A stretch of 64,000 nt of DNA from Myxococcales bacterium (GTDB lineage: Bacteria > Myxococcota > Myxococcia > Myxococcales > Myxococcaceae). Within the stretch, counting starts at the first letter, position 1. The number at the start of each line of letters is the position of its first letter. This document shows, piece after piece, positions 1-64,000 of the stretch. A model generated the notes under the pieces. That model did no database searches. It had not been told where the DNA came from and saw only the letters and a program-made list of their open reading frames with translations. The stretch spans positions 1 to 64,000 of the forward strand of contig JACPVI010000046.1 of assembly GCA_016191815.1 (NCBI GenBank), in the 5' to 3' direction. The position numbers were made by a program, and so were the translations under genes.

Positions 1-1
1 G

Positions 2-154
2 AAGATCGACGGCCAGACGGTGCCGGCGACCGACAGCCGCGGGGCCACGGTGTGGACGTACGACCCGGTGTCGAACTCGGTCAACTTCGAGCCGATGTTC
101 GTCCCCGAGCCGGGGCAGACCCTCACCATCACCTATTACGTGACTTGCTTCTAG
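2..154 (+). CDS. C-terminal end of a secreted or surface protein (5' end outside window)
   Basis: An open frame runs from the window edge to a TAG at 152-154 and gives about 50 residues ending in YYVTCF. The visible part contains VPATDSRGATVWTYDPVSNS and a PEPGQT turn, that is, beta-rich extracellular sequence with one Cys near the C terminus. Similar endings occur in large myxobacterial VWA-type or adhesin-like exoproteins, but that assignment is from memory of the family style and is weak. The gene lies 40 bp upstream of the next surface-protein gene on the same strand, so the two may be co-transcribed. Function is not assignable from this fragment. Confidence 0.6.
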   Translation, partial: KIDGQTVPATDSRGATVWTYDPVSNSVNFEPMFVPEPGQTLTITYYVTCF

Positions 155-194
155 ACGGCCGGTCCGAAGCCCGCTCCCCGGCGGGGCAGGAGAC

Positions 195-3100
195 ATGAAG
201 ATGCACCAGAGGCTCTCGTGGGCCGCGGCGGCGCTGCTGATGTGCGGGCAAGCGCTCGGGCAGAGCTACACCGTCGGCCCGCCCGTGTCGCAGCCGTACA
301 CCCCGCTCACCGGGGCCACCAACGTCTCCCTCACCCTTTCGAGCTACCCCGACACCGACGAGGGCGCCGCCACCATCCCGCTGGGGTTCTCCTTCCCCTA
401 CTACGGCTCGACCTACACCTCGGTGATCGTCCACGCCGACGGGATGGTGCTCTTCCCCCCGCAGACCACCTGCGACGGAAGCTCCTTCGACTCGGACTGC
501 TACACCAACGGCAGCTTCCCCTCGAGCGCGCGCGCCTTCCACAACTTCATCGCCGGCTGGTGGGAGGACCTCGACGGCTCCAACAGCACCTCCCTGGTCC
601 GCTACTCGAAGCCCACGGCCAGCGAGATCGTGATCGAGTGGGCCGACTGGAACTACTTCAGCTTCAGCAGCTCCGCCTCCTTCAGCTTGCAGATCAAGCT
701 CAACGCCTCCGGGCTGATCCAGATCCACTACGGCACCCACACCGGGACCGGCGGCGCCGCCTCGGCCGGGTTCGAAAACTCGACCGGCACCCAGGGCGCC
801 AACCTGCTCACCTGCAACCCCAACTGCTCGAACACCAACTGGCCGACCAACATGCTCTACACCATCGGCCAGCCGGTGCAGCCCGACCTGGTGGTCGAGG
901 ACGTGGTGCTCTCCGGGATGACCGAAGGACCCTCCAACCTCTCCTTCTCCATCGCGCCCAGCTTCCGGAACTACGGGCAGAACCCCGCCAACGGCTTCCT
1001 CTGGCGCGCCTACCTCTCCACCGACCGGATCAAGGATGCGAGCGATCCGACCATCTTCACCGCCACCGCCACGGTCTCGGTGCCCGGCGGGCAGACCGCC
1101 AGCGCCACCGGCAGCGCCAACATCTCTCCCAAGCCCGGGCCCGGGCAGTACTACGTGCTCGTGGAGGCGGACCACACCGGCGTGGTCGCCGAGGCCTCCG
1201 AGGCGAACAACGTCGGCAGCACGCTGAACTACTTCACCCAAGGGGTGGACCTGGTCGCGCTCTCGGTTTCCGGTCCCGCGCTCTCGGGCCCGGGGAACTC
1301 GATGCCGGTGAACGTGAAGTACTTCAACCAGGGCACCACCCCCGCCGGGTCGGTCGAGCTCAAGGTGTACCTGTCGGCGAACAAGACGCGCGACACTGGA
1401 GACTTCGTCCTACACACCGGGACCAAGACGGTGGGCGGCGGGCAGACGGTGGACGAGGTGATCTCCATCCCGGTGCCCTCCAACGTCCCCGGAGGCGACT
1501 TCTACTTCCTGCTCGAGGTGGACTCGGCCCAGGCGGTCGCCGAGGCCAGCGAGACGAACAACCTGGTGGCCTCCACCGCGATGGTGAAGATGGAGCAGGC
1601 CGACCTGGTGGCCGAATCGGTGGAGCTGCAAGACCCGAGCACTCTCATGCCGACCGCGGTGGGTTACTTCGGCCAGCCGGCCCGGCTTTCGGTGCGCATC
1701 CAGAACGCGGGAGGCGCCGATGCCAAAACCTTCCGCGTCGGGGTTGCGATCTCCACCGACTCCAACCTCTCCTTGCTCTCCGACACCATCGTGCACGACG
1801 AGCCGGTGGCGCTCATCCCCGCCGGGACGACCCGGACGGTCGCGTTCACCTTCACCGTGCCGATCAAGGACAAGACGGGGAAGGACTTCTCCACCGGGAG
1901 CTACTACCTGTTCGCGCTGGTGGACTCCTATTCCGAGGTGGGCGAGCTCAACGAGTCGAACAACAACATGGCGGTCCAGGGCGCGGTGACGATGCGCGCC
2001 CCGGCGCAGGACTACGCGGTGAGGCAATTGGACGCGCCGCTCAGCGCCGCAGTCGGCGAGCTGGCGACCGTCTTCCGGGCCATCAAGAACGTGGGCAACG
2101 TGGCCGGCTCGGCGGTGAGCTACCGGATGTACGCCTCGGCCAACGCGATCATCACTTCCGACGACATCCCCCTGGGCATCGTGGGAGCGGGCGGGACCGT
2201 CTCGGAGTCAGGCTCCGTCACCCTCGGGGTCGGCGTGGAGGACCGCGCCACCGAAACGGTGAAGCTCCCCCCCACCATGCCGCCCGGCGTGTATTACCTG
2301 GGTTGCATCATCGACGTGGAGAACAGCGCGGCGGAGCTGGACGAGGCGAACAACGCGCTCGCCTCGGCCACCACGGTGCAGGTGGCGCCGCCGGCCCTGC
2401 GCGTCACTACCCTGCAGCTTCCGGACGGGGTGGAAGGGCGCCCCTACAGCTTCCGCCTCGCCGCGGCGGGCGAGCAGGGGCCCTCGAGCTGGAGCCTCGA
2501 TCCTTTGGGCGGGGCGCTCCCCGGCGGCATCACCCTGGCCACCGACGGCACCCTGGGCGGCTCGCCCACCTCCGCCGCGGTCTCGGCCTTCACCGTGCTC
2601 GTCACCAGCGGCGGCCGCATCGCGGCCGCGAGGCTGGTCCTCAGGATTCTCCCTCCGACCGCGCAGCTCGAGGTGACCTCCACCTCCCTGCCACCGATCA
2701 TCAACTCGCCGGGCCTTCCCTACCAAGGGTCGGTCGCCGCGGCCGGAGGGGTGAAGCCCTACTCGTGGCGGGTCGCCGCGGGTGCCTTGCCGGGCGGGAT
2801 CACGCTCGCCGCCGACGGAGTCCTCTCCGGGACGGTCCGGCCCGGGACCCAGGTGGGGGAGAGCAAGGTGACCTTCGAAGTCTCCGACTCGTTGGGCACC
2901 CTCGCCCGGTCGGAGCTCAAGGTGAGGGTGGTGGAGCCGGGGGCGTTGATCATCCGGACGCTGGTGATTCCCAACGCCCTGGTCGGCTCGGAATACCTCA
3001 CCGACCTCTCGGCCCAGAACGCCGACGGCAAGCCAGTGGCCAAGCCGTTGAGCTGGGCCGTGGTATCGGGCAGGCTGCCGGACGGCTTGAGCCTGTCCAC

Positions 3101-6100
3101 CCAGGATGACGAACGGGGTATCCTCGCCGGCAAACCGCTGGTGGCGGGGACGTTCCCCATGAGCCTCCAGGTCGAGGACGCCAAGGGCCGGGCGGACGTC
3201 GCGGACTTCATCCTTCGGGTGTTTCCGGTTCGATTCAAACTCTCGGCGGTGGAGCCGCCGGCAGTCGTCCACCCGGGGGACCGGGTGGAATTCACCATCA
3301 CCGCCGCCGGCGCGAACGCCGGCACGGTTCGCTTCTCGCTCCACTCGGGCTCGCTGCCGCCCGGGCTTGCCTTGAGCGAGCAGGGGACCATCTCGGGGGC
3401 CGTTTCCATGGAGAACGCCGTGGGAGTGCACAATTTCGTGGTCGAGGCGAGGGACGGGACGGGCGCCAGCGGGCTGGGCGCATTCACCTTGGAGGTGGTC
3501 GAGTCTCCGCGGAAGGTGGGCTGCAGCTCGACCGGGAACGCGCCCTGGGCGCTGCTCGGGCTGTTCTCACCGCTGCTGCTGATCAGGCGGCGGGCCGTCA
3601 GCCTCCTCGCGGCGATGCTCGTGCTGGCGATCCCCATCACCGCGGGCGCCCAGGGGCAGCCGAGCTACCAAATCGTGGGCCCGAACTCGGCGACCTACAG
3701 CCCGCTGGCGACTGGTACATCGCTCAGCCAGATCACGACCTACTCGGGCCAGGCGATCACCATCGGCTTCGATTTCAAGTTCTATGGCCAGACCTTCACC
3801 ACGGTGACGGTGTCGCAGCACGGGTACATCGCCTTCGCGGGCGATGCGGGAGAGTCCTACAACTACGGCATCCCGCACTCCTACAGCGGCAGCTACTACC
3901 CCCAGACCTTCATCGCGGCCTGGTGGGACTCGCTCAACAAGACCACCGGCTCGGTGATCCAGTACCGCACCGCGGGGACTGCACCGAAGCGCGTCACCAC
4001 CATCGAGTGGAAAGACGTGATCAGCTCCTACACGACCACGAAGTTCAGCTTCCAGATCCACCTGTACGAATCCACCAATCAGATCCGCTTTGCCTACGGG
4101 ACTACCGCCCCGGCCAGCGCGACCGCCTCGGTGGGAATCCAGAACGCCCCGTCGGACGGAATGGCGGCGCTGCCCTGCACCACCTCGACTTCCGGCACCT
4201 GCGGCCCGACCGCCTTCCCCTCGAACCAGGCGATCGACTTCTTCCTCCCGGCGGACCTGGTGGTGGGGAGCATCACCGGCGACCAGACCGGCTACGCGGG
4301 CGTGGCGTTCCGCTCCACCGCGATCCTCAAGAACAACGGCGGCCGCGAGGCGCAGGGCGCCAAGGTGCGCTTTCACCTCTCCACCGACACCCTGTGGGAC
4401 ACCGGCGATCCGGCGATCGGCGAGTCCAGTCCGGTGAACTTGAGCACCGGCCAGGAGGCCCTGGTGACGGCCAACGCGCCCATCCCCACCGGCACCGCGC
4501 CGGGCAACTACTTCCTCCTCGCGCTCGCGGACCCGGACAAGACCATTCCCGAGCAGGATGAGGGCAACAACGTCTCCGCGCCCATCATCCTCAGGGTCGG
4601 ACCGCCCACGCCGGACCTGGTGGTGTCGGGAGTGTCGAGCCCCACCGGCGCCACTCCCGGTCAGGCGCTCTCCATCCCCCGGGTGATCACCAACATCGGC
4701 AACGCGGCGGCCACCGCGGCGTTCAGCTACACCTATTTCATCTCGGACAACTCGGTGGTCACCATCTCCGACGTCCCGGTGAGCACCGCCAGCATCGCCT
4801 CGCTGGGGGCGGGCGCCTCGGACACCAGGACCGACTCCATCACCGTCCCCACCAACCTCCCCGCCGGGAAGTACTGGGTCGGCGCTTGCGTGGACTACGA
4901 CCCCGCCGCGACGCCTACCTCCAAGGTGACCGAGATCAGCGAGGTGAACAACTGCGCCACCGCTCCCTCGGGCTTCATCCTCAACACCGGCGCGCTGGCG
5001 GTGATCACCAAGACCTTGCCCACCGCTACCCAGTACTCGCCCTACGGCCTCAGGCTCCAGGCCACCGGCGGGGACGGCACCTATGGCTGGTCCCAGAGCG
5101 GAGGCCAGCTCCCCGCCGGGATCACCCTCTCCTCGGCGGGGGACCTGGTGGGCACGCCCTCCACCACCGGCAGCTTCGGCTTCACCGTCCAGGTCTCGAG
5201 CGGCGGTGCCACCGCCAGCGAGACCTTGAGCCTCCAGGTCACTCCCTCCAACCTCCCGCTGGCGATCGTGGACCAGGAGCTTCCCACCGCCGAATTCGCC
5301 CGCTCCTACTCCGCGCAGCTCGTGGCGGTGGGAGGAAAGCCGCCCTACGTATGGAAGCTCGCCGCGGGCTCCAAGCTCCCCGCCGGGCTGGCGCTCTCCA
5401 CCGATGGCCAGGTGGAGGGAAGGGCGAGCGAGGCAGGAGAGTTCCCCTTCTCGGTCGAGCTGTCGGATGCGGCAGGCGGGCGCGCGACGAAGGACCTCCG
5501 GGTGCGAGTGGTGACGCCGGCGTCCTTGCACATCGCCACCTCGAAGCTGGCGACCGGCTATCTCCGGCGCGAGTACTTGCAGGCGCTGGTGGCGGTAGGT
5601 GGCCGCGCGCCGTACGACTGGTCGGTGGTGAAGTTCCAGCAGCTCGCCGAGAGCCCGACCGAGCAGCCGGGCAAGGCGGAGACGGCGCTGCCTCCGAACT
5701 TCGGGATCAAGATCGAGGAGGACGCGCAGGGCCAGGACATGCTCCGCGGGCTCCCCGCCAAGGCCGGCCTTTACGCTCTCACCTTGCGGGTGCAGGACGC
5801 GGCCGGGAACGAGGACATCACCACGCTCCCCTTGCTGATCAGCTACGACGATGCGATGGCCATCACCACCCTGATGCTCCCGGACGCGTTCGTCGGTCAC
5901 CCCTACAGCGCACGCCTCTCGCACAACGGCGGCGCCCAGGCGGTGGACGTGCAGTTCAGCCTGCCCTGCGTCAAGCAGGTGGCCCAGGACCTGGAGAACT
6001 TCGGCTGCGCTCAGACCGAGCTGACCCAGACCCTGCCGCCGGGCCTGTTCCTCGGAGCGGACGGCGTCCTCTCGGGCACTGCGGCTCCCCCCAACGTCCC

Positions 6101-6317
6101 CAATGCGGTCGACGCCAACGGCGACCTGCAGCCGGTGGTGTACAGCTTCCTGGTGAAGGTGACCGACGCCTCCGGGCGGCAGGACGTGCGCGGGCTGTCG
6201 ATCAAGGTGCGGCCGGACTACGACAAGGTGAAGGAGGGCGGCTGCGCAGGGGCGGGGATGGCTCCCTCGCTATTCGCGCTGCTCGCCGTGGCCGGGTGGA
6301 TGAGGCGACGCCGCTAG
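195..6317 (+). CDS. Giant surface protein: CARDB and putative-Ig domains, two MYXO-CTERM units fused in frame
   Basis: The product is 2040 residues and probably exported and displayed at the cell surface. Residues 1-22 form a signal peptide ending AQALG before Q23. The first half has an N-terminal beta domain, about four CARDB-like adhesion domains (starts such as PDLVVEDV, VDLVALSV, ADLVAESV), then four putative-Ig (He_PIG) domains with the LPxGIxL..DGxLxG signature. Residues 1109-1133 are a MYXO-CTERM-like tail (GCSS, hydrophobic stretch, RRR). It is followed without a stop by a second signal-peptide-like stretch (about 1134-1152, ending ITAGA before Q) and a second, paralogous set: N-terminal domain, two CARDB and four He_PIG domains, and a final tail GGCAGAG...GWMRRRR at the true stop. 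It therefore looks like two tandem paralogues joined after loss of the first stop. An in-frame ATG at 3615 could still start the second half alone. The RBS GGCAGGAG precedes the start. Role in adhesion is inferred from domain type only. Confidence 0.9.
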   Translation: MKMHQRLSWAAAALLMCGQALGQSYTVGPPVSQPYTPLTGATNVSLTLSSYPDTDEGAATIPLGFSFPYYGSTYTSVIVHADGMVLFPPQTTCDGSSFDSDCYTNGSFPSSARAFHNFIAGWWEDLDGSNSTSLVRYSKPTASEIVIEWADWNYFSFSSSASFSLQIKLNASGLIQIHYGTHTGTGGAASAGFENSTGTQGANLLTCNPNCSNTNWPTNMLYTIGQPVQPDLVVEDVVLSGMTEGPSNLSFSIAPSFRNYGQNPANGFLWRAYLSTDRIKDASDPTIFTATATVSVPGGQTASATGSANISPKPGPGQYYVLVEADHTGVVAEASEANNVGSTLNYFTQGVDLVALSVSGPALSGPGNSMPVNVKYFNQGTTPAGSVELKVYLSANKTRDTGDFVLHTGTKTVGGGQTVDEVISIPVPSNVPGGDFYFLLEVDSAQAVAEASETNNLVASTAMVKMEQADLVAESVELQDPSTLMPTAVGYFGQPARLSVRIQNAGGADAKTFRVGVAISTDSNLSLLSDTIVHDEPVALIPAGTTRTVAFTFTVPIKDKTGKDFSTGSYYLFALVDSYSEVGELNESNNNMAVQGAVTMRAPAQDYAVRQLDAPLSAAVGELATVFRAIKNVGNVAGSAVSYRMYASANAIITSDDIPLGIVGAGGTVSESGSVTLGVGVEDRATETVKLPPTMPPGVYYLGCIIDVENSAAELDEANNALASATTVQVAPPALRVTTLQLPDGVEGRPYSFRLAAAGEQGPSSWSLDPLGGALPGGITLATDGTLGGSPTSAAVSAFTVLVTSGGRIAAARLVLRILPPTAQLEVTSTSLPPIINSPGLPYQGSVAAAGGVKPYSWRVAAGALPGGITLAADGVLSGTVRPGTQVGESKVTFEVSDSLGTLARSELKVRVVEPGALIIRTLVIPNALVGSEYLTDLSAQNADGKPVAKPLSWAVVSGRLPDGLSLSTQDDERGILAGKPLVAGTFPMSLQVEDAKGRADVADFILRVFPVRFKLSAVEPPAVVHPGDRVEFTITAAGANAGTVRFSLHSGSLPPGLALSEQGTISGAVSMENAVGVHNFVVEARDGTGASGLGAFTLEVVESPRKVGCSSTGNAPWALLGLFSPLLLIRRRAVSLLAAMLVLAIPITAGAQGQPSYQIVGPNSATYSPLATGTSLSQITTYSGQAITIGFDFKFYGQTFTTVTVSQHGYIAFAGDAGESYNYGIPHSYSGSYYPQTFIAAWWDSLNKTTGSVIQYRTAGTAPKRVTTIEWKDVISSYTTTKFSFQIHLYESTNQIRFAYGTTAPASATASVGIQNAPSDGMAALPCTTSTSGTCGPTAFPSNQAIDFFLPADLVVGSITGDQTGYAGVAFRSTAILKNNGGREAQGAKVRFHLSTDTLWDTGDPAIGESSPVNLSTGQEALVTANAPIPTGTAPGNYFLLALADPDKTIPEQDEGNNVSAPIILRVGPPTPDLVVSGVSSPTGATPGQALSIPRVITNIGNAAATAAFSYTYFISDNSVVTISDVPVSTASIASLGAGASDTRTDSITVPTNLPAGKYWVGACVDYDPAATPTSKVTEISEVNNCATAPSGFILNTGALAVITKTLPTATQYSPYGLRLQATGGDGTYGWSQSGGQLPAGITLSSAGDLVGTPSTTGSFGFTVQVSSGGATASETLSLQVTPSNLPLAIVDQELPTAEFARSYSAQLVAVGGKPPYVWKLAAGSKLPAGLALSTDGQVEGRASEAGEFPFSVELSDAAGGRATKDLRVRVVTPASLHIATSKLATGYLRREYLQALVAVGGRAPYDWSVVKFQQLAESPTEQPGKAETALPPNFGIKIEEDAQGQDMLRGLPAKAGLYALTLRVQDAAGNEDITTLPLLISYDDAMAITTLMLPDAFVGHPYSARLSHNGGAQAVDVQFSLPCVKQVAQDLENFGCAQTELTQTLPPGLFLGADGVLSGTAAPPNVPNAVDANGDLQPVVYSFLVKVTDASGRQDVRGLSIKVRPDYDKVKEGGCAGAGMAPSLFALLAVAGWMRRRR
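3519..3650 (+). other. Internal MYXO-CTERM-like sorting tail followed by internal signal peptide
   Basis: This junction lies inside the 2040-residue surface protein. Codons 1109-1133 read GCSSTGNAPWALLGLFSPLL then LIRRR, the tripartite pattern that normally ends a myxobacterial protein. Codons 1134-1152 read AVSLLAAMLVLAIPITAGA, a normal signal-peptide core with an AxA-type cleavage site. The Arg cluster could serve both as the end of the first unit and as the positive n-region of the second. An ATG sits at 3615-3617. A TGA exists one frame away at 3580-3582, so a single-base frame change would restore a stop near the expected place. Confidence 0.8.
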
Positions 6318-6328
6318 CGCGTCCTTTA

Positions 6329-6363
6329 CAGGCGCCGACCGATGGGGGAAAAGGCGGCGCCTG
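6329..6363. repeat. 9-bp inverted repeat between surface-protein genes
   Basis: CAGGCGCCG at 6329-6337 is matched by CGGCGCCTG at 6355-6363, a perfect 9-bp stem with a 17-nt loop, just after the 2040-codon gene. There is no run of T after it, so it is not a canonical intrinsic terminator. It may still end transcription or protect the mRNA end. Confidence 0.4.
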
Positions 6364-6400
6364 AGCGCCGGGCCGTGAGAAAACGGAGCGTGAAGATCCG

Positions 6401-7723
6401 ATGCTGAAGACCTTGCTCGCCGCGGCGATCGCGGTGTCGGTGGTGGTGCTGTTGGCCGTCGCCTGCGGAGGGGGCCCCAAGGACCTCTGCGTGGACCGGA
6501 ACGTCCGGTGCGAGGCGCCGCTCGCCTGCGACCCCAGCGACGGGGTGTGCAAGTGCGGCGGCCGCGGCGGGGTGGTCTGCCCCCAGGGCTTCGTCTGCGA
6601 CGCGGTGGCGAACACCTGCCAGTCCACCAAGTGCGCCGCGGTACAGTGCTCGGGTGGGACGAACTGCGACCAGAACGACGGCAAGTGCAAGTGCGGAGGC
6701 ACCGGCGGCATCACCTGCGCCAGCGGAGAGGTTTGCCTTCCTTCGACCAGGACCTGTGCACCCGCCACCGACTGCAGCCAGGTCGCCTGTCCTTCCAACC
6801 AGACCTGCGACCCGGCGACGGTGAAGTGCAGGTGCGGAGCCTTCGAATGCCCGGAGCCGAAGTTCTGCTCCATCTCCTCGAGCAAGGAGAAGGTGTGCAT
6901 CGAGAGCCTCTGCTCCGGAGTGCACTGCGCGGGCGGAAGCGACGGCGGCGCCAACGCCTGCGATCCGTCGGACGGGTATTGCAAGTGCAACGGCGTCATC
7001 TGCCAGAGCGGCGAGGGCTGCTCGTGCCCCGACGGCGGCGCCTGCGTCTCCACCGAGCGCGCCTGCCGGCCGAGCAGCAGTTGCGTGGGCAAGGTGTGCC
7101 AGGGCGGCACCACCTGCGATCCGACCGACGGCGAGTGCAAGTGCGGCGGGCCGGGTGGCCCGGTCTGCAGCCCGGTGCAGATCTGCGCGCTCGGGCCTCC
7201 GCCGCAGTGCCAGGGTGGCCAGCCGTGCACGCTCCCCGACGGCGGGCCCAAGCCCTGCGTGGGCGGGAATTCCTGCGATCCCGAGGACGGGAAGTGCAAG
7301 TGCGGAGGCCGCGGCGGCGCGGTGTGCAAGGAGGCCACCGCCACCGAGCCCGCGGAGGTCTGCGTCTCCAGCACCAACCAGCAGGCCTGCAAGCGGCCGT
7401 GCGATCCGCGCAGCCCGGATTGCCCGACCGGGACCTACTGCTACTTCGACTCCACCGCGGCGGTCCCGGCGGCGTACTGCTCGGCGCCCACCGACAGCCG
7501 GGCCGAGAACCAGTCCTGCACCAGCCCCACCGCGTGCTTCGTGCAGAACCCGCCCGCCGCGCTGCATTGCAATGGGCTGGCGGCGGGAGCTTCGGGCATC
7601 TGCCGGGCCTACTGCGACGTCGCCTCCGGCCGGCTGGGATGTCTCCAGGTGCCCAAGCCCCAGGACTGCGTGCAGATCCAGGGCGCGCCCACTGGCTACG
7701 GGTATTGCCAGCCGGTGCCTTGA
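6401..7723 (+). CDS. Cys-rich repeat lipoprotein or secreted protein, function unknown
   Basis: The product is 440 residues. The N terminus is a signal peptide with a lipobox-like end (LLAVAC, then GGG), so it is probably a lipoprotein. The rest is built from loosely repeated units of the form CDPxDGxCKCGGxGGxxC, for example CDPSDGVCKCGGRGG near residue 45 and CDPTDGECKCGGPGG near residue 240, with dozens of cysteines spaced as in disulfide-bonded EGF-like modules. The last 90 residues have a different Cys pattern. No enzymatic motif is visible. It follows the giant surface protein on the same strand after 83 bp. The 34-repeat lipoprotein at 57.6 kb is another Cys-repeat exoprotein, but its repeat is different. 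A structural or adhesive envelope role is inferred from composition only. Confidence 0.85.
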   Translation: MLKTLLAAAIAVSVVVLLAVACGGGPKDLCVDRNVRCEAPLACDPSDGVCKCGGRGGVVCPQGFVCDAVANTCQSTKCAAVQCSGGTNCDQNDGKCKCGGTGGITCASGEVCLPSTRTCAPATDCSQVACPSNQTCDPATVKCRCGAFECPEPKFCSISSSKEKVCIESLCSGVHCAGGSDGGANACDPSDGYCKCNGVICQSGEGCSCPDGGACVSTERACRPSSSCVGKVCQGGTTCDPTDGECKCGGPGGPVCSPVQICALGPPPQCQGGQPCTLPDGGPKPCVGGNSCDPEDGKCKCGGRGGAVCKEATATEPAEVCVSSTNQQACKRPCDPRSPDCPTGTYCYFDSTAAVPAAYCSAPTDSRAENQSCTSPTACFVQNPPAALHCNGLAAGASGICRAYCDVASGRLGCLQVPKPQDCVQIQGAPTGYGYCQPVP

Positions 7724-7734
7724 CGTTCGAGGCC

Positions 7735-7941
7735 ATGGCGTTCGCCGATGAGCTGAAGGCCGGGTTCCCGAGCTGCGGGCCTGACTGGGATGCCGCCGTC
7801 GAGGCAGGGATCGACGTCTCTTTGCTCCTCGAGGCGCTCGCGCTGTCTCCCACCGAACGCCTCGAGCGCCTCCAAGCAAAGCTCGAGTTGGCGGAGGAGA
7901 TCCGCCGAAGCGTGCGGAGCGCAGATGCTCAGGGCGCGTGA
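7735..7941 (+). CDS. Small partner protein of nucleotidyltransferase (possible antitoxin-like)
   Basis: This 68-residue acidic, helical protein (MAFADELKAGFP...SVRSADAQGA) has a core DVSLLLEALALSPTERLERL. That core resembles short proteins repeatedly found directly upstream of minimal nucleotidyltransferases. It starts 11 bp after the preceding stop and overlaps the next gene by 17 bp, so the two are translationally coupled. The ATG at 7735 is preceded by a weak GAGG; an in-frame TTG lies a few codons upstream. A role as partner or neutraliser of the nucleotidyltransferase is inferred from arrangement. No DNA-binding motif is visible. Confidence 0.65.
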   Translation: MAFADELKAGFPSCGPDWDAAVEAGIDVSLLLEALALSPTERLERLQAKLELAEEIRRSVRSADAQGA

Positions 7942-8407
7942 GCTGATCCAGCTCCTGGTGGACGCTGGGTTTGAATTCGTGATTGTCGGCGGCATCGCCG
8001 CCGTCGCGCATGGATCGGTCGAGCTCAGCGACGACCTGGACGTGGTATCGCCCTTCAAGGCTGACAACCTCGACCGCCTCACGCGCGCGCTGGTGCCGCA
8101 TCGGCCCCGCTTCGCGCTGACTCCCGAAAAACGCCGCGTCGATCAGTCCCCCGCTGAGCTCGCCCGGTTCAAGAACCTCTATCTGCTCACTGACTTGGGT
8201 CGGCTCGACGTGCTCTCCGAGGTCACGGCGGTTGGTTCCTTCGAAGCGGTCCGAGCCCATGCCGTTGCCATGACGTTGTTCGAGCGAGTCTGTCGCGTCA
8301 TCTCTCTCGATGATCTCATCGCCGCGAAGGCCGCCATGCTGCGCCCGAAGGACAAGCAAGTGGAGCTCGAGCTGCGCGCGATCCGGGACAAGCTGGCCAA
8401 GCGCTGA
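7925..8407 (+). CDS. Minimal nucleotidyltransferase (MNT / AbiEii-like fold)
   Basis: The product is 160 residues. It carries the nucleotidyltransferase signature early in the chain: VGGIAAVAHGSVELSDDLDV, with the GG..HG turn and an acidic DDLD pair expected to bind metal. After it come a short helical region and LDDLIAAKAAMLRPKDKQ, typical of DUF6036- or AbiEii-type proteins. Such enzymes transfer nucleotides to protein or RNA targets, and many act as toxins in type IV-like or MNT/HEPN toxin-antitoxin pairs. No HEPN partner is seen here. The only neighbour in the module is the 68-residue protein, whose frame overlaps by 17 bp. Substrate and toxicity are unknown. Confidence 0.75.
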   Translation: MLRARELIQLLVDAGFEFVIVGGIAAVAHGSVELSDDLDVVSPFKADNLDRLTRALVPHRPRFALTPEKRRVDQSPAELARFKNLYLLTDLGRLDVLSEVTAVGSFEAVRAHAVAMTLFERVCRVISLDDLIAAKAAMLRPKDKQVELELRAIRDKLAKR

Positions 8408-8505
8408 GCCGAGCATCGGGCCCCCGCGGCGCAGCGTGCCGACCGCGCGCTCGGGAGGCCGAAGCCAGGTCCCAGCCGCCCTGGACCGTGCGCGGACGAA
8501 CTGCT

Positions 8506-8523
8506 ATTGACTCAAGAGTCAAT
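8506..8523. promoter_or_regulatory. Perfect operator-like palindrome ahead of acyl-CoA dehydrogenase gene
   Basis: ATTGACTC-AA-GAGTCAAT is an exact 8-bp inverted repeat with a 2-bp centre, 14 bp upstream of the ATG and directly before the RBS (CGGAGG, 8524-8529). Size and symmetry fit a TetR- or GntR-type operator, which often controls fatty-acid degradation genes. Binding there would block transcription or ribosome access. The regulator is not in this window. Confidence 0.65.
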
Positions 8524-8537
8524 CGGAGGTCGTCCGC

Positions 8538-9674
8538 ATGTCCAGCTTCTTCACCGAGGAACACGAAGCTTTCCGCAAGACCGTCCGCGCCTTCGTCGAG
8601 AAGGAGCTGGCCCCCCACGCCCTGGAGTGGGACCGGGCGGGCATCTTCCCCCGCGAGGTGTTCAACAAGTGCGGCGAGCTGGGCTTCTTCGGCATCAACC
8701 ATGATCCCAAGCACGGCGGCTCGGGCCTGGACTACTGGTACGTCACCGCCTTCGCCGAGGAGTTGGTCCGCTCGCGGAACGCCGGAGTCAACATGGCGCT
8801 GCTCGTGCAGAGCCAGATGGCGACGCCGATCATCAACGAGATCGGCACCGACGAGCAGAAGCGGGAGTTCCTCGCCCCGGCGCTCTCAGGCGAGAAGATC
8901 GCCGCGCTCGGGGTGAGCGAGCCGGGCTGCGGCTCCGACGTGGCGGGCCTGCGGACCACCGCCCGCCGGCTGGGGGACGACTACGTCATCAACGGCTCGA
9001 AGATGTGGATCACCAACGGCACCCGGGCCGACTTCCTCACCTTGGCGGTGCGCACCGGCGAGGCGGGCTACGGCGGCATCTCGCTGCTCACCTTTCCGAC
9101 CGACGTGAAGGGCTTCTCGGTCTCGAAGAAGCTGGACAAGATCGGAAACCTCTCCTCGGACACGGCGATCCTCTACTTCGAGGACTGCAAGGTGCCGGTG
9201 CGGTACCTCCTGGGCGAGGAGAACGCGGGCTTCTACCACGTGATGACCAACTTCCAGGGCGAGCGGCTGGTGGCGGCGATCATCGCCGTGGCGGGGATGG
9301 AGCAGATGGTGCAGGAGGCGATCCGGTATGGGAAGGAGCGCGAGGCCTTCGGCCGGCCGATCATCGGCTTCCAGGTCTGGCGCCACAAGTTCGTGGAGCA
9401 CCTGGCCTCCATCGAAGCCGCGCGCCGGCTCACCTACTGGGCGGTGGAGCTGTTCGACAAGAAGGAGGCGGCGGTGAAGGAGATCTCCATGGCCAAGCTG
9501 TTCGCCGGAGACCTGGCACAGAAGGTGGCCTACGACTGCCAGCAGTTCCACGGCGGGATGGGCTACATCGAGGAGACCGACATCGCCCGCGCCTGGAGGG
9601 ACATCAGGCTCATCACCATCGGCGGCGGCACCTCCGAGGTGATGAAGGAGATCATCTCCAAGATGCTCTTCTGA
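8538..9674 (+). CDS. Acyl-CoA dehydrogenase
   Basis: This 378-residue FAD enzyme should oxidise acyl-CoA to trans-2-enoyl-CoA, the first step of beta-oxidation or branched-chain acyl-CoA breakdown, and pass electrons to ETF. The full three-domain family length is present: N-terminal helical domain ([20 protein letters not shown]), beta domain with the substrate/FAD segment ([16 protein letters not shown] and [11 protein letters not shown]), and C-terminal helical domain with [20 protein letters not shown]. The start is chosen for the GGAGG eight bases upstream. It is a single gene, with a palindrome overlapping its leader that suggests repression relieved by an acyl-CoA ligand. Chain-length specificity cannot be read from sequence. 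The 2-oxoacid dehydrogenase operon at 37-44 kb would supply branched acyl-CoAs if both act in the same pathway (inference). Confidence 0.95.
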
Positions 9675-9734
9675 CCGGGCCTAACCTCAGTGGCGCCGCT
9701 CGAGCGCCGCGAGGCGGTCTTCGTGTTCCCCGAG

Positions 9735-9923
9735 CTAGGCCTCTATCCTTCCCAGCGTGTCGACCAGAGCGTCGAGAGTTCCCAGCACCTTTCCCAGCGT
9801 CTTCGTCGATGCCTCGGCGTGCTTCTTGAGGTCGCGCACATCTTCGATGAGCGTCAGGAGAAGGTCTTTCCCACTCGATCCGTTGCCGTTGCTCCGCCGA
9901 GCCATCACCTCGGACGTTACCAC
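9735..9923 (-). CDS. Short coiled-coil protein, possibly truncated by an amber codon
   Basis: Reading from a GTG at 9923 gives 62 residues; an internal ATG gives MARRSNGNGSSGKDLLLTLI. The chain is mostly amphipathic helix (EDVRDLKKHAEASTKTLGKV...LDALVDTLGRIEA), like small phasin-like or coiled-coil proteins. After the TAG the same frame continues for 15 more codons (LGEHEDRLAALERRH) to a TGA at 9687-9689, and that stretch extends the same heptad-like pattern. This suggests a once longer 78-codon gene. It lies just downstream of the 1380-residue protein gene on the same strand (27-bp gap). Function unknown. Confidence 0.5.
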   Translation of the reverse strand: MVTSEVMARRSNGNGSSGKDLLLTLIEDVRDLKKHAEASTKTLGKVLGTLDALVDTLGRIEA

Positions 9924-9950
9924 GCCGTGGGGAGGCCATTTCTCCCGGCA

Positions 9951-12900
9951 TCAAGCCGCGGCGGAAGGCGGCTGCGCCGCGGGAGGCTGGGCGCTGGCTG
10001 GAGGAGCAGGCGGAGTCTTCGGAGGCTTCGGGGAGCGCCGCCAGGCACCCGTCTCGGTGAAGGCTCCCCACCCCCAGCGCAGCCAGCCGATCAGCGAGAC
10101 CGCGAGCCACAGCGCCCAGCCGAGCATGGCGAGCCGGTAGGCGAGCATCGGCGCGGAGATCACCGCCGGCTGCGGGAGGACCGGGCCGCTTCGATCCTGG
10201 AACCACCTGAGCAGGTTGGCAGTCGAGGCGTTTCCGGAGATCTGCATGTCCGGGCTTCCGAGGAGCCCGTCATGGATCGCCCCGAAGAGCGTCGTCAGGG
10301 CACCGGCGGTGAGCAGGACGATGAAGAGCTGGAGGAGGTTGAAGGTGAACACTCCCTCCGTCCGGCGCCCCTTTCTCCAGCCCAGCACCAACAGCCACCC
10401 CGCCACCAGCCCGGCGGCCCACACCGGGACCTGGGTCAGCCCCAACCCGAGCAATACCCAGTGCCGCAGCTTGAGCGGAGTGAGGCCCAGCCGCCCGAGA
10501 CCGAAGGCGGCCAGGAGCAGCACCACCAGGTAGCTCCAGAACAACACCGCCGGGCCCATCCGGGGGCCGAAGGTGAACAGGGTCCAGCGACCCTCGACGA
10601 CGGAGAGCTGCACCTCGACGTTGACGCTGGGGGTGCCGAGGTCGACCCCAGGCGAGACGAAGCGCGTGGAAATGCCGCGGCTCTCGCGCCAGGTGAGCTG
10701 CACCTCCTGGCTTCCGGGCACCACCGGGAGCGTCACCTTCCGGTCCTCCTGGCGGATCGGCTGCGATTGCCCGTTGATGGTTGCGCTCTGCAGCTCCGCC
10801 CCGGCAGGCAGGGTGAGGGTGTGCTGGGTCCCCCGGCTCGCCCGCACCGAGAGCCGCAGCGTGGAGTCGGTGCTCCGAAGCCCCGGCGCCACGTGCAGCA
10901 CCGCCTTGTCGATGGTCAGCGTCTGGCCGGCGATTCCTTCGGGCCGGCTGACGTCGATCGCCACGCGCTCGCCGGGCCAAGGCCGCCACTCGCGGATCCG
11001 GTCCCCCTGCTGATCGCCTCGGTGGATGACCGGGATGCCGGAGACCCCCACGTGCCAGACCGGGCCTGCGTCCAGGCGCCACAGCTCCACCCAGGGCAGT
11101 CCCTTGGGCGCGACGAGCTCGAGCTTCGGCCGCTCCGAGAGCACCGAGTGCCAAGACACCTCGGTGTCCTTCGGGGCCATGTTGAGCACCGCCTTGCCCT
11201 TCTCCACCCTCACGTCCGCGGTGGTGACCGACTCCCCGGGGAGAAGCGGAATCTCCAGCATCACCGCCGGCCCCGGAGGCGTCAGGCGCACCACCCGCGT
11301 CTCCACCTCCCAGGTGAGTCCGAGCGTCAGCTCGCGCTCCACCCGGACGAAGGGCGGCAGGGCCTCGGGCTGCAGATTGGCCTCTGCCGAGCTTCCCCTG
11401 GCCACTCGGGTGAGCTGCAGGTTGTCGTCGGCCAGGCCGTCCTCGTGGATGCCGTCGATCCGCCAGCCCTCGGCCTTGGCCTCCACCCGGTGCGGCGGCA
11501 GCGGCAAAGAGAGCTGCAGGGTCTCCCTTCCGGCCAGCGGCCCCTCGAGGAGCACCTGGTGGCTGCCCGCCGAAACCTGGATCCACAGCTCCCCGTCGGC
11601 GGCGCGGAAGAGCCCGTCGGCGTTCGCTCCGTCGAGGAGCACCTGCGAGGGCACCCACTGCTCGCTGCCCAACGGCAGCGGCACGGCGGTCTCGGCGGCG
11701 GCGCTCACCTCCACCCGGACCCGGAGGGTCTCCCCGGAGACCTCGATCATCAGCCGCGAGCTGGAGGCGCAGCTCGGGAAGCACTCCGGCTTCTTTAGGA
11801 GCCGCGCCTTCAGCTCCTGCAACATCTCGGGGCTGGGGAGCTCGCCCGCGCTCGCCGGCCCGCCGGTGACGAGCGCCAGCAGCAGCGCCACCGCGCTCGC
11901 TCCCGCCGCGCCGAATCGGACGCGGTCGAAGAGCTTCCTCGCCACGCCTCCCGCGCCGCCGGCGAGGCCAAGCACCAGCGCCGCGAGCAGCGCGACCCTT
12001 GCGAACGCGAGGAGGAGGTTCGCCCACGGCGGGATCAGCCACAAGGATAGGGTCTGATCCTTCTGGACCGGTCCGCTCCAGGTCAGGTCGATGGGGGTCC
12101 AGTTCCAGTGCGGGAGCCCCGGGCCGGTCTGCACCGCCGCCCGGGCGTCGTAGGAGCTGACGTTGTCCAGCTTCCCGGCGCGGCTCTTCGCGCGCCAGGT
12201 GTTGCTCGAGGTCTCCACGTCCTTGAAGTAGCCCTCTTGGACCTGCAGCGAGCCGGAGATCCCGAGGTCCAGCCCGCCGATCGCGTTCGATTGCAGCTCG
12301 CCCTTTTGGGCCATCGGTCGCGCCGGCGGTGCGAAGTGGCCGACCAGGCCGGTATCGTCGGCGCTCATGCTCGCGTCCTCGCGCTCCAGCGAGGGGTGCA
12401 GGCCGCGGCGGATCTGCTCCTTGGCGAAGGGCAGCGCCAGCATCACCATCACCGTCCACGCCGCGACCCGGTAGAGGCGGAAGAAGCCCTTGGCTCTACC
12501 CTCCGGCAGCGCGCGGACCAGCGCCTCGCCGGCGAGGACGAAGAGCCAGACCCACTGCGGGGCCCCTTCCTCCTTCAGCGTTAGCCCAACCGCAACCAGC
12601 GCTAGCAGCGCGAAGAAGAGGCCCCTCAGCCTTCCGATTGCCACGCAGACGATGAACAGGAGGAAGAGATCGAGCAGCGACCACTCGGCGAGCCAGGTGC
12701 CGGGGACCTTGTCCGCGCCGGAGGCGTGGAAAAGCCGCCACCCCGGAGGCAGGTGCAAGGTCGCCCCGACTTGCTGGAAGTCGTGATCCCATCCCACCGC
12801 GGGCATTGCCCCCGTCCTGGGCACGCGGCTGTCGGCCACCACTTGCACTGCGCCTTGGCGGATCTCCACTCCCGAGAGCGCGTCCGTCTTCCCGAGGCCT

Positions 12901-14093
12901 GACAGCCGGGTGATGAACTGATCGGCGCTGCCCACCGCCACGTGGCCCAGCTCGGTGGGCTTTCGCATCTCCAGCCGCCAGCTTCGGGTGAGCGAGCCAG
13001 AGATCTGATCCTGGACGGTGAAGCCCTGGCCGTCGAAGTCGAGCCAGAGGCTGCGGTGCACGGAGAGGGCGTCCGGGGCGGGATCCGAGTCGCCTCTCCT
13101 GCGCTCGGCGATCTTGAGCGTGTCGCCCTGCCGCATCCGGTGCGCGGGCAGCCGCTTCCAGTCATCGAGCAGGGTCGTCTGCTGAGGATCGAGCGGGGTG
13201 GCGCCCTCCACCATCACCACCCGGAGGTGCGGCCGGGCGTCGAAGACCCACACCTCCTCCTCGGGCCAGGCTCCGACCGCCGCCGGGAGGGAGAGGCTGG
13301 CAAGCGGCGCCTCGTGGCGCGACACCAGCATCAGGTCCCACTTTCCGGGGCGGGCCTGGACACGCAGCCGGCCGTCGGGCTCGAGGCGCGCCGGGAGTGG
13401 GCTGGTGAGTGAGAGCGGCACGAAGCCGGGCAAGAGCGCCTTGCCGAGCAGCACCTCTCGGTTCTTTCCGGACACGCTGAGCTGCACCCGGGTGGTGAGG
13501 AGGATCGGCACCTCGTCCTCGATCCGCCGCTGCACCCGGAGGTCGAGCTGCTCGGGCTCCGAGGCCGCCATGCCTCCGTGGAGCCAGAGTTGCCCGGCCG
13601 CGTCCCGGTTGGGGAAGGGGATTGCCTTCCCGCTCACGCTCAGGGAGAGCAGCCCGGTCTCCGCCGGCACCTGGAGCGATTCGGGCAGCTCGTCCCACGC
13701 GAACGAGCCGGTGACGCCGTGGGCCCCCGGAGCGAGGTACACCCGCGGCCCTCCCTCGCGGTCGATGATCGGCGCTGACCGGCCATCCACCTGCACGTCC
13801 AGCGGCCAGCGCTTGGCATCCCCCGGAAGCGGGACCCAGGCCGAGGCGAACACCTTCCAGGACTGGGCGAAGCGGCCCGCCTTCCCGTCCAGCGTGAGCG
13901 CGAGGCGCGAGGGCCACACGCACCGGCTCTCTTCGTCGGAGCCCTGGAGGAACGGGCAGGCCTGCTGCTCCTGCCCATGGAGCACCCACTCGCGCCAGGG
14001 GCGCAAGGGCTCGGGCGTGGACTCCGGGCGGGCGGGGCCACCCACCGCCACCCCCGCCAAAAGCAGGCTGATACAGGCTGTGACGATTCTCAT
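9951..14093 (-). CDS. Large envelope membrane protein of unknown function with internal duplication
   Basis: The product is 1380 residues. The signal peptide ends near GVAVGG and is followed by a beta-rich periplasmic region of about 450 residues. Next comes a membrane segment cluster around residues 465-560 (LLDLFLLFIVCVAIGRL and following helices), a second periplasmic beta-rich region, and a final membrane cluster (VLFWSYLVVLLLAAFGLGRL and following). The tail is Pro/Ala-rich. The two periplasmic halves look related: each has a PRVYLAPGAHGV- or ELWIQVSAGSHQV-like strand pair, then a long beta region, then membrane helices, which suggests an ancient internal duplication. The related pattern LPPGWRLFHASGADKVPGTW occurs in large uncharacterised proteins of other proteobacteria (from memory). 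No catalytic motif is seen. RBS GGGAGGGG precedes the ATG. Confidence 0.85.
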   Translation of the reverse strand: MRIVTACISLLLAGVAVGGPARPESTPEPLRPWREWVLHGQEQQACPFLQGSDEESRCVWPSRLALTLDGKAGRFAQSWKVFASAWVPLPGDAKRWPLDVQVDGRSAPIIDREGGPRVYLAPGAHGVTGSFAWDELPESLQVPAETGLLSLSVSGKAIPFPNRDAAGQLWLHGGMAASEPEQLDLRVQRRIEDEVPILLTTRVQLSVSGKNREVLLGKALLPGFVPLSLTSPLPARLEPDGRLRVQARPGKWDLMLVSRHEAPLASLSLPAAVGAWPEEEVWVFDARPHLRVVMVEGATPLDPQQTTLLDDWKRLPAHRMRQGDTLKIAERRRGDSDPAPDALSVHRSLWLDFDGQGFTVQDQISGSLTRSWRLEMRKPTELGHVAVGSADQFITRLSGLGKTDALSGVEIRQGAVQVVADSRVPRTGAMPAVGWDHDFQQVGATLHLPPGWRLFHASGADKVPGTWLAEWSLLDLFLLFIVCVAIGRLRGLFFALLALVAVGLTLKEEGAPQWVWLFVLAGEALVRALPEGRAKGFFRLYRVAAWTVMVMLALPFAKEQIRRGLHPSLEREDASMSADDTGLVGHFAPPARPMAQKGELQSNAIGGLDLGISGSLQVQEGYFKDVETSSNTWRAKSRAGKLDNVSSYDARAAVQTGPGLPHWNWTPIDLTWSGPVQKDQTLSLWLIPPWANLLLAFARVALLAALVLGLAGGAGGVARKLFDRVRFGAAGASAVALLLALVTGGPASAGELPSPEMLQELKARLLKKPECFPSCASSSRLMIEVSGETLRVRVEVSAAAETAVPLPLGSEQWVPSQVLLDGANADGLFRAADGELWIQVSAGSHQVLLEGPLAGRETLQLSLPLPPHRVEAKAEGWRIDGIHEDGLADDNLQLTRVARGSSAEANLQPEALPPFVRVERELTLGLTWEVETRVVRLTPPGPAVMLEIPLLPGESVTTADVRVEKGKAVLNMAPKDTEVSWHSVLSERPKLELVAPKGLPWVELWRLDAGPVWHVGVSGIPVIHRGDQQGDRIREWRPWPGERVAIDVSRPEGIAGQTLTIDKAVLHVAPGLRSTDSTLRLSVRASRGTQHTLTLPAGAELQSATINGQSQPIRQEDRKVTLPVVPGSQEVQLTWRESRGISTRFVSPGVDLGTPSVNVEVQLSVVEGRWTLFTFGPRMGPAVLFWSYLVVLLLAAFGLGRLGLTPLKLRHWVLLGLGLTQVPVWAAGLVAGWLLVLGWRKGRRTEGVFTFNLLQLFIVLLTAGALTTLFGAIHDGLLGSPDMQISGNASTANLLRWFQDRSGPVLPQPAVISAPMLAYRLAMLGWALWLAVSLIGWLRWGWGAFTETGAWRRSPKPPKTPPAPPASAQPPAAQPPSAAA

Positions 14094-14159
14094 CGGCCCC
14101 TCCCTACGCTCGAGCGGTCCTCGGTGTTCCCGTGAGTCGAACGACGCGGCCTTCTGGGC

Positions 14160-15068
<909 letters not shown>

Positions 15069-15161
15069 GCCGCGCCCAGTGTAGCGGAGAAAGGCCGCGT
15101 CGCGGAGGTCAGCTGGCCCTCTTGCGCGCCGAGGCCGGCCGCCCGTACCGTGCTCGGCTCG

Positions 15162-16766
15162 ATGGAACTTCGGGCCTCGCTGGCGGTCCTGCTGGCCGCG
15201 ACCGCCGCCAGAGCGGACTACATGGACCATTTCGTGGTGCGCGAGGACGTCGGGCTGCACAAGGCGCCCTATTTGGGAGACGCCGAGCTGTTGCTCATCC
15301 CGGTCGAGGTGGCCGGGCATCCCCCGCTCGACATGCCGGCGATCCGCGACTTTTTCTCGGAAGGCGCCCCGGGAGGGTTCGTGCAGTACTTCCGCACCGC
15401 CTCGCTGGGCCGCTACTCGCCGAAGGTGACGATCGCCCCGGCGGTGCAGTTCGACAGCTGCCCATTGCCTCTGCAGAGCTTCCCGGACTGCGCCGTCCGC
15501 CGCGGCGACCTCGCGGCCTTCTCCGCCGGGATGGACATGATCCGCCAGGTGGTCCGGTCGCTCGAGCTTTCGGGCTTCGACTTCTCGCGCTTGGACGTGA
15601 ACGGCAGGCGGGGCGGGCCCGACCGCTTCGCCGATGGGGTGATGATCCTCTCCAACACGCCGTTCGGCGGCATCGCCTTTCCCTTCGCCTACTACAACCG
15701 CGGCGACAACCTGGCCGGTGGGGAGGGCGGGCCGCTCGTGGTCGACGGAGTGAAGATCTCCCACGTGGCCATCTCCGGGCGGGGAGACGTGTACGTGATG
15801 GTGCACGAGTTCGGGCACCTCATCGGGCTCACCGACCTCTACGACGAGTCGCGGAAGTACGAGGGGCTGCACTTCTCGGTGATGGGAGCCTGGGGCTATG
15901 GCCCAAAGATTCCCCTGCCGGACGCGGAGACCAGGTTTCGGCTGAGGTGGGCGAACGTCCATCAGGTTTCGGGCAGCGAGCGAGTGGCGATCCCGCCGGT
16001 GGAGTCGAGCGGCGTCGTCTGGCGGCTCGGCACCGGGGATGAGTATTTCCTCATCGAGAACCGCGGACCGGGCGGCCTCTTCGATCAGGACCTCACCTGC
16101 CGTGGGCTGGCGGTGTACCACGTCGATCGGCGAGTGAAGCTCAACGGCGAGGAGGGCCGCTTCCAGGACCGAGTGCTCGACTGCGTGAATTGCGACCCCT
16201 GGCATCCGTACATCCGCATCGTTCAAGCCGACGGCAAGTTCGACTTGCAGAAGGGCGGGTGGCCCGAGTGCGAGGAGGATCTCTTCCGAGAAGGCGACCA
16301 GCTATTGCCGGACAGCTCGGGCGCGCCGCTCTCCGAGTCCCACCAGGTGCAGTCCACCAACTGGTACTCGGGGGAGGGCAGCCTCTTCGCGCTGCGGGAC
16401 GTGCACCTGCGCCGGGATGGCTCTGTGGAGGTGAGCTTCCAGGGCCCCGCGGTCGATCAGTGCGGCGATCCTTTGTGTGCCGAGGGGCCGGGCTGCCAGC
16501 CGGTGACTTGCAAGGCCCGCGGGTGCCAGTCAGGGCCGGGGGAGGTGGCGCTCCTTGCCGCCGCCGCGACCGCGCTCGCCGCGCGTCGCCGTCAGCGCTT
16601 CTTGAAGAGCGCCTCCGCCGCGTCCAAGAGGGCGCGATGCTGCTGTTGCGCGCCAGCTCCGCCCTCGCCAATCTGGAAGAACTCGCAGAAGTTCGCGGCT
16701 TCCTTGTCGGTGGGCACCTCGGCGAACGGCTCCCTACATTCCTTCGCGGCGGAGAGGTCGAAGTGA
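15162..16766 (+). CDS. M6-like (immune inhibitor A family) secreted metalloprotease with MYXO-CTERM-like tail
   Basis: The frame gives 534 residues. Residues 1-19 are a signal peptide (LLAATAARA). The catalytic zinc motif is HEFGHLIGLTDLYD from H215, typical of M6 family endopeptidases, and upstream strands such as FVQYFRTASLGRYSPKV also fit. Residues 454-477 (GCQSGPGEVALLAAAATALA then ARRR) look like a MYXO-CTERM tail, predicting surface sorting. Oddly the frame does not stop after the Arg cluster: it runs on 57 residues to a TGA at 16764, through DNA that antisense-encodes the zinc-ribbon gene. That extension is Ala/Arg/Cys-rich noise-like sequence and would be lost if the tail is processed. 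The gene is divergent from the FHA-GGDEF gene, with a 93-bp shared upstream region. Substrate unknown. Confidence 0.88.
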   Translation: MELRASLAVLLAATAARADYMDHFVVREDVGLHKAPYLGDAELLLIPVEVAGHPPLDMPAIRDFFSEGAPGGFVQYFRTASLGRYSPKVTIAPAVQFDSCPLPLQSFPDCAVRRGDLAAFSAGMDMIRQVVRSLELSGFDFSRLDVNGRRGGPDRFADGVMILSNTPFGGIAFPFAYYNRGDNLAGGEGGPLVVDGVKISHVAISGRGDVYVMVHEFGHLIGLTDLYDESRKYEGLHFSVMGAWGYGPKIPLPDAETRFRLRWANVHQVSGSERVAIPPVESSGVVWRLGTGDEYFLIENRGPGGLFDQDLTCRGLAVYHVDRRVKLNGEEGRFQDRVLDCVNCDPWHPYIRIVQADGKFDLQKGGWPECEEDLFREGDQLLPDSSGAPLSESHQVQSTNWYSGEGSLFALRDVHLRRDGSVEVSFQGPAVDQCGDPLCAEGPGCQPVTCKARGCQSGPGEVALLAAAATALAARRRQRFLKSASAASKRARCCCCAPAPPSPIWKNSQKFAASLSVGTSANGSLHSFAAERSK

Positions 16767-16879
16767 CGGCAGTGCACACAGGCGCGAAGCTCGGCCCCGC
16801 AGGCAGGACAGGTATCGCGCCGGCCAACCTGGTTGCCTGCGATGTCCAGCTTGGTTCCACACTTGCCGCACCCGGCCAT
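16592..16879 (-). CDS. Small zinc-ribbon protein, function unknown
   Basis: This 95-residue protein has seven cysteines in zinc-ribbon-like pairs (CGKCGTKL; CPACGAEL; CVHCRHF) and one in AKEC. The segment FEVPTDKEAANFCEFF-like (here FAEVPTDKEAANFCEFF) is characteristic of short zinc-binding proteins common in Deltaproteobacteria-type genomes (from memory). The C-terminal helix is basic (ALLDAAEALFKKR). It overlaps tail-to-tail by 175 bp with the C-terminal extension of the metalloprotease frame. The Cys pairing and codon usage say that this strand is the one under selection. A metal-binding or nucleic-acid role is inferred only. Confidence 0.8.
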   Translation of the reverse strand: MAGCGKCGTKLDIAGNQVGRRDTCPACGAELRACVHCRHFDLSAAKECREPFAEVPTDKEAANFCEFFQIGEGGAGAQQQHRALLDAAEALFKKR

Positions 16880-16941
16880 GGCGCTCGAAGGTATAACTCC
16901 GTGCGCGGCGCAACGGCGCCGAAAAAGGGAGCGTCCCCTCG

Positions 16942-17589
16942 ATGAACCGCTTGCTCGTGATCGCCTCCTTCCTCCTCGCCGGACCAGCCGTCGCCGACCC
17001 CATCGAGCTCACGCTGGAAGAGTTCAAGATGTACCGGCACTACCTCAAGGCGATGGGGGACCCACGGGTGCAGAAGATCAAGCCGGAGGGCCGCATGGGG
17101 GCGATCGCCAAGGACGCCGGCTTCAAGCTGAGGGATCTCCAGCGTGCGGTGGCCAGGGGCGAGGCGGCGGGCGACGTGAAGGCGGCGTGCGAATCGAACC
17201 TGCGCCAGGCCCTGGAGAAGACGGACCTCAAGGGCCGGATCTCGAAGATCGAGGTGGACGCCGGTGAGCCGCACGCGGTCGCCTACGTGCAATGGCTGAA
17301 CGAGAACCTCGCTCAGCTCGAGGAGGAGGCCTCGGTGATCGCCGCCACCGCGCAGCCGGCCTGCCCGGTGGCCTCCACGCTGCAAGTCTGGGCGCAGGAC
17401 AAGGCGCGTCCGAGCGTGAGGGTCTTCCAGGGGCTGATCGCGGCGAGCGCGGCGGCCAAGATCAAGCCTGAGCGCGCCAAGGACTTCGCCGACACCCGGT
17501 ACATCCGCCTGTTCGAGAAGGTGAAGAGCGCCGCCGCGGGAGACGACTTCACCCCGGAGACCTCGGGGGGCGAGAAGGCCTCTCGCTAG
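16942..17589 (+). CDS. Exported protein of unknown function
   Basis: The product is 215 residues with a clear signal peptide (MNRLLVIASFLLAGPAVA, cleavage before DP). The mature part is helical and charged (LTLEEFKMYRHYLKAMGD, LRDLQRAVARGEAAGDVKAA). It has two cysteines about 70 residues after the first helix and a second before LQVWAQDK. It looks like a periplasmic helical protein. The RBS GGGAGCG lies ahead of the ATG. It is divergent from the zinc-ribbon gene, with a TATAAC-like element between them near 16892. Its TAG overlaps the TAG of the next, convergent gene by two bases. No family recognised. Confidence 0.8.
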   Translation: MNRLLVIASFLLAGPAVADPIELTLEEFKMYRHYLKAMGDPRVQKIKPEGRMGAIAKDAGFKLRDLQRAVARGEAAGDVKAACESNLRQALEKTDLKGRISKIEVDAGEPHAVAYVQWLNENLAQLEEEASVIAATAQPACPVASTLQVWAQDKARPSVRVFQGLIAASAAAKIKPERAKDFADTRYIRLFEKVKSAAAGDDFTPETSGGEKASR

Positions 17590-17951
17590 TTTCGGCCGGC
17601 CTGCTCGAGGGCCGCGTCCGCTTCGGCCACCTCGCGGCGCACCCGGGCGATCAGGCGGAGCAGGTAGCTCGCGAAGGCCGACAGCACCGTCGCCAAGATG
17701 CAGATCAGCTCGAGCCGCTTCCAGTGGTGCGAGCGCTCGAGCACCGCCCGCCTTTGCTCGAAGGCGGCAAGCTCGCTCTCCGCGCTGGCCCCGTCCAAAG
17801 TGGCGGCGTATTCGCGGGCGGCCGCGTTGCCGCGAGCCATGTGCCACTCGCCTTCGGAGCGAAGCTGGGAGCCCCGCAGGTGGCAGAAGACCGCTCCCCC
17901 CGCGAGGAGGACGGTGGCGACCACGCCGACAGCCACGCTGCGCGAGCGCAT
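17586..17951 (-). CDS. Two-helix membrane protein with periplasmic coiled coil
   Basis: The product is 121 residues. An N-terminal membrane helix (VAVGVVATVLLAGGAVFCHL) is followed by a 50-residue charged helix (EYAATLDGASAESELAAFEQ, RRAVLERS). A second membrane helix comes next (LICILATVLSAFASYLL), and a basic-to-acidic helix ends the chain. The topology puts the coiled-coil loop in the periplasm and both ends in the cytoplasm. It is convergent with the exported protein (stops overlap) and divergent from the RlmE-type methyltransferase. No family recognised. Confidence 0.75.
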   Translation of the reverse strand: MRSRSVAVGVVATVLLAGGAVFCHLRGSQLRSEGEWHMARGNAAAREYAATLDGASAESELAAFEQRRAVLERSHHWKRLELICILATVLSAFASYLLRLIARVRREVAEADAALEQAGRN

Positions 17952-17993
17952 CTGACCTCCGCTCCTCCGCTCGCTTCTTCGAGGCGGAGGAGG

Positions 17994-18617
17994 ATGCTAG
18001 TGACGGGCCAACCCATGGGCAAGCCCTACCGGCCGAAGGACCACTACTTCCGCAAGGCCAAACAGGCGGGGCTGCGCGCGCGGTCGGCCTTCAAGATCGA
18101 GGAGATCGCCCGGAGGTTCGCCCTGGTGAAGCGGGGAGACCGAGTGCTCGACCTGGGCGCCGCGCCCGGAGGCTTCCTCCAGGTTCTCTCGGAGATGGTC
18201 GGCCCCGAGGGCTTGGCGATCGGCGTCGACCTGGCGCCGATCCAGCCGCTGGGGAAGCGGCAGGTGAGGACGGCGGTGCTCGACGTGCTCGCGGCGGACT
18301 TTCTCGGGCAGCTCTCGAAGCTCCACCCGGGGGAACTGGACGCGGTGGTTTCCGACCTGGCGCCCAAGACGACCGGGATCCGCTCCACCGACGAGGCGCG
18401 CAGCCTCGAGCTGGCGCGGCGGGCGCTTACGGTGGCGCGGGCCAAGGGGCGGCCGGGATCGAGCTTCGTGGCCAAGCTCTTCATGGGGGGCGACTTCGAG
18501 GACTTCCGCGAAGAGGTGCGCGGCGCCTTCGAGGAGGTGAAGGTGGTGCGGCCGCGGGCGACTCGGGGCGGGAGCTTCGAGGTGTACGTGGTCGGGAGAG
18601 GCCTGCGGCGGCGGTAG
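17994..18617 (+). CDS. rlmE: RlmE/FtsJ-family 23S rRNA 2'-O-ribose methyltransferase
   Basis: The product is 207 residues from the ATG at 17994, or 200 from the ATG at 18015 (MGKPYRPKDHYFRKAK), which aligns better with the family N terminus; the upstream GGAGGAGG favours the first. It is an SAM-dependent Rossmann methyltransferase. The SAM-binding loop is DLGAAPGGFLQVL and the K-D-K-E-type catalytic set is visible: K in RSAFKI, D in VVSDLAPKTTGI, K in FVAKLF and E in SFEVYVV. By family it methylates U2552 of 23S rRNA during late 50S maturation. It stands alone, ahead of a strong hairpin. Some FtsJ-like proteins methylate other RNAs, but length and motif set fit RlmE. Confidence 0.9.
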   Translation: MLVTGQPMGKPYRPKDHYFRKAKQAGLRARSAFKIEEIARRFALVKRGDRVLDLGAAPGGFLQVLSEMVGPEGLAIGVDLAPIQPLGKRQVRTAVLDVLAADFLGQLSKLHPGELDAVVSDLAPKTTGIRSTDEARSLELARRALTVARAKGRPGSSFVAKLFMGGDFEDFREEVRGAFEEVKVVRPRATRGGSFEVYVVGRGLRRR

Positions 18618-18624
18618 GGCGTGA

Positions 18625-18680
18625 GGGCCACAGTCCCCATTACGCGACGAGAACGGATCGCGTAATGGGGACTCAGGCCC
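18625..18680. repeat. Long perfect hairpin (REP-like element)
   Basis: AGTCCCCATTACGCGA (18632-18647) pairs perfectly with its complement at 18658-18673 around a 10-nt loop. An outer GGGCC/GGCCC pair (18625-18629 and 18676-18680) extends the stem past a two-base mismatch. There is no T run, so terminator function is doubtful. The GGGGACT/AGTCCCC core resembles extragenic palindromes mobilised by REP-associated transposases in other bacteria (from memory). It sits between rlmE and the alpha-2-macroglobulin gene. Confidence 0.75.
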
Positions 18681-18694
18681 TAGACTCGCCGCCC

Positions 18695-21600
18695 ATGTCT
18701 CGCCTGCCCACCCTCGTCGCCGTCGCGCTTCTGCTGACGCCGACTCACGCGCCGGCGCAGAGGCAGGGGCCGGCGCCGAGGAAGACCATGTCCTGGAACG
18801 AGATCGACAAGCTCGCCGGCGAGCAGAAGCTCGAAGCGGCGGCGACGGCGGCCCTCGCCCGGCTCGAGGAGGCCAAGAGGGCGGGAGCCGAGGAGGAGTG
18901 GGCCCGAGCGCTGATCCGGGTGACCCAGCTGCGGATCGGGCTCCACGGCTATGAGACCGCGGTCCGCTTCCTGAGGACGGAGCGCTGGCCCAAGGACCCC
19001 ACCCTCCGCGCCGCGCTGGGGCTGTATTACGCGGCGGCGCTCTCTCGCTATTCGCAGATGTACCAGTGGGAGATCCGCCAGCGGGAACGGGTGGAGTCCA
19101 AAGAGCCGGTCGACCTCAAGTCCTGGACGCTGGAGCAGATCCAGGTCGAGATCCAGCGCGCCTTCCAGGAGATCTGGGCCGAGCGGGAGGCGCTTGGCGG
19201 CCAGTCGGTCGGGAGGCTCGGCGAGTACCTGACGCCCTCGAACTACCCCGCCGGCATCCGCGACACCCTGCGCGACGCTGTGACGTACCTTTGGGTCGAG
19301 CACCTGGCCGACACCTCCTTCTGGCGGCCGGAGCACTCGAACGAGCTGTACCTGCTCGAGCTGGCGGCGTTGGTACGGGGAGAGCCGGCGAAGCCCGGCC
19401 AGGTAAAGCTGGAGGATCCATCGGTCCATCCGCTCCTGCGCATCGGCGCGCTGCTCGACGAGCTGGAACGCTGGCACGCTTCGGAGGGGAGAAAGGAGGC
19501 GGCGCTCGAGGCGCGGCTGCAGCGGGTGCAGGTGCTCCACCGGAGCTTCACCGAAGCCGAGGATCGGCAGGTCATCCGGAAGGACCTCGAGGCCAGGCTT
19601 CCCGACTATCGCAGGCAGCCCTGGTTCTCCGCCGGCATGGCGGTGCTGGCGGAGATGCTCCGCGACGGAGGGGACGCAGCGGGCGCCCGGAAGGCCGCCG
19701 CCGAGGGCGCGCTGGCTTTCCCACAGTCCGCCGGAGGGCAGCGCTGCGCCCATCTGGTGGCGTCGATCGAGGCCCCCGACTTCCAGCTCGCGTCGATGTC
19801 CACCGATGGGCCGGGCCGGCGCTCGATCGAGGTGACCGCCAAGAACTTGGCCAAGCTTCACTTCCGCGCCTACGCGGTGGATCTCGAGCAGTGGCTGGCC
19901 CGTTCGCGCGACTACAACTTGCTCCCCGCCGGGCAGGCGCTCCTGGGATTGGTGCGCGGCTCACCTCCAGCCCACTCGTGGGCGGTGCAGCTCCCGGCCA
20001 CGCCCGACTATCGGCCGCACAAGACCTACGTCACGCCTCCCATGAGCACACCGGGCCTGTACGCGGTGGTGGCCTCGGCCCGCGGAGACTTCGCCGAGAA
20101 CGAGAACCGGCTGGTGGGGGTCAACCTGGTGGTGAGCGGGATGGTGCTGGTGGTTCGCGACCTTCGCCAGGACGGAGTGGAGGTGTCGGTGCTCTTTGGG
20201 GAGGGCGGTGCGCCGGTGGCGGGCGCGGAGGTGCGACTGTATCGGCTCGACTACAACCGGGTCCACGAGGTGGTCGAACGCGCGAACAGCGATGCGCGAG
20301 GAGTGGTGGCGTTCAAGGGCGAGGGAAGGGAGCCGTACGCCTCATACTTCCTCTTGGCCCGGAAAGGAGCGGACCTCGCGCTCGCCTCGCAGGCTTTCAA
20401 CTTCGGGCAGCAGCGGGAGCCTGCGGAGGTCCGCTCCTCTGTCGTGTTCACCGACCGGAGCGTGTACCGGCCGCTGCAGAAGCTCATGTGGAAGGTGGTG
20501 GCCTTCCGCGGCGACGGCGGCAGCGCGCGGTTCCAGACGCTCGCGGACTCTGAAATCACCGTGTCGCTCCACGATCCGAACTACCAGGTGGTCGAGACGC
20601 GGAAGGTGCGGACCAACTCCTATGGATCGGCCTCGGGGGAGTTCACCATCCCTACCGGGCGGTTGCTCGGCCTGTGGCGGATCTCCACCCAGCCCGGCGG
20701 GGGCGCCTCCGTTCGGGTGGAGGAGTACAAGCGGCCGACCTTCGAGGTGTCGTTCAGGGACGCCCGCCAGCCGTTGCGGCTCAACCGGCCCGCCGCGCTC
20801 ACCGGCGAGGCGCGCTACTACTTCGGGCTCCCGGTCACTTCTGGGAACGTGAAGTGGAAGGTCAGCCGGACGCCGATGGCCCCGTGGTGGTGGAGCTACT
20901 TCGGGGCGGGCGACCGCGCGCAGGTGATCTCCGCGGGGATGACCGCGCTCCACGACGACGGGACGTTCGAGATCGCCTTCACCCCTCTGGCCGACGAGCG
21001 CGCCGGGGGAGCCAAGGAGCTGACCTACCGGTACGAGGTGACCGCGGACGTCACGGACGAGGGAGGGGAGACCCGGTCGGCGTCGCGATCGGTTCGACTC
21101 GGCCTTTTGGCAGTGGAGGCGCGCATCGAGCCGGAGGGCGCCTTCCTTCGCGCCGGGGAGAAGAGCGCGGTCGCCATCACCAGGACCGATCTCGACGGGG
21201 CGCCCCGCCCGGGGAAGGGGAGGTGGCGGGTCCTCGCGCTGGACCAGCCCAAAGAGGCGGTGCTGCCGGCGGATGAGCCGGTTCCCGAACCGCCGCCCGA
21301 GCTGCGAGCGCAGCCAGGTCCCGAGGTCGTCACGCCCGGGGATCGCCAGCAGCCAAGATGGCAGACACGCACCTCCGCGCAAGAGACGATGCGGAGGTGG
21401 CGAGATGGAGGCGAGAGAGCCGCCGGCGCCATTGAGCACGGCCCAGATGGAGTCGCCAACCTTTCACTCCCGGCGCTGGAGCCAGGGGCCTATCGGATTC
21501 GGTACGAGACTACCGACGAGCTCGGTTCGAAGTACGAGACATCGCGCGAGTTGATCGTCGCCGGCCCGAGCAGTCCTCTCGAGGTGCCGCTGGCGCTGCT

Positions 21601-24600
21601 CGCCGAGCGGCCGACGGTCAAGGTCGGCCAGACGGCGCGCTTCTTCGTACACTCGGGCCTCGCGGCCCAGCCGATGGCGCTCGAGGTGTACCGCGGGGGA
21701 AGGCGGGTGGAGCGGCGCACCCTCACCGGAGGGAAGGATGCCTCGGTGGTGGAGCTGCCGATCAAGCCGGAGGACCGCGGCGGCTTTTCGCTCTCGCTGA
21801 CCGCGGTGCGGGATTTCCAGCACCTTCACCTCGTCGCACCAGTCTTCGTCCCTTGGGACGACAAGGAGTTGAAGGTCGAGCTGTCGACCTTCCGGGAGCG
21901 AATCCGCCCCGGCTCGAAGGAGCAGTGGCGCATCACCGTGCGCGGCGGGCCCGAGCACAAGCCTTTTGCGGCCGCGGCCGAGTTGCTGGCGTACATGTAC
22001 GACGAGTCGCTGGACGTCTTCGCGCCGCACGCGCCGCCTTCGGTTGGCTCGCTCTACCCGCGGAGGACGGATTCGGCGTGGACCCGGGCCAGCCTGGGCC
22101 AGGCGTGGGCGCAGTGGCTCTCGTCGGGAGAGTGGTTCAGGTTGCCTCCGTATCAGGGCCTCCATGGCGATCTCCTCAAGTTCGAGGAGAGCTACGGCAT
22201 CGGGGGCCCGGGCGCCCGGTTCCGGGGGAGGACGCTCGGCGTCGCGCGCGCGATGCGGGCCCCTCCCTCTCCGGGGGCACCGGTGCCCGCGCTCCCGGCG
22301 GCAGAGCCCGCCGGTCAGCCCGCGCAGGAGGAGGCCGCGCGGGACAAGGTGTCCGGGAGTCCAGCGGCCGGCGAGGCGCAGCCGATGGGCGAGCAGGGCA
22401 GAAAGGTGGAGCTGAGGAGCGACTTCTCCGAGACGGCCTTCTTCCAGCCGCACCTCATCGCCGGCCGGGACGGATCGGCGACCCTGGAGTTCACCGTGCC
22501 CGACTCGGTCACCGGCTGGAACGTCTGGGTGCACGCCTTCACCCGCGACCTGCGCGGCGGCTCGGTCACCAGGAAGACCCGCAGCGTGAAGGAGTTGATG
22601 GTCCGGCCGTACTTGCCGCGGTTCCTTCGCGAGGGCGATGCGGCGGCGATCAAGGTGGTGGTGAACAACGCCTCTGCGGCGGCGGTGCGCGGCGAGCTTC
22701 GCTTCGAGATCATCGACCCCGAATCGGAGCAGTCCTTGCTCTCGGAGTTCGCGAGCACCGCGGCGGGCCCCCAGCCGTTCTCAGCCGAGCCCGGCAAGGC
22801 CGCCACACTCACCTTCCCCATCGTCGCGCCGAAGCGGGTGGGGCAGGTGGCGTTCAGGATCACCGCCACCGCCGGCGACTTCTCCGATGGAGAGCTGCGG
22901 CCTCTGCCGCTCTTGCCCTCGAGGATGCACCTCGCCCAGTCGCGCTTCGTCACCTTGAGGGGGAAGCAGCTGCGCTCGATGTCCTTCCCGGACATGGCGA
23001 AGGGCGACGACGCGACGCTCCTGCATGAGCAGTTGGTGGTGACCGTGGACGCGCAGCTCTTCTACTCGGTGCTGAGCGCGCTGCCTTACCTGAAGGCCTA
23101 TCCGTACGAGTGCACCGAGCAGACGCTCAATCGCTTCCTCTCGGCGGGCATCGTGTCCTCGGTGTACCGGGACAACCCGCTGGTGGCGCGCATGGCCAAG
23201 CAGATGTCCAAGCGCGAAACGAGGTTCGAGACGTTCGACGCGCAGGATCCCAACCGGAAGATGGCCCTGGAGGAGACGCCCTGGCTCATCGAGGCCAAGG
23301 GCGGGAAGCGCCCCGACGCGGAGGAAGATCTCACCAACGTGCTCGATCCGCGCGTGGCGGAGGCGGAGCGGGCCTCGAATCTCGCCAAGCTCCGCAAGGC
23401 CCAGACCTCCCTTGGCGGCTTCCCATGGTGGCCGGGCGGACCGCCCTCGCCCTACATGACGCTCTACATCGCCCACGGCTTCGCCAAGGCGTCGGAGCTG
23501 GGCGTCGAGGTGCCCAAGGACGTGGTGCAGCGCGCCTGGCAATACCTGGCCCGGCACTTCCGCGAGGAGTACGCGCACCGGATGATGAAGGAAGGGTGCT
23601 GCTGGGAGTTCCTCACCTTCCTCAATTACGTGGCCTCGAGTTATCCCGACCCGAGCTGGACCGGGGATGCGCTCACCGAGGCGGAGCGGAAGCAACTCCT
23701 CGACTTCAGCTTCAAGCACTGGAAGCAGCACTCTCCCTATCTCAAGGGCTACCTGGCGCTGACGCTCAGGCGCATGGGCCGGCCGGAGGACGCGGCGAAG
23801 GTATTCGATAGCGTGATGGACTCCGCGAAGACCACGCCCGAGGAGGGCACCTACTGGGCGCCGGAGGACCGCGCGTGGCTCTGGTACAACGACACCATCG
23901 AGACGCACGCCTTCGCCCTGCGGGCGCTGTTGGAGCTGTCGCCATCCGACCCCCGACGCGACGGCCTGGTGCAGTGGCTGCTCATCAACAAGAAGCTCAA
24001 CCACTGGAAATCGACCAAGGCCACCGCGGAGGTCATCTACTCGCTGGTGAAGGTCCTGCAGGGGGAGAAGGCGATCGGGGTCCGCGAGGACTCGACGGTG
24101 ACGATCGGCAAACAAAGAACAAGCTTCGTCTTCGAGCCGGACGAGTACACCGGGAAGCGGAACCAGATCGTGGTGCGCGGGCCGGAGATCGATCCCCGGG
24201 CGATGTCCACGATCACGGTGGAGAAGACGAGCAAGGGCTTCCAGTTCGCCTCGGCCACCTGGCACTTCTCCACTGAGCGGCTGCCGGCGGAAGGGAAGGG
24301 TGATCTGTTCGCGGTCTCCCGGAAGTACTTCCGCCGCGACAAGGCCGGACGCGAGGCGGTGCTCAGGCCGCTGGAGGAAGGACAGCGCCTGGTCCCGGGA
24401 GACGAGGTGGAGGTGCACCTGTCGCTGCGCTCGCGGCACCAAGCCGAGTACGTCCACCTGCGAGATCCTCGCGGCGCGGGCCTCGAGCCGGAGAACGCAG
24501 TCTCCCGCTACAGGTGGGACCTCGGCGTCGGCTGGTATGAGGAGGTCCGCGACTCGGGCACCAACTTCTTCTTCGAGTCGCTTCCGGCGGGCGAATACAC

Positions 24601-24736
24601 CTTCAAGTACCGGCTGCGGGCGAACCTGGGAGGCACCTTCCGGGTAGGGCCGGCGACGGTGCAGTCGATGTACGCGCCGGAGTTCGCTGCCTATTCAGCA
24701 GGTCAGGCGCTGACGATCGGAATCGGGGGAAGGTGA
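18695..24736 (+). CDS. Bacterial alpha-2-macroglobulin with thioester motif
   Basis: The product is 2013 residues from the ATG at 18695 (MSRLPTLVAVALLLTPTHAP; signal peptide ending APAQ). An upstream in-frame ATG at 18665 lies inside the hairpin and is unlikely. It is a periplasmic or surface protease trap: the thioester traps the attacking protease after bait cleavage. Visible parts are an N-terminal helical extension, stacked MG beta domains (including VEEYKRPTFEVSF), and the A2M domain (EFTVPDSVTGWNVWVHAFTR; VRPYLPRFLREGD). The thioester is CTEQ, C1473 to Q1476, in AYPYECTEQTLNR. An alpha-alpha toroid (GGFPWWPGGPPSPYMTLYI) and a C-terminal receptor-like beta domain follow. A low-complexity Pro/Ala stretch near residue 1200 may be the bait or linker. 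No penicillin-binding protein 1C gene is adjacent, unlike the E. coli pair. It is a single gene. Confidence 0.93.
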   Translation: MSRLPTLVAVALLLTPTHAPAQRQGPAPRKTMSWNEIDKLAGEQKLEAAATAALARLEEAKRAGAEEEWARALIRVTQLRIGLHGYETAVRFLRTERWPKDPTLRAALGLYYAAALSRYSQMYQWEIRQRERVESKEPVDLKSWTLEQIQVEIQRAFQEIWAEREALGGQSVGRLGEYLTPSNYPAGIRDTLRDAVTYLWVEHLADTSFWRPEHSNELYLLELAALVRGEPAKPGQVKLEDPSVHPLLRIGALLDELERWHASEGRKEAALEARLQRVQVLHRSFTEAEDRQVIRKDLEARLPDYRRQPWFSAGMAVLAEMLRDGGDAAGARKAAAEGALAFPQSAGGQRCAHLVASIEAPDFQLASMSTDGPGRRSIEVTAKNLAKLHFRAYAVDLEQWLARSRDYNLLPAGQALLGLVRGSPPAHSWAVQLPATPDYRPHKTYVTPPMSTPGLYAVVASARGDFAENENRLVGVNLVVSGMVLVVRDLRQDGVEVSVLFGEGGAPVAGAEVRLYRLDYNRVHEVVERANSDARGVVAFKGEGREPYASYFLLARKGADLALASQAFNFGQQREPAEVRSSVVFTDRSVYRPLQKLMWKVVAFRGDGGSARFQTLADSEITVSLHDPNYQVVETRKVRTNSYGSASGEFTIPTGRLLGLWRISTQPGGGASVRVEEYKRPTFEVSFRDARQPLRLNRPAALTGEARYYFGLPVTSGNVKWKVSRTPMAPWWWSYFGAGDRAQVISAGMTALHDDGTFEIAFTPLADERAGGAKELTYRYEVTADVTDEGGETRSASRSVRLGLLAVEARIEPEGAFLRAGEKSAVAITRTDLDGAPRPGKGRWRVLALDQPKEAVLPADEPVPEPPPELRAQPGPEVVTPGDRQQPRWQTRTSAQETMRRWRDGGERAAGAIEHGPDGVANLSLPALEPGAYRIRYETTDELGSKYETSRELIVAGPSSPLEVPLALLAERPTVKVGQTARFFVHSGLAAQPMALEVYRGGRRVERRTLTGGKDASVVELPIKPEDRGGFSLSLTAVRDFQHLHLVAPVFVPWDDKELKVELSTFRERIRPGSKEQWRITVRGGPEHKPFAAAAELLAYMYDESLDVFAPHAPPSVGSLYPRRTDSAWTRASLGQAWAQWLSSGEWFRLPPYQGLHGDLLKFEESYGIGGPGARFRGRTLGVARAMRAPPSPGAPVPALPAAEPAGQPAQEEAARDKVSGSPAAGEAQPMGEQGRKVELRSDFSETAFFQPHLIAGRDGSATLEFTVPDSVTGWNVWVHAFTRDLRGGSVTRKTRSVKELMVRPYLPRFLREGDAAAIKVVVNNASAAAVRGELRFEIIDPESEQSLLSEFASTAAGPQPFSAEPGKAATLTFPIVAPKRVGQVAFRITATAGDFSDGELRPLPLLPSRMHLAQSRFVTLRGKQLRSMSFPDMAKGDDATLLHEQLVVTVDAQLFYSVLSALPYLKAYPYECTEQTLNRFLSAGIVSSVYRDNPLVARMAKQMSKRETRFETFDAQDPNRKMALEETPWLIEAKGGKRPDAEEDLTNVLDPRVAEAERASNLAKLRKAQTSLGGFPWWPGGPPSPYMTLYIAHGFAKASELGVEVPKDVVQRAWQYLARHFREEYAHRMMKEGCCWEFLTFLNYVASSYPDPSWTGDALTEAERKQLLDFSFKHWKQHSPYLKGYLALTLRRMGRPEDAAKVFDSVMDSAKTTPEEGTYWAPEDRAWLWYNDTIETHAFALRALLELSPSDPRRDGLVQWLLINKKLNHWKSTKATAEVIYSLVKVLQGEKAIGVREDSTVTIGKQRTSFVFEPDEYTGKRNQIVVRGPEIDPRAMSTITVEKTSKGFQFASATWHFSTERLPAEGKGDLFAVSRKYFRRDKAGREAVLRPLEEGQRLVPGDEVEVHLSLRSRHQAEYVHLRDPRGAGLEPENAVSRYRWDLGVGWYEEVRDSGTNFFFESLPAGEYTFKYRLRANLGGTFRVGPATVQSMYAPEFAAYSAGQALTIGIGGR

Positions 24737-24804
24737 CGCGGGAGCTTGGCCCCCTCACGCGGGCAAAGCGCGATCCCCGGCCGCAGACACGCTGCCGCGC
24801 AGGA

Positions 24805-26049
<1,245 letters not shown>

Positions 26050-26053
26050 AGGG

Positions 26054-27133
26054 CTAGCCGCCGCGGGTGTGCATCTCGAGGTGAGGGTTCCCGCGCAACG
26101 CGTCCTGCCCCAAGAGCGCCTGCCGCTTGTCCCGCATCGAGAGCCGCTGTTCGGCGCCGCGATCGGTGCGCATGGTCCAGGTTCGCGAGAGAAGCTCGCG
26201 CAGCTCCTTTGGCCCGGCTCCGTTCCTCAGCGGGTGCTTGAGGTCGGTCCCGCCCGCGGCGTACAGGCACAGGTACCAGATTCCGTCCGCGGTCAGCCGG
26301 CTGCGGTCGCAGGAGCCGCAGAAAGGCGCGGTGGTCGAGGCGATGATCCCGAACACCGTTCCGTCCCTCAGGGAAAAACGCTCTGCGGGGGCGCTGGTCC
26401 GCTCCGGCAGGGGCTCGATCTGCCCGTAACGCTGCTCGAGCCGCGCGAGCAGCTCCTCACGCGGCACCACCTGCTCGGGAGACCAGCGGGTGGCGCCTCC
26501 GACGTCCATGTACTCGATGAAGCGGATCTCGGCTCTCCGTTCGCGGGCGTACTCGAGCAGATCGAACAGCTCGTCGTCGTTGGTGCCGCGGATGATCACC
26601 GCGTCGAGCTTGAGCGGGGCGAATCCGGCCCGCAACGCCGCCTCCACTCCCTCGAGCGCTCCGCTCAGCGCATCTCGCCGGGTGAGGGCGAGGAAGCGAT
26701 CCCGCTTGAGGGTGTCCAGGCTCACCGTCACCCGGTGCAGGCCGGAGGACTTGAGCGCCGCCGCCTGCTCGGAGAGGAGCAGGCCATTGGTGGTGATGGC
26801 GAGATCCTTGAGAGGAGGTTTTTCGGAGAGCAACCGCACCAGCCGGTGCAGCTCCCGGCGGAGCAAGGGCTCGCCTCCGGTGAGGCGCACCTTGTCAACC
26901 CCGAAGCCGCAGAAGACGTCGACCAGAGAGCTGATCTCCTCGAAGGAGAGGATGTCCCGGCTCGGGAGCCAGGTGTACTCCTCCTCCGGCATGCAGTAGG
27001 CGCAGCGGAGGTTGCACCGATCGGTGACCGAAAGCCGCAGGTTCCGGAGCGGCCTGCCGAAGTTGTCGGCCTCCGTGACTGCTGTCCGCTCCCCGCCGGG
27101 GAGAAGGTTCTTGCTCGGCAGTAGCGTGCTCAC
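26054..27133 (-). CDS. moaA: GTP 3',8-cyclase, molybdenum cofactor biosynthesis
   Basis: This 359-residue radical SAM enzyme rearranges GTP to 3',8-cyclo-GTP, the first step to molybdopterin. The N-terminal [4Fe-4S] motif is CNLRCAYC. The SAM 'GGE' region is [18 protein letters not shown]. The C-terminal cluster has [13 protein letters not shown] then C (in YLCLYA). The essential C-terminal Gly-Gly is present (HLEMHTRGG). The GTG at 27133 is taken as the start; it lies 41 bp after the HD-GYP stop. The RBS is weak, so a start a few codons either way is possible. MoeA, which acts at the end of the same pathway, is encoded at 45.5-46.7 kb. moaC, moaD and moaE are not in the window. Confidence 0.95.
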
Positions 27134-27174
27134 CTGGGTGTGGTGGTGTAGCCCGAGTACGGTCCGCGCGCCAA

Positions 27175-28401
27175 CTAGCGCCCCTTGCGCGCCAGCCCGC
27201 CCGCCACTTCGCCAGGGACCGATTCGTCCTGGCTGGCGTCCGAGGTGTCCGGCGGGTCCTCGTCGGAGGGCTCGCCTGGTTCGCCCGCGCCACCGAGAAC
27301 CGGAGGGGCCCCGCCGCCTCCATAGCCACCCTGCTTGCGGGCGAACGTCTCCTGGCGAATGCGGATCAGCCCCTCCTCGCCGATGTCCAAGAAGGCCTTC
27401 ACCACCTCGGGATCGAACTGCGTTCCGGTGCACCGCTGGATCTCCGCGATGGCGTTCGCGAAGGTGGTGCCCCGCCGGTAGGGGCGATCGGAGGTCATCG
27501 CGTCGAGCGTGTCCGCCACCGAGAAGATCCGCGCCCCGATGTGGATCTCGTCGCCCTTGAGGTTTCGGGGGTAGCCCTGGCCGTCGAACCGTTCCTGGTG
27601 CGAGAGGACGATCTCCGCCGGGATCGAGAGGAACGGAATCTGGCAGATCATCTGGTGCCCGATGCCGGGGTGCTTGCGCATCTCCGTCCACTCGTCGGGG
27701 GTGAGCTTGCCGGGCTTGAGGAGCACCGCGTCGGGGACGCCGATCTTCCCGATGTCGTGCAAGAGCGCGCCGCGGCCGATCTCCTCCAGTTCCTGGCCGC
27801 GGATGCCGAGCTTGAGCGCGATCGCCGAGGTGTACTGCACCACCCGCTGCGAGTGGTCGCTGGTCTCGTGCTCGCGCGCGTCGAGCGCCGCCACCAGCGC
27901 GAGCAGGGTGTTGTGGTAGGTGGTGGCGATGTCCTTGAGGGCGTTGCGAAGCTCGGTGGTGCGGTCCCGCACCTTCCGTTCGAGCTTCTTCTGGTAGCGC
28001 CGGCGCGCCAGCTCGATCCGGCGCTTGGCCAGCGCGCGCTCGATCGCGCGGATGAGGTCGGTCAGCTTCGGCGGCTTGAGCAGATAGTCCACCGCGCCGC
28101 GGCGGAGGCAGTCCACCGCCGCCTCGGTGTCGCCGTAACCGGTGAGCATGATCACCGAGGTGTCGGGGAAACGCTGCCGGAAGCTCTCCAAGAGCCAGAG
28201 CCCGTCCTTCCCGGGCATCTTCATGTCGCTGATGACCAGCGGCGTCTCGTCGGCTTCGGCCAGCTCGATGGCCATCTCGGCGCCGCTCGCCACCACGCAG
28301 TTGTAGCCCTCCTCCTTGAGGAGGACGGAGATCACGTCGCGCACCGACTCGTCGTCGTCCACGATCAGGATGCGGGGCGGGAGCGGCGGGATGGCTTCCA
28401 C
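27175..28401 (-). CDS. Response regulator with HD-GYP c-di-GMP phosphodiesterase domain
   Basis: The product is 408 residues from the GTG at 28401; a longer frame upstream is rejected because it has no family-like sequence. The receiver domain is at about 10-125 (ILIVDDDESVRDVISVLL; phospho-acceptor Asp in VISDMKMPGKDG; LTGYGDTEAA). A helical linker follows (RRYQKKLERKVRDRTTELRN). The HD-GYP domain is at about 175-350 with HDIGKIGVPDAVLL and HQERFDGQGYPRNLKGDEIH, so hydrolysis of cyclic di-GMP is expected. The C terminus is Gly/Pro/Asp-rich and disordered. A histidine kinase partner is not nearby. It counters the cyclase at 14-15 kb in principle. It is divergent from lpd across 207 bp. Confidence 0.92.
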   Translation of the reverse strand: MEAIPPLPPRILIVDDDESVRDVISVLLKEEGYNCVVASGAEMAIELAEADETPLVISDMKMPGKDGLWLLESFRQRFPDTSVIMLTGYGDTEAAVDCLRRGAVDYLLKPPKLTDLIRAIERALAKRRIELARRRYQKKLERKVRDRTTELRNALKDIATTYHNTLLALVAALDAREHETSDHSQRVVQYTSAIALKLGIRGQELEEIGRGALLHDIGKIGVPDAVLLKPGKLTPDEWTEMRKHPGIGHQMICQIPFLSIPAEIVLSHQERFDGQGYPRNLKGDEIHIGARIFSVADTLDAMTSDRPYRRGTTFANAIAEIQRCTGTQFDPEVVKAFLDIGEEGLIRIRQETFARKQGGYGGGGAPPVLGGAGEPGEPSDEDPPDTSDASQDESVPGEVAGGLARKGR

Positions 28402-28523
28402 GGCCTCGATTCTAGGAGCAGCATCGGCCCGTTGACTACCCGGCCGGCGTTTGGCCCGGAACAATCCGGCCGAGGAGCGTGTCCGGGGCGACCCAGCCGC
28501 GGAGGAGGAGGCCTGCAAACGGC

Positions 28524-28551
28524 TTGATCCGGCCCGGCGCGATGCTATCTG
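28524..28551 (+). promoter_or_regulatory. Possible sigma-70-type promoter for dihydrolipoyl dehydrogenase
   Basis: TTGATC (28524-28529) and TATCTG (28546-28551) are separated by 16 bp in the 207-bp divergent spacer, about 57 bp before the GTG start. The match is modest. Nothing else notable was seen in the spacer. Confidence 0.3.
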
Positions 28552-28608
28552 CCACGGCGCGGTGCCCGCTTCGGCGCGAGGCCCGCGCACTCCTTCGCTG
28601 GAGGGACC

Positions 28609-30006
28609 GTGGCCGAGACGTACGACGTGGTGATCATCGGGTCCGGCCCAGGCGGCTACGTGGGGGCGATCCGCGCCAGCCAGCTCGGGCTTAGGGTGGC
28701 GATCGTCGAGAAGGACAAGCGGCTAGGCGGCACCTGCCTGCACCGCGGGTGCATCCCCACCAAGGCGCTCCTGTGGACGGCGGAGCTCTTCTCGCACGTG
28801 CAGCGCGCGGCCGAGGTGGGCGTCCGGCTGGAGAACCCATCCGTCGACTGGGCGCAGGCGCAAAAGCACAAGGAGAAGGTGGTCGGCAAGGGCGCGGGCG
28901 GGATCGACTTCCTGATGAAGAAGAACAAGGTGGAGGTGGTGAAGGGCCACGGGCGGCTCGCCGGGAAGGGGAAGGTGGAGGTGGCCATGGAGGCCGGCGG
29001 GAAGCAACTGCTCGAGGCCAAGAACGTGGTGATCGCCACCGGCTCGGTTCCCAAGGCGCTCCCGGGCGTCAAGCTGGACCACCAGCGGGTGATGAGCTCG
29101 GACTCCATCCTCGAGCTCGAGGAGCTGCCCAGGAGCATCATCGTGCTGGGGGCGGGCGCGGTGGGAGTGGAATTCGCCTCGCTCTTCAATCACCTCGGAG
29201 TGGCGACCACCCTGGTCGAGTACATGCCCCACCTGCTCCCGCTCGAGGACGAGGACGCCTCCCAAGAGCTGGAGAAGCACTTTCTGCGCCGGAAGATCGA
29301 GCTGTTGCTCGGGACCAAGGTCGAGAAGGTCGAGCAGTCGGAGGCTGGGGCGAAGGTGATCCTACAACACGGCGCGCAGGGCAAGACCCTGCAGGCGGAC
29401 CTGGTCCTGTCCGCGGTGGGTCGCGCGCCTTTGATCGAGGACATCGGCCTCGAGAAGACCGCGGTCAAGACCGAGAAGGGCTTCATCAAGACCGACGAGT
29501 TGATGCGCACCGCGGAGCCCAACGTTTACGCCATCGGCGACGTGGTGCCCACGCCAATGCTCGCGCACGTCGCCTCGGCGGAGGGAATCCTCGCCGTGGA
29601 GCACATCGCCGGGCGCGACGTGCAGCCGGTCAACTACGACCGGGTCCCGTCGGCGACCTACTGCTACCCCGAGGTGGCCTCGGTGGGCCTCACCGAGAAG
29701 AAGGCCAGGGAGCGCGGCTACGAGGTCAAGACCGGCACTTTCCCCTTCAGCGCGATCGGCAAGGCCGCCATCTCCGGGGAGGGAATCGGGCTGGTGAAGG
29801 TCGTCTCCGACAAGAAGTACGACGAATTGCTCGGAGTCCACCTGGTGGGCCCACACGCCACCGAGCTGTTGGCCGAGGCCTGCGTGGCGCTCCGGCTGGA
29901 GATCACCACCGAGGAGCTGGCTCGCACGATGCACGCGCACCCGACGCTCTCCGAGGTGATGCGCGAGGCCGCCGAGGCTACCCTGGGGCACCCGCTGCAT
30001 ATCTGA
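28609..30006 (+). CDS. lpdA: Dihydrolipoyl dehydrogenase (E3)
   Basis: This 465-residue FAD disulfide reductase reoxidises dihydrolipoyl groups of 2-oxoacid dehydrogenase complexes with NAD+. The FAD-binding GxGxxG is IIGSGPGGYVGAIRASQLG. The redox-active disulfide is GGTCLHRGCIPTKALL, in which HR replaces the usual NV/NR pair. The NAD-binding loop is VLGAGAVGVEFASLF, the central FAD segment is VYAIGDVVPTPMLAHVAS, and the C-terminal His-Glu pair is in TMHAHPTLSEVMREA. The start is GTG with GGAGGG six bases upstream. It is the likely E3 for the E1/E2 genes at 37.8-41.1 kb, which lack their own. Confidence 0.96.
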   Translation: MAETYDVVIIGSGPGGYVGAIRASQLGLRVAIVEKDKRLGGTCLHRGCIPTKALLWTAELFSHVQRAAEVGVRLENPSVDWAQAQKHKEKVVGKGAGGIDFLMKKNKVEVVKGHGRLAGKGKVEVAMEAGGKQLLEAKNVVIATGSVPKALPGVKLDHQRVMSSDSILELEELPRSIIVLGAGAVGVEFASLFNHLGVATTLVEYMPHLLPLEDEDASQELEKHFLRRKIELLLGTKVEKVEQSEAGAKVILQHGAQGKTLQADLVLSAVGRAPLIEDIGLEKTAVKTEKGFIKTDELMRTAEPNVYAIGDVVPTPMLAHVASAEGILAVEHIAGRDVQPVNYDRVPSATYCYPEVASVGLTEKKARERGYEVKTGTFPFSAIGKAAISGEGIGLVKVVSDKKYDELLGVHLVGPHATELLAEACVALRLEITTEELARTMHAHPTLSEVMREAAEATLGHPLHI

Positions 30007-30106
30007 GTCCTCCTCGAGCTTTCCCATCGGGGCAACGATGAGCACTCCTCGGCTTTGGCGCGAGCGTGTATCATCGGCGTCCAATCCCAGGCCCCCGGCG
30101 AGACCC

Positions 30107-30580
30107 ATGGCAATCGAGGTGACAGTCGAACGCTCCAGCGAGGGGACTCCGACCCTGACCTTGGCGGGCAGCTTGGACGAGCACTGCAACCTGGGGGCGG
30201 ACGTCGCCGAGCCTCCGGCCGGGGCGGTGCTCAACCTCGCGGGGATCCGCCGGATCAACTCGGTGGGGGTGCTCCACTGGCTCAAGTGGATCAAGGCCCT
30301 GACCGAAGTGAAGGAGATCTGGGTGGACGCCGTGCCGTACAACCTGGTGGTGCAGGCGAATCACCTGGTGGACTTCTTCGGCAAGGCCAAGGTGCGCTCC
30401 TGCCTGGTGCCGTATTACTGCCCTCGCTGCAAGACCAACGTGGAGCGGGAGGTGAAGGTGGAAGAGGTCGGGCCCTCGCAGGCGCCGGTGAAGCGCTGCG
30501 AGAAGTGCAACACCGAGATGGATTTCGACGAGGTGGACGAGTACTTCGCCTTCCTGCGAAGAGACGATGCCCTCAAGTGA
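30107..30580 (+). CDS. STAS (anti-anti-sigma-like) protein with C-terminal zinc ribbon
   Basis: The product is 157 residues from the ATG at 30107 (MAIEVTVERSSEGTPTLTLA). Residues 1-100 have a STAS-like order of strands and helices, with LNLAGIRRINSVGVLHWLKW at the place where SpoIIAA-type proteins carry the phosphorylated Ser; the Ser is kept (NSVG). Residues about 105-140 hold a zinc ribbon, CPRCKTN and CEKCNTEMDFDE. The last 14 bp overlap the next gene, which ends in an HATPase domain of the anti-sigma kinase type. The pair therefore resembles a partner-switching module. No sigma factor or phosphatase is beside it. The role is inferred from arrangement. Confidence 0.78.
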   Translation: MAIEVTVERSSEGTPTLTLAGSLDEHCNLGADVAEPPAGAVLNLAGIRRINSVGVLHWLKWIKALTEVKEIWVDAVPYNLVVQANHLVDFFGKAKVRSCLVPYYCPRCKTNVEREVKVEEVGPSQAPVKRCEKCNTEMDFDEVDEYFAFLRRDDALK

Positions 30581-33263
30581 ACCGGCCCTCTCCGCCGTGG
30601 TGCTCGATCCGCAGCCCGGACAGGCGCGGCGGCTGGAGGACTCGGTGCGGGCGGCAGGCTTTCTGGCCCGACCGGCGCTCTCCCTGGACGACTTCTGCAG
30701 CGCGCTCGGAGGTGGGGGCTCGCGGGTGGGGGTGTTGGCGTTCGAGACGCTCTGGCCTCAGCCACAAGAGAAGCTGAAGGCGGTGCGCGCCGCGGCCCGC
30801 CGGGCCCGCCTGGTAGTGGCGCACGCCGACGACTCGGGGCGGCTCAGGCTGGGCAAGAGGCTGTGGTCCTCGGGCGCGATCGACTTCTTCGTGCCGCGGT
30901 CGATGCCCTCGGCCGAGTTCGCCGAGGTGATGCGGCAGGCGGACGCAGACGCGCTCTTGGCCGCCGAGTCTCCCTCCGGGGCCGCGCGGGACCCGGCGGG
31001 GCTCCTCAAGCTCCTCCGCGGGCTGTCGGCCTCGTTCGCGAACCAGCGCACCGTGGCCGGCCTCTTGAGGGAGCTGCACGTCCGGCTGACTTCGCTGGTG
31101 GACTACAGCCTGCTCCAGGTCTTCGTGCCCTCGGGCAACGACTTCACGCTGTTCGTCTTCCAGACCAGGCCCTTGGCGCACGAGCTGGTGTGGCGGCTGG
31201 TGGAGCAGACCTGCGAGGTGCTCTCGCACCACGCCGGCCGGCCGGTGAAGCCCGAAGAGCTGCAGATCGACGACTCCACTCCGGTGAGCGGGATCGCCCC
31301 CGAGGGGGATCAGGCGAACGCGCTGGAGTGGCGGCCGGTGGTGTTCCCGATGCTGGCCCCCAATGGCCTGGTGGGCTGCATGAGCCTCTTAGTGCCCTCC
31401 TCCCAGGCCGAGGCGTCGCGCCCCGACGATGCTTTGGAGTTCGTCTCCTACCAGCTGGCGACCGCCCTGGGCAGAGTCCAGCTCCTGGAGACCGCGGCGC
31501 GGGCCTCGCTGGTGGACTCTTTGACCGGCTGCCACAACAGGCGGTACTTCGAGCAGGTGCTCTCCTCGGAGTGGAAGCGGAGCACGCGGTACGCGCTGTA
31601 CCTGTCGGTGGCGGTGGTCGACATCGACGCCTTCACCCAATTCAACGCCATCTACGGCCACCAGCTCGGGGACGAGATCCTCCGCCAGCTGGCCGGCTTC
31701 CTCGCCTCCCAGCTTCGAGAGACGGATCACCTGGCGAGGCTGGAGGGAGCGCAGCTGGCGGTGCTCTTGCCGGAGACCGGCGCCCCCGAGGCGAGCGCGG
31801 TCCTGGAGCGGCTGCGGATCCTGGTCGGGAGCAAGGCGCTGTTGGTGAACGAGCAGCACGGCCCCTTGCAGATTTCGGTCAGCGCCGGGGTGGCGTCGTA
31901 CCCGGCCTGCGCGGTGGACTCCGCGGAGGGGCTCCTGGAGCGCGCGCGCACCGCGCTCCGCACGGCGAAGGCGGCGGGGCGCGACCGGGTGTGCATCGCT
32001 GCCTTGCCGGGTTCCGAGGCAGTGCAGGCGGAGCTGGTGGGGCACTCCGAGACGGCGGAGATGCGGAACTTCCCGCGGATCCCCACCCGCATGAACGTCC
32101 GCTACCTGGAGGTGCCGGACTTCGAGCAGGGCATCGCCCGGGTGATGACTGCGGACATCAGCGCGGGCGGGGTGGCGCTGATGGGTGGGTCGGGGCAGTT
32201 CAAGAAGAATGCGTTCGGGCTGGTGTTCATCGAGAACGCACAGAAGGCGATGCTCACCCGGGTGGTCTGGACCGCGGACGGAGCGGACGGCTCGCGGCGC
32301 GCAGGCCTGCGCTTCGTCAGCGTGAGCGAGCTGGACCAGATGGCCGACGTCCCTCGGGACCGGACCGGAGGGCGGCGCGCCCTGGTGGTGCTGCCGAATG
32401 ACGAGATCCGTCTGATGGTGGCTCGGGTCCTTCGGGCCGCTCAGGTGCAGGCCACCATCCTCGAGGAGGGGGAGGAGTGGCCGGCCGACCTCATGCTCGA
32501 TCAGCTCGCGCTGGTGGTCGCCACCCAGGGCGGCCTGCGCGGGCCGCTCGCCTCGAAGCTGCAGGGGATGAGCGAGCACGCCGGGACGCGAGTCGTGTTG
32601 ATCAACGAATCTGGCGACCGGCGGCAGGCGGTTACCTCCATCCTCTCGCACCGCCTGCGGCACCTGGTGGCCGCCGACGAGGCCTTCGATGAGGCGCTGT
32701 TCGCCACCCTGAACAAGCTTCTCCTCGGCGAGTACTTCGGCATCCGCAAGTACCTCTTGTGGGGGAGCCGGTCGCAGAGCTGGACCGTCTCCTACGGGGA
32801 AGACCGGTCGGCGGTGCTGGAAGGGGTAAGGCAGCTCGCCAGCGAGGTGCGGTGCCACCCGCGCGTCACCGACCTGCTCGTCACCGCGGTGGACGAGATG
32901 ATCATCAACGCGCTTTACCGGGCGCCGCCGGAATCGGGGGCCCAAGGAAAGCCGGTGGCGGTGGAATGCGGCTCGGACGGGCGGCTCTTGGTGGTCTCGG
33001 TCCTCGACGAGCACGGTCGCTTCAAGCCCTCGCACCTCTATGCGGGGCTGGGGCGGGCGCTCGAGAACGAGCGAAACACCATCCCCGACGACTCGGACAG
33101 CGCGAGCCTGGGGTTCCGGATCATGCTGGAGGCCCTGAGCCAGCTCGCGATCAACGTGGAGCCGGGCCGCGCTACCGAGATCATCGGGATCGTCGACTTG
33201 CGCAAGAGCCTGCGCGAGTACCGCTCCAGCTCTCCGAGCGTCAACCTGTTCACCCGAGAATGA
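30567..33263 (+). CDS. Multidomain signalling protein: receiver-like, GAF-like, degenerate GGDEF, PilZ, receiver-like, HATPase
   Basis: The product is 898 residues. Residues 1-125 are receiver-like without a clear phospho-Asp. Residues 145-305 are GAF-like (LLRELHVRLTSLVDYSLLQV). Residues 310-480 form a GGDEF domain with a normal start (DSLTGCHNRRYFEQVL), but the active-site loop reads LEGAQLA (393-397 EGAQL) instead of GG[D/E]EF, so it should not make c-di-GMP. A PilZ domain follows with RxxxR at 504-508 (RIPTR) and DISAGG near 530, both c-di-GMP-binding residues present. Residues 600-730 are a second receiver-like region. Residues about 745-880 are an HATPase of the RsbW type (TDLLVTAVDEMIINAL). 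It is translationally coupled to the STAS protein upstream. It may pass a c-di-GMP signal to that STAS protein (inference). It is convergent with the Ser/Thr kinase gene, 3 bp away. Confidence 0.85.
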   Translation: MPSSEPALSAVVLDPQPGQARRLEDSVRAAGFLARPALSLDDFCSALGGGGSRVGVLAFETLWPQPQEKLKAVRAAARRARLVVAHADDSGRLRLGKRLWSSGAIDFFVPRSMPSAEFAEVMRQADADALLAAESPSGAARDPAGLLKLLRGLSASFANQRTVAGLLRELHVRLTSLVDYSLLQVFVPSGNDFTLFVFQTRPLAHELVWRLVEQTCEVLSHHAGRPVKPEELQIDDSTPVSGIAPEGDQANALEWRPVVFPMLAPNGLVGCMSLLVPSSQAEASRPDDALEFVSYQLATALGRVQLLETAARASLVDSLTGCHNRRYFEQVLSSEWKRSTRYALYLSVAVVDIDAFTQFNAIYGHQLGDEILRQLAGFLASQLRETDHLARLEGAQLAVLLPETGAPEASAVLERLRILVGSKALLVNEQHGPLQISVSAGVASYPACAVDSAEGLLERARTALRTAKAAGRDRVCIAALPGSEAVQAELVGHSETAEMRNFPRIPTRMNVRYLEVPDFEQGIARVMTADISAGGVALMGGSGQFKKNAFGLVFIENAQKAMLTRVVWTADGADGSRRAGLRFVSVSELDQMADVPRDRTGGRRALVVLPNDEIRLMVARVLRAAQVQATILEEGEEWPADLMLDQLALVVATQGGLRGPLASKLQGMSEHAGTRVVLINESGDRRQAVTSILSHRLRHLVAADEAFDEALFATLNKLLLGEYFGIRKYLLWGSRSQSWTVSYGEDRSAVLEGVRQLASEVRCHPRVTDLLVTAVDEMIINALYRAPPESGAQGKPVAVECGSDGRLLVVSVLDEHGRFKPSHLYAGLGRALENERNTIPDDSDSASLGFRIMLEALSQLAINVEPGRATEIIGIVDLRKSLREYRSSSPSVNLFTRE

Positions 33264-33266
33264 GCC

Positions 33267-36200
33267 TCAGAGCCGCTCCAAGATGGCCCGGAGGGTCCCC
33301 AGGGCGAGCAGCACGAGCCTCCGGGGATCCGCGGCCGACCGATGGGGCTGGGCGCGAAGGGCCGCGGCGCCCGAGGAAGCCCGCTCGAGCGCCTTGGAGG
33401 CCGCTTGGGCGAGTGGCCTGGCCTGATCCGCCGAGCCCTGGGCGAGCGCGGCACGGGCCCTGGCCGCCTCCAGGTGGGCGCCGGCCACCTCTCCGAGCAG
33501 CCGCGCTGCCTCGTCGAAGGTGAGCTTGAGCTGGGCCTCGGCCTTGGAGGCGGCGGGCAGCGCCTCGGCCAGCCGATCCACGTCGGCGAGCGCGGCCGCC
33601 AAGAGCGCGGAGGCGGAGCTCGCCCTTCGCCATTCTCCCAGCTCCTCGAACAGCTTCGCGGCCCGGCGATAGGGCCGCACCGCCTCGGCGGGGCGGAACT
33701 GGCTGTGCTCGAGCGAGCCGAGCTCGAGCAGCACCAACGCCTCCCCTCTGGTGCCTCCCACCCAGCGGTACAGGCTGGCCGCGCGCAAGCACGCCTCCCG
33801 CGCCTCGGAGGGGAGGCCGAGCGAGTGGTAGGCAGCGGCGAGCTCGGCCTGGGCCCCGGCCTCGCCCCGGGCGTCCTCGGCGGCGCGGTGGGCTTCGATG
33901 GCCCGGTCGAGCTGGAGGATGGCGGCGGCACGGGTGGCGCTGGCTGCCCTTCCGAGGGCGTCCAGCAGGGCGGCCTCGCCCTGGCGCTCCAAGCGCGCGC
34001 GCCGCTTCTCCAGCGCCGCGTTGAAGTGTGAGCAGGCGAGCGCGGCCTGCCCCGAGTCGAGCGCCGTCCAACCCAGGACCTCCGCGCCCGCGGCTTCTCC
34101 GAGGGGGTGATCTCGTCCCTCGAGCAGGGCGAGCGCTCGAGTGGCCCGCTCGCGAGTCTCCGCAGGCCGGCCGCGCAGCCTGAGCAGCAGCGCCTCTTCG
34201 ATGAGGAGGTCCGCCTCGGCGAGCGTGTCCTTGGCCTCCCGGGCGAGCTTGAGGGCGGCGTCGGCGTCGGCCGCCGCTTCGGCGAGCTTGCCCAGCACCC
34301 TCCGGGCTCGCCCCCTCGCGGAGAGGGCGCTTCGCAGCAACGCAGCAGAGCCGGAGCGGCGCGCGGCGCCGACCGCACGGTCCAGGACGGAGTGGCGCTC
34401 CGGCCTGAGGCCGCGCCAGCCCAACGCGGCGTCCAGCGCCAGCGCCAGCGCCACGGTCGCCGCCGGCGCCTCGAGCGCCGGGTTCTGCGCCGCCTCGGGT
34501 TCGAGCTGGGAGAGCGCGGCCCGGAGATTCTCCTCCTCCGCGGCGAGCGCCGCGATGGCCTGCCTGTGCGGGGCCACGGGCGGCGGCGCCAGGCAGTGCC
34601 CGGCCAGCTCGAGGAAGTATTCGTTCCGGCGGGCCTGGGCGGCGGTCACCTCGGGCTCGGCTCGCTGCGCGAGGGCGGCCCGGAACAGCTCGTGAAGCTC
34701 GAACCTGTCCTGCCCCGCTTCCCGGCAAGAGGAAAGAAAGAAGCGACTGCACAGCGCGCGGAGCCTCGGGAGCGCGGCTCCCTCCCCGATGGCTGCCAGG
34801 GCGGCTTCGGCGGTGAAGCTGGACTCGAAGGCGGCGCAACCTGCCAGGGCCGCGCGGTCCTCGGGGCGAAGGAGATCGACCGCCCAGCCGAGGGCGTGCT
34901 CGCTCCGTCCGCTCCGCCTGGCCGCGGAGATCCGCTCGAGCAGGAGTCCGGCTGGGTGGTGGCCAAGGATCCCGGCGGCCAGCTCCAGGGCGAGGGGAAG
35001 GCCTTCGAGGGCGGTCGCGACCAGCGCCAGCCTCTCGCGGTCGGCCGCTTCGGCACCGCCCCCGGCGGAGGCCAGCCGGGTGTAGAGGAAGCGCGAGGCG
35101 TCGGAGCTCTCGGAGCCCGTGGATGACTGCAAAGGTCCGAGCGGCAGCTTCGTCTCGTGGCTCAGCATGAGGGGAGATCGGGAGGTGACGAGGAAGCGAA
35201 TTGCAGGCGCCGTGGACAGCCACTTGCCCACGGTGGCGACCGTGTGCTCGCCCAGGTGCTCGAAGCCGTCGAGCACGACCAGCGCCTCTCCCCGGGCCCT
35301 GAGGGCGTGGCCGACCTGGAGCACCGCCTCCTCGGCGGAGGAGGCGAAGAGCGGGAAGCCCAGCGCGCGGGCGACGGCGGCGGCGATCCCCGTCACGTCT
35401 CGGGCTCCGCGGAGCATGGCGCGCCAGGCGCAGCAAAACTGCGACCGCCCCTCGGCGGAGCCCGAGGCCTGCTCGCGGCGATCGAGCTGTCCGAGCGCGA
35501 AGCGGCACGCCAGCCGGGACTTCCCGACGCCGCCCGGCCCGAGCAGGGTGACGAGGCGCTCGCCGCACAGGAAAAGCCGGGCGAGCTGAGACAGCTCCGC
35601 GACCCGGCCGAAGAACGATCCGGTGGGCTCGGCCAGGTTGGTGGCTGACGACCCGGCGGGCAGCTCGACCGTCCATTCGAGGTCCGGCGCTGCCGGGGAG
35701 GGCGCGGCGAGCATCACCTCCTGGCTTCCTGGGGAGTTGGCCGGCCGCGCGGCCACCGTCTCGACCGAGTCCTCGGTAGGCCACGCGGCCAGAGGCTCGG
35801 GCCCCGCTCCTTCGATGCCCGGCGGGGCGCGGTCGTGCCCCGAGGGAAAGAGCGCGTCCAGGAAGTGCTCCACGTCGCGCGCGGTCGCGGTGAGGCCTTC
35901 CCTGGCGATCGCCTCCTCGAGGGCAAGGCGCATCGCATCGGCGTCGGGGAACCGGTCCTCCGGCGAGCGCTGCAACGCGCGCAGACACACTTCCTCGAGG
36001 CCGGCCGGCAAGTCCTGGCGCAAGGACGAGGGCTTGGGAATGTCGCAGTTGGTCACCGCGCGGAGGATGGCCAGCTCCGAAGGAGCTTCGAACAGCCGCC
36101 GGCCGGTGAAGGTCTCCCAGAGCACCGCGCCGAGCGCGAAGATGTCGGACCGCGCATCGATGGCGCGGGCCTCGGCCTGCTCGGGAGACATGTAGGCAGA

Positions 36201-36746
36201 CTTGCCGCGGATCAGCCCGGTGCGTGTCACCTGCACCCGGTCGGCCGCCTTGGCCACGCCGAAGTCGATGAGCTTCACCTCTCCGGCGAAGCTGACCAAG
36301 ATGTTATGCGGTGAGACGTCGCGGTGGATGATGCCCAGCGGCCTGCCGTCGCGGTCCTTGGCGCGGTGGGCGAAGTCCAGCGCGGAGGCGGCGTCGGCCA
36401 CGATGCGACAGGCGGCTCCGAGCGGGACGGCGAGGTCCGCCCTGCGCGCGCGGTGGACGATCCGGCGGAGGTCCCTCCCGTCGACGTACTCCAGGGCCTG
36501 GTACCAGGTGCCGCCCACCTCCCCCAGCTCGAACACCCGGGCGATGTGGGAGTGATCCAGCCTGGCCGCGATGCGGGCCTCGTCCAAGAAGAGCTGGAGG
36601 AACTCCGGCTGCTCGGCCAGGTGGGGCAGGATGCGCTTGATGACCAACAGGGTCTCCGAGCCCCTGAGCCGCGCGAGCAGGACCTCCCCCATGCCGCCCG
36701 TGGCGATCTTGGCCAGGAGCTCGTATTTGCCGAAAGCGCCAGGCAT
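33267..36746 (-). CDS. Eukaryote-type Ser/Thr protein kinase fused to NB-ARC-like ATPase and TPR repeats
   Basis: The product is 1159 residues from the ATG at 36746; upstream in-frame sequence is not family-like. The kinase is at 5-270: glycine loop ATGGMGEVLLA, Lys in LLVIKRIL, catalytic loop IIHRDVSPHNILV, Mg loop LIDFGVAK, activation segment RGKSAYMSPEQAEAR. A Pro/Ala linker follows. The P-loop ATPase has Walker A LLGPGGVGKSRLACRF, Walker B ALVVLDGFEHLG and FLVTSRSPLML, the STAND/NB-ARC-like order also seen in LuxR- and AfsR-type regulators. The last 450 residues are Ala/Leu-rich TPR-like helices. No membrane helix or DNA-binding domain is seen. Targets are unknown; the FHA protein at 14-15 kb is one candidate in principle. 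The layout is typical of myxobacterial kinases. Confidence 0.9.
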   Translation of the reverse strand: MPGAFGKYELLAKIATGGMGEVLLARLRGSETLLVIKRILPHLAEQPEFLQLFLDEARIAARLDHSHIARVFELGEVGGTWYQALEYVDGRDLRRIVHRARRADLAVPLGAACRIVADAASALDFAHRAKDRDGRPLGIIHRDVSPHNILVSFAGEVKLIDFGVAKAADRVQVTRTGLIRGKSAYMSPEQAEARAIDARSDIFALGAVLWETFTGRRLFEAPSELAILRAVTNCDIPKPSSLRQDLPAGLEEVCLRALQRSPEDRFPDADAMRLALEEAIAREGLTATARDVEHFLDALFPSGHDRAPPGIEGAGPEPLAAWPTEDSVETVAARPANSPGSQEVMLAAPSPAAPDLEWTVELPAGSSATNLAEPTGSFFGRVAELSQLARLFLCGERLVTLLGPGGVGKSRLACRFALGQLDRREQASGSAEGRSQFCCAWRAMLRGARDVTGIAAAVARALGFPLFASSAEEAVLQVGHALRARGEALVVLDGFEHLGEHTVATVGKWLSTAPAIRFLVTSRSPLMLSHETKLPLGPLQSSTGSESSDASRFLYTRLASAGGGAEAADRERLALVATALEGLPLALELAAGILGHHPAGLLLERISAARRSGRSEHALGWAVDLLRPEDRAALAGCAAFESSFTAEAALAAIGEGAALPRLRALCSRFFLSSCREAGQDRFELHELFRAALAQRAEPEVTAAQARRNEYFLELAGHCLAPPPVAPHRQAIAALAAEEENLRAALSQLEPEAAQNPALEAPAATVALALALDAALGWRGLRPERHSVLDRAVGAARRSGSAALLRSALSARGRARRVLGKLAEAAADADAALKLAREAKDTLAEADLLIEEALLLRLRGRPAETRERATRALALLEGRDHPLGEAAGAEVLGWTALDSGQAALACSHFNAALEKRRARLERQGEAALLDALGRAASATRAAAILQLDRAIEAHRAAEDARGEAGAQAELAAAYHSLGLPSEAREACLRAASLYRWVGGTRGEALVLLELGSLEHSQFRPAEAVRPYRRAAKLFEELGEWRRASSASALLAAALADVDRLAEALPAASKAEAQLKLTFDEAARLLGEVAGAHLEAARARAALAQGSADQARPLAQAASKALERASSGAAALRAQPHRSAADPRRLVLLALGTLRAILERL

Positions 36747-36832
36747 CCGGCCGAAGAATAGCGGCCATTGAAATGGGTTTGTCAGCCAGTCATCGATCGG
36801 AGGCGCATGACGCCGCGAGTCGGCAATCCGCC

Positions 36833-36861
36833 TTGACCCTGGTGGACCCGGCACGTACACG
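36833..36861 (+). promoter_or_regulatory. Candidate sigma-70 promoter for the lipA operon
   Basis: TTGACC (36833-36838), a 17-bp spacer, then TACACG (36856-36861). The transcript would start close to the lipA RBS (AGAGGGA) and ATG. This lies in the 127-bp divergent spacer between the kinase and lipA. Confidence 0.45.
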
Positions 36862-36873
36862 AAGAGGGACGCA

Positions 36874-37794
36874 ATGGCGACCCCCGATCGCTTCCCGAAG
36901 CCCCAGCTCGGAGAGCGGCCCCGCAAGCCCGAGTGGCTGAAGGTCCGCCTCCCTGGGGGGCAGGTGTACGAGCGGGTGCGCTCGATCGTCCGCGAGACGC
37001 GCCTCTCTACGGTCTGCGAGGAGGCGCGGTGCCCCAACGTGGGGGAGTGCTGGGGAGGCGGGACGGCGACGGTGATGCTGATGGGCGAGGTGTGCACCCG
37101 GGCCTGCCGCTTCTGCCACGTGAAGGTGGGAGCGCCTCTGCCGCTCGACCCCGCGGAGCCGGAACGACTGGCGCAAGCGGTGGGGCGGCTCGGGCTCGAC
37201 TACGTGGTGGTCACCTCGGTGAACCGGGACGACGTCCCCGACGGGGGAGCGGGCCACTTCGCGGCGGCGGTGCGCGCGCTCCGGCGCGAGTCTCCGCGGA
37301 CGATCGTCGAGGTGCTGATCCCGGACTTCCAAGGCGTGGGCCGGGACATCGACCAGGTGTGCGAGGCCAGGCCTCAGGTGATCGCCCACAACGTGGAGAC
37401 GGTGGAGCGGCTCACCCCCACCGTCCGCGATCGCCGGGCGAGCTATCGGCAGAGCCTCGCGGTGCTGGAGCGCCTGAAGTCGCACCCGTCGCGTCCCTAC
37501 ACCAAGAGCTCGGTGATGGTCGGCCTGGGCGAGACGGACGTCGAGTTGGAAAAGACCTTCCTGGATCTCCGCTCGGTCGGAGTGGACGTGCTCACGCTGG
37601 GGCAGTACCTCCAGCCTTCGGCGCACCACCTTCCGGTGGAGCGGTTCGCGAGCCCCAAGGAGTTCGACGCCTACCGCGCGCGGGCCGAGGCCAAGGGGTT
37701 TCTCTACGTGGCGTCCGGCCCGCTGGTGCGCTCGAGCTACCGGGCGGCGGAGTTCTTCATGAGGGGGCTTTTGGAGCGCGAGCGCGCCGGCTGA
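36874..37794 (+). CDS. lipA: Lipoyl synthase
   Basis: This 306-residue radical SAM enzyme inserts two sulfurs into octanoyl groups on E2 or GcvH. The auxiliary cluster motif CEEARCPNVGECW and the radical SAM motif CTRACRFC are both intact. The family C-terminal part also fits: VGLGETDVELEKTF, LQPSAHHLPVERF, and RSSYRAAEFF, whose RSSYRA serine coordinates the auxiliary cluster. Length is normal. It is the first gene of the tight run lipA / E1-beta / E2 / E1-alpha / zinc-finger ATPase / lipB-Nudix; the next start is 3 bp after its stop. Linkage to both the acceptor E2 and the octanoyl transferase supports a dedicated lipoylation operon. Confidence 0.97.
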   Translation: MATPDRFPKPQLGERPRKPEWLKVRLPGGQVYERVRSIVRETRLSTVCEEARCPNVGECWGGGTATVMLMGEVCTRACRFCHVKVGAPLPLDPAEPERLAQAVGRLGLDYVVVTSVNRDDVPDGGAGHFAAAVRALRRESPRTIVEVLIPDFQGVGRDIDQVCEARPQVIAHNVETVERLTPTVRDRRASYRQSLAVLERLKSHPSRPYTKSSVMVGLGETDVELEKTFLDLRSVGVDVLTLGQYLQPSAHHLPVERFASPKEFDAYRARAEAKGFLYVASGPLVRSSYRAAEFFMRGLLERERAG

Positions 37795-37797
37795 ACC

Positions 37798-38778
37798 ATG
37801 CCCGTCCTCACCCTGGTCCAGGCGATCAACGACGCCCTGCGGGTGGCGATGCGGAGCGATGGGCGGGTGGTGGTCCTGGGCGAGGACGTGGGGAAGTTCG
37901 GCGGAGTGTTCCGCGCCACCGCCGGGCTGTACGAGGAGTTCGGGCCCGAGCGGGTGGTGGACACTCCGCTCTCCGAGGGCGGGATCATCGGGGCCGCGAT
38001 CGGGATGGCGATGTACGGGCTCAGGCCGGTGGCGGAGATCCAGTTCTCCGATTTCATCTACCCCGGCTTCGATCAGATCGTGAACGAGCTGGCCAAGCTG
38101 CGGTACCGCTCGGCCGGCCAGTACGCCGCGCCGGTGGTGGTGCGGACTCCCTTCGGCGGGGGAATCAAGGGAGGCCTCTACCACTCGCAGAGCCCCGAGG
38201 CGCTGTTCGTCCACACCCCGGGGCTCAAAGTGGTGGCGCCCTCCACCCCCTCCGACGCCAAGGGGATGTTGCTGTCGGCCCTGAAAGGGGAGGACCCGAT
38301 CATCTTCTTCGAGCCGAAGCGCATCTACCGCGCCGCGCGGGGCGAAGTGCCGGAGGGCGATTTCCAAGTCCCGCTCGGGAAGGCGCGCACGGTGCGGGAG
38401 GGAAGACACCTGACGGTGATCGCCTACGGCGCCTCAGTGGAGGAGGCCTCCCAGGCGGCAGATCAGGCGGCGAGCGAGGGAATCGAGTGCGAGTTGATCG
38501 ACCTGCGGACCTTGTGGCCGCTGGACATCGACTGCGTGGTGGAGAGCGCCAAGAAGACCGGGAGGGTGGTGGTGGTGCACGAGGCGCCGAGGACCTGCGG
38601 CCTGGGAGCGGAGATCTCCGCCCTCATCCAGGAGCGGTGTTTCGTCCACCTCGAGGCGCCAGTCCGCCGCGTCACCGGGTGGGACACCCCGTTCCCCTAC
38701 GCGCTGGAGCAGGAGTATCTGCCCGGCGCGGCCCGCATCCTCCGCGGCGTCGAAGAGACGGCGTGGTTCGTCGCCTGA
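37798..38778 (+). CDS. 2-oxoacid dehydrogenase E1 component, beta subunit (branched-chain type)
   Basis: This 326-residue thiamine-diphosphate enzyme subunit has the pyrimidine-binding N-terminal part (VVVLGEDVGKFGGVFRATAG and DTPLSEGGIIGAAIGMAM), followed by QFSDFIYPGFDQIVNELAKL. The C-terminal transketolase domain contains VIAYGASVEEA and CELIDLRTLWPLD. With the alpha subunit it decarboxylates a 2-oxoacid and transfers the acyl group to lipoyl-E2. Pyruvate and branched-chain E1-beta are hard to separate by sequence, but the alpha subunit looks branched-chain-like. It starts 3 bp after lipA and ends 9 bp before E2. Confidence 0.93.
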   Translation: MPVLTLVQAINDALRVAMRSDGRVVVLGEDVGKFGGVFRATAGLYEEFGPERVVDTPLSEGGIIGAAIGMAMYGLRPVAEIQFSDFIYPGFDQIVNELAKLRYRSAGQYAAPVVVRTPFGGGIKGGLYHSQSPEALFVHTPGLKVVAPSTPSDAKGMLLSALKGEDPIIFFEPKRIYRAARGEVPEGDFQVPLGKARTVREGRHLTVIAYGASVEEASQAADQAASEGIECELIDLRTLWPLDIDCVVESAKKTGRVVVVHEAPRTCGLGAEISALIQERCFVHLEAPVRRVTGWDTPFPYALEQEYLPGAARILRGVEETAWFVA

Positions 38779-38787
38779 GGCAAGCGC

Positions 38788-39984
38788 ATGAGCACCTTCG
38801 AGTTGACGCTTCCAGACATCGGCGAAGGAGTGGTGGAGGGCGAGATCGTCAAGTGGCTGGTCAGGGAAGGCGACCAGGTGGCCGAGGATCAGCCGCTGGT
38901 CGAGGTGATGACCGACAAGGCGACCGTCGCCATTCCCAGCCCGAAGGCGGGGCGGGTGATCGCCACCCACGGGAAGGAGGGCGAAATCGCCAAGGTGCAC
39001 TCGGCGCTGGTGACGCTCGAGGTCGCCTTTGAGGGCCCGCCGCCGCGCCCTCCTGCGCCGAGCTCCGCGCCGCCGCAGCCCGAGGCCCCCGGAAACGGCC
39101 AGGGAGCGAAGGTGCTGGCGACCCCGGTGACCCGCAGGATGGCGCGGGAGCACGGCATCGATCTCGCCGGCGTGCCCGGCACTGGCCCGATGGGGCGTGT
39201 CACCAAGGCCGACCTGATGGGCGCGATTGGGCGGGCGGCACGGCCCGCGGCTCCGCCGATCGCGGAGGCGCCCCAGGACCGCCGGGTGCCGCTCAGGGGA
39301 CTCAGGCGGAGGATCGCCGAGAAGATGGTCCGCGCAAAGCAGAGCGCCCCCCACTTCACCTTCGTGGAGGAGCTGGACGCGACCGAGTTGGTGCGAGCTC
39401 GGGACCGCGTCAACCAGGCGCTGGAGGCAGCGGGCGAAGCTCATCGGCTCTCCTACCTGCCGTTCATCTGCAAGGCGCTGGTGGCCGCGCTGCGCAAGTA
39501 CCCCGAGCTGAACGCCAACTTCGACGAGGCCGCGCAGGAGCTGGTGGTGAGGGGGGAGTACAACCTGGGAATCGCGGTGGCCACCGAGGAGGGCCTGGTG
39601 GTGCCGGTGCTACACGGGGCCGACAGGCTCAGCCTGCGCAGGCTCGGCGAGGAGATCACCCGGCTGGCCGGCTCGGCGAAGGAGCGGCGCCTCAGGCTCG
39701 AGGAGCTGTCCGGCGGCACCTTCACCATTACCTCGCTCGGGCAGCAGGGCGGCTTGTTCGCCACGCCGATCATCAATCACCCCGAGGTCGCGATCCTCGG
39801 CGTGCACCGCATCCGCAAGCGGCCGGTGGTGACCGAGGGCGATCAGATCGCCGTACGGCAGATGATGGTCCTGTCGCTCTCGTTCGATCACCGCGTCATC
39901 GACGGGGCCAAGGGGGCCGCGTTCACCTATGAGCTGATCCGCCTCCTCGAGTGCCCCGAGGCCCTGTTCCTGGAGCTGACCTGA
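38788..39984 (+). CDS. Dihydrolipoamide acyltransferase (E2)
   Basis: The product is 398 residues. A single lipoyl domain at 1-78 carries the lipoylated Lys in VMTDKATVAIPSP. A Pro/Ala linker follows, then the E3/E1-binding domain at about 110-150 (TPVTRRMAREHGIDLAGVPG, TGPMGRVTKADLM). The acyltransferase domain has FNANFD-like segment ELNANFDEAAQELV and the catalytic SLSFDHRVIDGAKGA (His and Asp present). It forms the core of the complex, takes the acyl group from E1 and passes it to CoA. Lipoate comes from LipB/LipA in the same operon. Its TGA overlaps the ATG of E1-alpha (TGATG). Confidence 0.95.
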   Translation: MSTFELTLPDIGEGVVEGEIVKWLVREGDQVAEDQPLVEVMTDKATVAIPSPKAGRVIATHGKEGEIAKVHSALVTLEVAFEGPPPRPPAPSSAPPQPEAPGNGQGAKVLATPVTRRMAREHGIDLAGVPGTGPMGRVTKADLMGAIGRAARPAAPPIAEAPQDRRVPLRGLRRRIAEKMVRAKQSAPHFTFVEELDATELVRARDRVNQALEAAGEAHRLSYLPFICKALVAALRKYPELNANFDEAAQELVVRGEYNLGIAVATEEGLVVPVLHGADRLSLRRLGEEITRLAGSAKERRLRLEELSGGTFTITSLGQQGGLFATPIINHPEVAILGVHRIRKRPVVTEGDQIAVRQMMVLSLSFDHRVIDGAKGAAFTYELIRLLECPEALFLELT

Positions 39985-41114
39985 TGGGACTCGCGCAAAA
40001 CGGCGCAACGCGGGAAGTGGCGGCCGGCGCTCCGCCCGGGAAGGGGAAGGAAGCCCGGGGAGGGCCGATGCTGTCCGGAGAGGATCTCCTCCGGCTGTAC
40101 CTGGCGATGGTGCTCGTCCGCGTGCTGGACCAGCGGATGATGACGCTCCAGCGGCAGGGGAGGGTGGGCTTCTACGGTGCCTGCACCGGGCAGGAGGCCG
40201 CCTGCCTCGGCAGCGCCTACGCCTTGCGCGAGAACGACTGGATCTTCCCCTCCCTGCGCGAAGGAGGCGCGATGCTCTTGCGCGGCTTCCCGCTCCTCCC
40301 CTACGTCTGCCAGGTGCTCGGCAACTCGGGAGATCCCACCAAGGGCCGCCAGATGCCCTCCCACCAGTCGGCGCGGTCGGTGCGGCAGGTGAGCTGGTCT
40401 TCGTGCATCGGCACCCAGCTTCCCCAGGCGGTCGGCGCCGCCTGGGCGGCGAGGCGGCAGGGCGACGAGCTGGTGGCGCTTGCCTACCTCGGAGACGGCG
40501 CCACTTCCTCCGGCGACTTCCACGCGGCGATGAATTTCGCCGGCGTCCTCCGGGCGCCGGTGGTGTTCCTGTGCCAGAACAACCACTGGTCGATCTCCTT
40601 GCCCACCTCCCGGCAGACCGCGAGCGAGTCGATCGCCATCAAGGCGGTCGCCTACGGCTTCCCGGGCGCGAAAGTGGACGGCAACGACGTCGAGGCCGTG
40701 TACGCCGCCACCGCCGAGGCGGTCGCACGCGCCCGGGCCGGGGGGGGGCCCACCCTGATCGAGGCGGAGACCTACCGGATCGGGGCCCACTCCTCCTCGG
40801 ACGATCCCACCCGCTACCGCGACCCGGCCGAGGTCGAGGCCTGGATGGCGAAGGACCCGATCGACCGGCTCCGCCACCGCCTGGAGGGCCTTGGCCTTTG
40901 GGAAGCCGGGCGGGAAGCAGCGCTCCAGGCAGAGCTACAGGCACAGGTCGCCGCGGCGATCGAGCAGGCCGAAGCCCTCCCCAAGGTGGCGCCGGAGACC
41001 CTGTTCGACGACGTCTACGCCGAGGAGCCGTGGAACCTCTCCGAGCAGCGGCGCGAGCTGACCCGAGGCCTTGCCGCAAGGCGGCGCCCAAGCGAACCCT
41101 CCAAGGCGGTATAA
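39984..41114 (+). CDS. 2-oxoacid dehydrogenase E1 component, alpha subunit (branched-chain type)
   Basis: The product is 376 residues from the ATG at 39984, which overlaps the E2 stop; an upstream in-frame ATG at 39951 is rejected because it lies inside E2. The thiamine-diphosphate motif runs from GDGATSSGDFHAAMNFAG to LCQNNHWSISLP. The segment GAHSSSDDPTRYRDPAEVEAW, with phosphorylatable-loop serines in the eukaryotic homologue, is closer to branched-chain than to pyruvate E1-alpha. The gene order beta-E2-alpha differs from the usual alpha-beta-E2. The product would feed isobutyryl-, isovaleryl- or 2-methylbutyryl-CoA into iso-fatty-acid synthesis, a known trait of myxobacteria (inference). 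Confidence 0.92.
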   Translation: MGLAQNGATREVAAGAPPGKGKEARGGPMLSGEDLLRLYLAMVLVRVLDQRMMTLQRQGRVGFYGACTGQEAACLGSAYALRENDWIFPSLREGGAMLLRGFPLLPYVCQVLGNSGDPTKGRQMPSHQSARSVRQVSWSSCIGTQLPQAVGAAWAARRQGDELVALAYLGDGATSSGDFHAAMNFAGVLRAPVVFLCQNNHWSISLPTSRQTASESIAIKAVAYGFPGAKVDGNDVEAVYAATAEAVARARAGGGPTLIEAETYRIGAHSSSDDPTRYRDPAEVEAWMAKDPIDRLRHRLEGLGLWEAGREAALQAELQAQVAAAIEQAEALPKVAPETLFDDVYAEEPWNLSEQRRELTRGLAARRRPSEPSKAV

Positions 41115-41125
41115 CTCTCCCGTCG

Positions 41126-42739
41126 ATGGCCGACGAAGTGCGCGAATACGTCCGAGCGGCACAGGCCGCCGAGCTCCGAGGCGACAAGGCGGCCGCCGTG
41201 GAGATGCTGAGGAAGGCGGCGGCGCTCTACCGGTCCGCCGGCAATCAGGGCCGCGCCCTCCAGATGCTCCGGCACGCCCGGAGGCTCGACGACAGCCGGC
41301 AGGACGTGGCCGACGAGCTGCGCCGGCTGGAGTGGATCCCCGAGCGGCCGCTCCAGCAGGCGATTTCCCCCGACGAGGACGGCGAAGAGGAGCGCCGCGC
41401 CCTCGGACCGCTCGACGCGGTCGACACCGGCTCGATCGTGGCCGACAAGCAGCTCTTCGAGCGGGGGCCCGCCCTCGCCGATCCGGCCCTCCAGGCCTGG
41501 TGCTCCTTCTGCTGCCGTCCCGCCAAGGAATCGGGTCGCCTCGTCGCCGGCCCGGCCGGCGCGTTCATTTGCCTTTCCTGCGTGCGTGCATCCTTCGACA
41601 TGCTGGCTCCCGAAGAGGCCACCGATCCCCAAGCCAGGCCGAAGGACGAACGCACCCAGCTTCGCCCGCCGCCGTTCGAAGAGCTCTCGAGCTGGGACGC
41701 GCGCGCCACCGAGCCCATGCCCGCTCGCCAGGCGGAAGCGCTGGCCGACGCCGCCGCGCGCGTGCTGCCGCCCAAGAGCGAGGAGCCTCCTGCGACGGCC
41801 GTTCCTTGGGCGGCACGAGAACCGCCGCTGGCGCCGAACCCGCCTGCGCAGGAGTCAAAAGGAGCCGAGTCGGCCGCGCCCTCCACCCCTCCGGGCGCCC
41901 TGGACCTCGCGAGATCGACCGAGCCCGCGCCTGCCGCCAGCCCGGGCGTCGAGGAGCTCGCGCGGCCTTTGGAGTCCACCGCGCCGGCCGATCTGGCCTC
42001 CGCGATCGAGCGCGGCAGCGCGCTGCACCCTCCCGCGGAGAGCTCCGCGGCCGAGGCCCCGGTGGAGCTGGTCGCGCAAGCCGAGGCCTGCTCGGTGATC
42101 GAAGCCGGCTTTCGTCTCTCCGCTCGAGTCCTGTTGCTGATTGGCCCGGAGGGCTCGGGAAAGACGACCTGCCTCCGCGGCCTCGCTCGCGCAGGGAAGG
42201 GCCGGTACCACGCCGACATAAGCCAGGTGCCTCCCGGCCCGCACGAGGAGCCGATCCTGGTCGAGGTCCACCGCCAGCTCTCGGAGGAGGAGGCGGCGAA
42301 GCTGGTGGCGCTCGTCGACGGCAAGGGCGGGCGGCAGTTGGTGCTGGCCATCCGTGGCGACCCGCCCCGGCCTGCCTTGGGGCTTCGCGGAGACGAGGCC
42401 GAGCTGCCGCTGTTCACCACTCGCGATCTGCTCCAGGCCACGCAGGGCCGGCTGCCGGCGGCGCTCGCCTCGAGGGTCCAGGTGGTGGCGCCCTTCAGAC
42501 CGCTGGTGCTGGAGGAGCTGGCCGAGGTGGCCCGGCGGCTGATCGTCCGCCGCGCCGCGGAGATCGACCTCTCCGAGGAGCTTTTGGCTGCGCTGGCCGA
42601 GGAGGCGCTGCGCTCGGGGCGCAACGGCCGGGAGGTGGAGGCGCTGCTGGATCGCATCCCCGCCGGCTCCTGGGGACTCGCCGAGGGCGCGAGGCCCAAG
42701 CGGCGCAGGCGCAAGAAAGCCGAGTCCGAGCAGCCGTGA
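41126..42739 (+). CDS. TPR / ClpX-type zinc-finger / P-loop protein of unknown function
   Basis: The product is 537 residues. Residues 1-75 are TPR-like helices (AAEMLRKAAALYRSAGNQGR-type). Residues 126-152 are a four-Cys zinc finger, CSFC..C-x2-C (C126, C129, C149, C152) with GRLVAGPAGAFICLSCV between, closely like the zinc-binding domain of ClpX. A 150-residue Pro/Ala/Glu linker follows. Residues about 330-500 hold a P-loop (LLIGPEGSGKTTCLRGLARA) and AAA-lid-like FRPLVLEELAEVARRLIVRR. The arginine finger and a strong Walker B are not obvious, so ATPase activity is uncertain. The C terminus is very basic (KRRRRKKAE). It sits 11 bp after E1-alpha and its stop overlaps the lipB start, so it is in the lipoate operon. 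A chaperone or assembly role is inferred. Confidence 0.78.
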   Translation: MADEVREYVRAAQAAELRGDKAAAVEMLRKAAALYRSAGNQGRALQMLRHARRLDDSRQDVADELRRLEWIPERPLQQAISPDEDGEEERRALGPLDAVDTGSIVADKQLFERGPALADPALQAWCSFCCRPAKESGRLVAGPAGAFICLSCVRASFDMLAPEEATDPQARPKDERTQLRPPPFEELSSWDARATEPMPARQAEALADAAARVLPPKSEEPPATAVPWAAREPPLAPNPPAQESKGAESAAPSTPPGALDLARSTEPAPAASPGVEELARPLESTAPADLASAIERGSALHPPAESSAAEAPVELVAQAEACSVIEAGFRLSARVLLLIGPEGSGKTTCLRGLARAGKGRYHADISQVPPGPHEEPILVEVHRQLSEEEAAKLVALVDGKGGRQLVLAIRGDPPRPALGLRGDEAELPLFTTRDLLQATQGRLPAALASRVQVVAPFRPLVLEELAEVARRLIVRRAAEIDLSEELLAALAEEALRSGRNGREVEALLDRIPAGSWGLAEGARPKRRRRKKAESEQP

Positions 42740-43821
42740 GCGAGAGGCGCCTCACCGCAGTTACTCTCGGCCGGGTCGAGTACGAGGACGGGCTTGCGAT
42801 GCAGCGGCTGTTCTCGGCCGCGCGGGCCGAAGGGCGCGTGTCCGACGCGCTCCTGCTCCTCGAGCATCCTCCGGTGCTGACCCTGGGGCGGGGCGCCAGC
42901 CGCGAGCACATCCTGGCGCCCGAGGAAGAGCTGGCCAAAGAGGGCGTCGAGGTGTTCCGGACCGACCGGGGAGGCGACGTCACCTACCACGGGCCCGGGC
43001 AGATCGTGGGCTACCCGATCTTCCACCTCGCTCCCGACCGGCGGGACGTGCGCCGCTACGTGCGGGAGTTGGAGGAGGCGATCATCCGCGCCATTGCGCG
43101 CTTCGGCATCGCCGGCGCCCGCGAGCCCAAGTGGCCGGGGGTGTGGATCCGGAAGGGGGAGCGGCCGGAGAAGATCGCCGCCATCGGGGTGCACCTCTCG
43201 CGGTGGTACACCCGGCACGGGTTCGCGCTGAACGTCAACACCGACCTCTCGCATTTTCGCTTCATCGTCCCCTGCGGCATCCGGGAGGGCGGCGTCACCT
43301 CGATGCGCGAGGCGCTGGGCCGAAAGGTGGCGGTGACGGAGGTGGAGCGCGCGCTGGCCGAGGAATTCGCGTCCGTGTTCGGCGCCAGCCTCCTTTCGAG
43401 CCCCCAGCCGGCGAGGACGGTCTCGGTGGCGGCGCTCCGACGGTGCGAGGGCCGGTTCTTGGTCTTGCTCTTGCGCCGGACCCCCGAGCGAGGCGGGTTC
43501 TGGCAGATCGTCACCGGCGGGGTCGAGCCGGGGGAGCAAGTGCAGGCCGCCGCGGTGCGCGAGACCCGCGAGGAGACTGGGCGGGCTCTCGAGGTGGACG
43601 ATCTCGGCTACCGGCATTCGTTCGCGCTCGGAGAGCGGCTGCCGCCGGAGCTGCGCGAGGAGTCGGCCTTTGGCGCGCTCTGGCAAGCGGGGACCCCGGT
43701 CCAGCTGCGGGCGGACGAGCACGTCGCGCACCAATGGGTGGAGGTGGAAGAAGCGCTGCGGCTCCTCCCGTTCCGCGGGCTCAAGCGGGCCGTGGAGCTG
43801 GCCGTGCGGCGCTACAGCTGA
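42736..43821 (+). CDS. lipB: LipB octanoyltransferase fused to a Nudix hydrolase
   Basis: The product is 361 residues from the GTG at 42736 (overlapping the previous TGA). Residues 1-215 are octanoyl-ACP:protein N-octanoyltransferase: TDRGGDVTYHGPGQIVGYPI, catalytic Lys in EKIAAIGVHLSRW and catalytic Cys in IVPCGIREGGVTSM. It loads octanoate on E2 for LipA. Residues about 225-361 are a Nudix domain whose box reads GGVEPGE..REtrEEtG (GGVEPGEQVQAAAVRETREE then TG). It is close to dihydroneopterin-triphosphate or dNTP pyrophosphatases. LipB alone is normally about 215-230 residues, so this is a fusion. It ends 10 bp inside the convergent MBL gene. The Nudix substrate is unknown. Confidence 0.93.
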   Translation: MSERRLTAVTLGRVEYEDGLAMQRLFSAARAEGRVSDALLLLEHPPVLTLGRGASREHILAPEEELAKEGVEVFRTDRGGDVTYHGPGQIVGYPIFHLAPDRRDVRRYVRELEEAIIRAIARFGIAGAREPKWPGVWIRKGERPEKIAAIGVHLSRWYTRHGFALNVNTDLSHFRFIVPCGIREGGVTSMREALGRKVAVTEVERALAEEFASVFGASLLSSPQPARTVSVAALRRCEGRFLVLLLRRTPERGGFWQIVTGGVEPGEQVQAAAVRETREETGRALEVDDLGYRHSFALGERLPPELREESAFGALWQAGTPVQLRADEHVAHQWVEVEEALRLLPFRGLKRAVELAVRRYS

Positions 43822-44732
43822 ATCACCAAGGACTCGCGGGCTGCCACCGTGCCGGGCAGGTGCCGCTTCACCATGCGGGTGACCCGGTCCAGCCACTCGT
43901 CGTCGCGGGTCGGCTCGTGGTGGAAGAGGACCAGCGTCTTGGCGCCGGTGCGCTGCGCCGCGTCCACCGCGCCGCGCCAGGTGGAGTGCCCCCAACCGGT
44001 CTTGGGCGGGCCCACCCGCCCGAAGTACTCGTCGTCGGTGTACATCGCGTCGTAGATCAACACGTCGGTGCCGCGGGCGAACTCCACCAGCCGCTCGTCG
44101 GACTCCGACCCGTGCTCGATGTCGGTGGCGTACACCACCGAGTGCTGGCGGTAGTCCACCCGGTAGCCCAGGTTTCCGCCGGGGTGGTTCAGCTCCAGGG
44201 CCCGGACCACCGCCTCTCCGACCTGCACCTGCTGCCCCTCGGCGAAGGGGCGGTAATCCACGCTCGCCCGGAAGACCGCCTCGGCCGACACCGGGAAGTA
44301 CGGCTGCCTCATCTGGCCGGAGAGGATCTGCTGCACCGTCTGCCCGTTGCGCGTGGGGCCGTAGACCACGAACTGGTTGCGCGGATCGAACATCGGCGAG
44401 AAGAACGGCAACCCCTGCAGGTGATCCCAGTGGTAGTGCGAGAGGAACACCGAGGCCCTGAGCGGCCGAGGGTGCGAGTCGCCCAACAGCCGCGCCCCCG
44501 AGCCCAAGTCGAAGATGAGCAGCTCGTCTCCGCACCGCACCTCGACGCAGGGGGTGTTTCCGCCGTAGCGCGAAGTCTTCGCCCCTGGCGCCGGAATGGA
44601 GCCGCGCACTCCCCAGAAGCGCACGCGGAACGAGCCCGAGGGGGCTCCGTTCGGCTTCCCCCGGCCGGCGCGCGGGTGACCGCGGCGCTCAGCCGGTCTC
44701 GGCTTCCGAGTCCTCCTCGGCGAAGAGCTCAA
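43812..44732 (-). CDS. MBL-fold metallohydrolase
   Basis: The product is 306 residues. The core begins at FRVRFWGVRGSIPAPG, with the metal motif SHYHWDHLQGLPFF (HxHxDH), ATDIEH and a final His in VLFHHEPTRDDEW. This set is typical of RNase Z/phosphodiesterase-like beta-lactamase-fold proteins of about 270 residues. The first 30 residues are basic, low complexity, and overlap the ribA end by 44 bp, so the real start may be an internal GTG. A nuclease or cyclic-nucleotide phosphodiesterase role is possible but not provable. It is convergent with lipB-Nudix (10-bp overlap of ends). Confidence 0.85.
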   Translation of the reverse strand: MSSSPRRTRKPRPAERRGHPRAGRGKPNGAPSGSFRVRFWGVRGSIPAPGAKTSRYGGNTPCVEVRCGDELLIFDLGSGARLLGDSHPRPLRASVFLSHYHWDHLQGLPFFSPMFDPRNQFVVYGPTRNGQTVQQILSGQMRQPYFPVSAEAVFRASVDYRPFAEGQQVQVGEAVVRALELNHPGGNLGYRVDYRQHSVVYATDIEHGSESDERLVEFARGTDVLIYDAMYTDDEYFGRVGPPKTGWGHSTWRGAVDAAQRTGAKTLVLFHHEPTRDDEWLDRVTRMVKRHLPGTVAARESLVIQL

Positions 44733-45354
44733 TCAGGTGCCCCGAACGCTCGCGCTTCGTCTTCAGGTAGTTCAGATTATGCGGATTGAGGCCCGCCCGA
44801 GAAGGAATTCGACGGCGCACCGGGACCCCCTCCTCGACGAGCCCGGCGATCTTCATCGGGTTGTTGGTGACCAGGTCCACCGAGCGCACCTGCAGGAAGC
44901 GCAAGATCTCCGCCGCGGCACCGTACTCGCGCAGATCATCCGGGAACCCCAAGAGCCGGTTGGCTTCGTAGGTGTCGGCGCCATCGCTCTGCAGCGCGTA
45001 GGCCTTGATCTTGTTGCCCAGGCCGATTCCCCGCCCTTCCTGGCGCAGGTACACCACCACCCCGTGGCCGTTCTGCGAGATCAGCTTCATCGCGCGGGAG
45101 AGCTGCTCGCGGCAGTCGCAGCGCAGGCTGCCGAAGGCCTCGCCGGTGAGGCACTCGGAGTGGATCCGGACTGGCACTCCCTCCAGGCCGGCTACCTCCC
45201 CGCGGACCAGCGCGACCTGCTCGCGGCCGTTCCGCTTGTCCTTGAACACCAGCATCCGGAAGCTGCCGTGCTCGGTCGGCAGCTCCGCCTCGGCGTAGCG
45301 CTCGAGGTTGTGGGCTGGTTTCTTCGTGGGGAGAACGTCGGTGGTGTCGGTCAT
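44689..45354 (-). CDS. ribA: GTP cyclohydrolase II (riboflavin biosynthesis)
   Basis: This 221-residue stand-alone RibA opens the GTP imidazole ring to give the pyrimidine precursor of riboflavin and releases formate and PPi. The zinc site is HSECLTGEAFGSLRCDC, with three Cys. The catalytic segment YLRQEGRGIGLGNKIKAY and the TNNPMKIAGL stretch are family-typical. There is no DHBP synthase (RibB) domain. The start is MTDTTDVLPTKK at 45354, not the longer frame. No FMN-riboswitch sequence was recognised upstream. Confidence 0.95.
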   Translation of the reverse strand: MTDTTDVLPTKKPAHNLERYAEAELPTEHGSFRMLVFKDKRNGREQVALVRGEVAGLEGVPVRIHSECLTGEAFGSLRCDCREQLSRAMKLISQNGHGVVVYLRQEGRGIGLGNKIKAYALQSDGADTYEANRLLGFPDDLREYGAAAEILRFLQVRSVDLVTNNPMKIAGLVEEGVPVRRRIPSRAGLNPHNLNYLKTKRERSGHLIELFAEEDSEAETG

Positions 45355-45383
45355 GGTAGGCGGCCGCCGCCCCAGGCAACCCA

Positions 45384-45412
45384 TTGAAACTGCCGCGTGA
45401 GGCGCAAGTCAA
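45384..45412 (-). promoter_or_regulatory. Candidate promoter for ribA
   Basis: On the minus strand, TTGACT (45412-45407), a 17-bp spacer, then TTTCAA (45389-45384), 30 bp ahead of the ribA ATG. The -35 is good and the -10 is weak. Confidence 0.35.
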
Positions 45413-45452
45413 CTCGCTGTGGGCTTCTCGCTTGATAAGGGCCGGCCGCCGC

Positions 45453-46670
45453 TCAGGCCACCCAACTCACCGGAAGGAGGTCGACCCGGTCTCCAGGCGA
45501 CACTTGCGTAGCACCGGAGGGCACCTCCATCAGGTGGGAAGCCTGCGAGGCGGAGCGGAGCGCACCGGAAGTCTGCGAGGCGAGTGGACGGGCGACGAGC
45601 CGGCCGCCTTCCCACCGGGCCGACACCCGGACGTAGTGCGTCAAGCCGGCGGCCTTGCGGTAGGGTGCCTCGGCATGTCCGGGGACGCGCTGGGGAGCGA
45701 CTTCGCGAATGCCCAGGAGCCGGCGCAGGCAGGGACGCACGAACAGCTCGAACGAGACGAGCGAAGAGGTGGGGTTTCCCGGCAGCCCGAAGACCAGCGC
45801 CGCCGCCCGGGTGCCGAACGCCAGCGGCTTCCCCGGCTTGATGGCGACGCGGAAGAAGTCCATCCGCACCCCCAGCGCGGCCAGCGCCGGACGGACCAAG
45901 TCTTTCTCCCCGACCGACATCCCCGCGGAGGCGATCACCACGTCGTGGGACAGCGCCTCCCGAAGGCGCGCTTCCAGCTCCCTGGGATCGTCGCGCGCGA
46001 TCGGGAGCCTGGTCACCAGCCCTCCGGCACGCTGCACCGCCGCCTCGAGCGAGCGCGAGTTGGTGTCGACGATCCTTCCGTCCGGAGATTCCTCGAGCTC
46101 GCACAGCTCGTCGCCGGAGGAGAAGACCGCCACCTTGGGCTTGCGCGGCACCATCACCTCGGAGAGGCCTTGCGCCCAGAGCAGGCCCGCCTCGGGGATG
46201 CCGATCGGAGTCCCTGCTTCGAGCAGGAGCTTGCCCTCCTGGGCGTCCTCGCCCCTATCGCGCACGTTCAGCCTTGGCGAGGCAGGCTCGAGGATCTCCA
46301 CCTCATCGCCCGTCGGCCGGGCTTTCTCCTGCATCACCACCGCATCGGCGCCGCGAGGCAGCGGCGCGCCAGTCATGATCCGCGCGCACTGCCCGGGGCC
46401 GACCTCCCGGCGGGGGAGTTGGCCGGCGTAGATGGTCTCCACCACCAAAAGCCGCCTCGGCGCAGAGGTGAGATCTTCCGAGCGGACCGCGTACCCGTCC
46501 ATCGCCGAGTTGTCCCAGGGCGGGAGCGTGCGCGTTGCGCGCACTTCGAACGAGAGCGCGCGGCCAATCGCCTCTTCCACCTTGGCCCCCTCGGGCGGCA
46601 GCGCCGAGGTGGCGCAGAGGACGCGCGAGAGCGCCTCTTCGGGAGAAACCATCTGTGCCACCCTTTCCAT
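45453..46670 (-). CDS. moeA: Molybdopterin molybdotransferase
   Basis: This 405-residue MoeA inserts molybdate into adenylylated molybdopterin in the last step of cofactor synthesis. Family segments are in order: MVSPEEALSRVLCA, LPPWDNSAMDGYAVRSEDL, GARIMTGA-type segment (CARIMTGAPLPRGADAVVM), VFSSGDELCELEESPDGRIV then TNSRSL, SAGMSVGEKDLVRPAL, KPGKPLAFG and GLPGNPTSSLVSFELFVRP. Length is normal and no MogA or MobA domain is fused. It is divergent from the chagasin-like protein gene (102-bp spacer). moaA is 18 kb upstream. Confidence 0.95.
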   Translation of the reverse strand: MERVAQMVSPEEALSRVLCATSALPPEGAKVEEAIGRALSFEVRATRTLPPWDNSAMDGYAVRSEDLTSAPRRLLVVETIYAGQLPRREVGPGQCARIMTGAPLPRGADAVVMQEKARPTGDEVEILEPASPRLNVRDRGEDAQEGKLLLEAGTPIGIPEAGLLWAQGLSEVMVPRKPKVAVFSSGDELCELEESPDGRIVDTNSRSLEAAVQRAGGLVTRLPIARDDPRELEARLREALSHDVVIASAGMSVGEKDLVRPALAALGVRMDFFRVAIKPGKPLAFGTRAAALVFGLPGNPTSSLVSFELFVRPCLRRLLGIREVAPQRVPGHAEAPYRKAAGLTHYVRVSARWEGGRLVARPLASQTSGALRSASQASHLMEVPSGATQVSPGDRVDLLPVSWVA

Positions 46671-46715
46671 GGCGCCGTTCTACCCGCAAACCCCCAAGGA
46701 TGTTGAAGACTTAGA

Positions 46716-46744
46716 TTGACAGGCTGGCGTTTGGCCAGTAGATG
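46716..46744 (+). promoter_or_regulatory. Near-consensus promoter with inverted repeat in the spacer
   Basis: TTGACA (46716-46721), 17 bp, TAGATG (46739-46744); RBS AAGGAG at 46757 and ATG at 46773 follow. The spacer contains CTGGC-GTTTG-GCCAG (46724-46738), a 5-bp inverted repeat that could be an operator half-site pair. Confidence 0.6.
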
Positions 46745-46772
46745 GGCGTTTCCTTCAAGGAGACTGCGTTCG

Positions 46773-48008
46773 ATGGCGAAGGCCAAGGCGCGGCCTAGCA
46801 GGGCGAGGCCGCCGGCGAAGAAGGGCTCCTCCCGGCGGTTGGGGCTGCTCAGGAACGCATCCAAGAAGCTGGGCAGGGCAGCGGTGCGGCTGGCGAAGGC
46901 GGTGAAGAGGCCCCTGGCGAGGCCGAAGCCGGAGCCGCGCAAGCAGCCGGCGCAGCCCGCCGCTCCGGCTGCCGAGCCGAAGGCCCGCCCGAGGGATCCA
47001 ACCTTCCTCGGACCCCTTCCGGACAAGCCCCTGCCGCGGGCGACGAAGCTCCCACCTCCCGGCGAGGCGCTCACCAAGCGGGAGATGGAGCAGTTGCTCA
47101 CCGCGGGCGTGGGCCGGGGAGTGGAGGGAGAGGGCTCGCTCAAGGGCCGGCTGGTGGTGCGGGATTCCTTCCCGTACCTGCACGTGATCGGGCGCGACAA
47201 GCGAGAGCTGTGGTTTCTGTTGCAGGGGCCCGACCAGGAGGTCCTGCCCGCCTACCTGGACCACAAGGTGTCGGTGACCGGGCTGGTGCGGAAGACGACC
47301 AACTACGGCGGCACGGTGGAGGTGAGGAAGTACAGCGCCAAGCGCCCCGACGAGGTGCCGGCGCCCGCTCCTGAGGAGCAGAAGCTTCGTTACCTCTCGC
47401 CAGGCGAGGTCGAGCAGCTGTGCGCCGCCGGGATGGGAGCTGGAATGAGGGGCTACTGCGCCCTCCGCGGCAATCTCGAGATGACGGGCGACGACTTCAT
47501 CCTGGTGCTGTCGAACGCAGGCACCAGGCAGCAGGTCTCCTTCCTGCTCACCGGCAAGCTCGCGCGCGGCCTGCGCAAGCACGTCGGCCAGAGCGTGCAG
47601 GTGAGCGGAGTGGTGGACAAGACCAGCGGCTGGGGCGGCTCTGTGGCGGTGGAGGCGGTCGAGCCAAGGCCGATGGAGCACCGGGCTGTCTCCCGCGACG
47701 CGATGGAACTGGTGCACGTCGAGGCTTCCGGCCACGGCTCGGTGGCCGAGGCCAAGGTCAACCACGGGCTGACGGTTCGACTCCAAGAGAGGGCGGGCTA
47801 CATCTGGGCCATCGAGCCCATGACGGCCAAGCGAGTCGGACTGCGGGAAGCCAACTACGAGCCCAGGTCGGGTGGGCCGGCCACCCGGGAGTTCTTCTTC
47901 ACCCCTCGAAACCCGGGGGGGGTGGAGGTCGAATTCTTCTTGGCCAAGGTGTTCGCGCCAGCGCAGGTGGCGAGGACGTTCAAGCTTTCGCTCACGGTCA
48001 AGCCGTAG
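46773..48008 (+). CDS. Protein with two OB-like repeats and a chagasin-like C-terminal domain
   Basis: The product is 411 residues from the ATG at 46773 (RBS AAGGAG). Residues 1-75 are Lys/Arg/Pro-rich, without a signal peptide. Two related beta modules follow, each with a GRLVVRD- or GNLEMTGDD-type strand and a V(S/Q)VTG/SGVV(R/D)KT strand, suggesting OB-fold repeats. The C-terminal about 100 residues resemble the I42 (chagasin) cysteine-protease inhibitor fold: GLTVRLQERAGYIW matches the NxTTGYxW loop loosely, followed by GGPATREFFFTPRNPGGVEV then the EFFLAKVF strand. The inhibitor assignment is tentative because the key TTG is replaced. With no export signal it is predicted cytoplasmic. 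Function unknown. Confidence 0.75.
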   Translation: MAKAKARPSRARPPAKKGSSRRLGLLRNASKKLGRAAVRLAKAVKRPLARPKPEPRKQPAQPAAPAAEPKARPRDPTFLGPLPDKPLPRATKLPPPGEALTKREMEQLLTAGVGRGVEGEGSLKGRLVVRDSFPYLHVIGRDKRELWFLLQGPDQEVLPAYLDHKVSVTGLVRKTTNYGGTVEVRKYSAKRPDEVPAPAPEEQKLRYLSPGEVEQLCAAGMGAGMRGYCALRGNLEMTGDDFILVLSNAGTRQQVSFLLTGKLARGLRKHVGQSVQVSGVVDKTSGWGGSVAVEAVEPRPMEHRAVSRDAMELVHVEASGHGSVAEAKVNHGLTVRLQERAGYIWAIEPMTAKRVGLREANYEPRSGGPATREFFFTPRNPGGVEVEFFLAKVFAPAQVARTFKLSLTVKP

Positions 48009-48035
48009 GCACGGCAATTGGGAAAGGACGGACAG

Positions 48036-48689
48036 GTGAACAGGATCGTCTTGGCAGCTGCGGCACTCATCGCCGGCGGCGCCCTGGCCCAGGAGATCGG
48101 CACGGAGATCGCTCCCGGATCGACTTCCGGCAGCGGCTCCACCGCCCCCACCACCTACGACAACCCCTACGCGCCGCCGCCCGCTCCGCCTCCGCCACCC
48201 GAGACGGCCAAGGAGGAGAAGCCCAAGGTGCCGGGGCCCAAGAAGGGGGCGTTCGGGATCCGGGCCGGGTTTGACGGGGCCTCGATCCATTCGCTCACCG
48301 GGACCGCCGCCTCCGCTCCCACGCTGGGGATCAAGTACTTCGTCAACGACACCGTGGGGGTGATCTTTGACGCGGGCGTGGGCGTCGGCATCGGCAACAG
48401 GTTTGCCCTCGGCTTCGGAGCGGGGGTTGGGGTCGACGCCCACCTGGGCAGCGCCGACCGGCCAATTCGGCCTTTCGCCTCCTTCCAGGCGATGTTCGGC
48501 AAGGGGGTCTCGGACAAGGGCGACGATTTCGTCGTCGGCCTCGGCGCCGGGGGCGGCGGCGAGTACTGGTTCAGCGACCACTTCTCGGTCAACGGACGCC
48601 TGATCCTCGGCGCGGGCATCGATCTGAAGGCCTTTGGCGTCGGCCTGATGACGCTCTCGCCCGGCATCGGCGGGACGCTGTACTTCTGA
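48036..48689 (+). CDS. Small outer-membrane beta-barrel-like protein
   Basis: The product is 217 residues from the GTG at 48036; signal peptide VNRIVLAAAALIAGGALA. A Ser/Thr and Pro-rich stretch (NPYAPPPAPPPPPE) follows, then about 150 residues of alternating short beta strands with Gly and aromatic residues (FGIRAGFDGASIHSLTG; VGVIFDAGVGVGIGNRFALG; NGRLILGAGIDLKAFG), ending in ...GGTLYF, a terminal Phe as in barrel assembly signals. This fits an OmpA/OmpW-like 8-strand barrel. It follows the previous gene by 27 bp and precedes rnr by 17 bp. Confidence 0.8.
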   Translation: MNRIVLAAAALIAGGALAQEIGTEIAPGSTSGSGSTAPTTYDNPYAPPPAPPPPPETAKEEKPKVPGPKKGAFGIRAGFDGASIHSLTGTAASAPTLGIKYFVNDTVGVIFDAGVGVGIGNRFALGFGAGVGVDAHLGSADRPIRPFASFQAMFGKGVSDKGDDFVVGLGAGGGGEYWFSDHFSVNGRLILGAGIDLKAFGVGLMTLSPGIGGTLYF

Positions 48690-48706
48690 GCCGATAGAAG
48701 CGGCAT

Positions 48707-50905
48707 GTGATCGACCCAAGCGAGCTGCACAAGGCGCTCCAGCAGGCCGGCCGACCGCTGGGGGTCCGGGAGATCCTCCGCGCGGCAAGGCTGTCGCCCG
48801 GCAGGCGAACCGAGATCAAGCGCGCGCTGCGCGAGCTGGTCAGGCGAGGGGAAGTTCGCCATGCGGGAAATCTCTTTTCGATCTCACAAGCCGGCCGGCC
48901 GAGCCCACCAGCCGGTGGAAGGCGGGTCGAGCCAGGGCGGCGGCCTCGGGGCAAGCGCATCGAAGGAATCCTCCGCGTCAACCGGGCCGGCTTTGGATTC
49001 GTGGAGACCTCCGAGGGCGAGGACGTCTACGTCCCGGCGGCGGAGGCTCGGCGTGCCCTGGACAAGGACCGGGTGAGCCTGGAGGTGGTGCCCGGGGCGG
49101 ACGGCCGGAGGATGGGGCGGCTGCTCGGCGTGGTGGAACGCCGGCGGCGGATGGCGGTCGGGGTGTATCGGGAGCGGGGGCGGGCGGCGATGGTGGAGCC
49201 GATGGATGAGCGGCTGCCGCCGCTCTCCGCGCACAGGACCACTCTCGCGCGCGATGGTGACGTGGTGAAGGCGCATCTGGGAGTCGGCGCCGGGCTCTTG
49301 CGTCCCGGCGAGCCTTTGGCCGGAGAGGTGGTGGCCTCGCTGGGGCGCCCGGGAGATCCCGCAGCGGAGGTGCTTGGGGCCGCCTATTCGCAAGGCTTCC
49401 AGGACGACTTTCCACCCGAGGTGCAAGAAGAGGCCCAGGCCGCCCCCTCGGAGGTGTCCGGGGAGGAGGCTCGGGCCGAGGGTAGGGTCGATCTCCGGGG
49501 CATGCCGCTGGTCACCATCGACGGCGAGGACGCGCGCGATTTCGACGACGCGGTCTACGTGGAGGAGCGGCCCTCCGGGTGGCGGCTGGTGGTCGCCATC
49601 GCCGACGTCTCGCACTATGTCCGCGCTGGCTCGGCGATCGACGCCGAGGCCTTCCGCCGCGGCACCTCGGTGTACCTGCCGGACCGGGTGCTGCCGATGC
49701 TGCCGGAGCGGCTCTCGAATGGGATCTGCTCGCTCAATCCCGGCGAAGACCGGCTGTGCATGGTGGCGGACCTCTCGTTCGACCGGCGAGCCAGGCTGCG
49801 GGCCTCCGAGCTGTATCCGGGCGTGATGCGGAGCGCCGCCAGGTGCACCTACACCGAGGTCCACCGGGTGCTCTCCGGAGAGCGGGTGGAAGGGCGGAGC
49901 GAGCTTCGGCCCCTGCTCGAGCACGCGATGCGGCTCGCGCGAGCGCTGCACTCGGTGCGGATCCGCCGCGGCGCGATCGACTTCGACCTGCCCGAAACCA
50001 AGGTGGTGCTGGACGACTCCGGCCATCCTTTGCGCATGGCTCGCCACGAGCGGCACGAGAGCCACCGGCTGGTGGAGGAGTGCATGCTCGCCGCCAACGA
50101 GGCGGTGGCGCGCTTCTTCCGGGAAGGTGGGCTCCCGTCGGTGTTCCGCTACCACGGCGAGCCGGATCCGGCGAAGCTCGCCGCCTTCGCCGAGCTGGCC
50201 CGGGTGCATGGCTTTCAGCTCCCCGAGCCGGGGCAGATCTCCTCCAAGGAGCTGAACGCCTTCCTCGAGCAGCTCGAGGGCCACCGTGAGGAGCGCGCGC
50301 TGAACCAGCTCTTGCTCCGCTCGATGATGCAGGCGGTGTACTCGGCGGAGGAGGTCGGGCATTACGGCCTGGCGGCCGAGCACTACTTGCACTTCACCTC
50401 GCCGATCCGCCGCTACCCGGATCTGATCGTGCACCGGCTGTTGAAGGAGCACTGGGCGCACCCGCGCCGCAAGGGTCGGGAGGAGGAGGAGACCAAGCGG
50501 CTGCAGGCGGTGGCGGCCCACTCCTCGGAGCGGGAGCGGGCGGCGATCCAGGCCGAGCGCGAGGTGGTGTCCTACTACGCGGCATTGATGATGAAGGACC
50601 GGGTCGGCGAGGAGCTGGACGGCACGGTGTCGTCCCTCGCGACGTTTGGTTTCTTCGTGGAGCTGGACAACCTCTTCATCGAGGGGCTGGTGAAGGGGGA
50701 GTCATTGGAGCCGAGGTTCCGCTTCGACCAGCGGTTGCACCTGCTCGCCTTCGGCTCCGGACGGAAGGTGAGGGTAGGCGAGCGGGTGCGAGTGCGGATC
50801 GCCTCGTGCAGCCTGGCGAGGAGGCAGATCGACCTCGAAGTGGTGGCCTTCCCTCAAGCGGCACCGGCGTCCCGCCCGCGAAGATCACCGCGCGAGAAGA
50901 AGTAG
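48707..50905 (+). CDS. rnr: Ribonuclease R
   Basis: This 732-residue processive 3'-5' exoribonuclease degrades structured RNA and helps in ribosome quality control. An N-terminal winged helix (about 1-60) and cold-shock-like domains (GFGFVETSEGEDVYVPA) come first. The RNB catalytic domain has MPLVTIDGEDARDFDDAVYV, keeping the acidic metal-binding Asp set, and EECMLAANEAVARFF. It continues through HFTSPIRRYPDLIVHR, and a C-terminal S1 domain (ELDGTVSSLATFGFFVEL) ends the chain. Start is GTG. The stop is 8 bp from the convergent Lnb-like gene. Confidence 0.96.
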   Translation: MIDPSELHKALQQAGRPLGVREILRAARLSPGRRTEIKRALRELVRRGEVRHAGNLFSISQAGRPSPPAGGRRVEPGRRPRGKRIEGILRVNRAGFGFVETSEGEDVYVPAAEARRALDKDRVSLEVVPGADGRRMGRLLGVVERRRRMAVGVYRERGRAAMVEPMDERLPPLSAHRTTLARDGDVVKAHLGVGAGLLRPGEPLAGEVVASLGRPGDPAAEVLGAAYSQGFQDDFPPEVQEEAQAAPSEVSGEEARAEGRVDLRGMPLVTIDGEDARDFDDAVYVEERPSGWRLVVAIADVSHYVRAGSAIDAEAFRRGTSVYLPDRVLPMLPERLSNGICSLNPGEDRLCMVADLSFDRRARLRASELYPGVMRSAARCTYTEVHRVLSGERVEGRSELRPLLEHAMRLARALHSVRIRRGAIDFDLPETKVVLDDSGHPLRMARHERHESHRLVEECMLAANEAVARFFREGGLPSVFRYHGEPDPAKLAAFAELARVHGFQLPEPGQISSKELNAFLEQLEGHREERALNQLLLRSMMQAVYSAEEVGHYGLAAEHYLHFTSPIRRYPDLIVHRLLKEHWAHPRRKGREEEETKRLQAVAAHSSERERAAIQAEREVVSYYAALMMKDRVGEELDGTVSSLATFGFFVELDNLFIEGLVKGESLEPRFRFDQRLHLLAFGSGRKVRVGERVRVRIASCSLARRQIDLEVVAFPQAAPASRPRRSPREKK

Positions 50906-50913
50906 GCCAAGGC

Positions 50914-53643
50914 CTACAGCCACTGGACCGACAAGGAAGCCGAGGCGGTCGAGGTACCCGAGCGGCCCAGCTGGCTCCAGCAGAGATCGATCGCCGGCGC
51001 AATGACCAATTCGCGGCCTTCTCCGTGCACCGCCAGCTCCGCCGACACGGTCGCCCGGGCCTCGTGGAGGAGCGCTGGCTGTCCGCCGGAGGTGGAGAGG
51101 CGCGGGGAGTACCAAGCCTCCACGCGCACCGCTCCAGGGCCGGAAGGGGTCAGCGGGGTCCGGTGGGAGATCTCAATTCTCGGACCCACCGAGAGTCCGG
51201 TGGGCAGTGAGAGCAGACTCGGGAAGCTCGCCTCGCCCATCAGCCCCAGCCCGACCGCGGTGAAGCCTTCGAAGCGAGGCGCGGCGTGGGGAACGGCATA
51301 CAGCTCGCCGTGGAGGAGCGCCCGCTGGCCGCCCCCGCCATTCAGGGAGTGCTCCAGGCCCACTCCGAAGCCCAGCGAGTCGAACGCCGAGCGGCGAGCC
51401 GACTCCGGCGACTTCGGCAGCGCGCGGAACCGCACCAGCGCCACCTCGGCGAAGCGCAGCGCCGGCTTGCCCTCGGACAGCCCGAAGGCCGACTCGGCAT
51501 CCAAAAGCCTCACCTCGGTGTGAGGGCCAAAACCGTTGGCTCGCTGCTCTCCCAGCCGTTCCGAGACGATCGCGCTTTTCACCATGAGGCTCACCTCGCC
51601 GGAAGCGGAAGCCGCCGCCCCCAACGACAGCTTCCCGAAGCCCGACCGGGAGAGGGAGCGCGACAGTGCGGCCCGCTCCGATTCGAGGCGCCTGCGGAAG
51701 GTTGCGCCGAGCACCTGAGCGGGCTCGGCGCCGGGAAAGTATCGATCCAAGAAGTCCCCCACCACCCCGGCGGCCGCGGAATACGCCTCGCGGGCAGCCC
51801 GGGCCTCGGCCAACTGCTCCCGCTCCTCCACCCGGTGCTCTCGCTTCACCACGGCCTCGAGGTAGCTGGCCATCGCCACCGCTCGCCGTATCTCCGCGTC
51901 CGCCCGGGCGGCCTGGTCCTCGCGCCGGTACAGCCGCGCTCGCTCCTCGAACAGCTCCACCGCGGTGGGAAGGGCGATGCCCGCGGGCGCAGCCACGATC
52001 CTGGATGCCTCCAGCTTCTCCTCCGCGGCCTTCGCCAGATCTGCCGCGTACCGCTCGACCGCAAGCCTGGCGAGCAAGAGCGCCATGGCAGAGTTTCGCG
52101 CCGCCTCCTCGGAAGCGGCCGGCACGTCTCGAAAGGTGTCCTCCAAGAGCGCGGAGAGCGACGCGTAGACCTCCCGGCGGACGCTGGGGTCCTTGCTCTG
52201 AAAACCTCGGCCTGCCGCCTCCCACCTCCTCCGGATCTCCAGCGGAGAGAGGGCGACCAGCCGGCTGAGGTGCCGCCCTTGCTCCAGCTCGGCTCGCGCC
52301 GCCTCGGCCTCGTGCGAGTCGAAGTCGCCGGCTTCCCGGACCGCGAGCGGCAGCGCGGATCTGGAGGGTCCGAGCACTCGCACCGAGGCCAAAGCATCGA
52401 TGGCCGCGGTGGGAAGCACCGCCAACTTCCCCGGGCGCTCGAGGCGCTTGTGGTCATCCAGCGCGCCCTGGATGGCGAAGAGGAGCAGGCCCGCGCAGTT
52501 GTCAGTGAGGAAGTAGTAGGGGAAGTACCCGCGCCGCTCCAGCTCCCAGATCCGCATGAGCAGGCGTCGCTGCTCTTCCGCGGACAAGTTCAGCCGGAAG
52601 CGGCGCAGCGAGCGTTGATCCCCTTCCACCTGCGCCCTGAGCACCGAGCGCATCGAGGTAGTGGTGAAGGTGGCAGCGTAGCCTCCGGAGAGGCCATTGA
52701 TCCCGTACCGGAAGAAATCGTCCCCCGGCCCCGAGAGGGCGCCGATCTCCACCACCGGCTCCGATAGCGGAGCGCCCTCTCCCTCGTGCACCGCCCTCAG
52801 CATGACGTGGCCGAAGAGGGACTCCGGCCGCGCGCCCGAGGAGGCGGCGAACAGTACCTCGAGGTGCGAGAGAGTCGCGAACGAGGCCCACCGCTCGAAC
52901 GCCGGGCAGCGCTGCGGAGGAAAGAGGCTCTGGGGGCTCTCACCGGTGAGGCCGGAGAGCACGGACGAGAGAAAGCGCAGCTTGGAGAACTCCTGGCAGG
53001 GGAGCGAGTCGTCGGCGGCGACCGCCGCGCTCGCTCTCATCGCCTCGGGCGGGACCAGCGCCTCCTCGGCGAAGGTGAGCAAGTCCAGCGAGGCGGACTC
53101 CATTCCGCGCGCCCGGCTATAGGCCCACGGGTACGGGTTGGCGGGCCGTCCGACCGAGGCCAGCGGGCCGCCCAGTCCCATGTCCCAGCCGGTGACGCGG
53201 CGGAAGCCAAGGCGGCGGCTCCAGCGGAACGCCTCGTTCCAGCGGGCGAGGACTGCGTGCACCATGGCCCTTCGCCGCCACAGCCGTTCGCGCTCCTCGG
53301 CCGAGAGCGCGGAGAGGCGGTGGCTGGCGCGCTCTTCGTGGCCCTCCTCGTACGCGTACAGGTGGAAGCGCCGCCAGCCCCCGGTGAAGTCCGGCCTTTC
53401 GCCAGAGCCGTCGCCCATGCCGAACGGTGAGGCGGAGGTGTGCAGCTCGAGCTCCAGCGGTCCGCCCGGGAACGCGCGCACCTTGCTGGGCAGGGCGGCG
53501 AGGCCGGCGGACAGCTCGTGCACGAGGGAAGGGGCGAATTCACCGGCGGAGAGCGCGACGGGGGTCCCGCCGGACAGCTCGATGTGGCGTGGGCCGGCCG
53601 GTGCAACGGCGAGCAGGAGCGCGGGGAGGAGAGTGGAGCACAT
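50914..53643 (-). CDS. Envelope protein with Lnb-like DUF4105 domain and C-terminal barrel-like region
   Basis: The product is 909 residues from the ATG at 53643 (MCSTLLPALLLAVAPAG is the signal peptide). The middle third carries the DUF4105/Lnb signature: His in ESLFGHVMLRAV and Cys in YYFLTDNCAGLLLF, with RYGINGLSGGYAATFT between. Lnb proteins form a Cys/His-dependent acyltransferase that N-acylates bacterial lipoproteins, but whether this distant member does so is unproven. A coiled-coil-rich part (EKLEASRIVAAPAG, ADAEIRRAVAMAS) follows. The last 200 residues are beta-rich and barrel-like, as in outer-membrane-anchored relatives. A preceding lipobox is not seen. It is convergent with rnr. 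Confidence 0.82.
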   Translation of the reverse strand: MCSTLLPALLLAVAPAGPRHIELSGGTPVALSAGEFAPSLVHELSAGLAALPSKVRAFPGGPLELELHTSASPFGMGDGSGERPDFTGGWRRFHLYAYEEGHEERASHRLSALSAEERERLWRRRAMVHAVLARWNEAFRWSRRLGFRRVTGWDMGLGGPLASVGRPANPYPWAYSRARGMESASLDLLTFAEEALVPPEAMRASAAVAADDSLPCQEFSKLRFLSSVLSGLTGESPQSLFPPQRCPAFERWASFATLSHLEVLFAASSGARPESLFGHVMLRAVHEGEGAPLSEPVVEIGALSGPGDDFFRYGINGLSGGYAATFTTTSMRSVLRAQVEGDQRSLRRFRLNLSAEEQRRLLMRIWELERRGYFPYYFLTDNCAGLLLFAIQGALDDHKRLERPGKLAVLPTAAIDALASVRVLGPSRSALPLAVREAGDFDSHEAEAARAELEQGRHLSRLVALSPLEIRRRWEAAGRGFQSKDPSVRREVYASLSALLEDTFRDVPAASEEAARNSAMALLLARLAVERYAADLAKAAEEKLEASRIVAAPAGIALPTAVELFEERARLYRREDQAARADAEIRRAVAMASYLEAVVKREHRVEEREQLAEARAAREAYSAAAGVVGDFLDRYFPGAEPAQVLGATFRRRLESERAALSRSLSRSGFGKLSLGAAASASGEVSLMVKSAIVSERLGEQRANGFGPHTEVRLLDAESAFGLSEGKPALRFAEVALVRFRALPKSPESARRSAFDSLGFGVGLEHSLNGGGGQRALLHGELYAVPHAAPRFEGFTAVGLGLMGEASFPSLLSLPTGLSVGPRIEISHRTPLTPSGPGAVRVEAWYSPRLSTSGGQPALLHEARATVSAELAVHGEGRELVIAPAIDLCWSQLGRSGTSTASASLSVQWL

Positions 53644-53783
53644 CGGGGAGCCTCGGGGCGGGAGGTGTCGCGTCCCGGTGCAGGTCCCTGGCCATGGTTT
53701 CCCCAAGGAAGTTCGCCGGCTTTGCCCTAGCGGGGCCGTCCAGGTCCGAGACTGGAATCTCCGCGGCGAGATGGGAGAAGCCG

Positions 53784-53828
53784 AAAAAGGCGGGCGCCCC
53801 CGCTGCTCCCCAGTCAGCGGAGGCGCCC
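53784..53828 (-). terminator. Rho-independent terminator downstream of the 53925-54446 gene
   Basis: On the minus strand, GGGCGCCTCCGCTG (53828-53815) pairs with CAGCGGGGGCGCCC (53805-53792) around a 9-nt loop, with one G-U pair; then GCC and a TTTTT run (53788-53784). It lies about 97 bp past the stop of the small exported-protein gene. It is the clearest intrinsic terminator seen here. Confidence 0.75.
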
Positions 53829-53924
53829 TTTGCCCGCGCTTACATGCACGGACATTTTGGAGGCCCGAGGTGGCCGCGCCGGGCTACATCTGCCCGGCGC
53901 AGGCGGGGAGAGGGCCGGCAATCG

Positions 53925-54446
53925 CTAGCTGCCAGACGGCCGCAGTGAGCCGAGGTCGAAGGCCAGGGCCGGGTGCGCCGCCATGCGGTCGGCCACAGTG
54001 CGGACGAAGTCGCCCGCGCGGGAAGGGGTGAGGGCGTCGACGCGGGCCAGCTCCAAGAGCTCCTTCCGGTTCTCTCGGACGACTCGGGCGAAGTCCTTGC
54101 GATGGGCCGGGGCCACATTGAACGCGGAGGCCAACTCGGAGATGGCTGGTCCGCTGCCGAGATTGATGTCCTGGGCGAGCTGGAGCGAGTTGTGCCGCAG
54201 GTACACCTCTGCGGCCTTCTCGGCCCGGGCCTTCTGCTCGCCGCCGTCCTTCTTGATCACCAGGTAGTAGACGGCGAAGCCGGTGGCCGCCACGCCGGCG
54301 GTGGTGGTGCTGCTGCTGCTGGAGAGGATGAGCCAGCTTCCGGCGGCTTCCGTGGTCGTCTGCGCCGAGGCGCGGTGCGGCGCGAGGGCAGCCAGGAGAG
54401 AGACCGCGGCGGCGACGATGGTCAGATTGCGGTGCGAGGTAGACAT
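53925..54446 (-). CDS. Exported helical protein of unknown function
   Basis: The product is 173 residues from the ATG at 54446 (RBS GGAGG). Signal peptide: MSTSHRNLTIVAAAVSLLAA then ALAPHRASAQ. A Ser/Thr-rich stretch (ILSSSSSTTTAGVAATGFA) runs into VYYLVIKKDG, which could be a Gly-rich hydrophobic segment. The rest is helical (AEKAAEVYLRHNSLQLAQDI; FARVVRENRKELLELARV). The pattern of NLGSGPAISELASAF recalls small exported DUF proteins of Gram-negatives, but no family can be named. It is followed by a clear terminator and preceded by a 244-bp spacer with a long palindrome. Confidence 0.8.
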   Translation of the reverse strand: MSTSHRNLTIVAAAVSLLAALAPHRASAQTTTEAAGSWLILSSSSSTTTAGVAATGFAVYYLVIKKDGGEQKARAEKAAEVYLRHNSLQLAQDINLGSGPAISELASAFNVAPAHRKDFARVVRENRKELLELARVDALTPSRAGDFVRTVADRMAAHPALAFDLGSLRPSGS

Positions 54447-54584
54447 TTGGGGAGCCTCCGAATGGGTTTGGGGTTTTCTGTCGCTCGGGCCGGGCACCCA
54501 CTGCTGCTCGGCCTCGCGAAGGGGCATGAGCACGCGCGGTGCCAGCTCGACGCCGCATCGCGCCAGGAGGCACAAGCGGCCCTT

Positions 54585-54608
54585 CGGACGCGTGAATTCA
54601 CCCGTCCG
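54585..54608. promoter_or_regulatory. 24-bp near-perfect palindrome upstream of exported-protein gene
   Basis: CGGACGCGTGAATTCACCCG (54585-54604) continues with TCCG to 54608, a palindrome with one mismatched pair (C/C at positions 7 and 18). It lies 139 bp upstream of the ATG of the 53925-54446 gene, inside the 244-bp spacer. It could be an operator or hairpin. Nothing else stands out in this spacer. Confidence 0.5.
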
Positions 54609-54690
54609 AGCAGTTTCCAGAACTGAAGCCCGAGACCGGCGCAGTCCGAACCCGGAGACTAGGAGGTCCCGGCGGTGGACGCGCCGGCAG

Positions 54691-55032
54691 CTACGATTTC
54701 TGGTGCTTCTCCAGCTCGCTCACCCGGGCCTCCAGGTCGCTGACGCGCGACTTCAGCTCGCCGTGACGCCCTGCGCCGTCGGTGAACCCCCGGACCACCA
54801 TCTCGGTGTAGCCGTCCAGCCGCGCCCCCATGCCGGCCACTTGGCTGGCAAGCTTCGACACGATGTCGCCGAGCGCGGAAATCCGATCGGTGAGCTTCGC
54901 CAGCGCGGCCTCCGTCCTGTCCTGCCGCTCGGCCAGCTTGGCCAGCGAGGCGTCGGCTCTCGCCTGACCCTCGGCCAGCTTCACCTGTCCCTCTACCAAC
55001 GCGCTCAAAAGCTTGTTCAGCTCGGGGTCCAT
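54691..55032 (-). CDS. Short coiled-coil protein
   Basis: The product is 113 residues from the ATG at 55032 (MDPELNKLLSALVEGQVKLA). Nearly the whole chain is heptad-like helix (KLAERQDRTEAALAKLTDRI, ELKSRVSDLEARVSELEK). It has no signal peptide or membrane helix and no recognisable domain. It may be a scaffold or phage-like tail-fibre chaperone fragment, but neither is supported. It is downstream of mutS2's opposite end on the same strand, 89 bp away. Confidence 0.65.
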   Translation of the reverse strand: MDPELNKLLSALVEGQVKLAEGQARADASLAKLAERQDRTEAALAKLTDRISALGDIVSKLASQVAGMGARLDGYTEMVVRGFTDGAGRHGELKSRVSDLEARVSELEKHQKS

Positions 55033-55121
55033 CACCGGCAAGCCTAAGACCCCGCCAGGAGCGTCGCAACCAGTGTGGTGGCCACTGGGGGGCCGGCTGG
55101 CCAACCGGCCTCAAGGGAGGC

Positions 55122-57521
55122 TCAGCTCCTGAGCGACACCACGGTGACTCCGTCGCCGCCTTCCTCCGCATCGCCCGGGCGGTGGGAGCGGACGTAGGGC
55201 GAGGCTTCCAGGTACGTGCGCAGCGACTGCTTGAGCGCGCCCGTCCCGTGGCCGTGCACCACCGTCACTGCCTCGGCGCCCTCGCGGAAGCCGCGGTCGA
55301 GAAACTGCTCGACGGCGCGGAGGGCCTCCTCCGCGCGCATCCCGCGCAAGTCGCAGGTGGCGTGCGAAACCGGCAGCTCACCCGGCGAAACGCCGGATGC
55401 CCGGGCCATCCGCGAGCGCTCGCGCTCGCCTCCGGGAAACCCCGCTCGGGGACGCGGCGATCTCGCCGCCGCCAGCTCGGACACCGGCACACGCATGCGC
55501 AAGACGCCGGCGGACACCACCGCGTGGGCGCCGTCGACCTCCACGATCTCCACCTCTCGTCCGAGCGAAAGATGCCGCACCCAGCCTCCGGCCCGAAGCT
55601 CGGGCGGGCCCGACGGCGCCTCTTCTTGGGACTCCTCGGTGCGCAGCGCCCGGGCGGCTCTGGCTTGTTCCGCCTGGCGTTCGGCCAGCTCCTTGGCCGC
55701 GGCGGCGGCCTCCTTGGAGGAGTCGCGCGCCTTGATCGCCTCGATGAGCTCCCGAACCTGCTTCTGGGCGAACTCCAGCTCGGCGGCGAGGGCCTCGCGG
55801 AAGCGGAGCTCCTCCTCTCGCCGGCGCTTCCGCATCTCTTCCAGATCTCCCTCCAGGCGTTCGCGGGCGGCGCGGGCGGCGCTCTCCTCCTCGCGGGCGC
55901 GCTCTTGCTGCTCGGCGAGCTTGCGCCGCTCCTCCTCGGCGGAGGCAAGGGCCTTCGCGAGGGGCCCACCGGCGCCCAGGGTGAGCTCCCGGGCCCGGGA
56001 GCAGATTCGCTCCGGCAGGCCCACTCGCCCCGCGATGTCGATCGCCGACGACGCCCCCGCGGCGCCGAGCTGGAGCTTGTAGGTCGGCGCCATTCGCCTC
56101 GAGTCCAGCCCCACCCGGGCGTTGAGGAAGCGCCCGTCCATGTGGGCGAGCGCCTTCAGCTCCTCGAGGTGGGTGGTGACCGCCACGATCGCGCCGCGGT
56201 CGAGCAGGTCCTCCAGCACCGCGATGGCGATCGCGGCGCCCTCGCGCGGATCGGTATCGGCGGCGATCTCGTCGATCAGGACCAGCGCGCCGGGCCCGGC
56301 GGCCTCTGCGATTCGCTTGAGCTCCATCACGTGCGCGCTGAAGGTGGACAGCCCCAAGGCGAGATCCTGCGCATCCCCCACCGCGGAGTGGATGGAGGCG
56401 AAGAGCGGCAGCTTCGAGCCGTTCTCCACCGGCGGGAGAAGGCCGGAGCGGAGCATGAGCGCGCACAGCCCCACCGCGGTGATGGTGACGGTCTTCCCGC
56501 CGGCGTTCGGGCCGGAAACCACCATCGCCCGCACGACTCCCGAGAGGCGGACGTCGTTGGGCACCACCTCGCCTCCCCGCAAGGCGAGCAGCGGGTGCCG
56601 GAGCGCGAGCAGGGCGATCTCGTTCCCATGGAGGTCGATCTCCGGCCGGTGCGAGCCGAGATCGTTCGCCAGCCGCGCCGCGGCCTCGGCCTCGTCCAAG
56701 GCGGCGCAGGCCTCCACGCCGGCGGAGATGGCGTCGGCCTCGCGGCCCACCGCGGAGGACAGCTCCTGGAGGATGCGCCGCTCCTCCTCCAGGACGAGTG
56801 ACTGGGCGATGGCGAGGTCGTTCCCGAGGCCGATCAGCTCCTGCGGCTCGACGAACAAGGTCTGCCCCGACTGGCTGGCGTTGTGCACGATGCCGGGGAC
56901 CTCGGCCCGGCTCTGCGCCAGCACGGGCACCACGTACCGTTCGTTGCGGAGGCTGAAGTACGGCTCGCGGAGGTTGGCGGCGAACTTCTCGTCGCGCAGG
57001 AGCTTGTCGATGCGGGCCTTGATCGCCCGGTGAAGCGCCCGGGCACGCTCGCGGGCCTCGCGCAGCTCGGGGCTGGCCCGGTCCGAGAGCTGATCGCCCG
57101 ACTCGAAGCTGCGGTCCAGCCGAGTCGCCAGCCGCTCCAGCTCGGGGATCCGGTGGGCGAGGGCGGCGAGGGAGGGCAGGGCCTCTTTTCGTTCCTCGGC
57201 CGTCTGTCGGGTGCGCTCGAAGGCGAACAGCACGTGGGTGATGGCGACCAACTCGGCGGGCTCGAGCATCGCGCCCTTGGCGGCCCGCCCGAGCGCCGGC
57301 CGAACGTCGGTGACACCTCCCAGGGGCAAGGAGAGTGGCTCGGCCAGAAGCCGGCGCGCCTCCTCGACGAGCGAGAGGGCATTCAGCACTTCCTCGGTCG
57401 AGCCAAGGAAGGGGCGGGCAAGGGCGCGGGTCTTGCCGGGTTCGGTGCGGCAGCGGGAGGCGAGGGCGCGGAGCACCTCCGGGTACCCGAGATCGTGGAG
57501 GGTGCGCTCGGCGACGTGCAC
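55122..57521 (-). CDS. mutS2: MutS2 family ATPase/endonuclease
   Basis: The product is 799 residues from the GTG at 57521. It is a MutS-like clamp without the mismatch-binding domain. Helical core and clamp regions (LGYPEVLRALASR; VHNASQSGQTLFVEPQELIG), the ATPase with Walker A VSGPNAGGKTVTIT, Walker B LVLIDEIAADTDPREGAAIA, a long charged coiled coil (about 500-620), a KOW-like part and a C-terminal Smr nuclease domain (CDLRGMRAEEALRAVEQFL; VTVVHGHGTGALKQSL) are all present. MutS2 suppresses recombination and, as shown in Bacillus, splits collided ribosomes. It is divergent from the giant repeat lipoprotein (117-bp spacer). Confidence 0.95.
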   Translation of the reverse strand: MHVAERTLHDLGYPEVLRALASRCRTEPGKTRALARPFLGSTEEVLNALSLVEEARRLLAEPLSLPLGGVTDVRPALGRAAKGAMLEPAELVAITHVLFAFERTRQTAEERKEALPSLAALAHRIPELERLATRLDRSFESGDQLSDRASPELREARERARALHRAIKARIDKLLRDEKFAANLREPYFSLRNERYVVPVLAQSRAEVPGIVHNASQSGQTLFVEPQELIGLGNDLAIAQSLVLEEERRILQELSSAVGREADAISAGVEACAALDEAEAAARLANDLGSHRPEIDLHGNEIALLALRHPLLALRGGEVVPNDVRLSGVVRAMVVSGPNAGGKTVTITAVGLCALMLRSGLLPPVENGSKLPLFASIHSAVGDAQDLALGLSTFSAHVMELKRIAEAAGPGALVLIDEIAADTDPREGAAIAIAVLEDLLDRGAIVAVTTHLEELKALAHMDGRFLNARVGLDSRRMAPTYKLQLGAAGASSAIDIAGRVGLPERICSRARELTLGAGGPLAKALASAEEERRKLAEQQERAREEESAARAARERLEGDLEEMRKRRREEELRFREALAAELEFAQKQVRELIEAIKARDSSKEAAAAAKELAERQAEQARAARALRTEESQEEAPSGPPELRAGGWVRHLSLGREVEIVEVDGAHAVVSAGVLRMRVPVSELAAARSPRPRAGFPGGERERSRMARASGVSPGELPVSHATCDLRGMRAEEALRAVEQFLDRGFREGAEAVTVVHGHGTGALKQSLRTYLEASPYVRSHRPGDAEEGGDGVTVVSLRS

Positions 57522-57572
57522 GGGCGCAACTTGGGGCGGGGGCCCGCGCCGCGTCAAGCGGTTGAGGGCGCA

Positions 57573-57598
57573 CGGGGCGCTCTGGCTCGGGCGCCCCG
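57573..57598. repeat. 8-bp inverted repeat in the mutS2 / repeat-lipoprotein spacer
   Basis: CGGGGCGC (57573-57580) and GCGCCCCG (57591-57598), with a 10-bp centre, lie just upstream of a TATCCT-like -10 (57606-57611) for the lipoprotein gene. It may be an operator. The -35 is poor. Confidence 0.35.
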
Positions 57599-57638
57599 GA
57601 GAAAGTATCCTCGCCCGAACCTTGCCAGAGGGGGCGCG

Positions 57639-60600
57639 ATGCTCGGACACCGTTCCGCAGTGCTGCTGGGCGTGGGGTTGTTGGCAGCCTCCGGGTGCTC
57701 GAACCCAGAACCCACCCCGACGGCGAGCTGTTCGGATCAGGTCCGAAATGGAGCCGAGACGGACGTGGACTGCGGGGGGAGCTGCTCGCCTTGTCCTGTG
57801 GGGAGAGCCTGCTCGGTCGCCGCGGATTGCACCTCCGGCCGCTGCGCCGGCGAGCTGTGCGTGGCCCCCGATTGCGTCGACGGAGTGAAGAGCGGCAAGG
57901 AGACCGACGTGGACTGCGGAGGCGGCTGCGCCCCGTGCGAGAGCGGCAAGTCCTGCGCGACCGCGGCGGATTGCGCCTCGAAGGTCTGTGAAGGGGTGTG
58001 CGTCAAGGCTTCGTGCGTCGACCGGGTGAGGAATGCCAACGAGTCCGACGTGGACTGCGGCGGCGGCTGCCCTCCCTGCGGCTCGGGGAAGAGCTGCGGT
58101 TCGGCCGAGGACTGCTCCTCCAAGGTTTGCGCCGGAACGGTGTGCGGGGCGAGCAGCTGTGCGGATGGGGTGAAGAACGGGACGGAGGCCGATGTGGATT
58201 GCGGTGGCACCTGCGGCGGCTGCGCCCAAGGGAAGGCCTGCGGAGTCCCAGGGGACTGCGTGTCCCGCTCCTGCGCCGCAGGGCAGTGCGGTGCGGGCAG
58301 CTGCACGGACGGGGTGAAGAACGGCGGCGAGACCGACGTGGACTGCGGTGGCACCTGCGCCCCGTGCGCCAACGGAAAGGCTTGCGGGGCCCCGGGCGAC
58401 TGCGTGTCCAAGGTCTGTCTCGCCTCGGTGTGCGCCGCGGGGAGCTGCGCGGACGGCGTGAAGAACGGCAACGAGTCCGACATCGACTGCGGCGGCTCCT
58501 GCTCGGCTTGCGCCAACTCCAAGGCCTGCGGCTCTCCCGGGGACTGTGCCTCCCTGGTTTGCACCGGGGGAGTCTGCCTTGCCGGGACCTGCGCCGACGG
58601 CATCAAGAACGGCGCCGAGACGGACATCGACTGTGGTGGCTCCTGCTCTCCCTGCTCCTCCGGCAAGGGCTGTGGGGTGCCCACCGACTGCGCTTCCAGA
58701 ATCTGCGTGGCGGGGGCCTGCGCGGTCGGAAGCTGTACCGACGGCTTCAAGAACGGAACGGAGTCGGACATCGACTGCGGTGGCTCTTGCGTCCCGTGCA
58801 CCTCCGGCAGAGTGTGCGGAGGCCCAGCGGACTGCGCCTCGAAAGTCTGCTCCGCCGGCTCGTGCGCCGCCCCCAGCTGCAGCGACGGGGTGAAGAACGG
58901 CACCGAAACCGACGCGGACTGTGGGGGTAGCTGCGCGCCCTGCGCCGAGGGGAAGGGGTGTGGAGTCGCCGCCGACTGCGCCACCGGAGTGTGCGCGGGG
59001 CGGGTTTGCACCACGGCCGCCTGCGTCGACGGGGTCAAGAACGGCTTGGAGTCGGACATCGACTGCGGAGGCGGATGCGCCCCGTGTGCGGCCGGCAAGA
59101 GCTGCGGCGTGTCCGGCAACTGTGCCTCCAAGGTTTGCCAGGCCGGCCTCTGCGCGGCGCCTTCTTGCGTGGACGGGGTGAAGAACGGCCTGGAGTCGGA
59201 CCTCGACTGCGGAGGCAGCTGCGCGCCGTGCGGCGCCCAGAAGGGCTGCGGCTCCTCCTCGGATTGCCTGTCAAACGTGTGCGCCGGGGGAGTCTGCGCG
59301 GCGCCCTCGTGCACCGACCAAGTCAGGAATGGCGGCGAGTCGGACGTGGACTGCGGGGGGGCGTGCTCTCCGTGCGGCAGCGGCAAGGGCTGCGGGTTGG
59401 CTTCCGACTGTTCCTCCAAGGTGTGCACCGCCGGCCTGTGCGCGGCGCCCTCCTGCGCCGACGGAGTCAGGAATGGCGGCGAGTCGGACGTGGACTGCGG
59501 CGGCTCCTGCTCGCCCTGCGGCACCGCCGACTCCTGCGGCTCGTCTGCCGATTGCGCCTCGAAAGTCTGCACCGCCGGGGCCTGCGCCGCGCCCTCTTGC
59601 CTCGACGGGTTGAGGAACGGGAGTGAGACGGACGTGGACTGCGGCGGCCCCTGCCCCGCGTGCGCTCCGGGCAAGGGCTGCGCCGCACCCTCGGACTGCA
59701 CCTCCAAGCTGTGCGCCGCGGGCAGCTGCGCCCTGCCGGGCTGCACCGATGGGGTGAAGAACGGAACCGAGAGCGACGTGGACTGCGGCGGCGGCTGCCC
59801 AAGCTGTCTGCCGGGGAAGGCGTGCGGAGCGGCGGCCGACTGCTTCACCTCGGTGTGCGCGGGAGGCACCTGCGCCCCTGCGTCCTGCACCGACGGGATA
59901 AAGAACGGCTCGGAGACGGACGTGGACTGCGGAGCAGGTTGCTCCACCTGCGGGGTGGGCAAGCGCTGCGCGGCCGCCTCCGACTGTGCCTCCCGGGTGT
60001 GCGTCTCGGGAATGTGCGAGGCGCCGTCCTGCGGCGACGGGGCGAAGAATGGGAGCGAGTCCGACGTGGACTGCGGTGGCGGCTGCCAGAGCTGCCCGGT
60101 GGGCTACCGGTGCAACGCCTCCAGCGAGTGCGTCTCGTCGGTCTGCAGCGGGGGCGTCTGCGTCACCGCCGGCTGCACCGACGGGGCGAAGAATGGCTCC
60201 GAGACGGACGTGGACTGTGGGGGGAGCTGCCAGGCCTGTGCGGCAGGCAAGGGCTGCGCCCAGCCGGCGGACTGCGTCTCGGGAGTGTGCTCCGGGGGGG
60301 CTTGCCAGGCGCCCACCTGCACGGACGGCGTGAAGAACGGCGCGGAGTCCGCCATCGACTGCGGGGGTTCCGCCTGTGCGAAGTGCGGCGCGGGCAAGAC
60401 GTGCGGGGCCGGTGGCGACTGCGCTTCCTTGGTTTGCAGCTCCGGCACCTGCGCCGCCGCTTCTTGCGCCGACGGGGTGAGGAACGGCCCGGAGACGGAC
60501 GTGGACTGCGGAGGCGCGTGCTCGAGCTGCGCGAGCGGCAAGGGATGCGGAGTCCCGGCGGACTGCGCCTCATTGGTCTGCGCCGCGGGAGTGTGCGCCG

Positions 60601-63476
60601 CACCGAGCTGCGTCGACGGGGTGAAGAACGGCTCCGAGACGGACGCGGACTGTGGCGGGGCCTGCAGCAAGTGCGCCGCCGGGAAGAGCTGCGCCGGGGG
60701 CATCGACTGCGCGACCGGAGTTTGTGTCTCCGGGGTGTGCGTCGCCGCCACCTGCAACGACGGGGTGAGGAATGCTTCCGAGACCGACACCGACTGCGGC
60801 GGAAGCCTGTGCAGCAAGTGCGGGACCGGCAAGCTTTGCTCCCTCGCCGCCGATTGCCAGGCGGGAGTCTGTGCCGGGGTCTGTCTGGTCCCCACCTGTC
60901 TGGACGGGGTGAAGAATGGCGCCGAGTCGGATGTGGACTGCGGTGGAAGCTGCAGCGCCTGCGCGGTCGGCAAGGGGTGCGCGGCGGCCGTGGACTGCGT
61001 CTCCAGAGTCTGCAACGGGGGAGTTTGCGCTGCTCCCCAGTGCACCGACGGCGTGCGCAACGGCGCCGAGACGGACACCGACTGCGGCGGCGGGGCTTGT
61101 ACTCGGTGCGGCACCGGAAAGGGCTGCACCGGGAATGCGGACTGCGCCTCCGGCGTGTGCAACTCCGGCGCGTGCATCGCGCCCTCCTGCTCCGACGGCG
61201 TCCGGAATGGGGCGGAGACGGACGTGGACTGCGGAGGCGGCACCTGCAGCAAGTGCGGCACGGCGAAGGCCTGCGGTGGAGGGGCGGACTGCGCCTCCGG
61301 CGTGTGCACCGCCGGAGCGTGCGCGGCGCCCACCTGCACCGACGGCCTCGAGAACGGCACCGAGACAGACGTCGACTGCGGCGGGGCTTGCAGCAAGTGC
61401 GTCACCGGGAAGGGGTGCGTCGCGGGAAGCGACTGCAGCACCGGGGTGTGCGGGGCGGGCCAGTGCGTCGCGGCCACCTGCACCGATGGAGTGCGGAACG
61501 GCGCGGAGACGGACGTGGATTGCGGCGGGGCGGATTGCAGCAAGTGCGGGACCGGAAAGGGTTGCGGTGCGGTGAACGACTGCGCCTCGGGGGTGTGCAC
61601 CGCGGGCGCCTGTGCGGCTCCGACCTGCGCCGACGGCGTCAAGAACGGCCCCGAGACGGACGTCGATTGCGGCGGAACGTGCAGCAAGTGCGGGAATGGG
61701 AAGAGCTGCGGGGTGAGCGCGGACTGCTCCTCCGGGGTGTGCGCTGCCGGCCTCTGCCTTGCCCCCTCCTGCTTCGACGGGGTGAAGAACGGCGCCGAGC
61801 CGGACGTGGACTGCGGTGGCTCCTGCAGCAAGTGCGGCACCGGGAAGGCCTGCGGCTCCGGGGCAGACTGTCTCTCCGCGGTCTGCGCGGCCGCGCAGTG
61901 CGCCGCGCCCACCTGCTCCGATGCGACGAAGAACGGCTCGGAGACGGACGTGGACTGCGGCGGCTCCTGCAGCAAGTGCGGCAGCGGGAAAGTCTGCGGC
62001 GCGGCGTCCGACTGCGCCTCCGGCGTGTGCTCCGCCGGCACCTGCGAGGTGCCCTCCTGCACCGACGCAGTGAAGAACGGCCTCGAGACCGACACCGACT
62101 GCGGCGGCAGCGCCTGCAGCAAGTGCGCGACGGGGAAGATCTGCGTGGCCGGGTCCGATTGCGCTTCCGGGGTTTGCACGGGCGGTCTCTGCGCCGCCCC
62201 GTCCTGCTCGGACGGTCTCAAGAACGGAGCCGAGACCGACGTGGACTGCGGAGGAATCGCCTGCTCCAAGTGCGGGACCGGGAAGACCTGCGGCGGGGGC
62301 TCCGACTGCGCGTCGAAGATCTGCAGTGGGGCCGTCTGCATCGCGCCGAGCTGCACCGACGGGGTGGCGAACGGAGGAGAGACGGACGTGGATTGCGGCG
62401 GGGGCGCTTGCTCGAAGTGCGGCACTGGAAAGCTGTGCACCCTGCCAGCCGATTGCGTGTCGGCGGTCTGCAGCTCGGGAGCGTGCGCGGCCCCCTCGTG
62501 CAGCGACGGGGTGAAGAACGGCTCCGAGACCGACGTGGATTGTGGCGGAGGCGCTTGCTCAGGCTGCGCGGCGGGCAAGGCGTGCTCCACCACGGCGGAC
62601 TGCGCGGGGTTGATCTGCACCGCCGGCACCTGCACCGTGCCCGCCTCTTGCGCGGCCTTGAAGACGGCGCGCCCCTCCTCTCCCGACGGCAACTACCTCA
62701 TCGATCCCGACGGATCGGGAGGCGCCGCCCCGATGAGGGTGTTCTGCGACATGACCACCGACGGCGGCGGGTGGACTCTGTGTGCGGCGCTGACCAAGGG
62801 CTACGTCCCCTTGCATGCGCTCCACAGCGTCAGCGCCTACGCCTTCCAGGCCCGGAAGAACGCGGATGACAACTACGTGTTCCAGCGCGACGCACCGGCT
62901 CGAACCATCGCCAGCTGGGACACCTCCGAATCGCTCAACTACGGGCAGTTCTGTCGAGCCATGGGCGGGAGCGTGGGCTCCACCTGGATCCTCGCCAAGA
63001 TGTACAACTACGCCAACAACTGCGGCGCCAATGCCAAGGGCCAGCCCTACGACTTGATGCGCAGCGGTGTCTATTCGGGAAACCTCTTGCTCCAGTGGTT
63101 CACGAACAATTCGGCGCCGCGCACCTTCACCAAGATCTCGGGCGATCAGCTCTACGTGCCGAGCAACAGCAACGGGTACGGCGGGGCGTACACCACCCCC
63201 AACGTGAGCTGGAATCCGAGCGGAGTGGAGCCCTACACCCACAGCTCGAACCCCTGGGGATCGGCCGGCCCACCCGCCAGCTGCGTCGGGTGCACCAACA
63301 GCGGAGGCTGCTACTCGACGCTGCCCTACGGCCAGACCACCATCCTCAACGACATGTACCACGCGTTCTGGGTGGGAATTCCGAACTTGCCCTACGGGTG
63401 GAGCGACTGCACCGCGAACGGGAACTGCAACTACAACGAGTCTGGCTACGGCGTGTGGTTGTTCTACGTGAGGTGA
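57639..63476 (+). CDS. Giant lipoprotein: 34 eight-Cys repeats and a fibrinogen-like C-terminal domain
   Basis: The product is 1945 residues. Lipobox LLAASGC puts the lipidated Cys at residue 20, so it is an outer-membrane or surface lipoprotein. Residues 31 to about 1669 contain 34 tandem repeats of 47-49 residues, each with eight Cys, following C-x-DGVKNGxETDVDCGG then C-x2-C-x4-C-x5-DC-x4-C-x4-C. Nine copies, mostly late ones, have one extra residue after CGG. Early copies have SPC or APC and late ones SKC at the same place, so the array has evolved in blocks. Residues 1671-1945 begin SCAALKTARPSSPDGNYLID and contain VFCDMTTDGGGWTLC, a fibrinogen-like domain as in eukaryotic lectins and bacterial relatives. 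Carbohydrate or cell binding is inferred. RBS is weak (AGAGGGGG). Confidence 0.92.
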   Translation: MLGHRSAVLLGVGLLAASGCSNPEPTPTASCSDQVRNGAETDVDCGGSCSPCPVGRACSVAADCTSGRCAGELCVAPDCVDGVKSGKETDVDCGGGCAPCESGKSCATAADCASKVCEGVCVKASCVDRVRNANESDVDCGGGCPPCGSGKSCGSAEDCSSKVCAGTVCGASSCADGVKNGTEADVDCGGTCGGCAQGKACGVPGDCVSRSCAAGQCGAGSCTDGVKNGGETDVDCGGTCAPCANGKACGAPGDCVSKVCLASVCAAGSCADGVKNGNESDIDCGGSCSACANSKACGSPGDCASLVCTGGVCLAGTCADGIKNGAETDIDCGGSCSPCSSGKGCGVPTDCASRICVAGACAVGSCTDGFKNGTESDIDCGGSCVPCTSGRVCGGPADCASKVCSAGSCAAPSCSDGVKNGTETDADCGGSCAPCAEGKGCGVAADCATGVCAGRVCTTAACVDGVKNGLESDIDCGGGCAPCAAGKSCGVSGNCASKVCQAGLCAAPSCVDGVKNGLESDLDCGGSCAPCGAQKGCGSSSDCLSNVCAGGVCAAPSCTDQVRNGGESDVDCGGACSPCGSGKGCGLASDCSSKVCTAGLCAAPSCADGVRNGGESDVDCGGSCSPCGTADSCGSSADCASKVCTAGACAAPSCLDGLRNGSETDVDCGGPCPACAPGKGCAAPSDCTSKLCAAGSCALPGCTDGVKNGTESDVDCGGGCPSCLPGKACGAAADCFTSVCAGGTCAPASCTDGIKNGSETDVDCGAGCSTCGVGKRCAAASDCASRVCVSGMCEAPSCGDGAKNGSESDVDCGGGCQSCPVGYRCNASSECVSSVCSGGVCVTAGCTDGAKNGSETDVDCGGSCQACAAGKGCAQPADCVSGVCSGGACQAPTCTDGVKNGAESAIDCGGSACAKCGAGKTCGAGGDCASLVCSSGTCAAASCADGVRNGPETDVDCGGACSSCASGKGCGVPADCASLVCAAGVCAAPSCVDGVKNGSETDADCGGACSKCAAGKSCAGGIDCATGVCVSGVCVAATCNDGVRNASETDTDCGGSLCSKCGTGKLCSLAADCQAGVCAGVCLVPTCLDGVKNGAESDVDCGGSCSACAVGKGCAAAVDCVSRVCNGGVCAAPQCTDGVRNGAETDTDCGGGACTRCGTGKGCTGNADCASGVCNSGACIAPSCSDGVRNGAETDVDCGGGTCSKCGTAKACGGGADCASGVCTAGACAAPTCTDGLENGTETDVDCGGACSKCVTGKGCVAGSDCSTGVCGAGQCVAATCTDGVRNGAETDVDCGGADCSKCGTGKGCGAVNDCASGVCTAGACAAPTCADGVKNGPETDVDCGGTCSKCGNGKSCGVSADCSSGVCAAGLCLAPSCFDGVKNGAEPDVDCGGSCSKCGTGKACGSGADCLSAVCAAAQCAAPTCSDATKNGSETDVDCGGSCSKCGSGKVCGAASDCASGVCSAGTCEVPSCTDAVKNGLETDTDCGGSACSKCATGKICVAGSDCASGVCTGGLCAAPSCSDGLKNGAETDVDCGGIACSKCGTGKTCGGGSDCASKICSGAVCIAPSCTDGVANGGETDVDCGGGACSKCGTGKLCTLPADCVSAVCSSGACAAPSCSDGVKNGSETDVDCGGGACSGCAAGKACSTTADCAGLICTAGTCTVPASCAALKTARPSSPDGNYLIDPDGSGGAAPMRVFCDMTTDGGGWTLCAALTKGYVPLHALHSVSAYAFQARKNADDNYVFQRDAPARTIASWDTSESLNYGQFCRAMGGSVGSTWILAKMYNYANNCGANAKGQPYDLMRSGVYSGNLLLQWFTNNSAPRTFTKISGDQLYVPSNSNGYGGAYTTPNVSWNPSGVEPYTHSSNPWGSAGPPASCVGCTNSGGCYSTLPYGQTTILNDMYHAFWVGIPNLPYGWSDCTANGNCNYNESGYGVWLFYVR
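57729..62648 (+). repeat. Tandem 144-bp coding repeat array, 34 copies
   Basis: The DNA of the lipoprotein repeats has a period of 141-147 bp. The most conserved block encodes DGVKNGxETDVDCGG. Copies differ at many third positions, so recent whole-unit amplification is limited. A cluster from about copy 24 onward shares SKCGTGK, which suggests later spread. The array also generates long shadow reading frames on the other strand. Confidence 0.9.
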
Positions 63477-63479
63477 GGA

Positions 63480-64000
63480 CTGCTCGGTGGCTGGCTATGC
63501 CTGTTGGTGCTCGGCTCGCCGGACGGAGCGAGCCTCGAGCGGGCGCTCGCGCTCGAGCGGGCCGGCGACGACCTGAGGGCGCTCGGCCTCCTCGAGGAGC
63601 TCGTCCGCGATCGACCTCAATGGGAGCTTCCGCGGATTGAGGCGGCGAGGCTCCTCCTCAAGCGGGGAGAAGCGCTCGAGCGGGCGGAGCTTCACCTCGA
63701 GGCAGCGCGGGCGCTCGCGCCGGAGAACCCTCGGGGACATTTCCTCTGGGGGCTGCTGATGCAGGAGCGGGGCTCGCTCGCCGAGGCGGCGCGCTCGCTG
63801 GAAGTGGCGCTCTACTACCGCAGCGGTTACGACGAGGCGCGCTTTCGGCTGGCGGGCATCTACTTCTCGATGGGCGAGTGGGAGAAATCCGAGGGGCACT
63901 ACGCCGCCTACGCCCGGGCCCACCCGGAGGCCACCGGCGCCCGCCTTCAGCTCGCGGCGGCGATGGAGCGGCAGGGCCGGCTCGGGGAAGCGGAGGCCGA
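63480..64000 (+). CDS. TPR-repeat protein, truncated by window edge
   Basis: The frame from 63480 gives LLGGWLCLLVLGSPDGASLE, a short signal-peptide-like stretch, then tetratricopeptide-like helices: ALERAGDDLRALGLLEEL, ARLLLKRGEALERAELHLEA, GRHFLWGLLMQERGSLAEAA-type segment and ARFRLAGIYFSMGEWEKSEG. It is open at 64000. The start codon is unclear: no ATG is in a good position. CTG at 63480, TTG at 63504 and GTG at 63507 are in frame, with GAGGTGAGGA just upstream. It starts right after the lipoprotein stop, so the two are probably co-transcribed, and the TPR protein may help assembly or export of the lipoprotein (inference). Confidence 0.65.
   Translation, partial: MLGGWLCLLVLGSPDGASLERALALERAGDDLRALGLLEELVRDRPQWELPRIEAARLLLKRGEALERAELHLEAARALAPENPRGHFLWGLLMQERGSLAEAARSLEVALYYRSGYDEARFRLAGIYFSMGEWEKSEGHYAAYARAHPEATGARLQLAAAMERQGRLGEAEA

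Follow-up and report, generated by a model that had tools for sequence, protein, structure and literature searches.

The gene pair described here resembles the RsbV/RsbW/RsbU and SpoIIAA/SpoIIAB systems in three respects: the Ser at the phosphorylation site of the STAS protein, the catalytic residues of an RsbW-type GHKL kinase, and the pairing of the two genes. In several myxobacterial relatives a SpoIIE-type phosphatase is also adjacent. In contrast to RsbV/RsbW and SpoIIAA/SpoIIAB, the STAS protein of the window (the whole 64-kb stretch of DNA that was analyzed) bears a Cys4 zinc ribbon, and receiver, PilZ and GGDEF domains share one chain with its kinase; moreover, no sigma factor is evident here, and relatives fuse the STAS-zinc-ribbon (STAS-Zn) domain to Ser/Thr kinases. 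The Pseudomonas SiaABCD and HptB-HsbR-HsbA-HsbD systems are similar in that a partner switch is tied to a diguanylate cyclase, and SiaB resembles the window kinase in structure, with RsbW being closer. However, c-di-GMP synthesis is the output in SiaABCD and HsbD (PMC8457831, PMC5085249), whereas the window cyclase appears to be dead and the PilZ domain lies inside the kinase chain. Leptospira LvrC (9qih) also combines a receiver and a GHKL domain in one chain, but this chain has 294 residues and contains neither PilZ nor GGDEF. In Streptomyces, c-di-GMP acts on anti-sigma-type control through RsiG-sigma WhiG and RmdB, although the abstract describes no GHKL kinase paired with a STAS protein (PMC13232838). 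Fusions of STAS domains to eukaryotic-like kinases were noted in Sorangium cellulosum in 2010 and probably belong with the STAS-Zn kinase fusions reported here; the passages on them mention neither a zinc ribbon nor a GHKL kinase paired with STAS, and no connection with c-di-GMP (PMC2887360). The parts are known, while the domain combination and the STAS-zinc-ribbon family are without description in the literature searched. The initial annotation had known of no named system with this exact domain string, and likewise none was found in our search, most subscription journals being outside its scope.

The features of the locus are as follows.

30107..30580, + strand: STAS-zinc-ribbon gene, ATG start, 157 aa; putative phosphorylation site Ser52 (RINSVGV), cysteines 105, 108, 131 and 134
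30567..33263, + strand: multidomain kinase gene, ATG start, 898 aa
30567..31499, + strand: N-terminal part of the kinase protein, residues 1-311
31509..31988, + strand: degenerate GGDEF domain (Pfam, residues 315-474, 3.8e-37)
32064..32336, + strand: PilZ domain (Pfam, residues 500-590, 3e-6)
32376..32780, + strand: receiver-like (pREC) domain without the phospho-acceptor Asp, between PilZ and HATPase
32781..33257, + strand: RsbW/SpoIIAB-type GHKL ATPase domain (Pfam HATPase_c_2, residues 749-824, 3.9e-5)
33267..36746, - strand: convergent gene for a Ser/Thr kinase with an AAA/TPR region; 3 nt separate its end from the 898-aa gene
27175-28401, - strand: HD-GYP response regulator
about 14160-15068, - strand: GGEEF cyclase, 15 kb from the gene pair

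The two open reading frames of the pair share 14 bp on the + strand, in agreement with the coordinates and overlap first reported, and the diguanylate cyclase and HD-GYP protein that had been placed nearby were both recovered. The convergent Ser/Thr kinase is a possible partner of the pair. No PP2C/SpoIIE phosphatase adjoining the pair was found in the 64-kb window.

The 157-aa protein had no Pfam match over the cut-off, and stand-alone STAS-zinc-ribbon proteins fall below every Pfam cut-off; its initial identification as a STAS protein was nevertheless borne out by profile and fold matches. The family profile matched the solved anti-sigma-factor antagonists 4hyl, 1sbo and 1th8, and in the profile alignment Ser52 was opposite the phosphorylation-site Ser of SpoIIAA. 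A structure model of the protein (mean pLDDT 80) had SpoIIAA 1tid and the Haliangium antagonist 4hyl as its best Foldseek matches. The C-terminal Cys4 zinc ribbon is built of two C-x2-C knuckles, and its four cysteines are nearly invariant over 70 family domains. The STAS Ser, which the initial annotation had described as kept, is found in 56 of the 69 family domains that cover the site, including nearly all stand-alone or first-in-tandem copies. Twelve of the 13 domains without it are later tandem copies, mostly in Ser/Thr kinase fusions, as if one copy acted as the switch and the other as a degenerate partner.

Residues 1-311 of the 898-aa protein gave no Pfam match over the cut-off; judging from the sequence, they may form a receiver-like and then a GAF-like region. 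The active site of the GGDEF domain reads EGAQL (393-397), as had been recognized, and not the GG[D/E]EF of an active cyclase, and this domain should therefore not make c-di-GMP. Five residues upstream of EGAQL, the domain retains an intact inhibitory RxxD site, RETD (384-387). Both PilZ motifs are present, RxxxR as RNFPR (500-504) and [D/N]xSxxG as DISAGG (530-535), making this domain a candidate c-di-GMP receptor. The initial annotation was right about DISAGG but had taken RIPTR for the arginine motif. RIPTR starts at the second Arg of RNFPR, and the paralogue lacks the second Arg of RIPTR, whereas RNFPR aligns with RRFQR of the paralogue and with RRHQR/RVHPR of other PilZ domains. The earlier domain list of GGDEF, PilZ and HATPase was correct as far as it went, but the receiver-like domain between PilZ and HATPase had been overlooked. 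This domain was weakly matched to solved receivers by the family profile (E 0.026) and had fold matches to receivers with VIA Z of 5.5-5.9; the phospho-acceptor column holds T in the window copy, G in the three nearest relatives and D in 9 of 37 family members. A Pfam scan of the 898-aa protein gave no match at E 1 to HisKA, the phospho-His-bearing dimerisation domain expected of a two-component histidine kinase.

Scanned as protein, the C-terminal HATPase scored slightly below the curated cut-off; in a six-frame search it scored slightly above. Since HMMER with the family profile against the PDB reached receivers only and no GHKL domain, profile-profile comparison and a fold search were used. 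The key residues are E777 and N781 (N box), D814-xx-G817 (G1 box) and SLGF at 847-850 (G2 box). When compared with the chain sequences of PDB 1til and 6m36, E777, N781 and D814 aligned with the Glu, Asn and Asp of SpoIIAB and RsbW, as did the G2 boxes with each other, and hhalign of the family profile with RsbW gave 92.8%. The AlphaFold model of the kinase is weak (mean pLDDT 56) because the alignment held 3 sequences, but it is good over the first part of the GHKL domain. Foldseek with this model returned Leptospira LvrC (9qih; the best match) and SpoIIAB at the top. VIA gave a Z of 12.1 to RsbW 6m37 (113 residues, 2.6 A), followed by SpoIIAB (11.6), the GHKL domain of LvrC (8.4), SiaB (8.1) and the first histidine kinase (6.6), consistent with the RsbW-like HATPase originally assigned.

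The initial annotation had made its proposal depend on the co-occurrence of homologues of the two proteins, and these do co-occur: among 146 Myxococcota genomes, 60 of 74 kinase-domain matches lay no more than 4 kb from a STAS-zinc-ribbon match, and 58 of the 60 near pairs were on the same strand. Both partners were present in 55 of 60 genomes (Fisher p 3e-28, with kinship ignored), and in two loci, L050 (G018:C86) and L070 (G000:C1), the kinase and STAS-Zn domains are fused in one protein. The similarity matrices of the partners are correlated, with r of 0.80, or 0.43 once the Myxococcaceae copies are removed (in both cases, 0 of 2000 permutations), and shared ancestry contributes to this correlation. 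The kinase/STAS-Zn pair is thus a conserved module in Myxococcota. The nearest relatives of the window pair (L061 and L062), found by exact peptide patterns in one genome per species, an approach that reaches close relatives only, have an adjacent STAS-Zn gene and a receiver-kinase of about 300 residues alone, with no GGDEF or PilZ in the chain. GGDEF-PilZ was therefore either added to a smaller kinase or lost in these two loci.

The full domain string of the window protein was found in this genome alone out of 195 Myxococcota genomes searched, in two copies, the second of which (C59) is 41% identical overall to the window protein and has an intact GGEEF. Nonetheless, c-di-GMP domains have been joined to the kinase/STAS family several separate times, including PilZ-kinase fusions in other orders. 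GGDEF or PilZ was fused, or encoded in an adjacent same-strand ORF, in 12 of 52 family loci; these loci are not independent, because genome G088 and the window's own genome contribute three of the 12 each. PilZ is directly C-terminal to the kinase by Pfam in L169, L170 and L189 and, judged by eye, in L188, while it is N-terminal in the roughly 1500-aa kinase proteins of L131 and L132 (Pfam). Other arrangements are GGDEF-PilZ-STAS (L187), kinase-PilZ-STAS (L168) and, in the window's own genome, STAS-Zn-Ser/Thr kinase-PilZ (L066/L183). The L134 locus has a run of a SpoIIE phosphatase, STAS-Zn Ser/Thr kinases, a receiver-kinase, STAS-Zn and a PilZ-FHA protein, and in L062 the link is weak, with GGDEF matched only in part, in a long ORF that immediately precedes a second STAS-Zn gene. 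GGDEF occurred within 5 kb of 8 of 52 family loci compared with 0 of 40 control loci (p 0.008). For PilZ, which is common in the window genome (56 matches), the corresponding values were 10 of 52 and 3 of 40, a difference that is not significant (p 0.1). The c-di-GMP case is therefore built on the fusions and operons and not on PilZ density.

Because the pair recurs across the phylum with c-di-GMP proteins, it may carry a second-messenger signal into protein-switch control. With the architecture, conserved residues, pairing and recurrent c-di-GMP links obtained by computation, we lean, by a modest margin, towards reading the pair as a partner switch in which c-di-GMP, read within the chain of the RsbW-like kinase, sets the phosphorylation of STAS-Zn. 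The GHKL domain at the C-terminus of the 898-aa protein would be a Ser kinase of the RsbW type that binds the STAS-zinc-ribbon protein and modifies it at Ser52. The signal would be read by a c-di-GMP-binding PilZ domain, possibly also by the I-site of the dead GGDEF domain, and not by the receiver, which lacks the Asp. Bound c-di-GMP would change the kinase and with it the amount of STAS-Zn phosphorylated, and this phosphorylation state would set what STAS-Zn binds and hence the output. We infer such control to run from c-di-GMP to the switch. The known links found between c-di-GMP and STAS-GHKL systems, SiaABCD and HsbD, run from the switch to c-di-GMP synthesis; if our reading is true, a kinase with its own c-di-GMP receptors runs the opposite way and takes the messenger directly to the control of a protein switch. 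The family is widespread in Myxococcota, where Ser/Thr kinases and PilZ proteins are very numerous and little is known of how they are wired. A more far-reaching version, in which an undescribed, phylum-wide family of receiver-RsbW kinases and STAS-Zn proteins reads c-di-GMP in the kinase chain and Ser/Thr kinase targets replace sigma factors, so that one module would unite c-di-GMP, partner switching and Ser/Thr kinases as three signalling systems, is offered only tentatively.

The main rival is the reverse direction, in which, as in SiaABCD and HptB/HsbD, a cyclase, either this one or another, makes c-di-GMP under the control of the kinase/STAS switch, and the fused GGDEF-PilZ serves for output or feedback and not as a sensor. 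SiaC is known to activate the cyclase SiaD by binding (PMC8457831), and HsbD intersects the HptB cascade (PMC5085249). Within the family, the kinase, STAS-Zn and an intact GGEEF cyclase are consecutive same-strand genes in L137, and the paralogue L063 retains GGEEF in the same chain. The window protein, however, has lost the cyclase site but retains an intact I-site and PilZ motif, and several relatives fuse PilZ without a cyclase to the kinase. We regard the reverse direction as unlikely, though it is the strongest of the alternatives.

The GHKL boxes have unusual features that would suit a pseudokinase, with the pair being a c-di-GMP-controlled binding switch that operates without phosphorylation. 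The G1 box is D-x-[FYH]-G, and not DxGxG, in nearly the whole family, and in the window clade the G2 box is degenerate, its first Gly being S or N; SLGF of the window copy keeps the second Gly. The odd G1 box and the missing first Gly of G2 mean that ATP affinity may be altered. On the other hand, a loss of ATP-binding residues, which by the initial annotation would have spoken against its proposal, was not seen at the catalytic positions: all of the 37 family kinases (37 of 37) keep the catalytic Glu, Mg-binding Asn, adenine-binding Asp, G1 Gly and second G2 Gly, and the Ser at the STAS site is kept. A pseudokinase is accordingly judged rather improbable, somewhat more so than the reverse direction.

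If phosphorylation of STAS-Zn is the switch, its output may be a Ser/Thr kinase and not a sigma factor, since relatives fuse STAS-Zn to such kinases. By analogy with these relatives, such a kinase, or else another c-di-GMP protein, is the more likely output. A classical switch, with the kinase as an anti-sigma factor released by STAS-Zn, would fit its nearest folds, the anti-sigma factors RsbW and SpoIIAB, but is the least probable reading, as relatives join STAS-Zn to Ser/Thr kinases instead and no sigma-factor enrichment was seen (2 of 52 family loci compared with 2 of 40 controls, using a single-consensus profile of limited sensitivity). From the c-di-GMP-linked partner switching first proposed, the fold, residues, pairing and recurrent c-di-GMP links have thus held, while a sigma output was not supported by the neighbourhoods. 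At the C58 locus, an RsbW-like neighbour had no useful PDB match. Of the 52 family loci, 7 have a SpoIIE-type phosphatase next to them, and none of the 40 controls has one in its 15 kb. The window genome has four strong SpoIIE matches outside the window, one of which ends a HAMP-HisKA-receiver x4-SpoIIE protein that adjoins another pair of a kinase and a STAS-Zn-Ser/Thr kinase. In 24 of 52 loci the family has a link to Ser/Thr kinases, usually in the form of a fusion with STAS-Zn.

A single locus elsewhere in the window's own genome (L064, G000:C32, 1463-10996) brings together the predicted components of a switch: phosphatase, kinase and substrate. The kinase and a fusion of a STAS-zinc-ribbon (STAS-Zn) domain to a Ser/Thr kinase are encoded there on the same strand, downstream of a SpoIIE protein with the domain order HAMP-HisKA-HATPase-receiver x4-SpoIIE. 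L150 (G000:C58, 3054-13308) is possibly a second complete switch locus: close to its STAS-Zn gene lie those for a phosphatase of the SpoIIE type and for several short proteins with an HATPase_c_2 domain.

In another genome, the one-strand gene run of L134 (G096:C18, 712-10610) encodes, in order, a GAF-SpoIIE phosphatase, a STAS-Zn Ser/Thr kinase, a receiver-kinase, a STAS-Zn protein, a second STAS-Zn Ser/Thr kinase and a PilZ-FHA protein. Consecutive genes of L137 (G064:C151, 3913-6427) encode a receiver-kinase, a STAS-Zn protein and a PAS-GGDEF cyclase that keeps GGEEF intact, a layout resembling siaBCD.

The window and the loci of the closest relatives, L061 and L062, each encode a similar protein with an FHA-like N-terminus, at a distance of 5-16 kb from the pair of STAS-Zn and kinase genes:
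window 14160-15068, GGDEF present
L061 1319-2236, GGDEF present
L062 3-227, cut by the locus end
This proximity may reflect chance or conserved gene order.

Other genes of the window are:
33267-36746, gene convergent with that for the 898-residue protein (3 nt between ends), encoding a Ser/Thr kinase that also has AAA and TPR regions
195-6317, predicted protein of ~2000 residues
18695-24736, predicted protein of ~2000 residues
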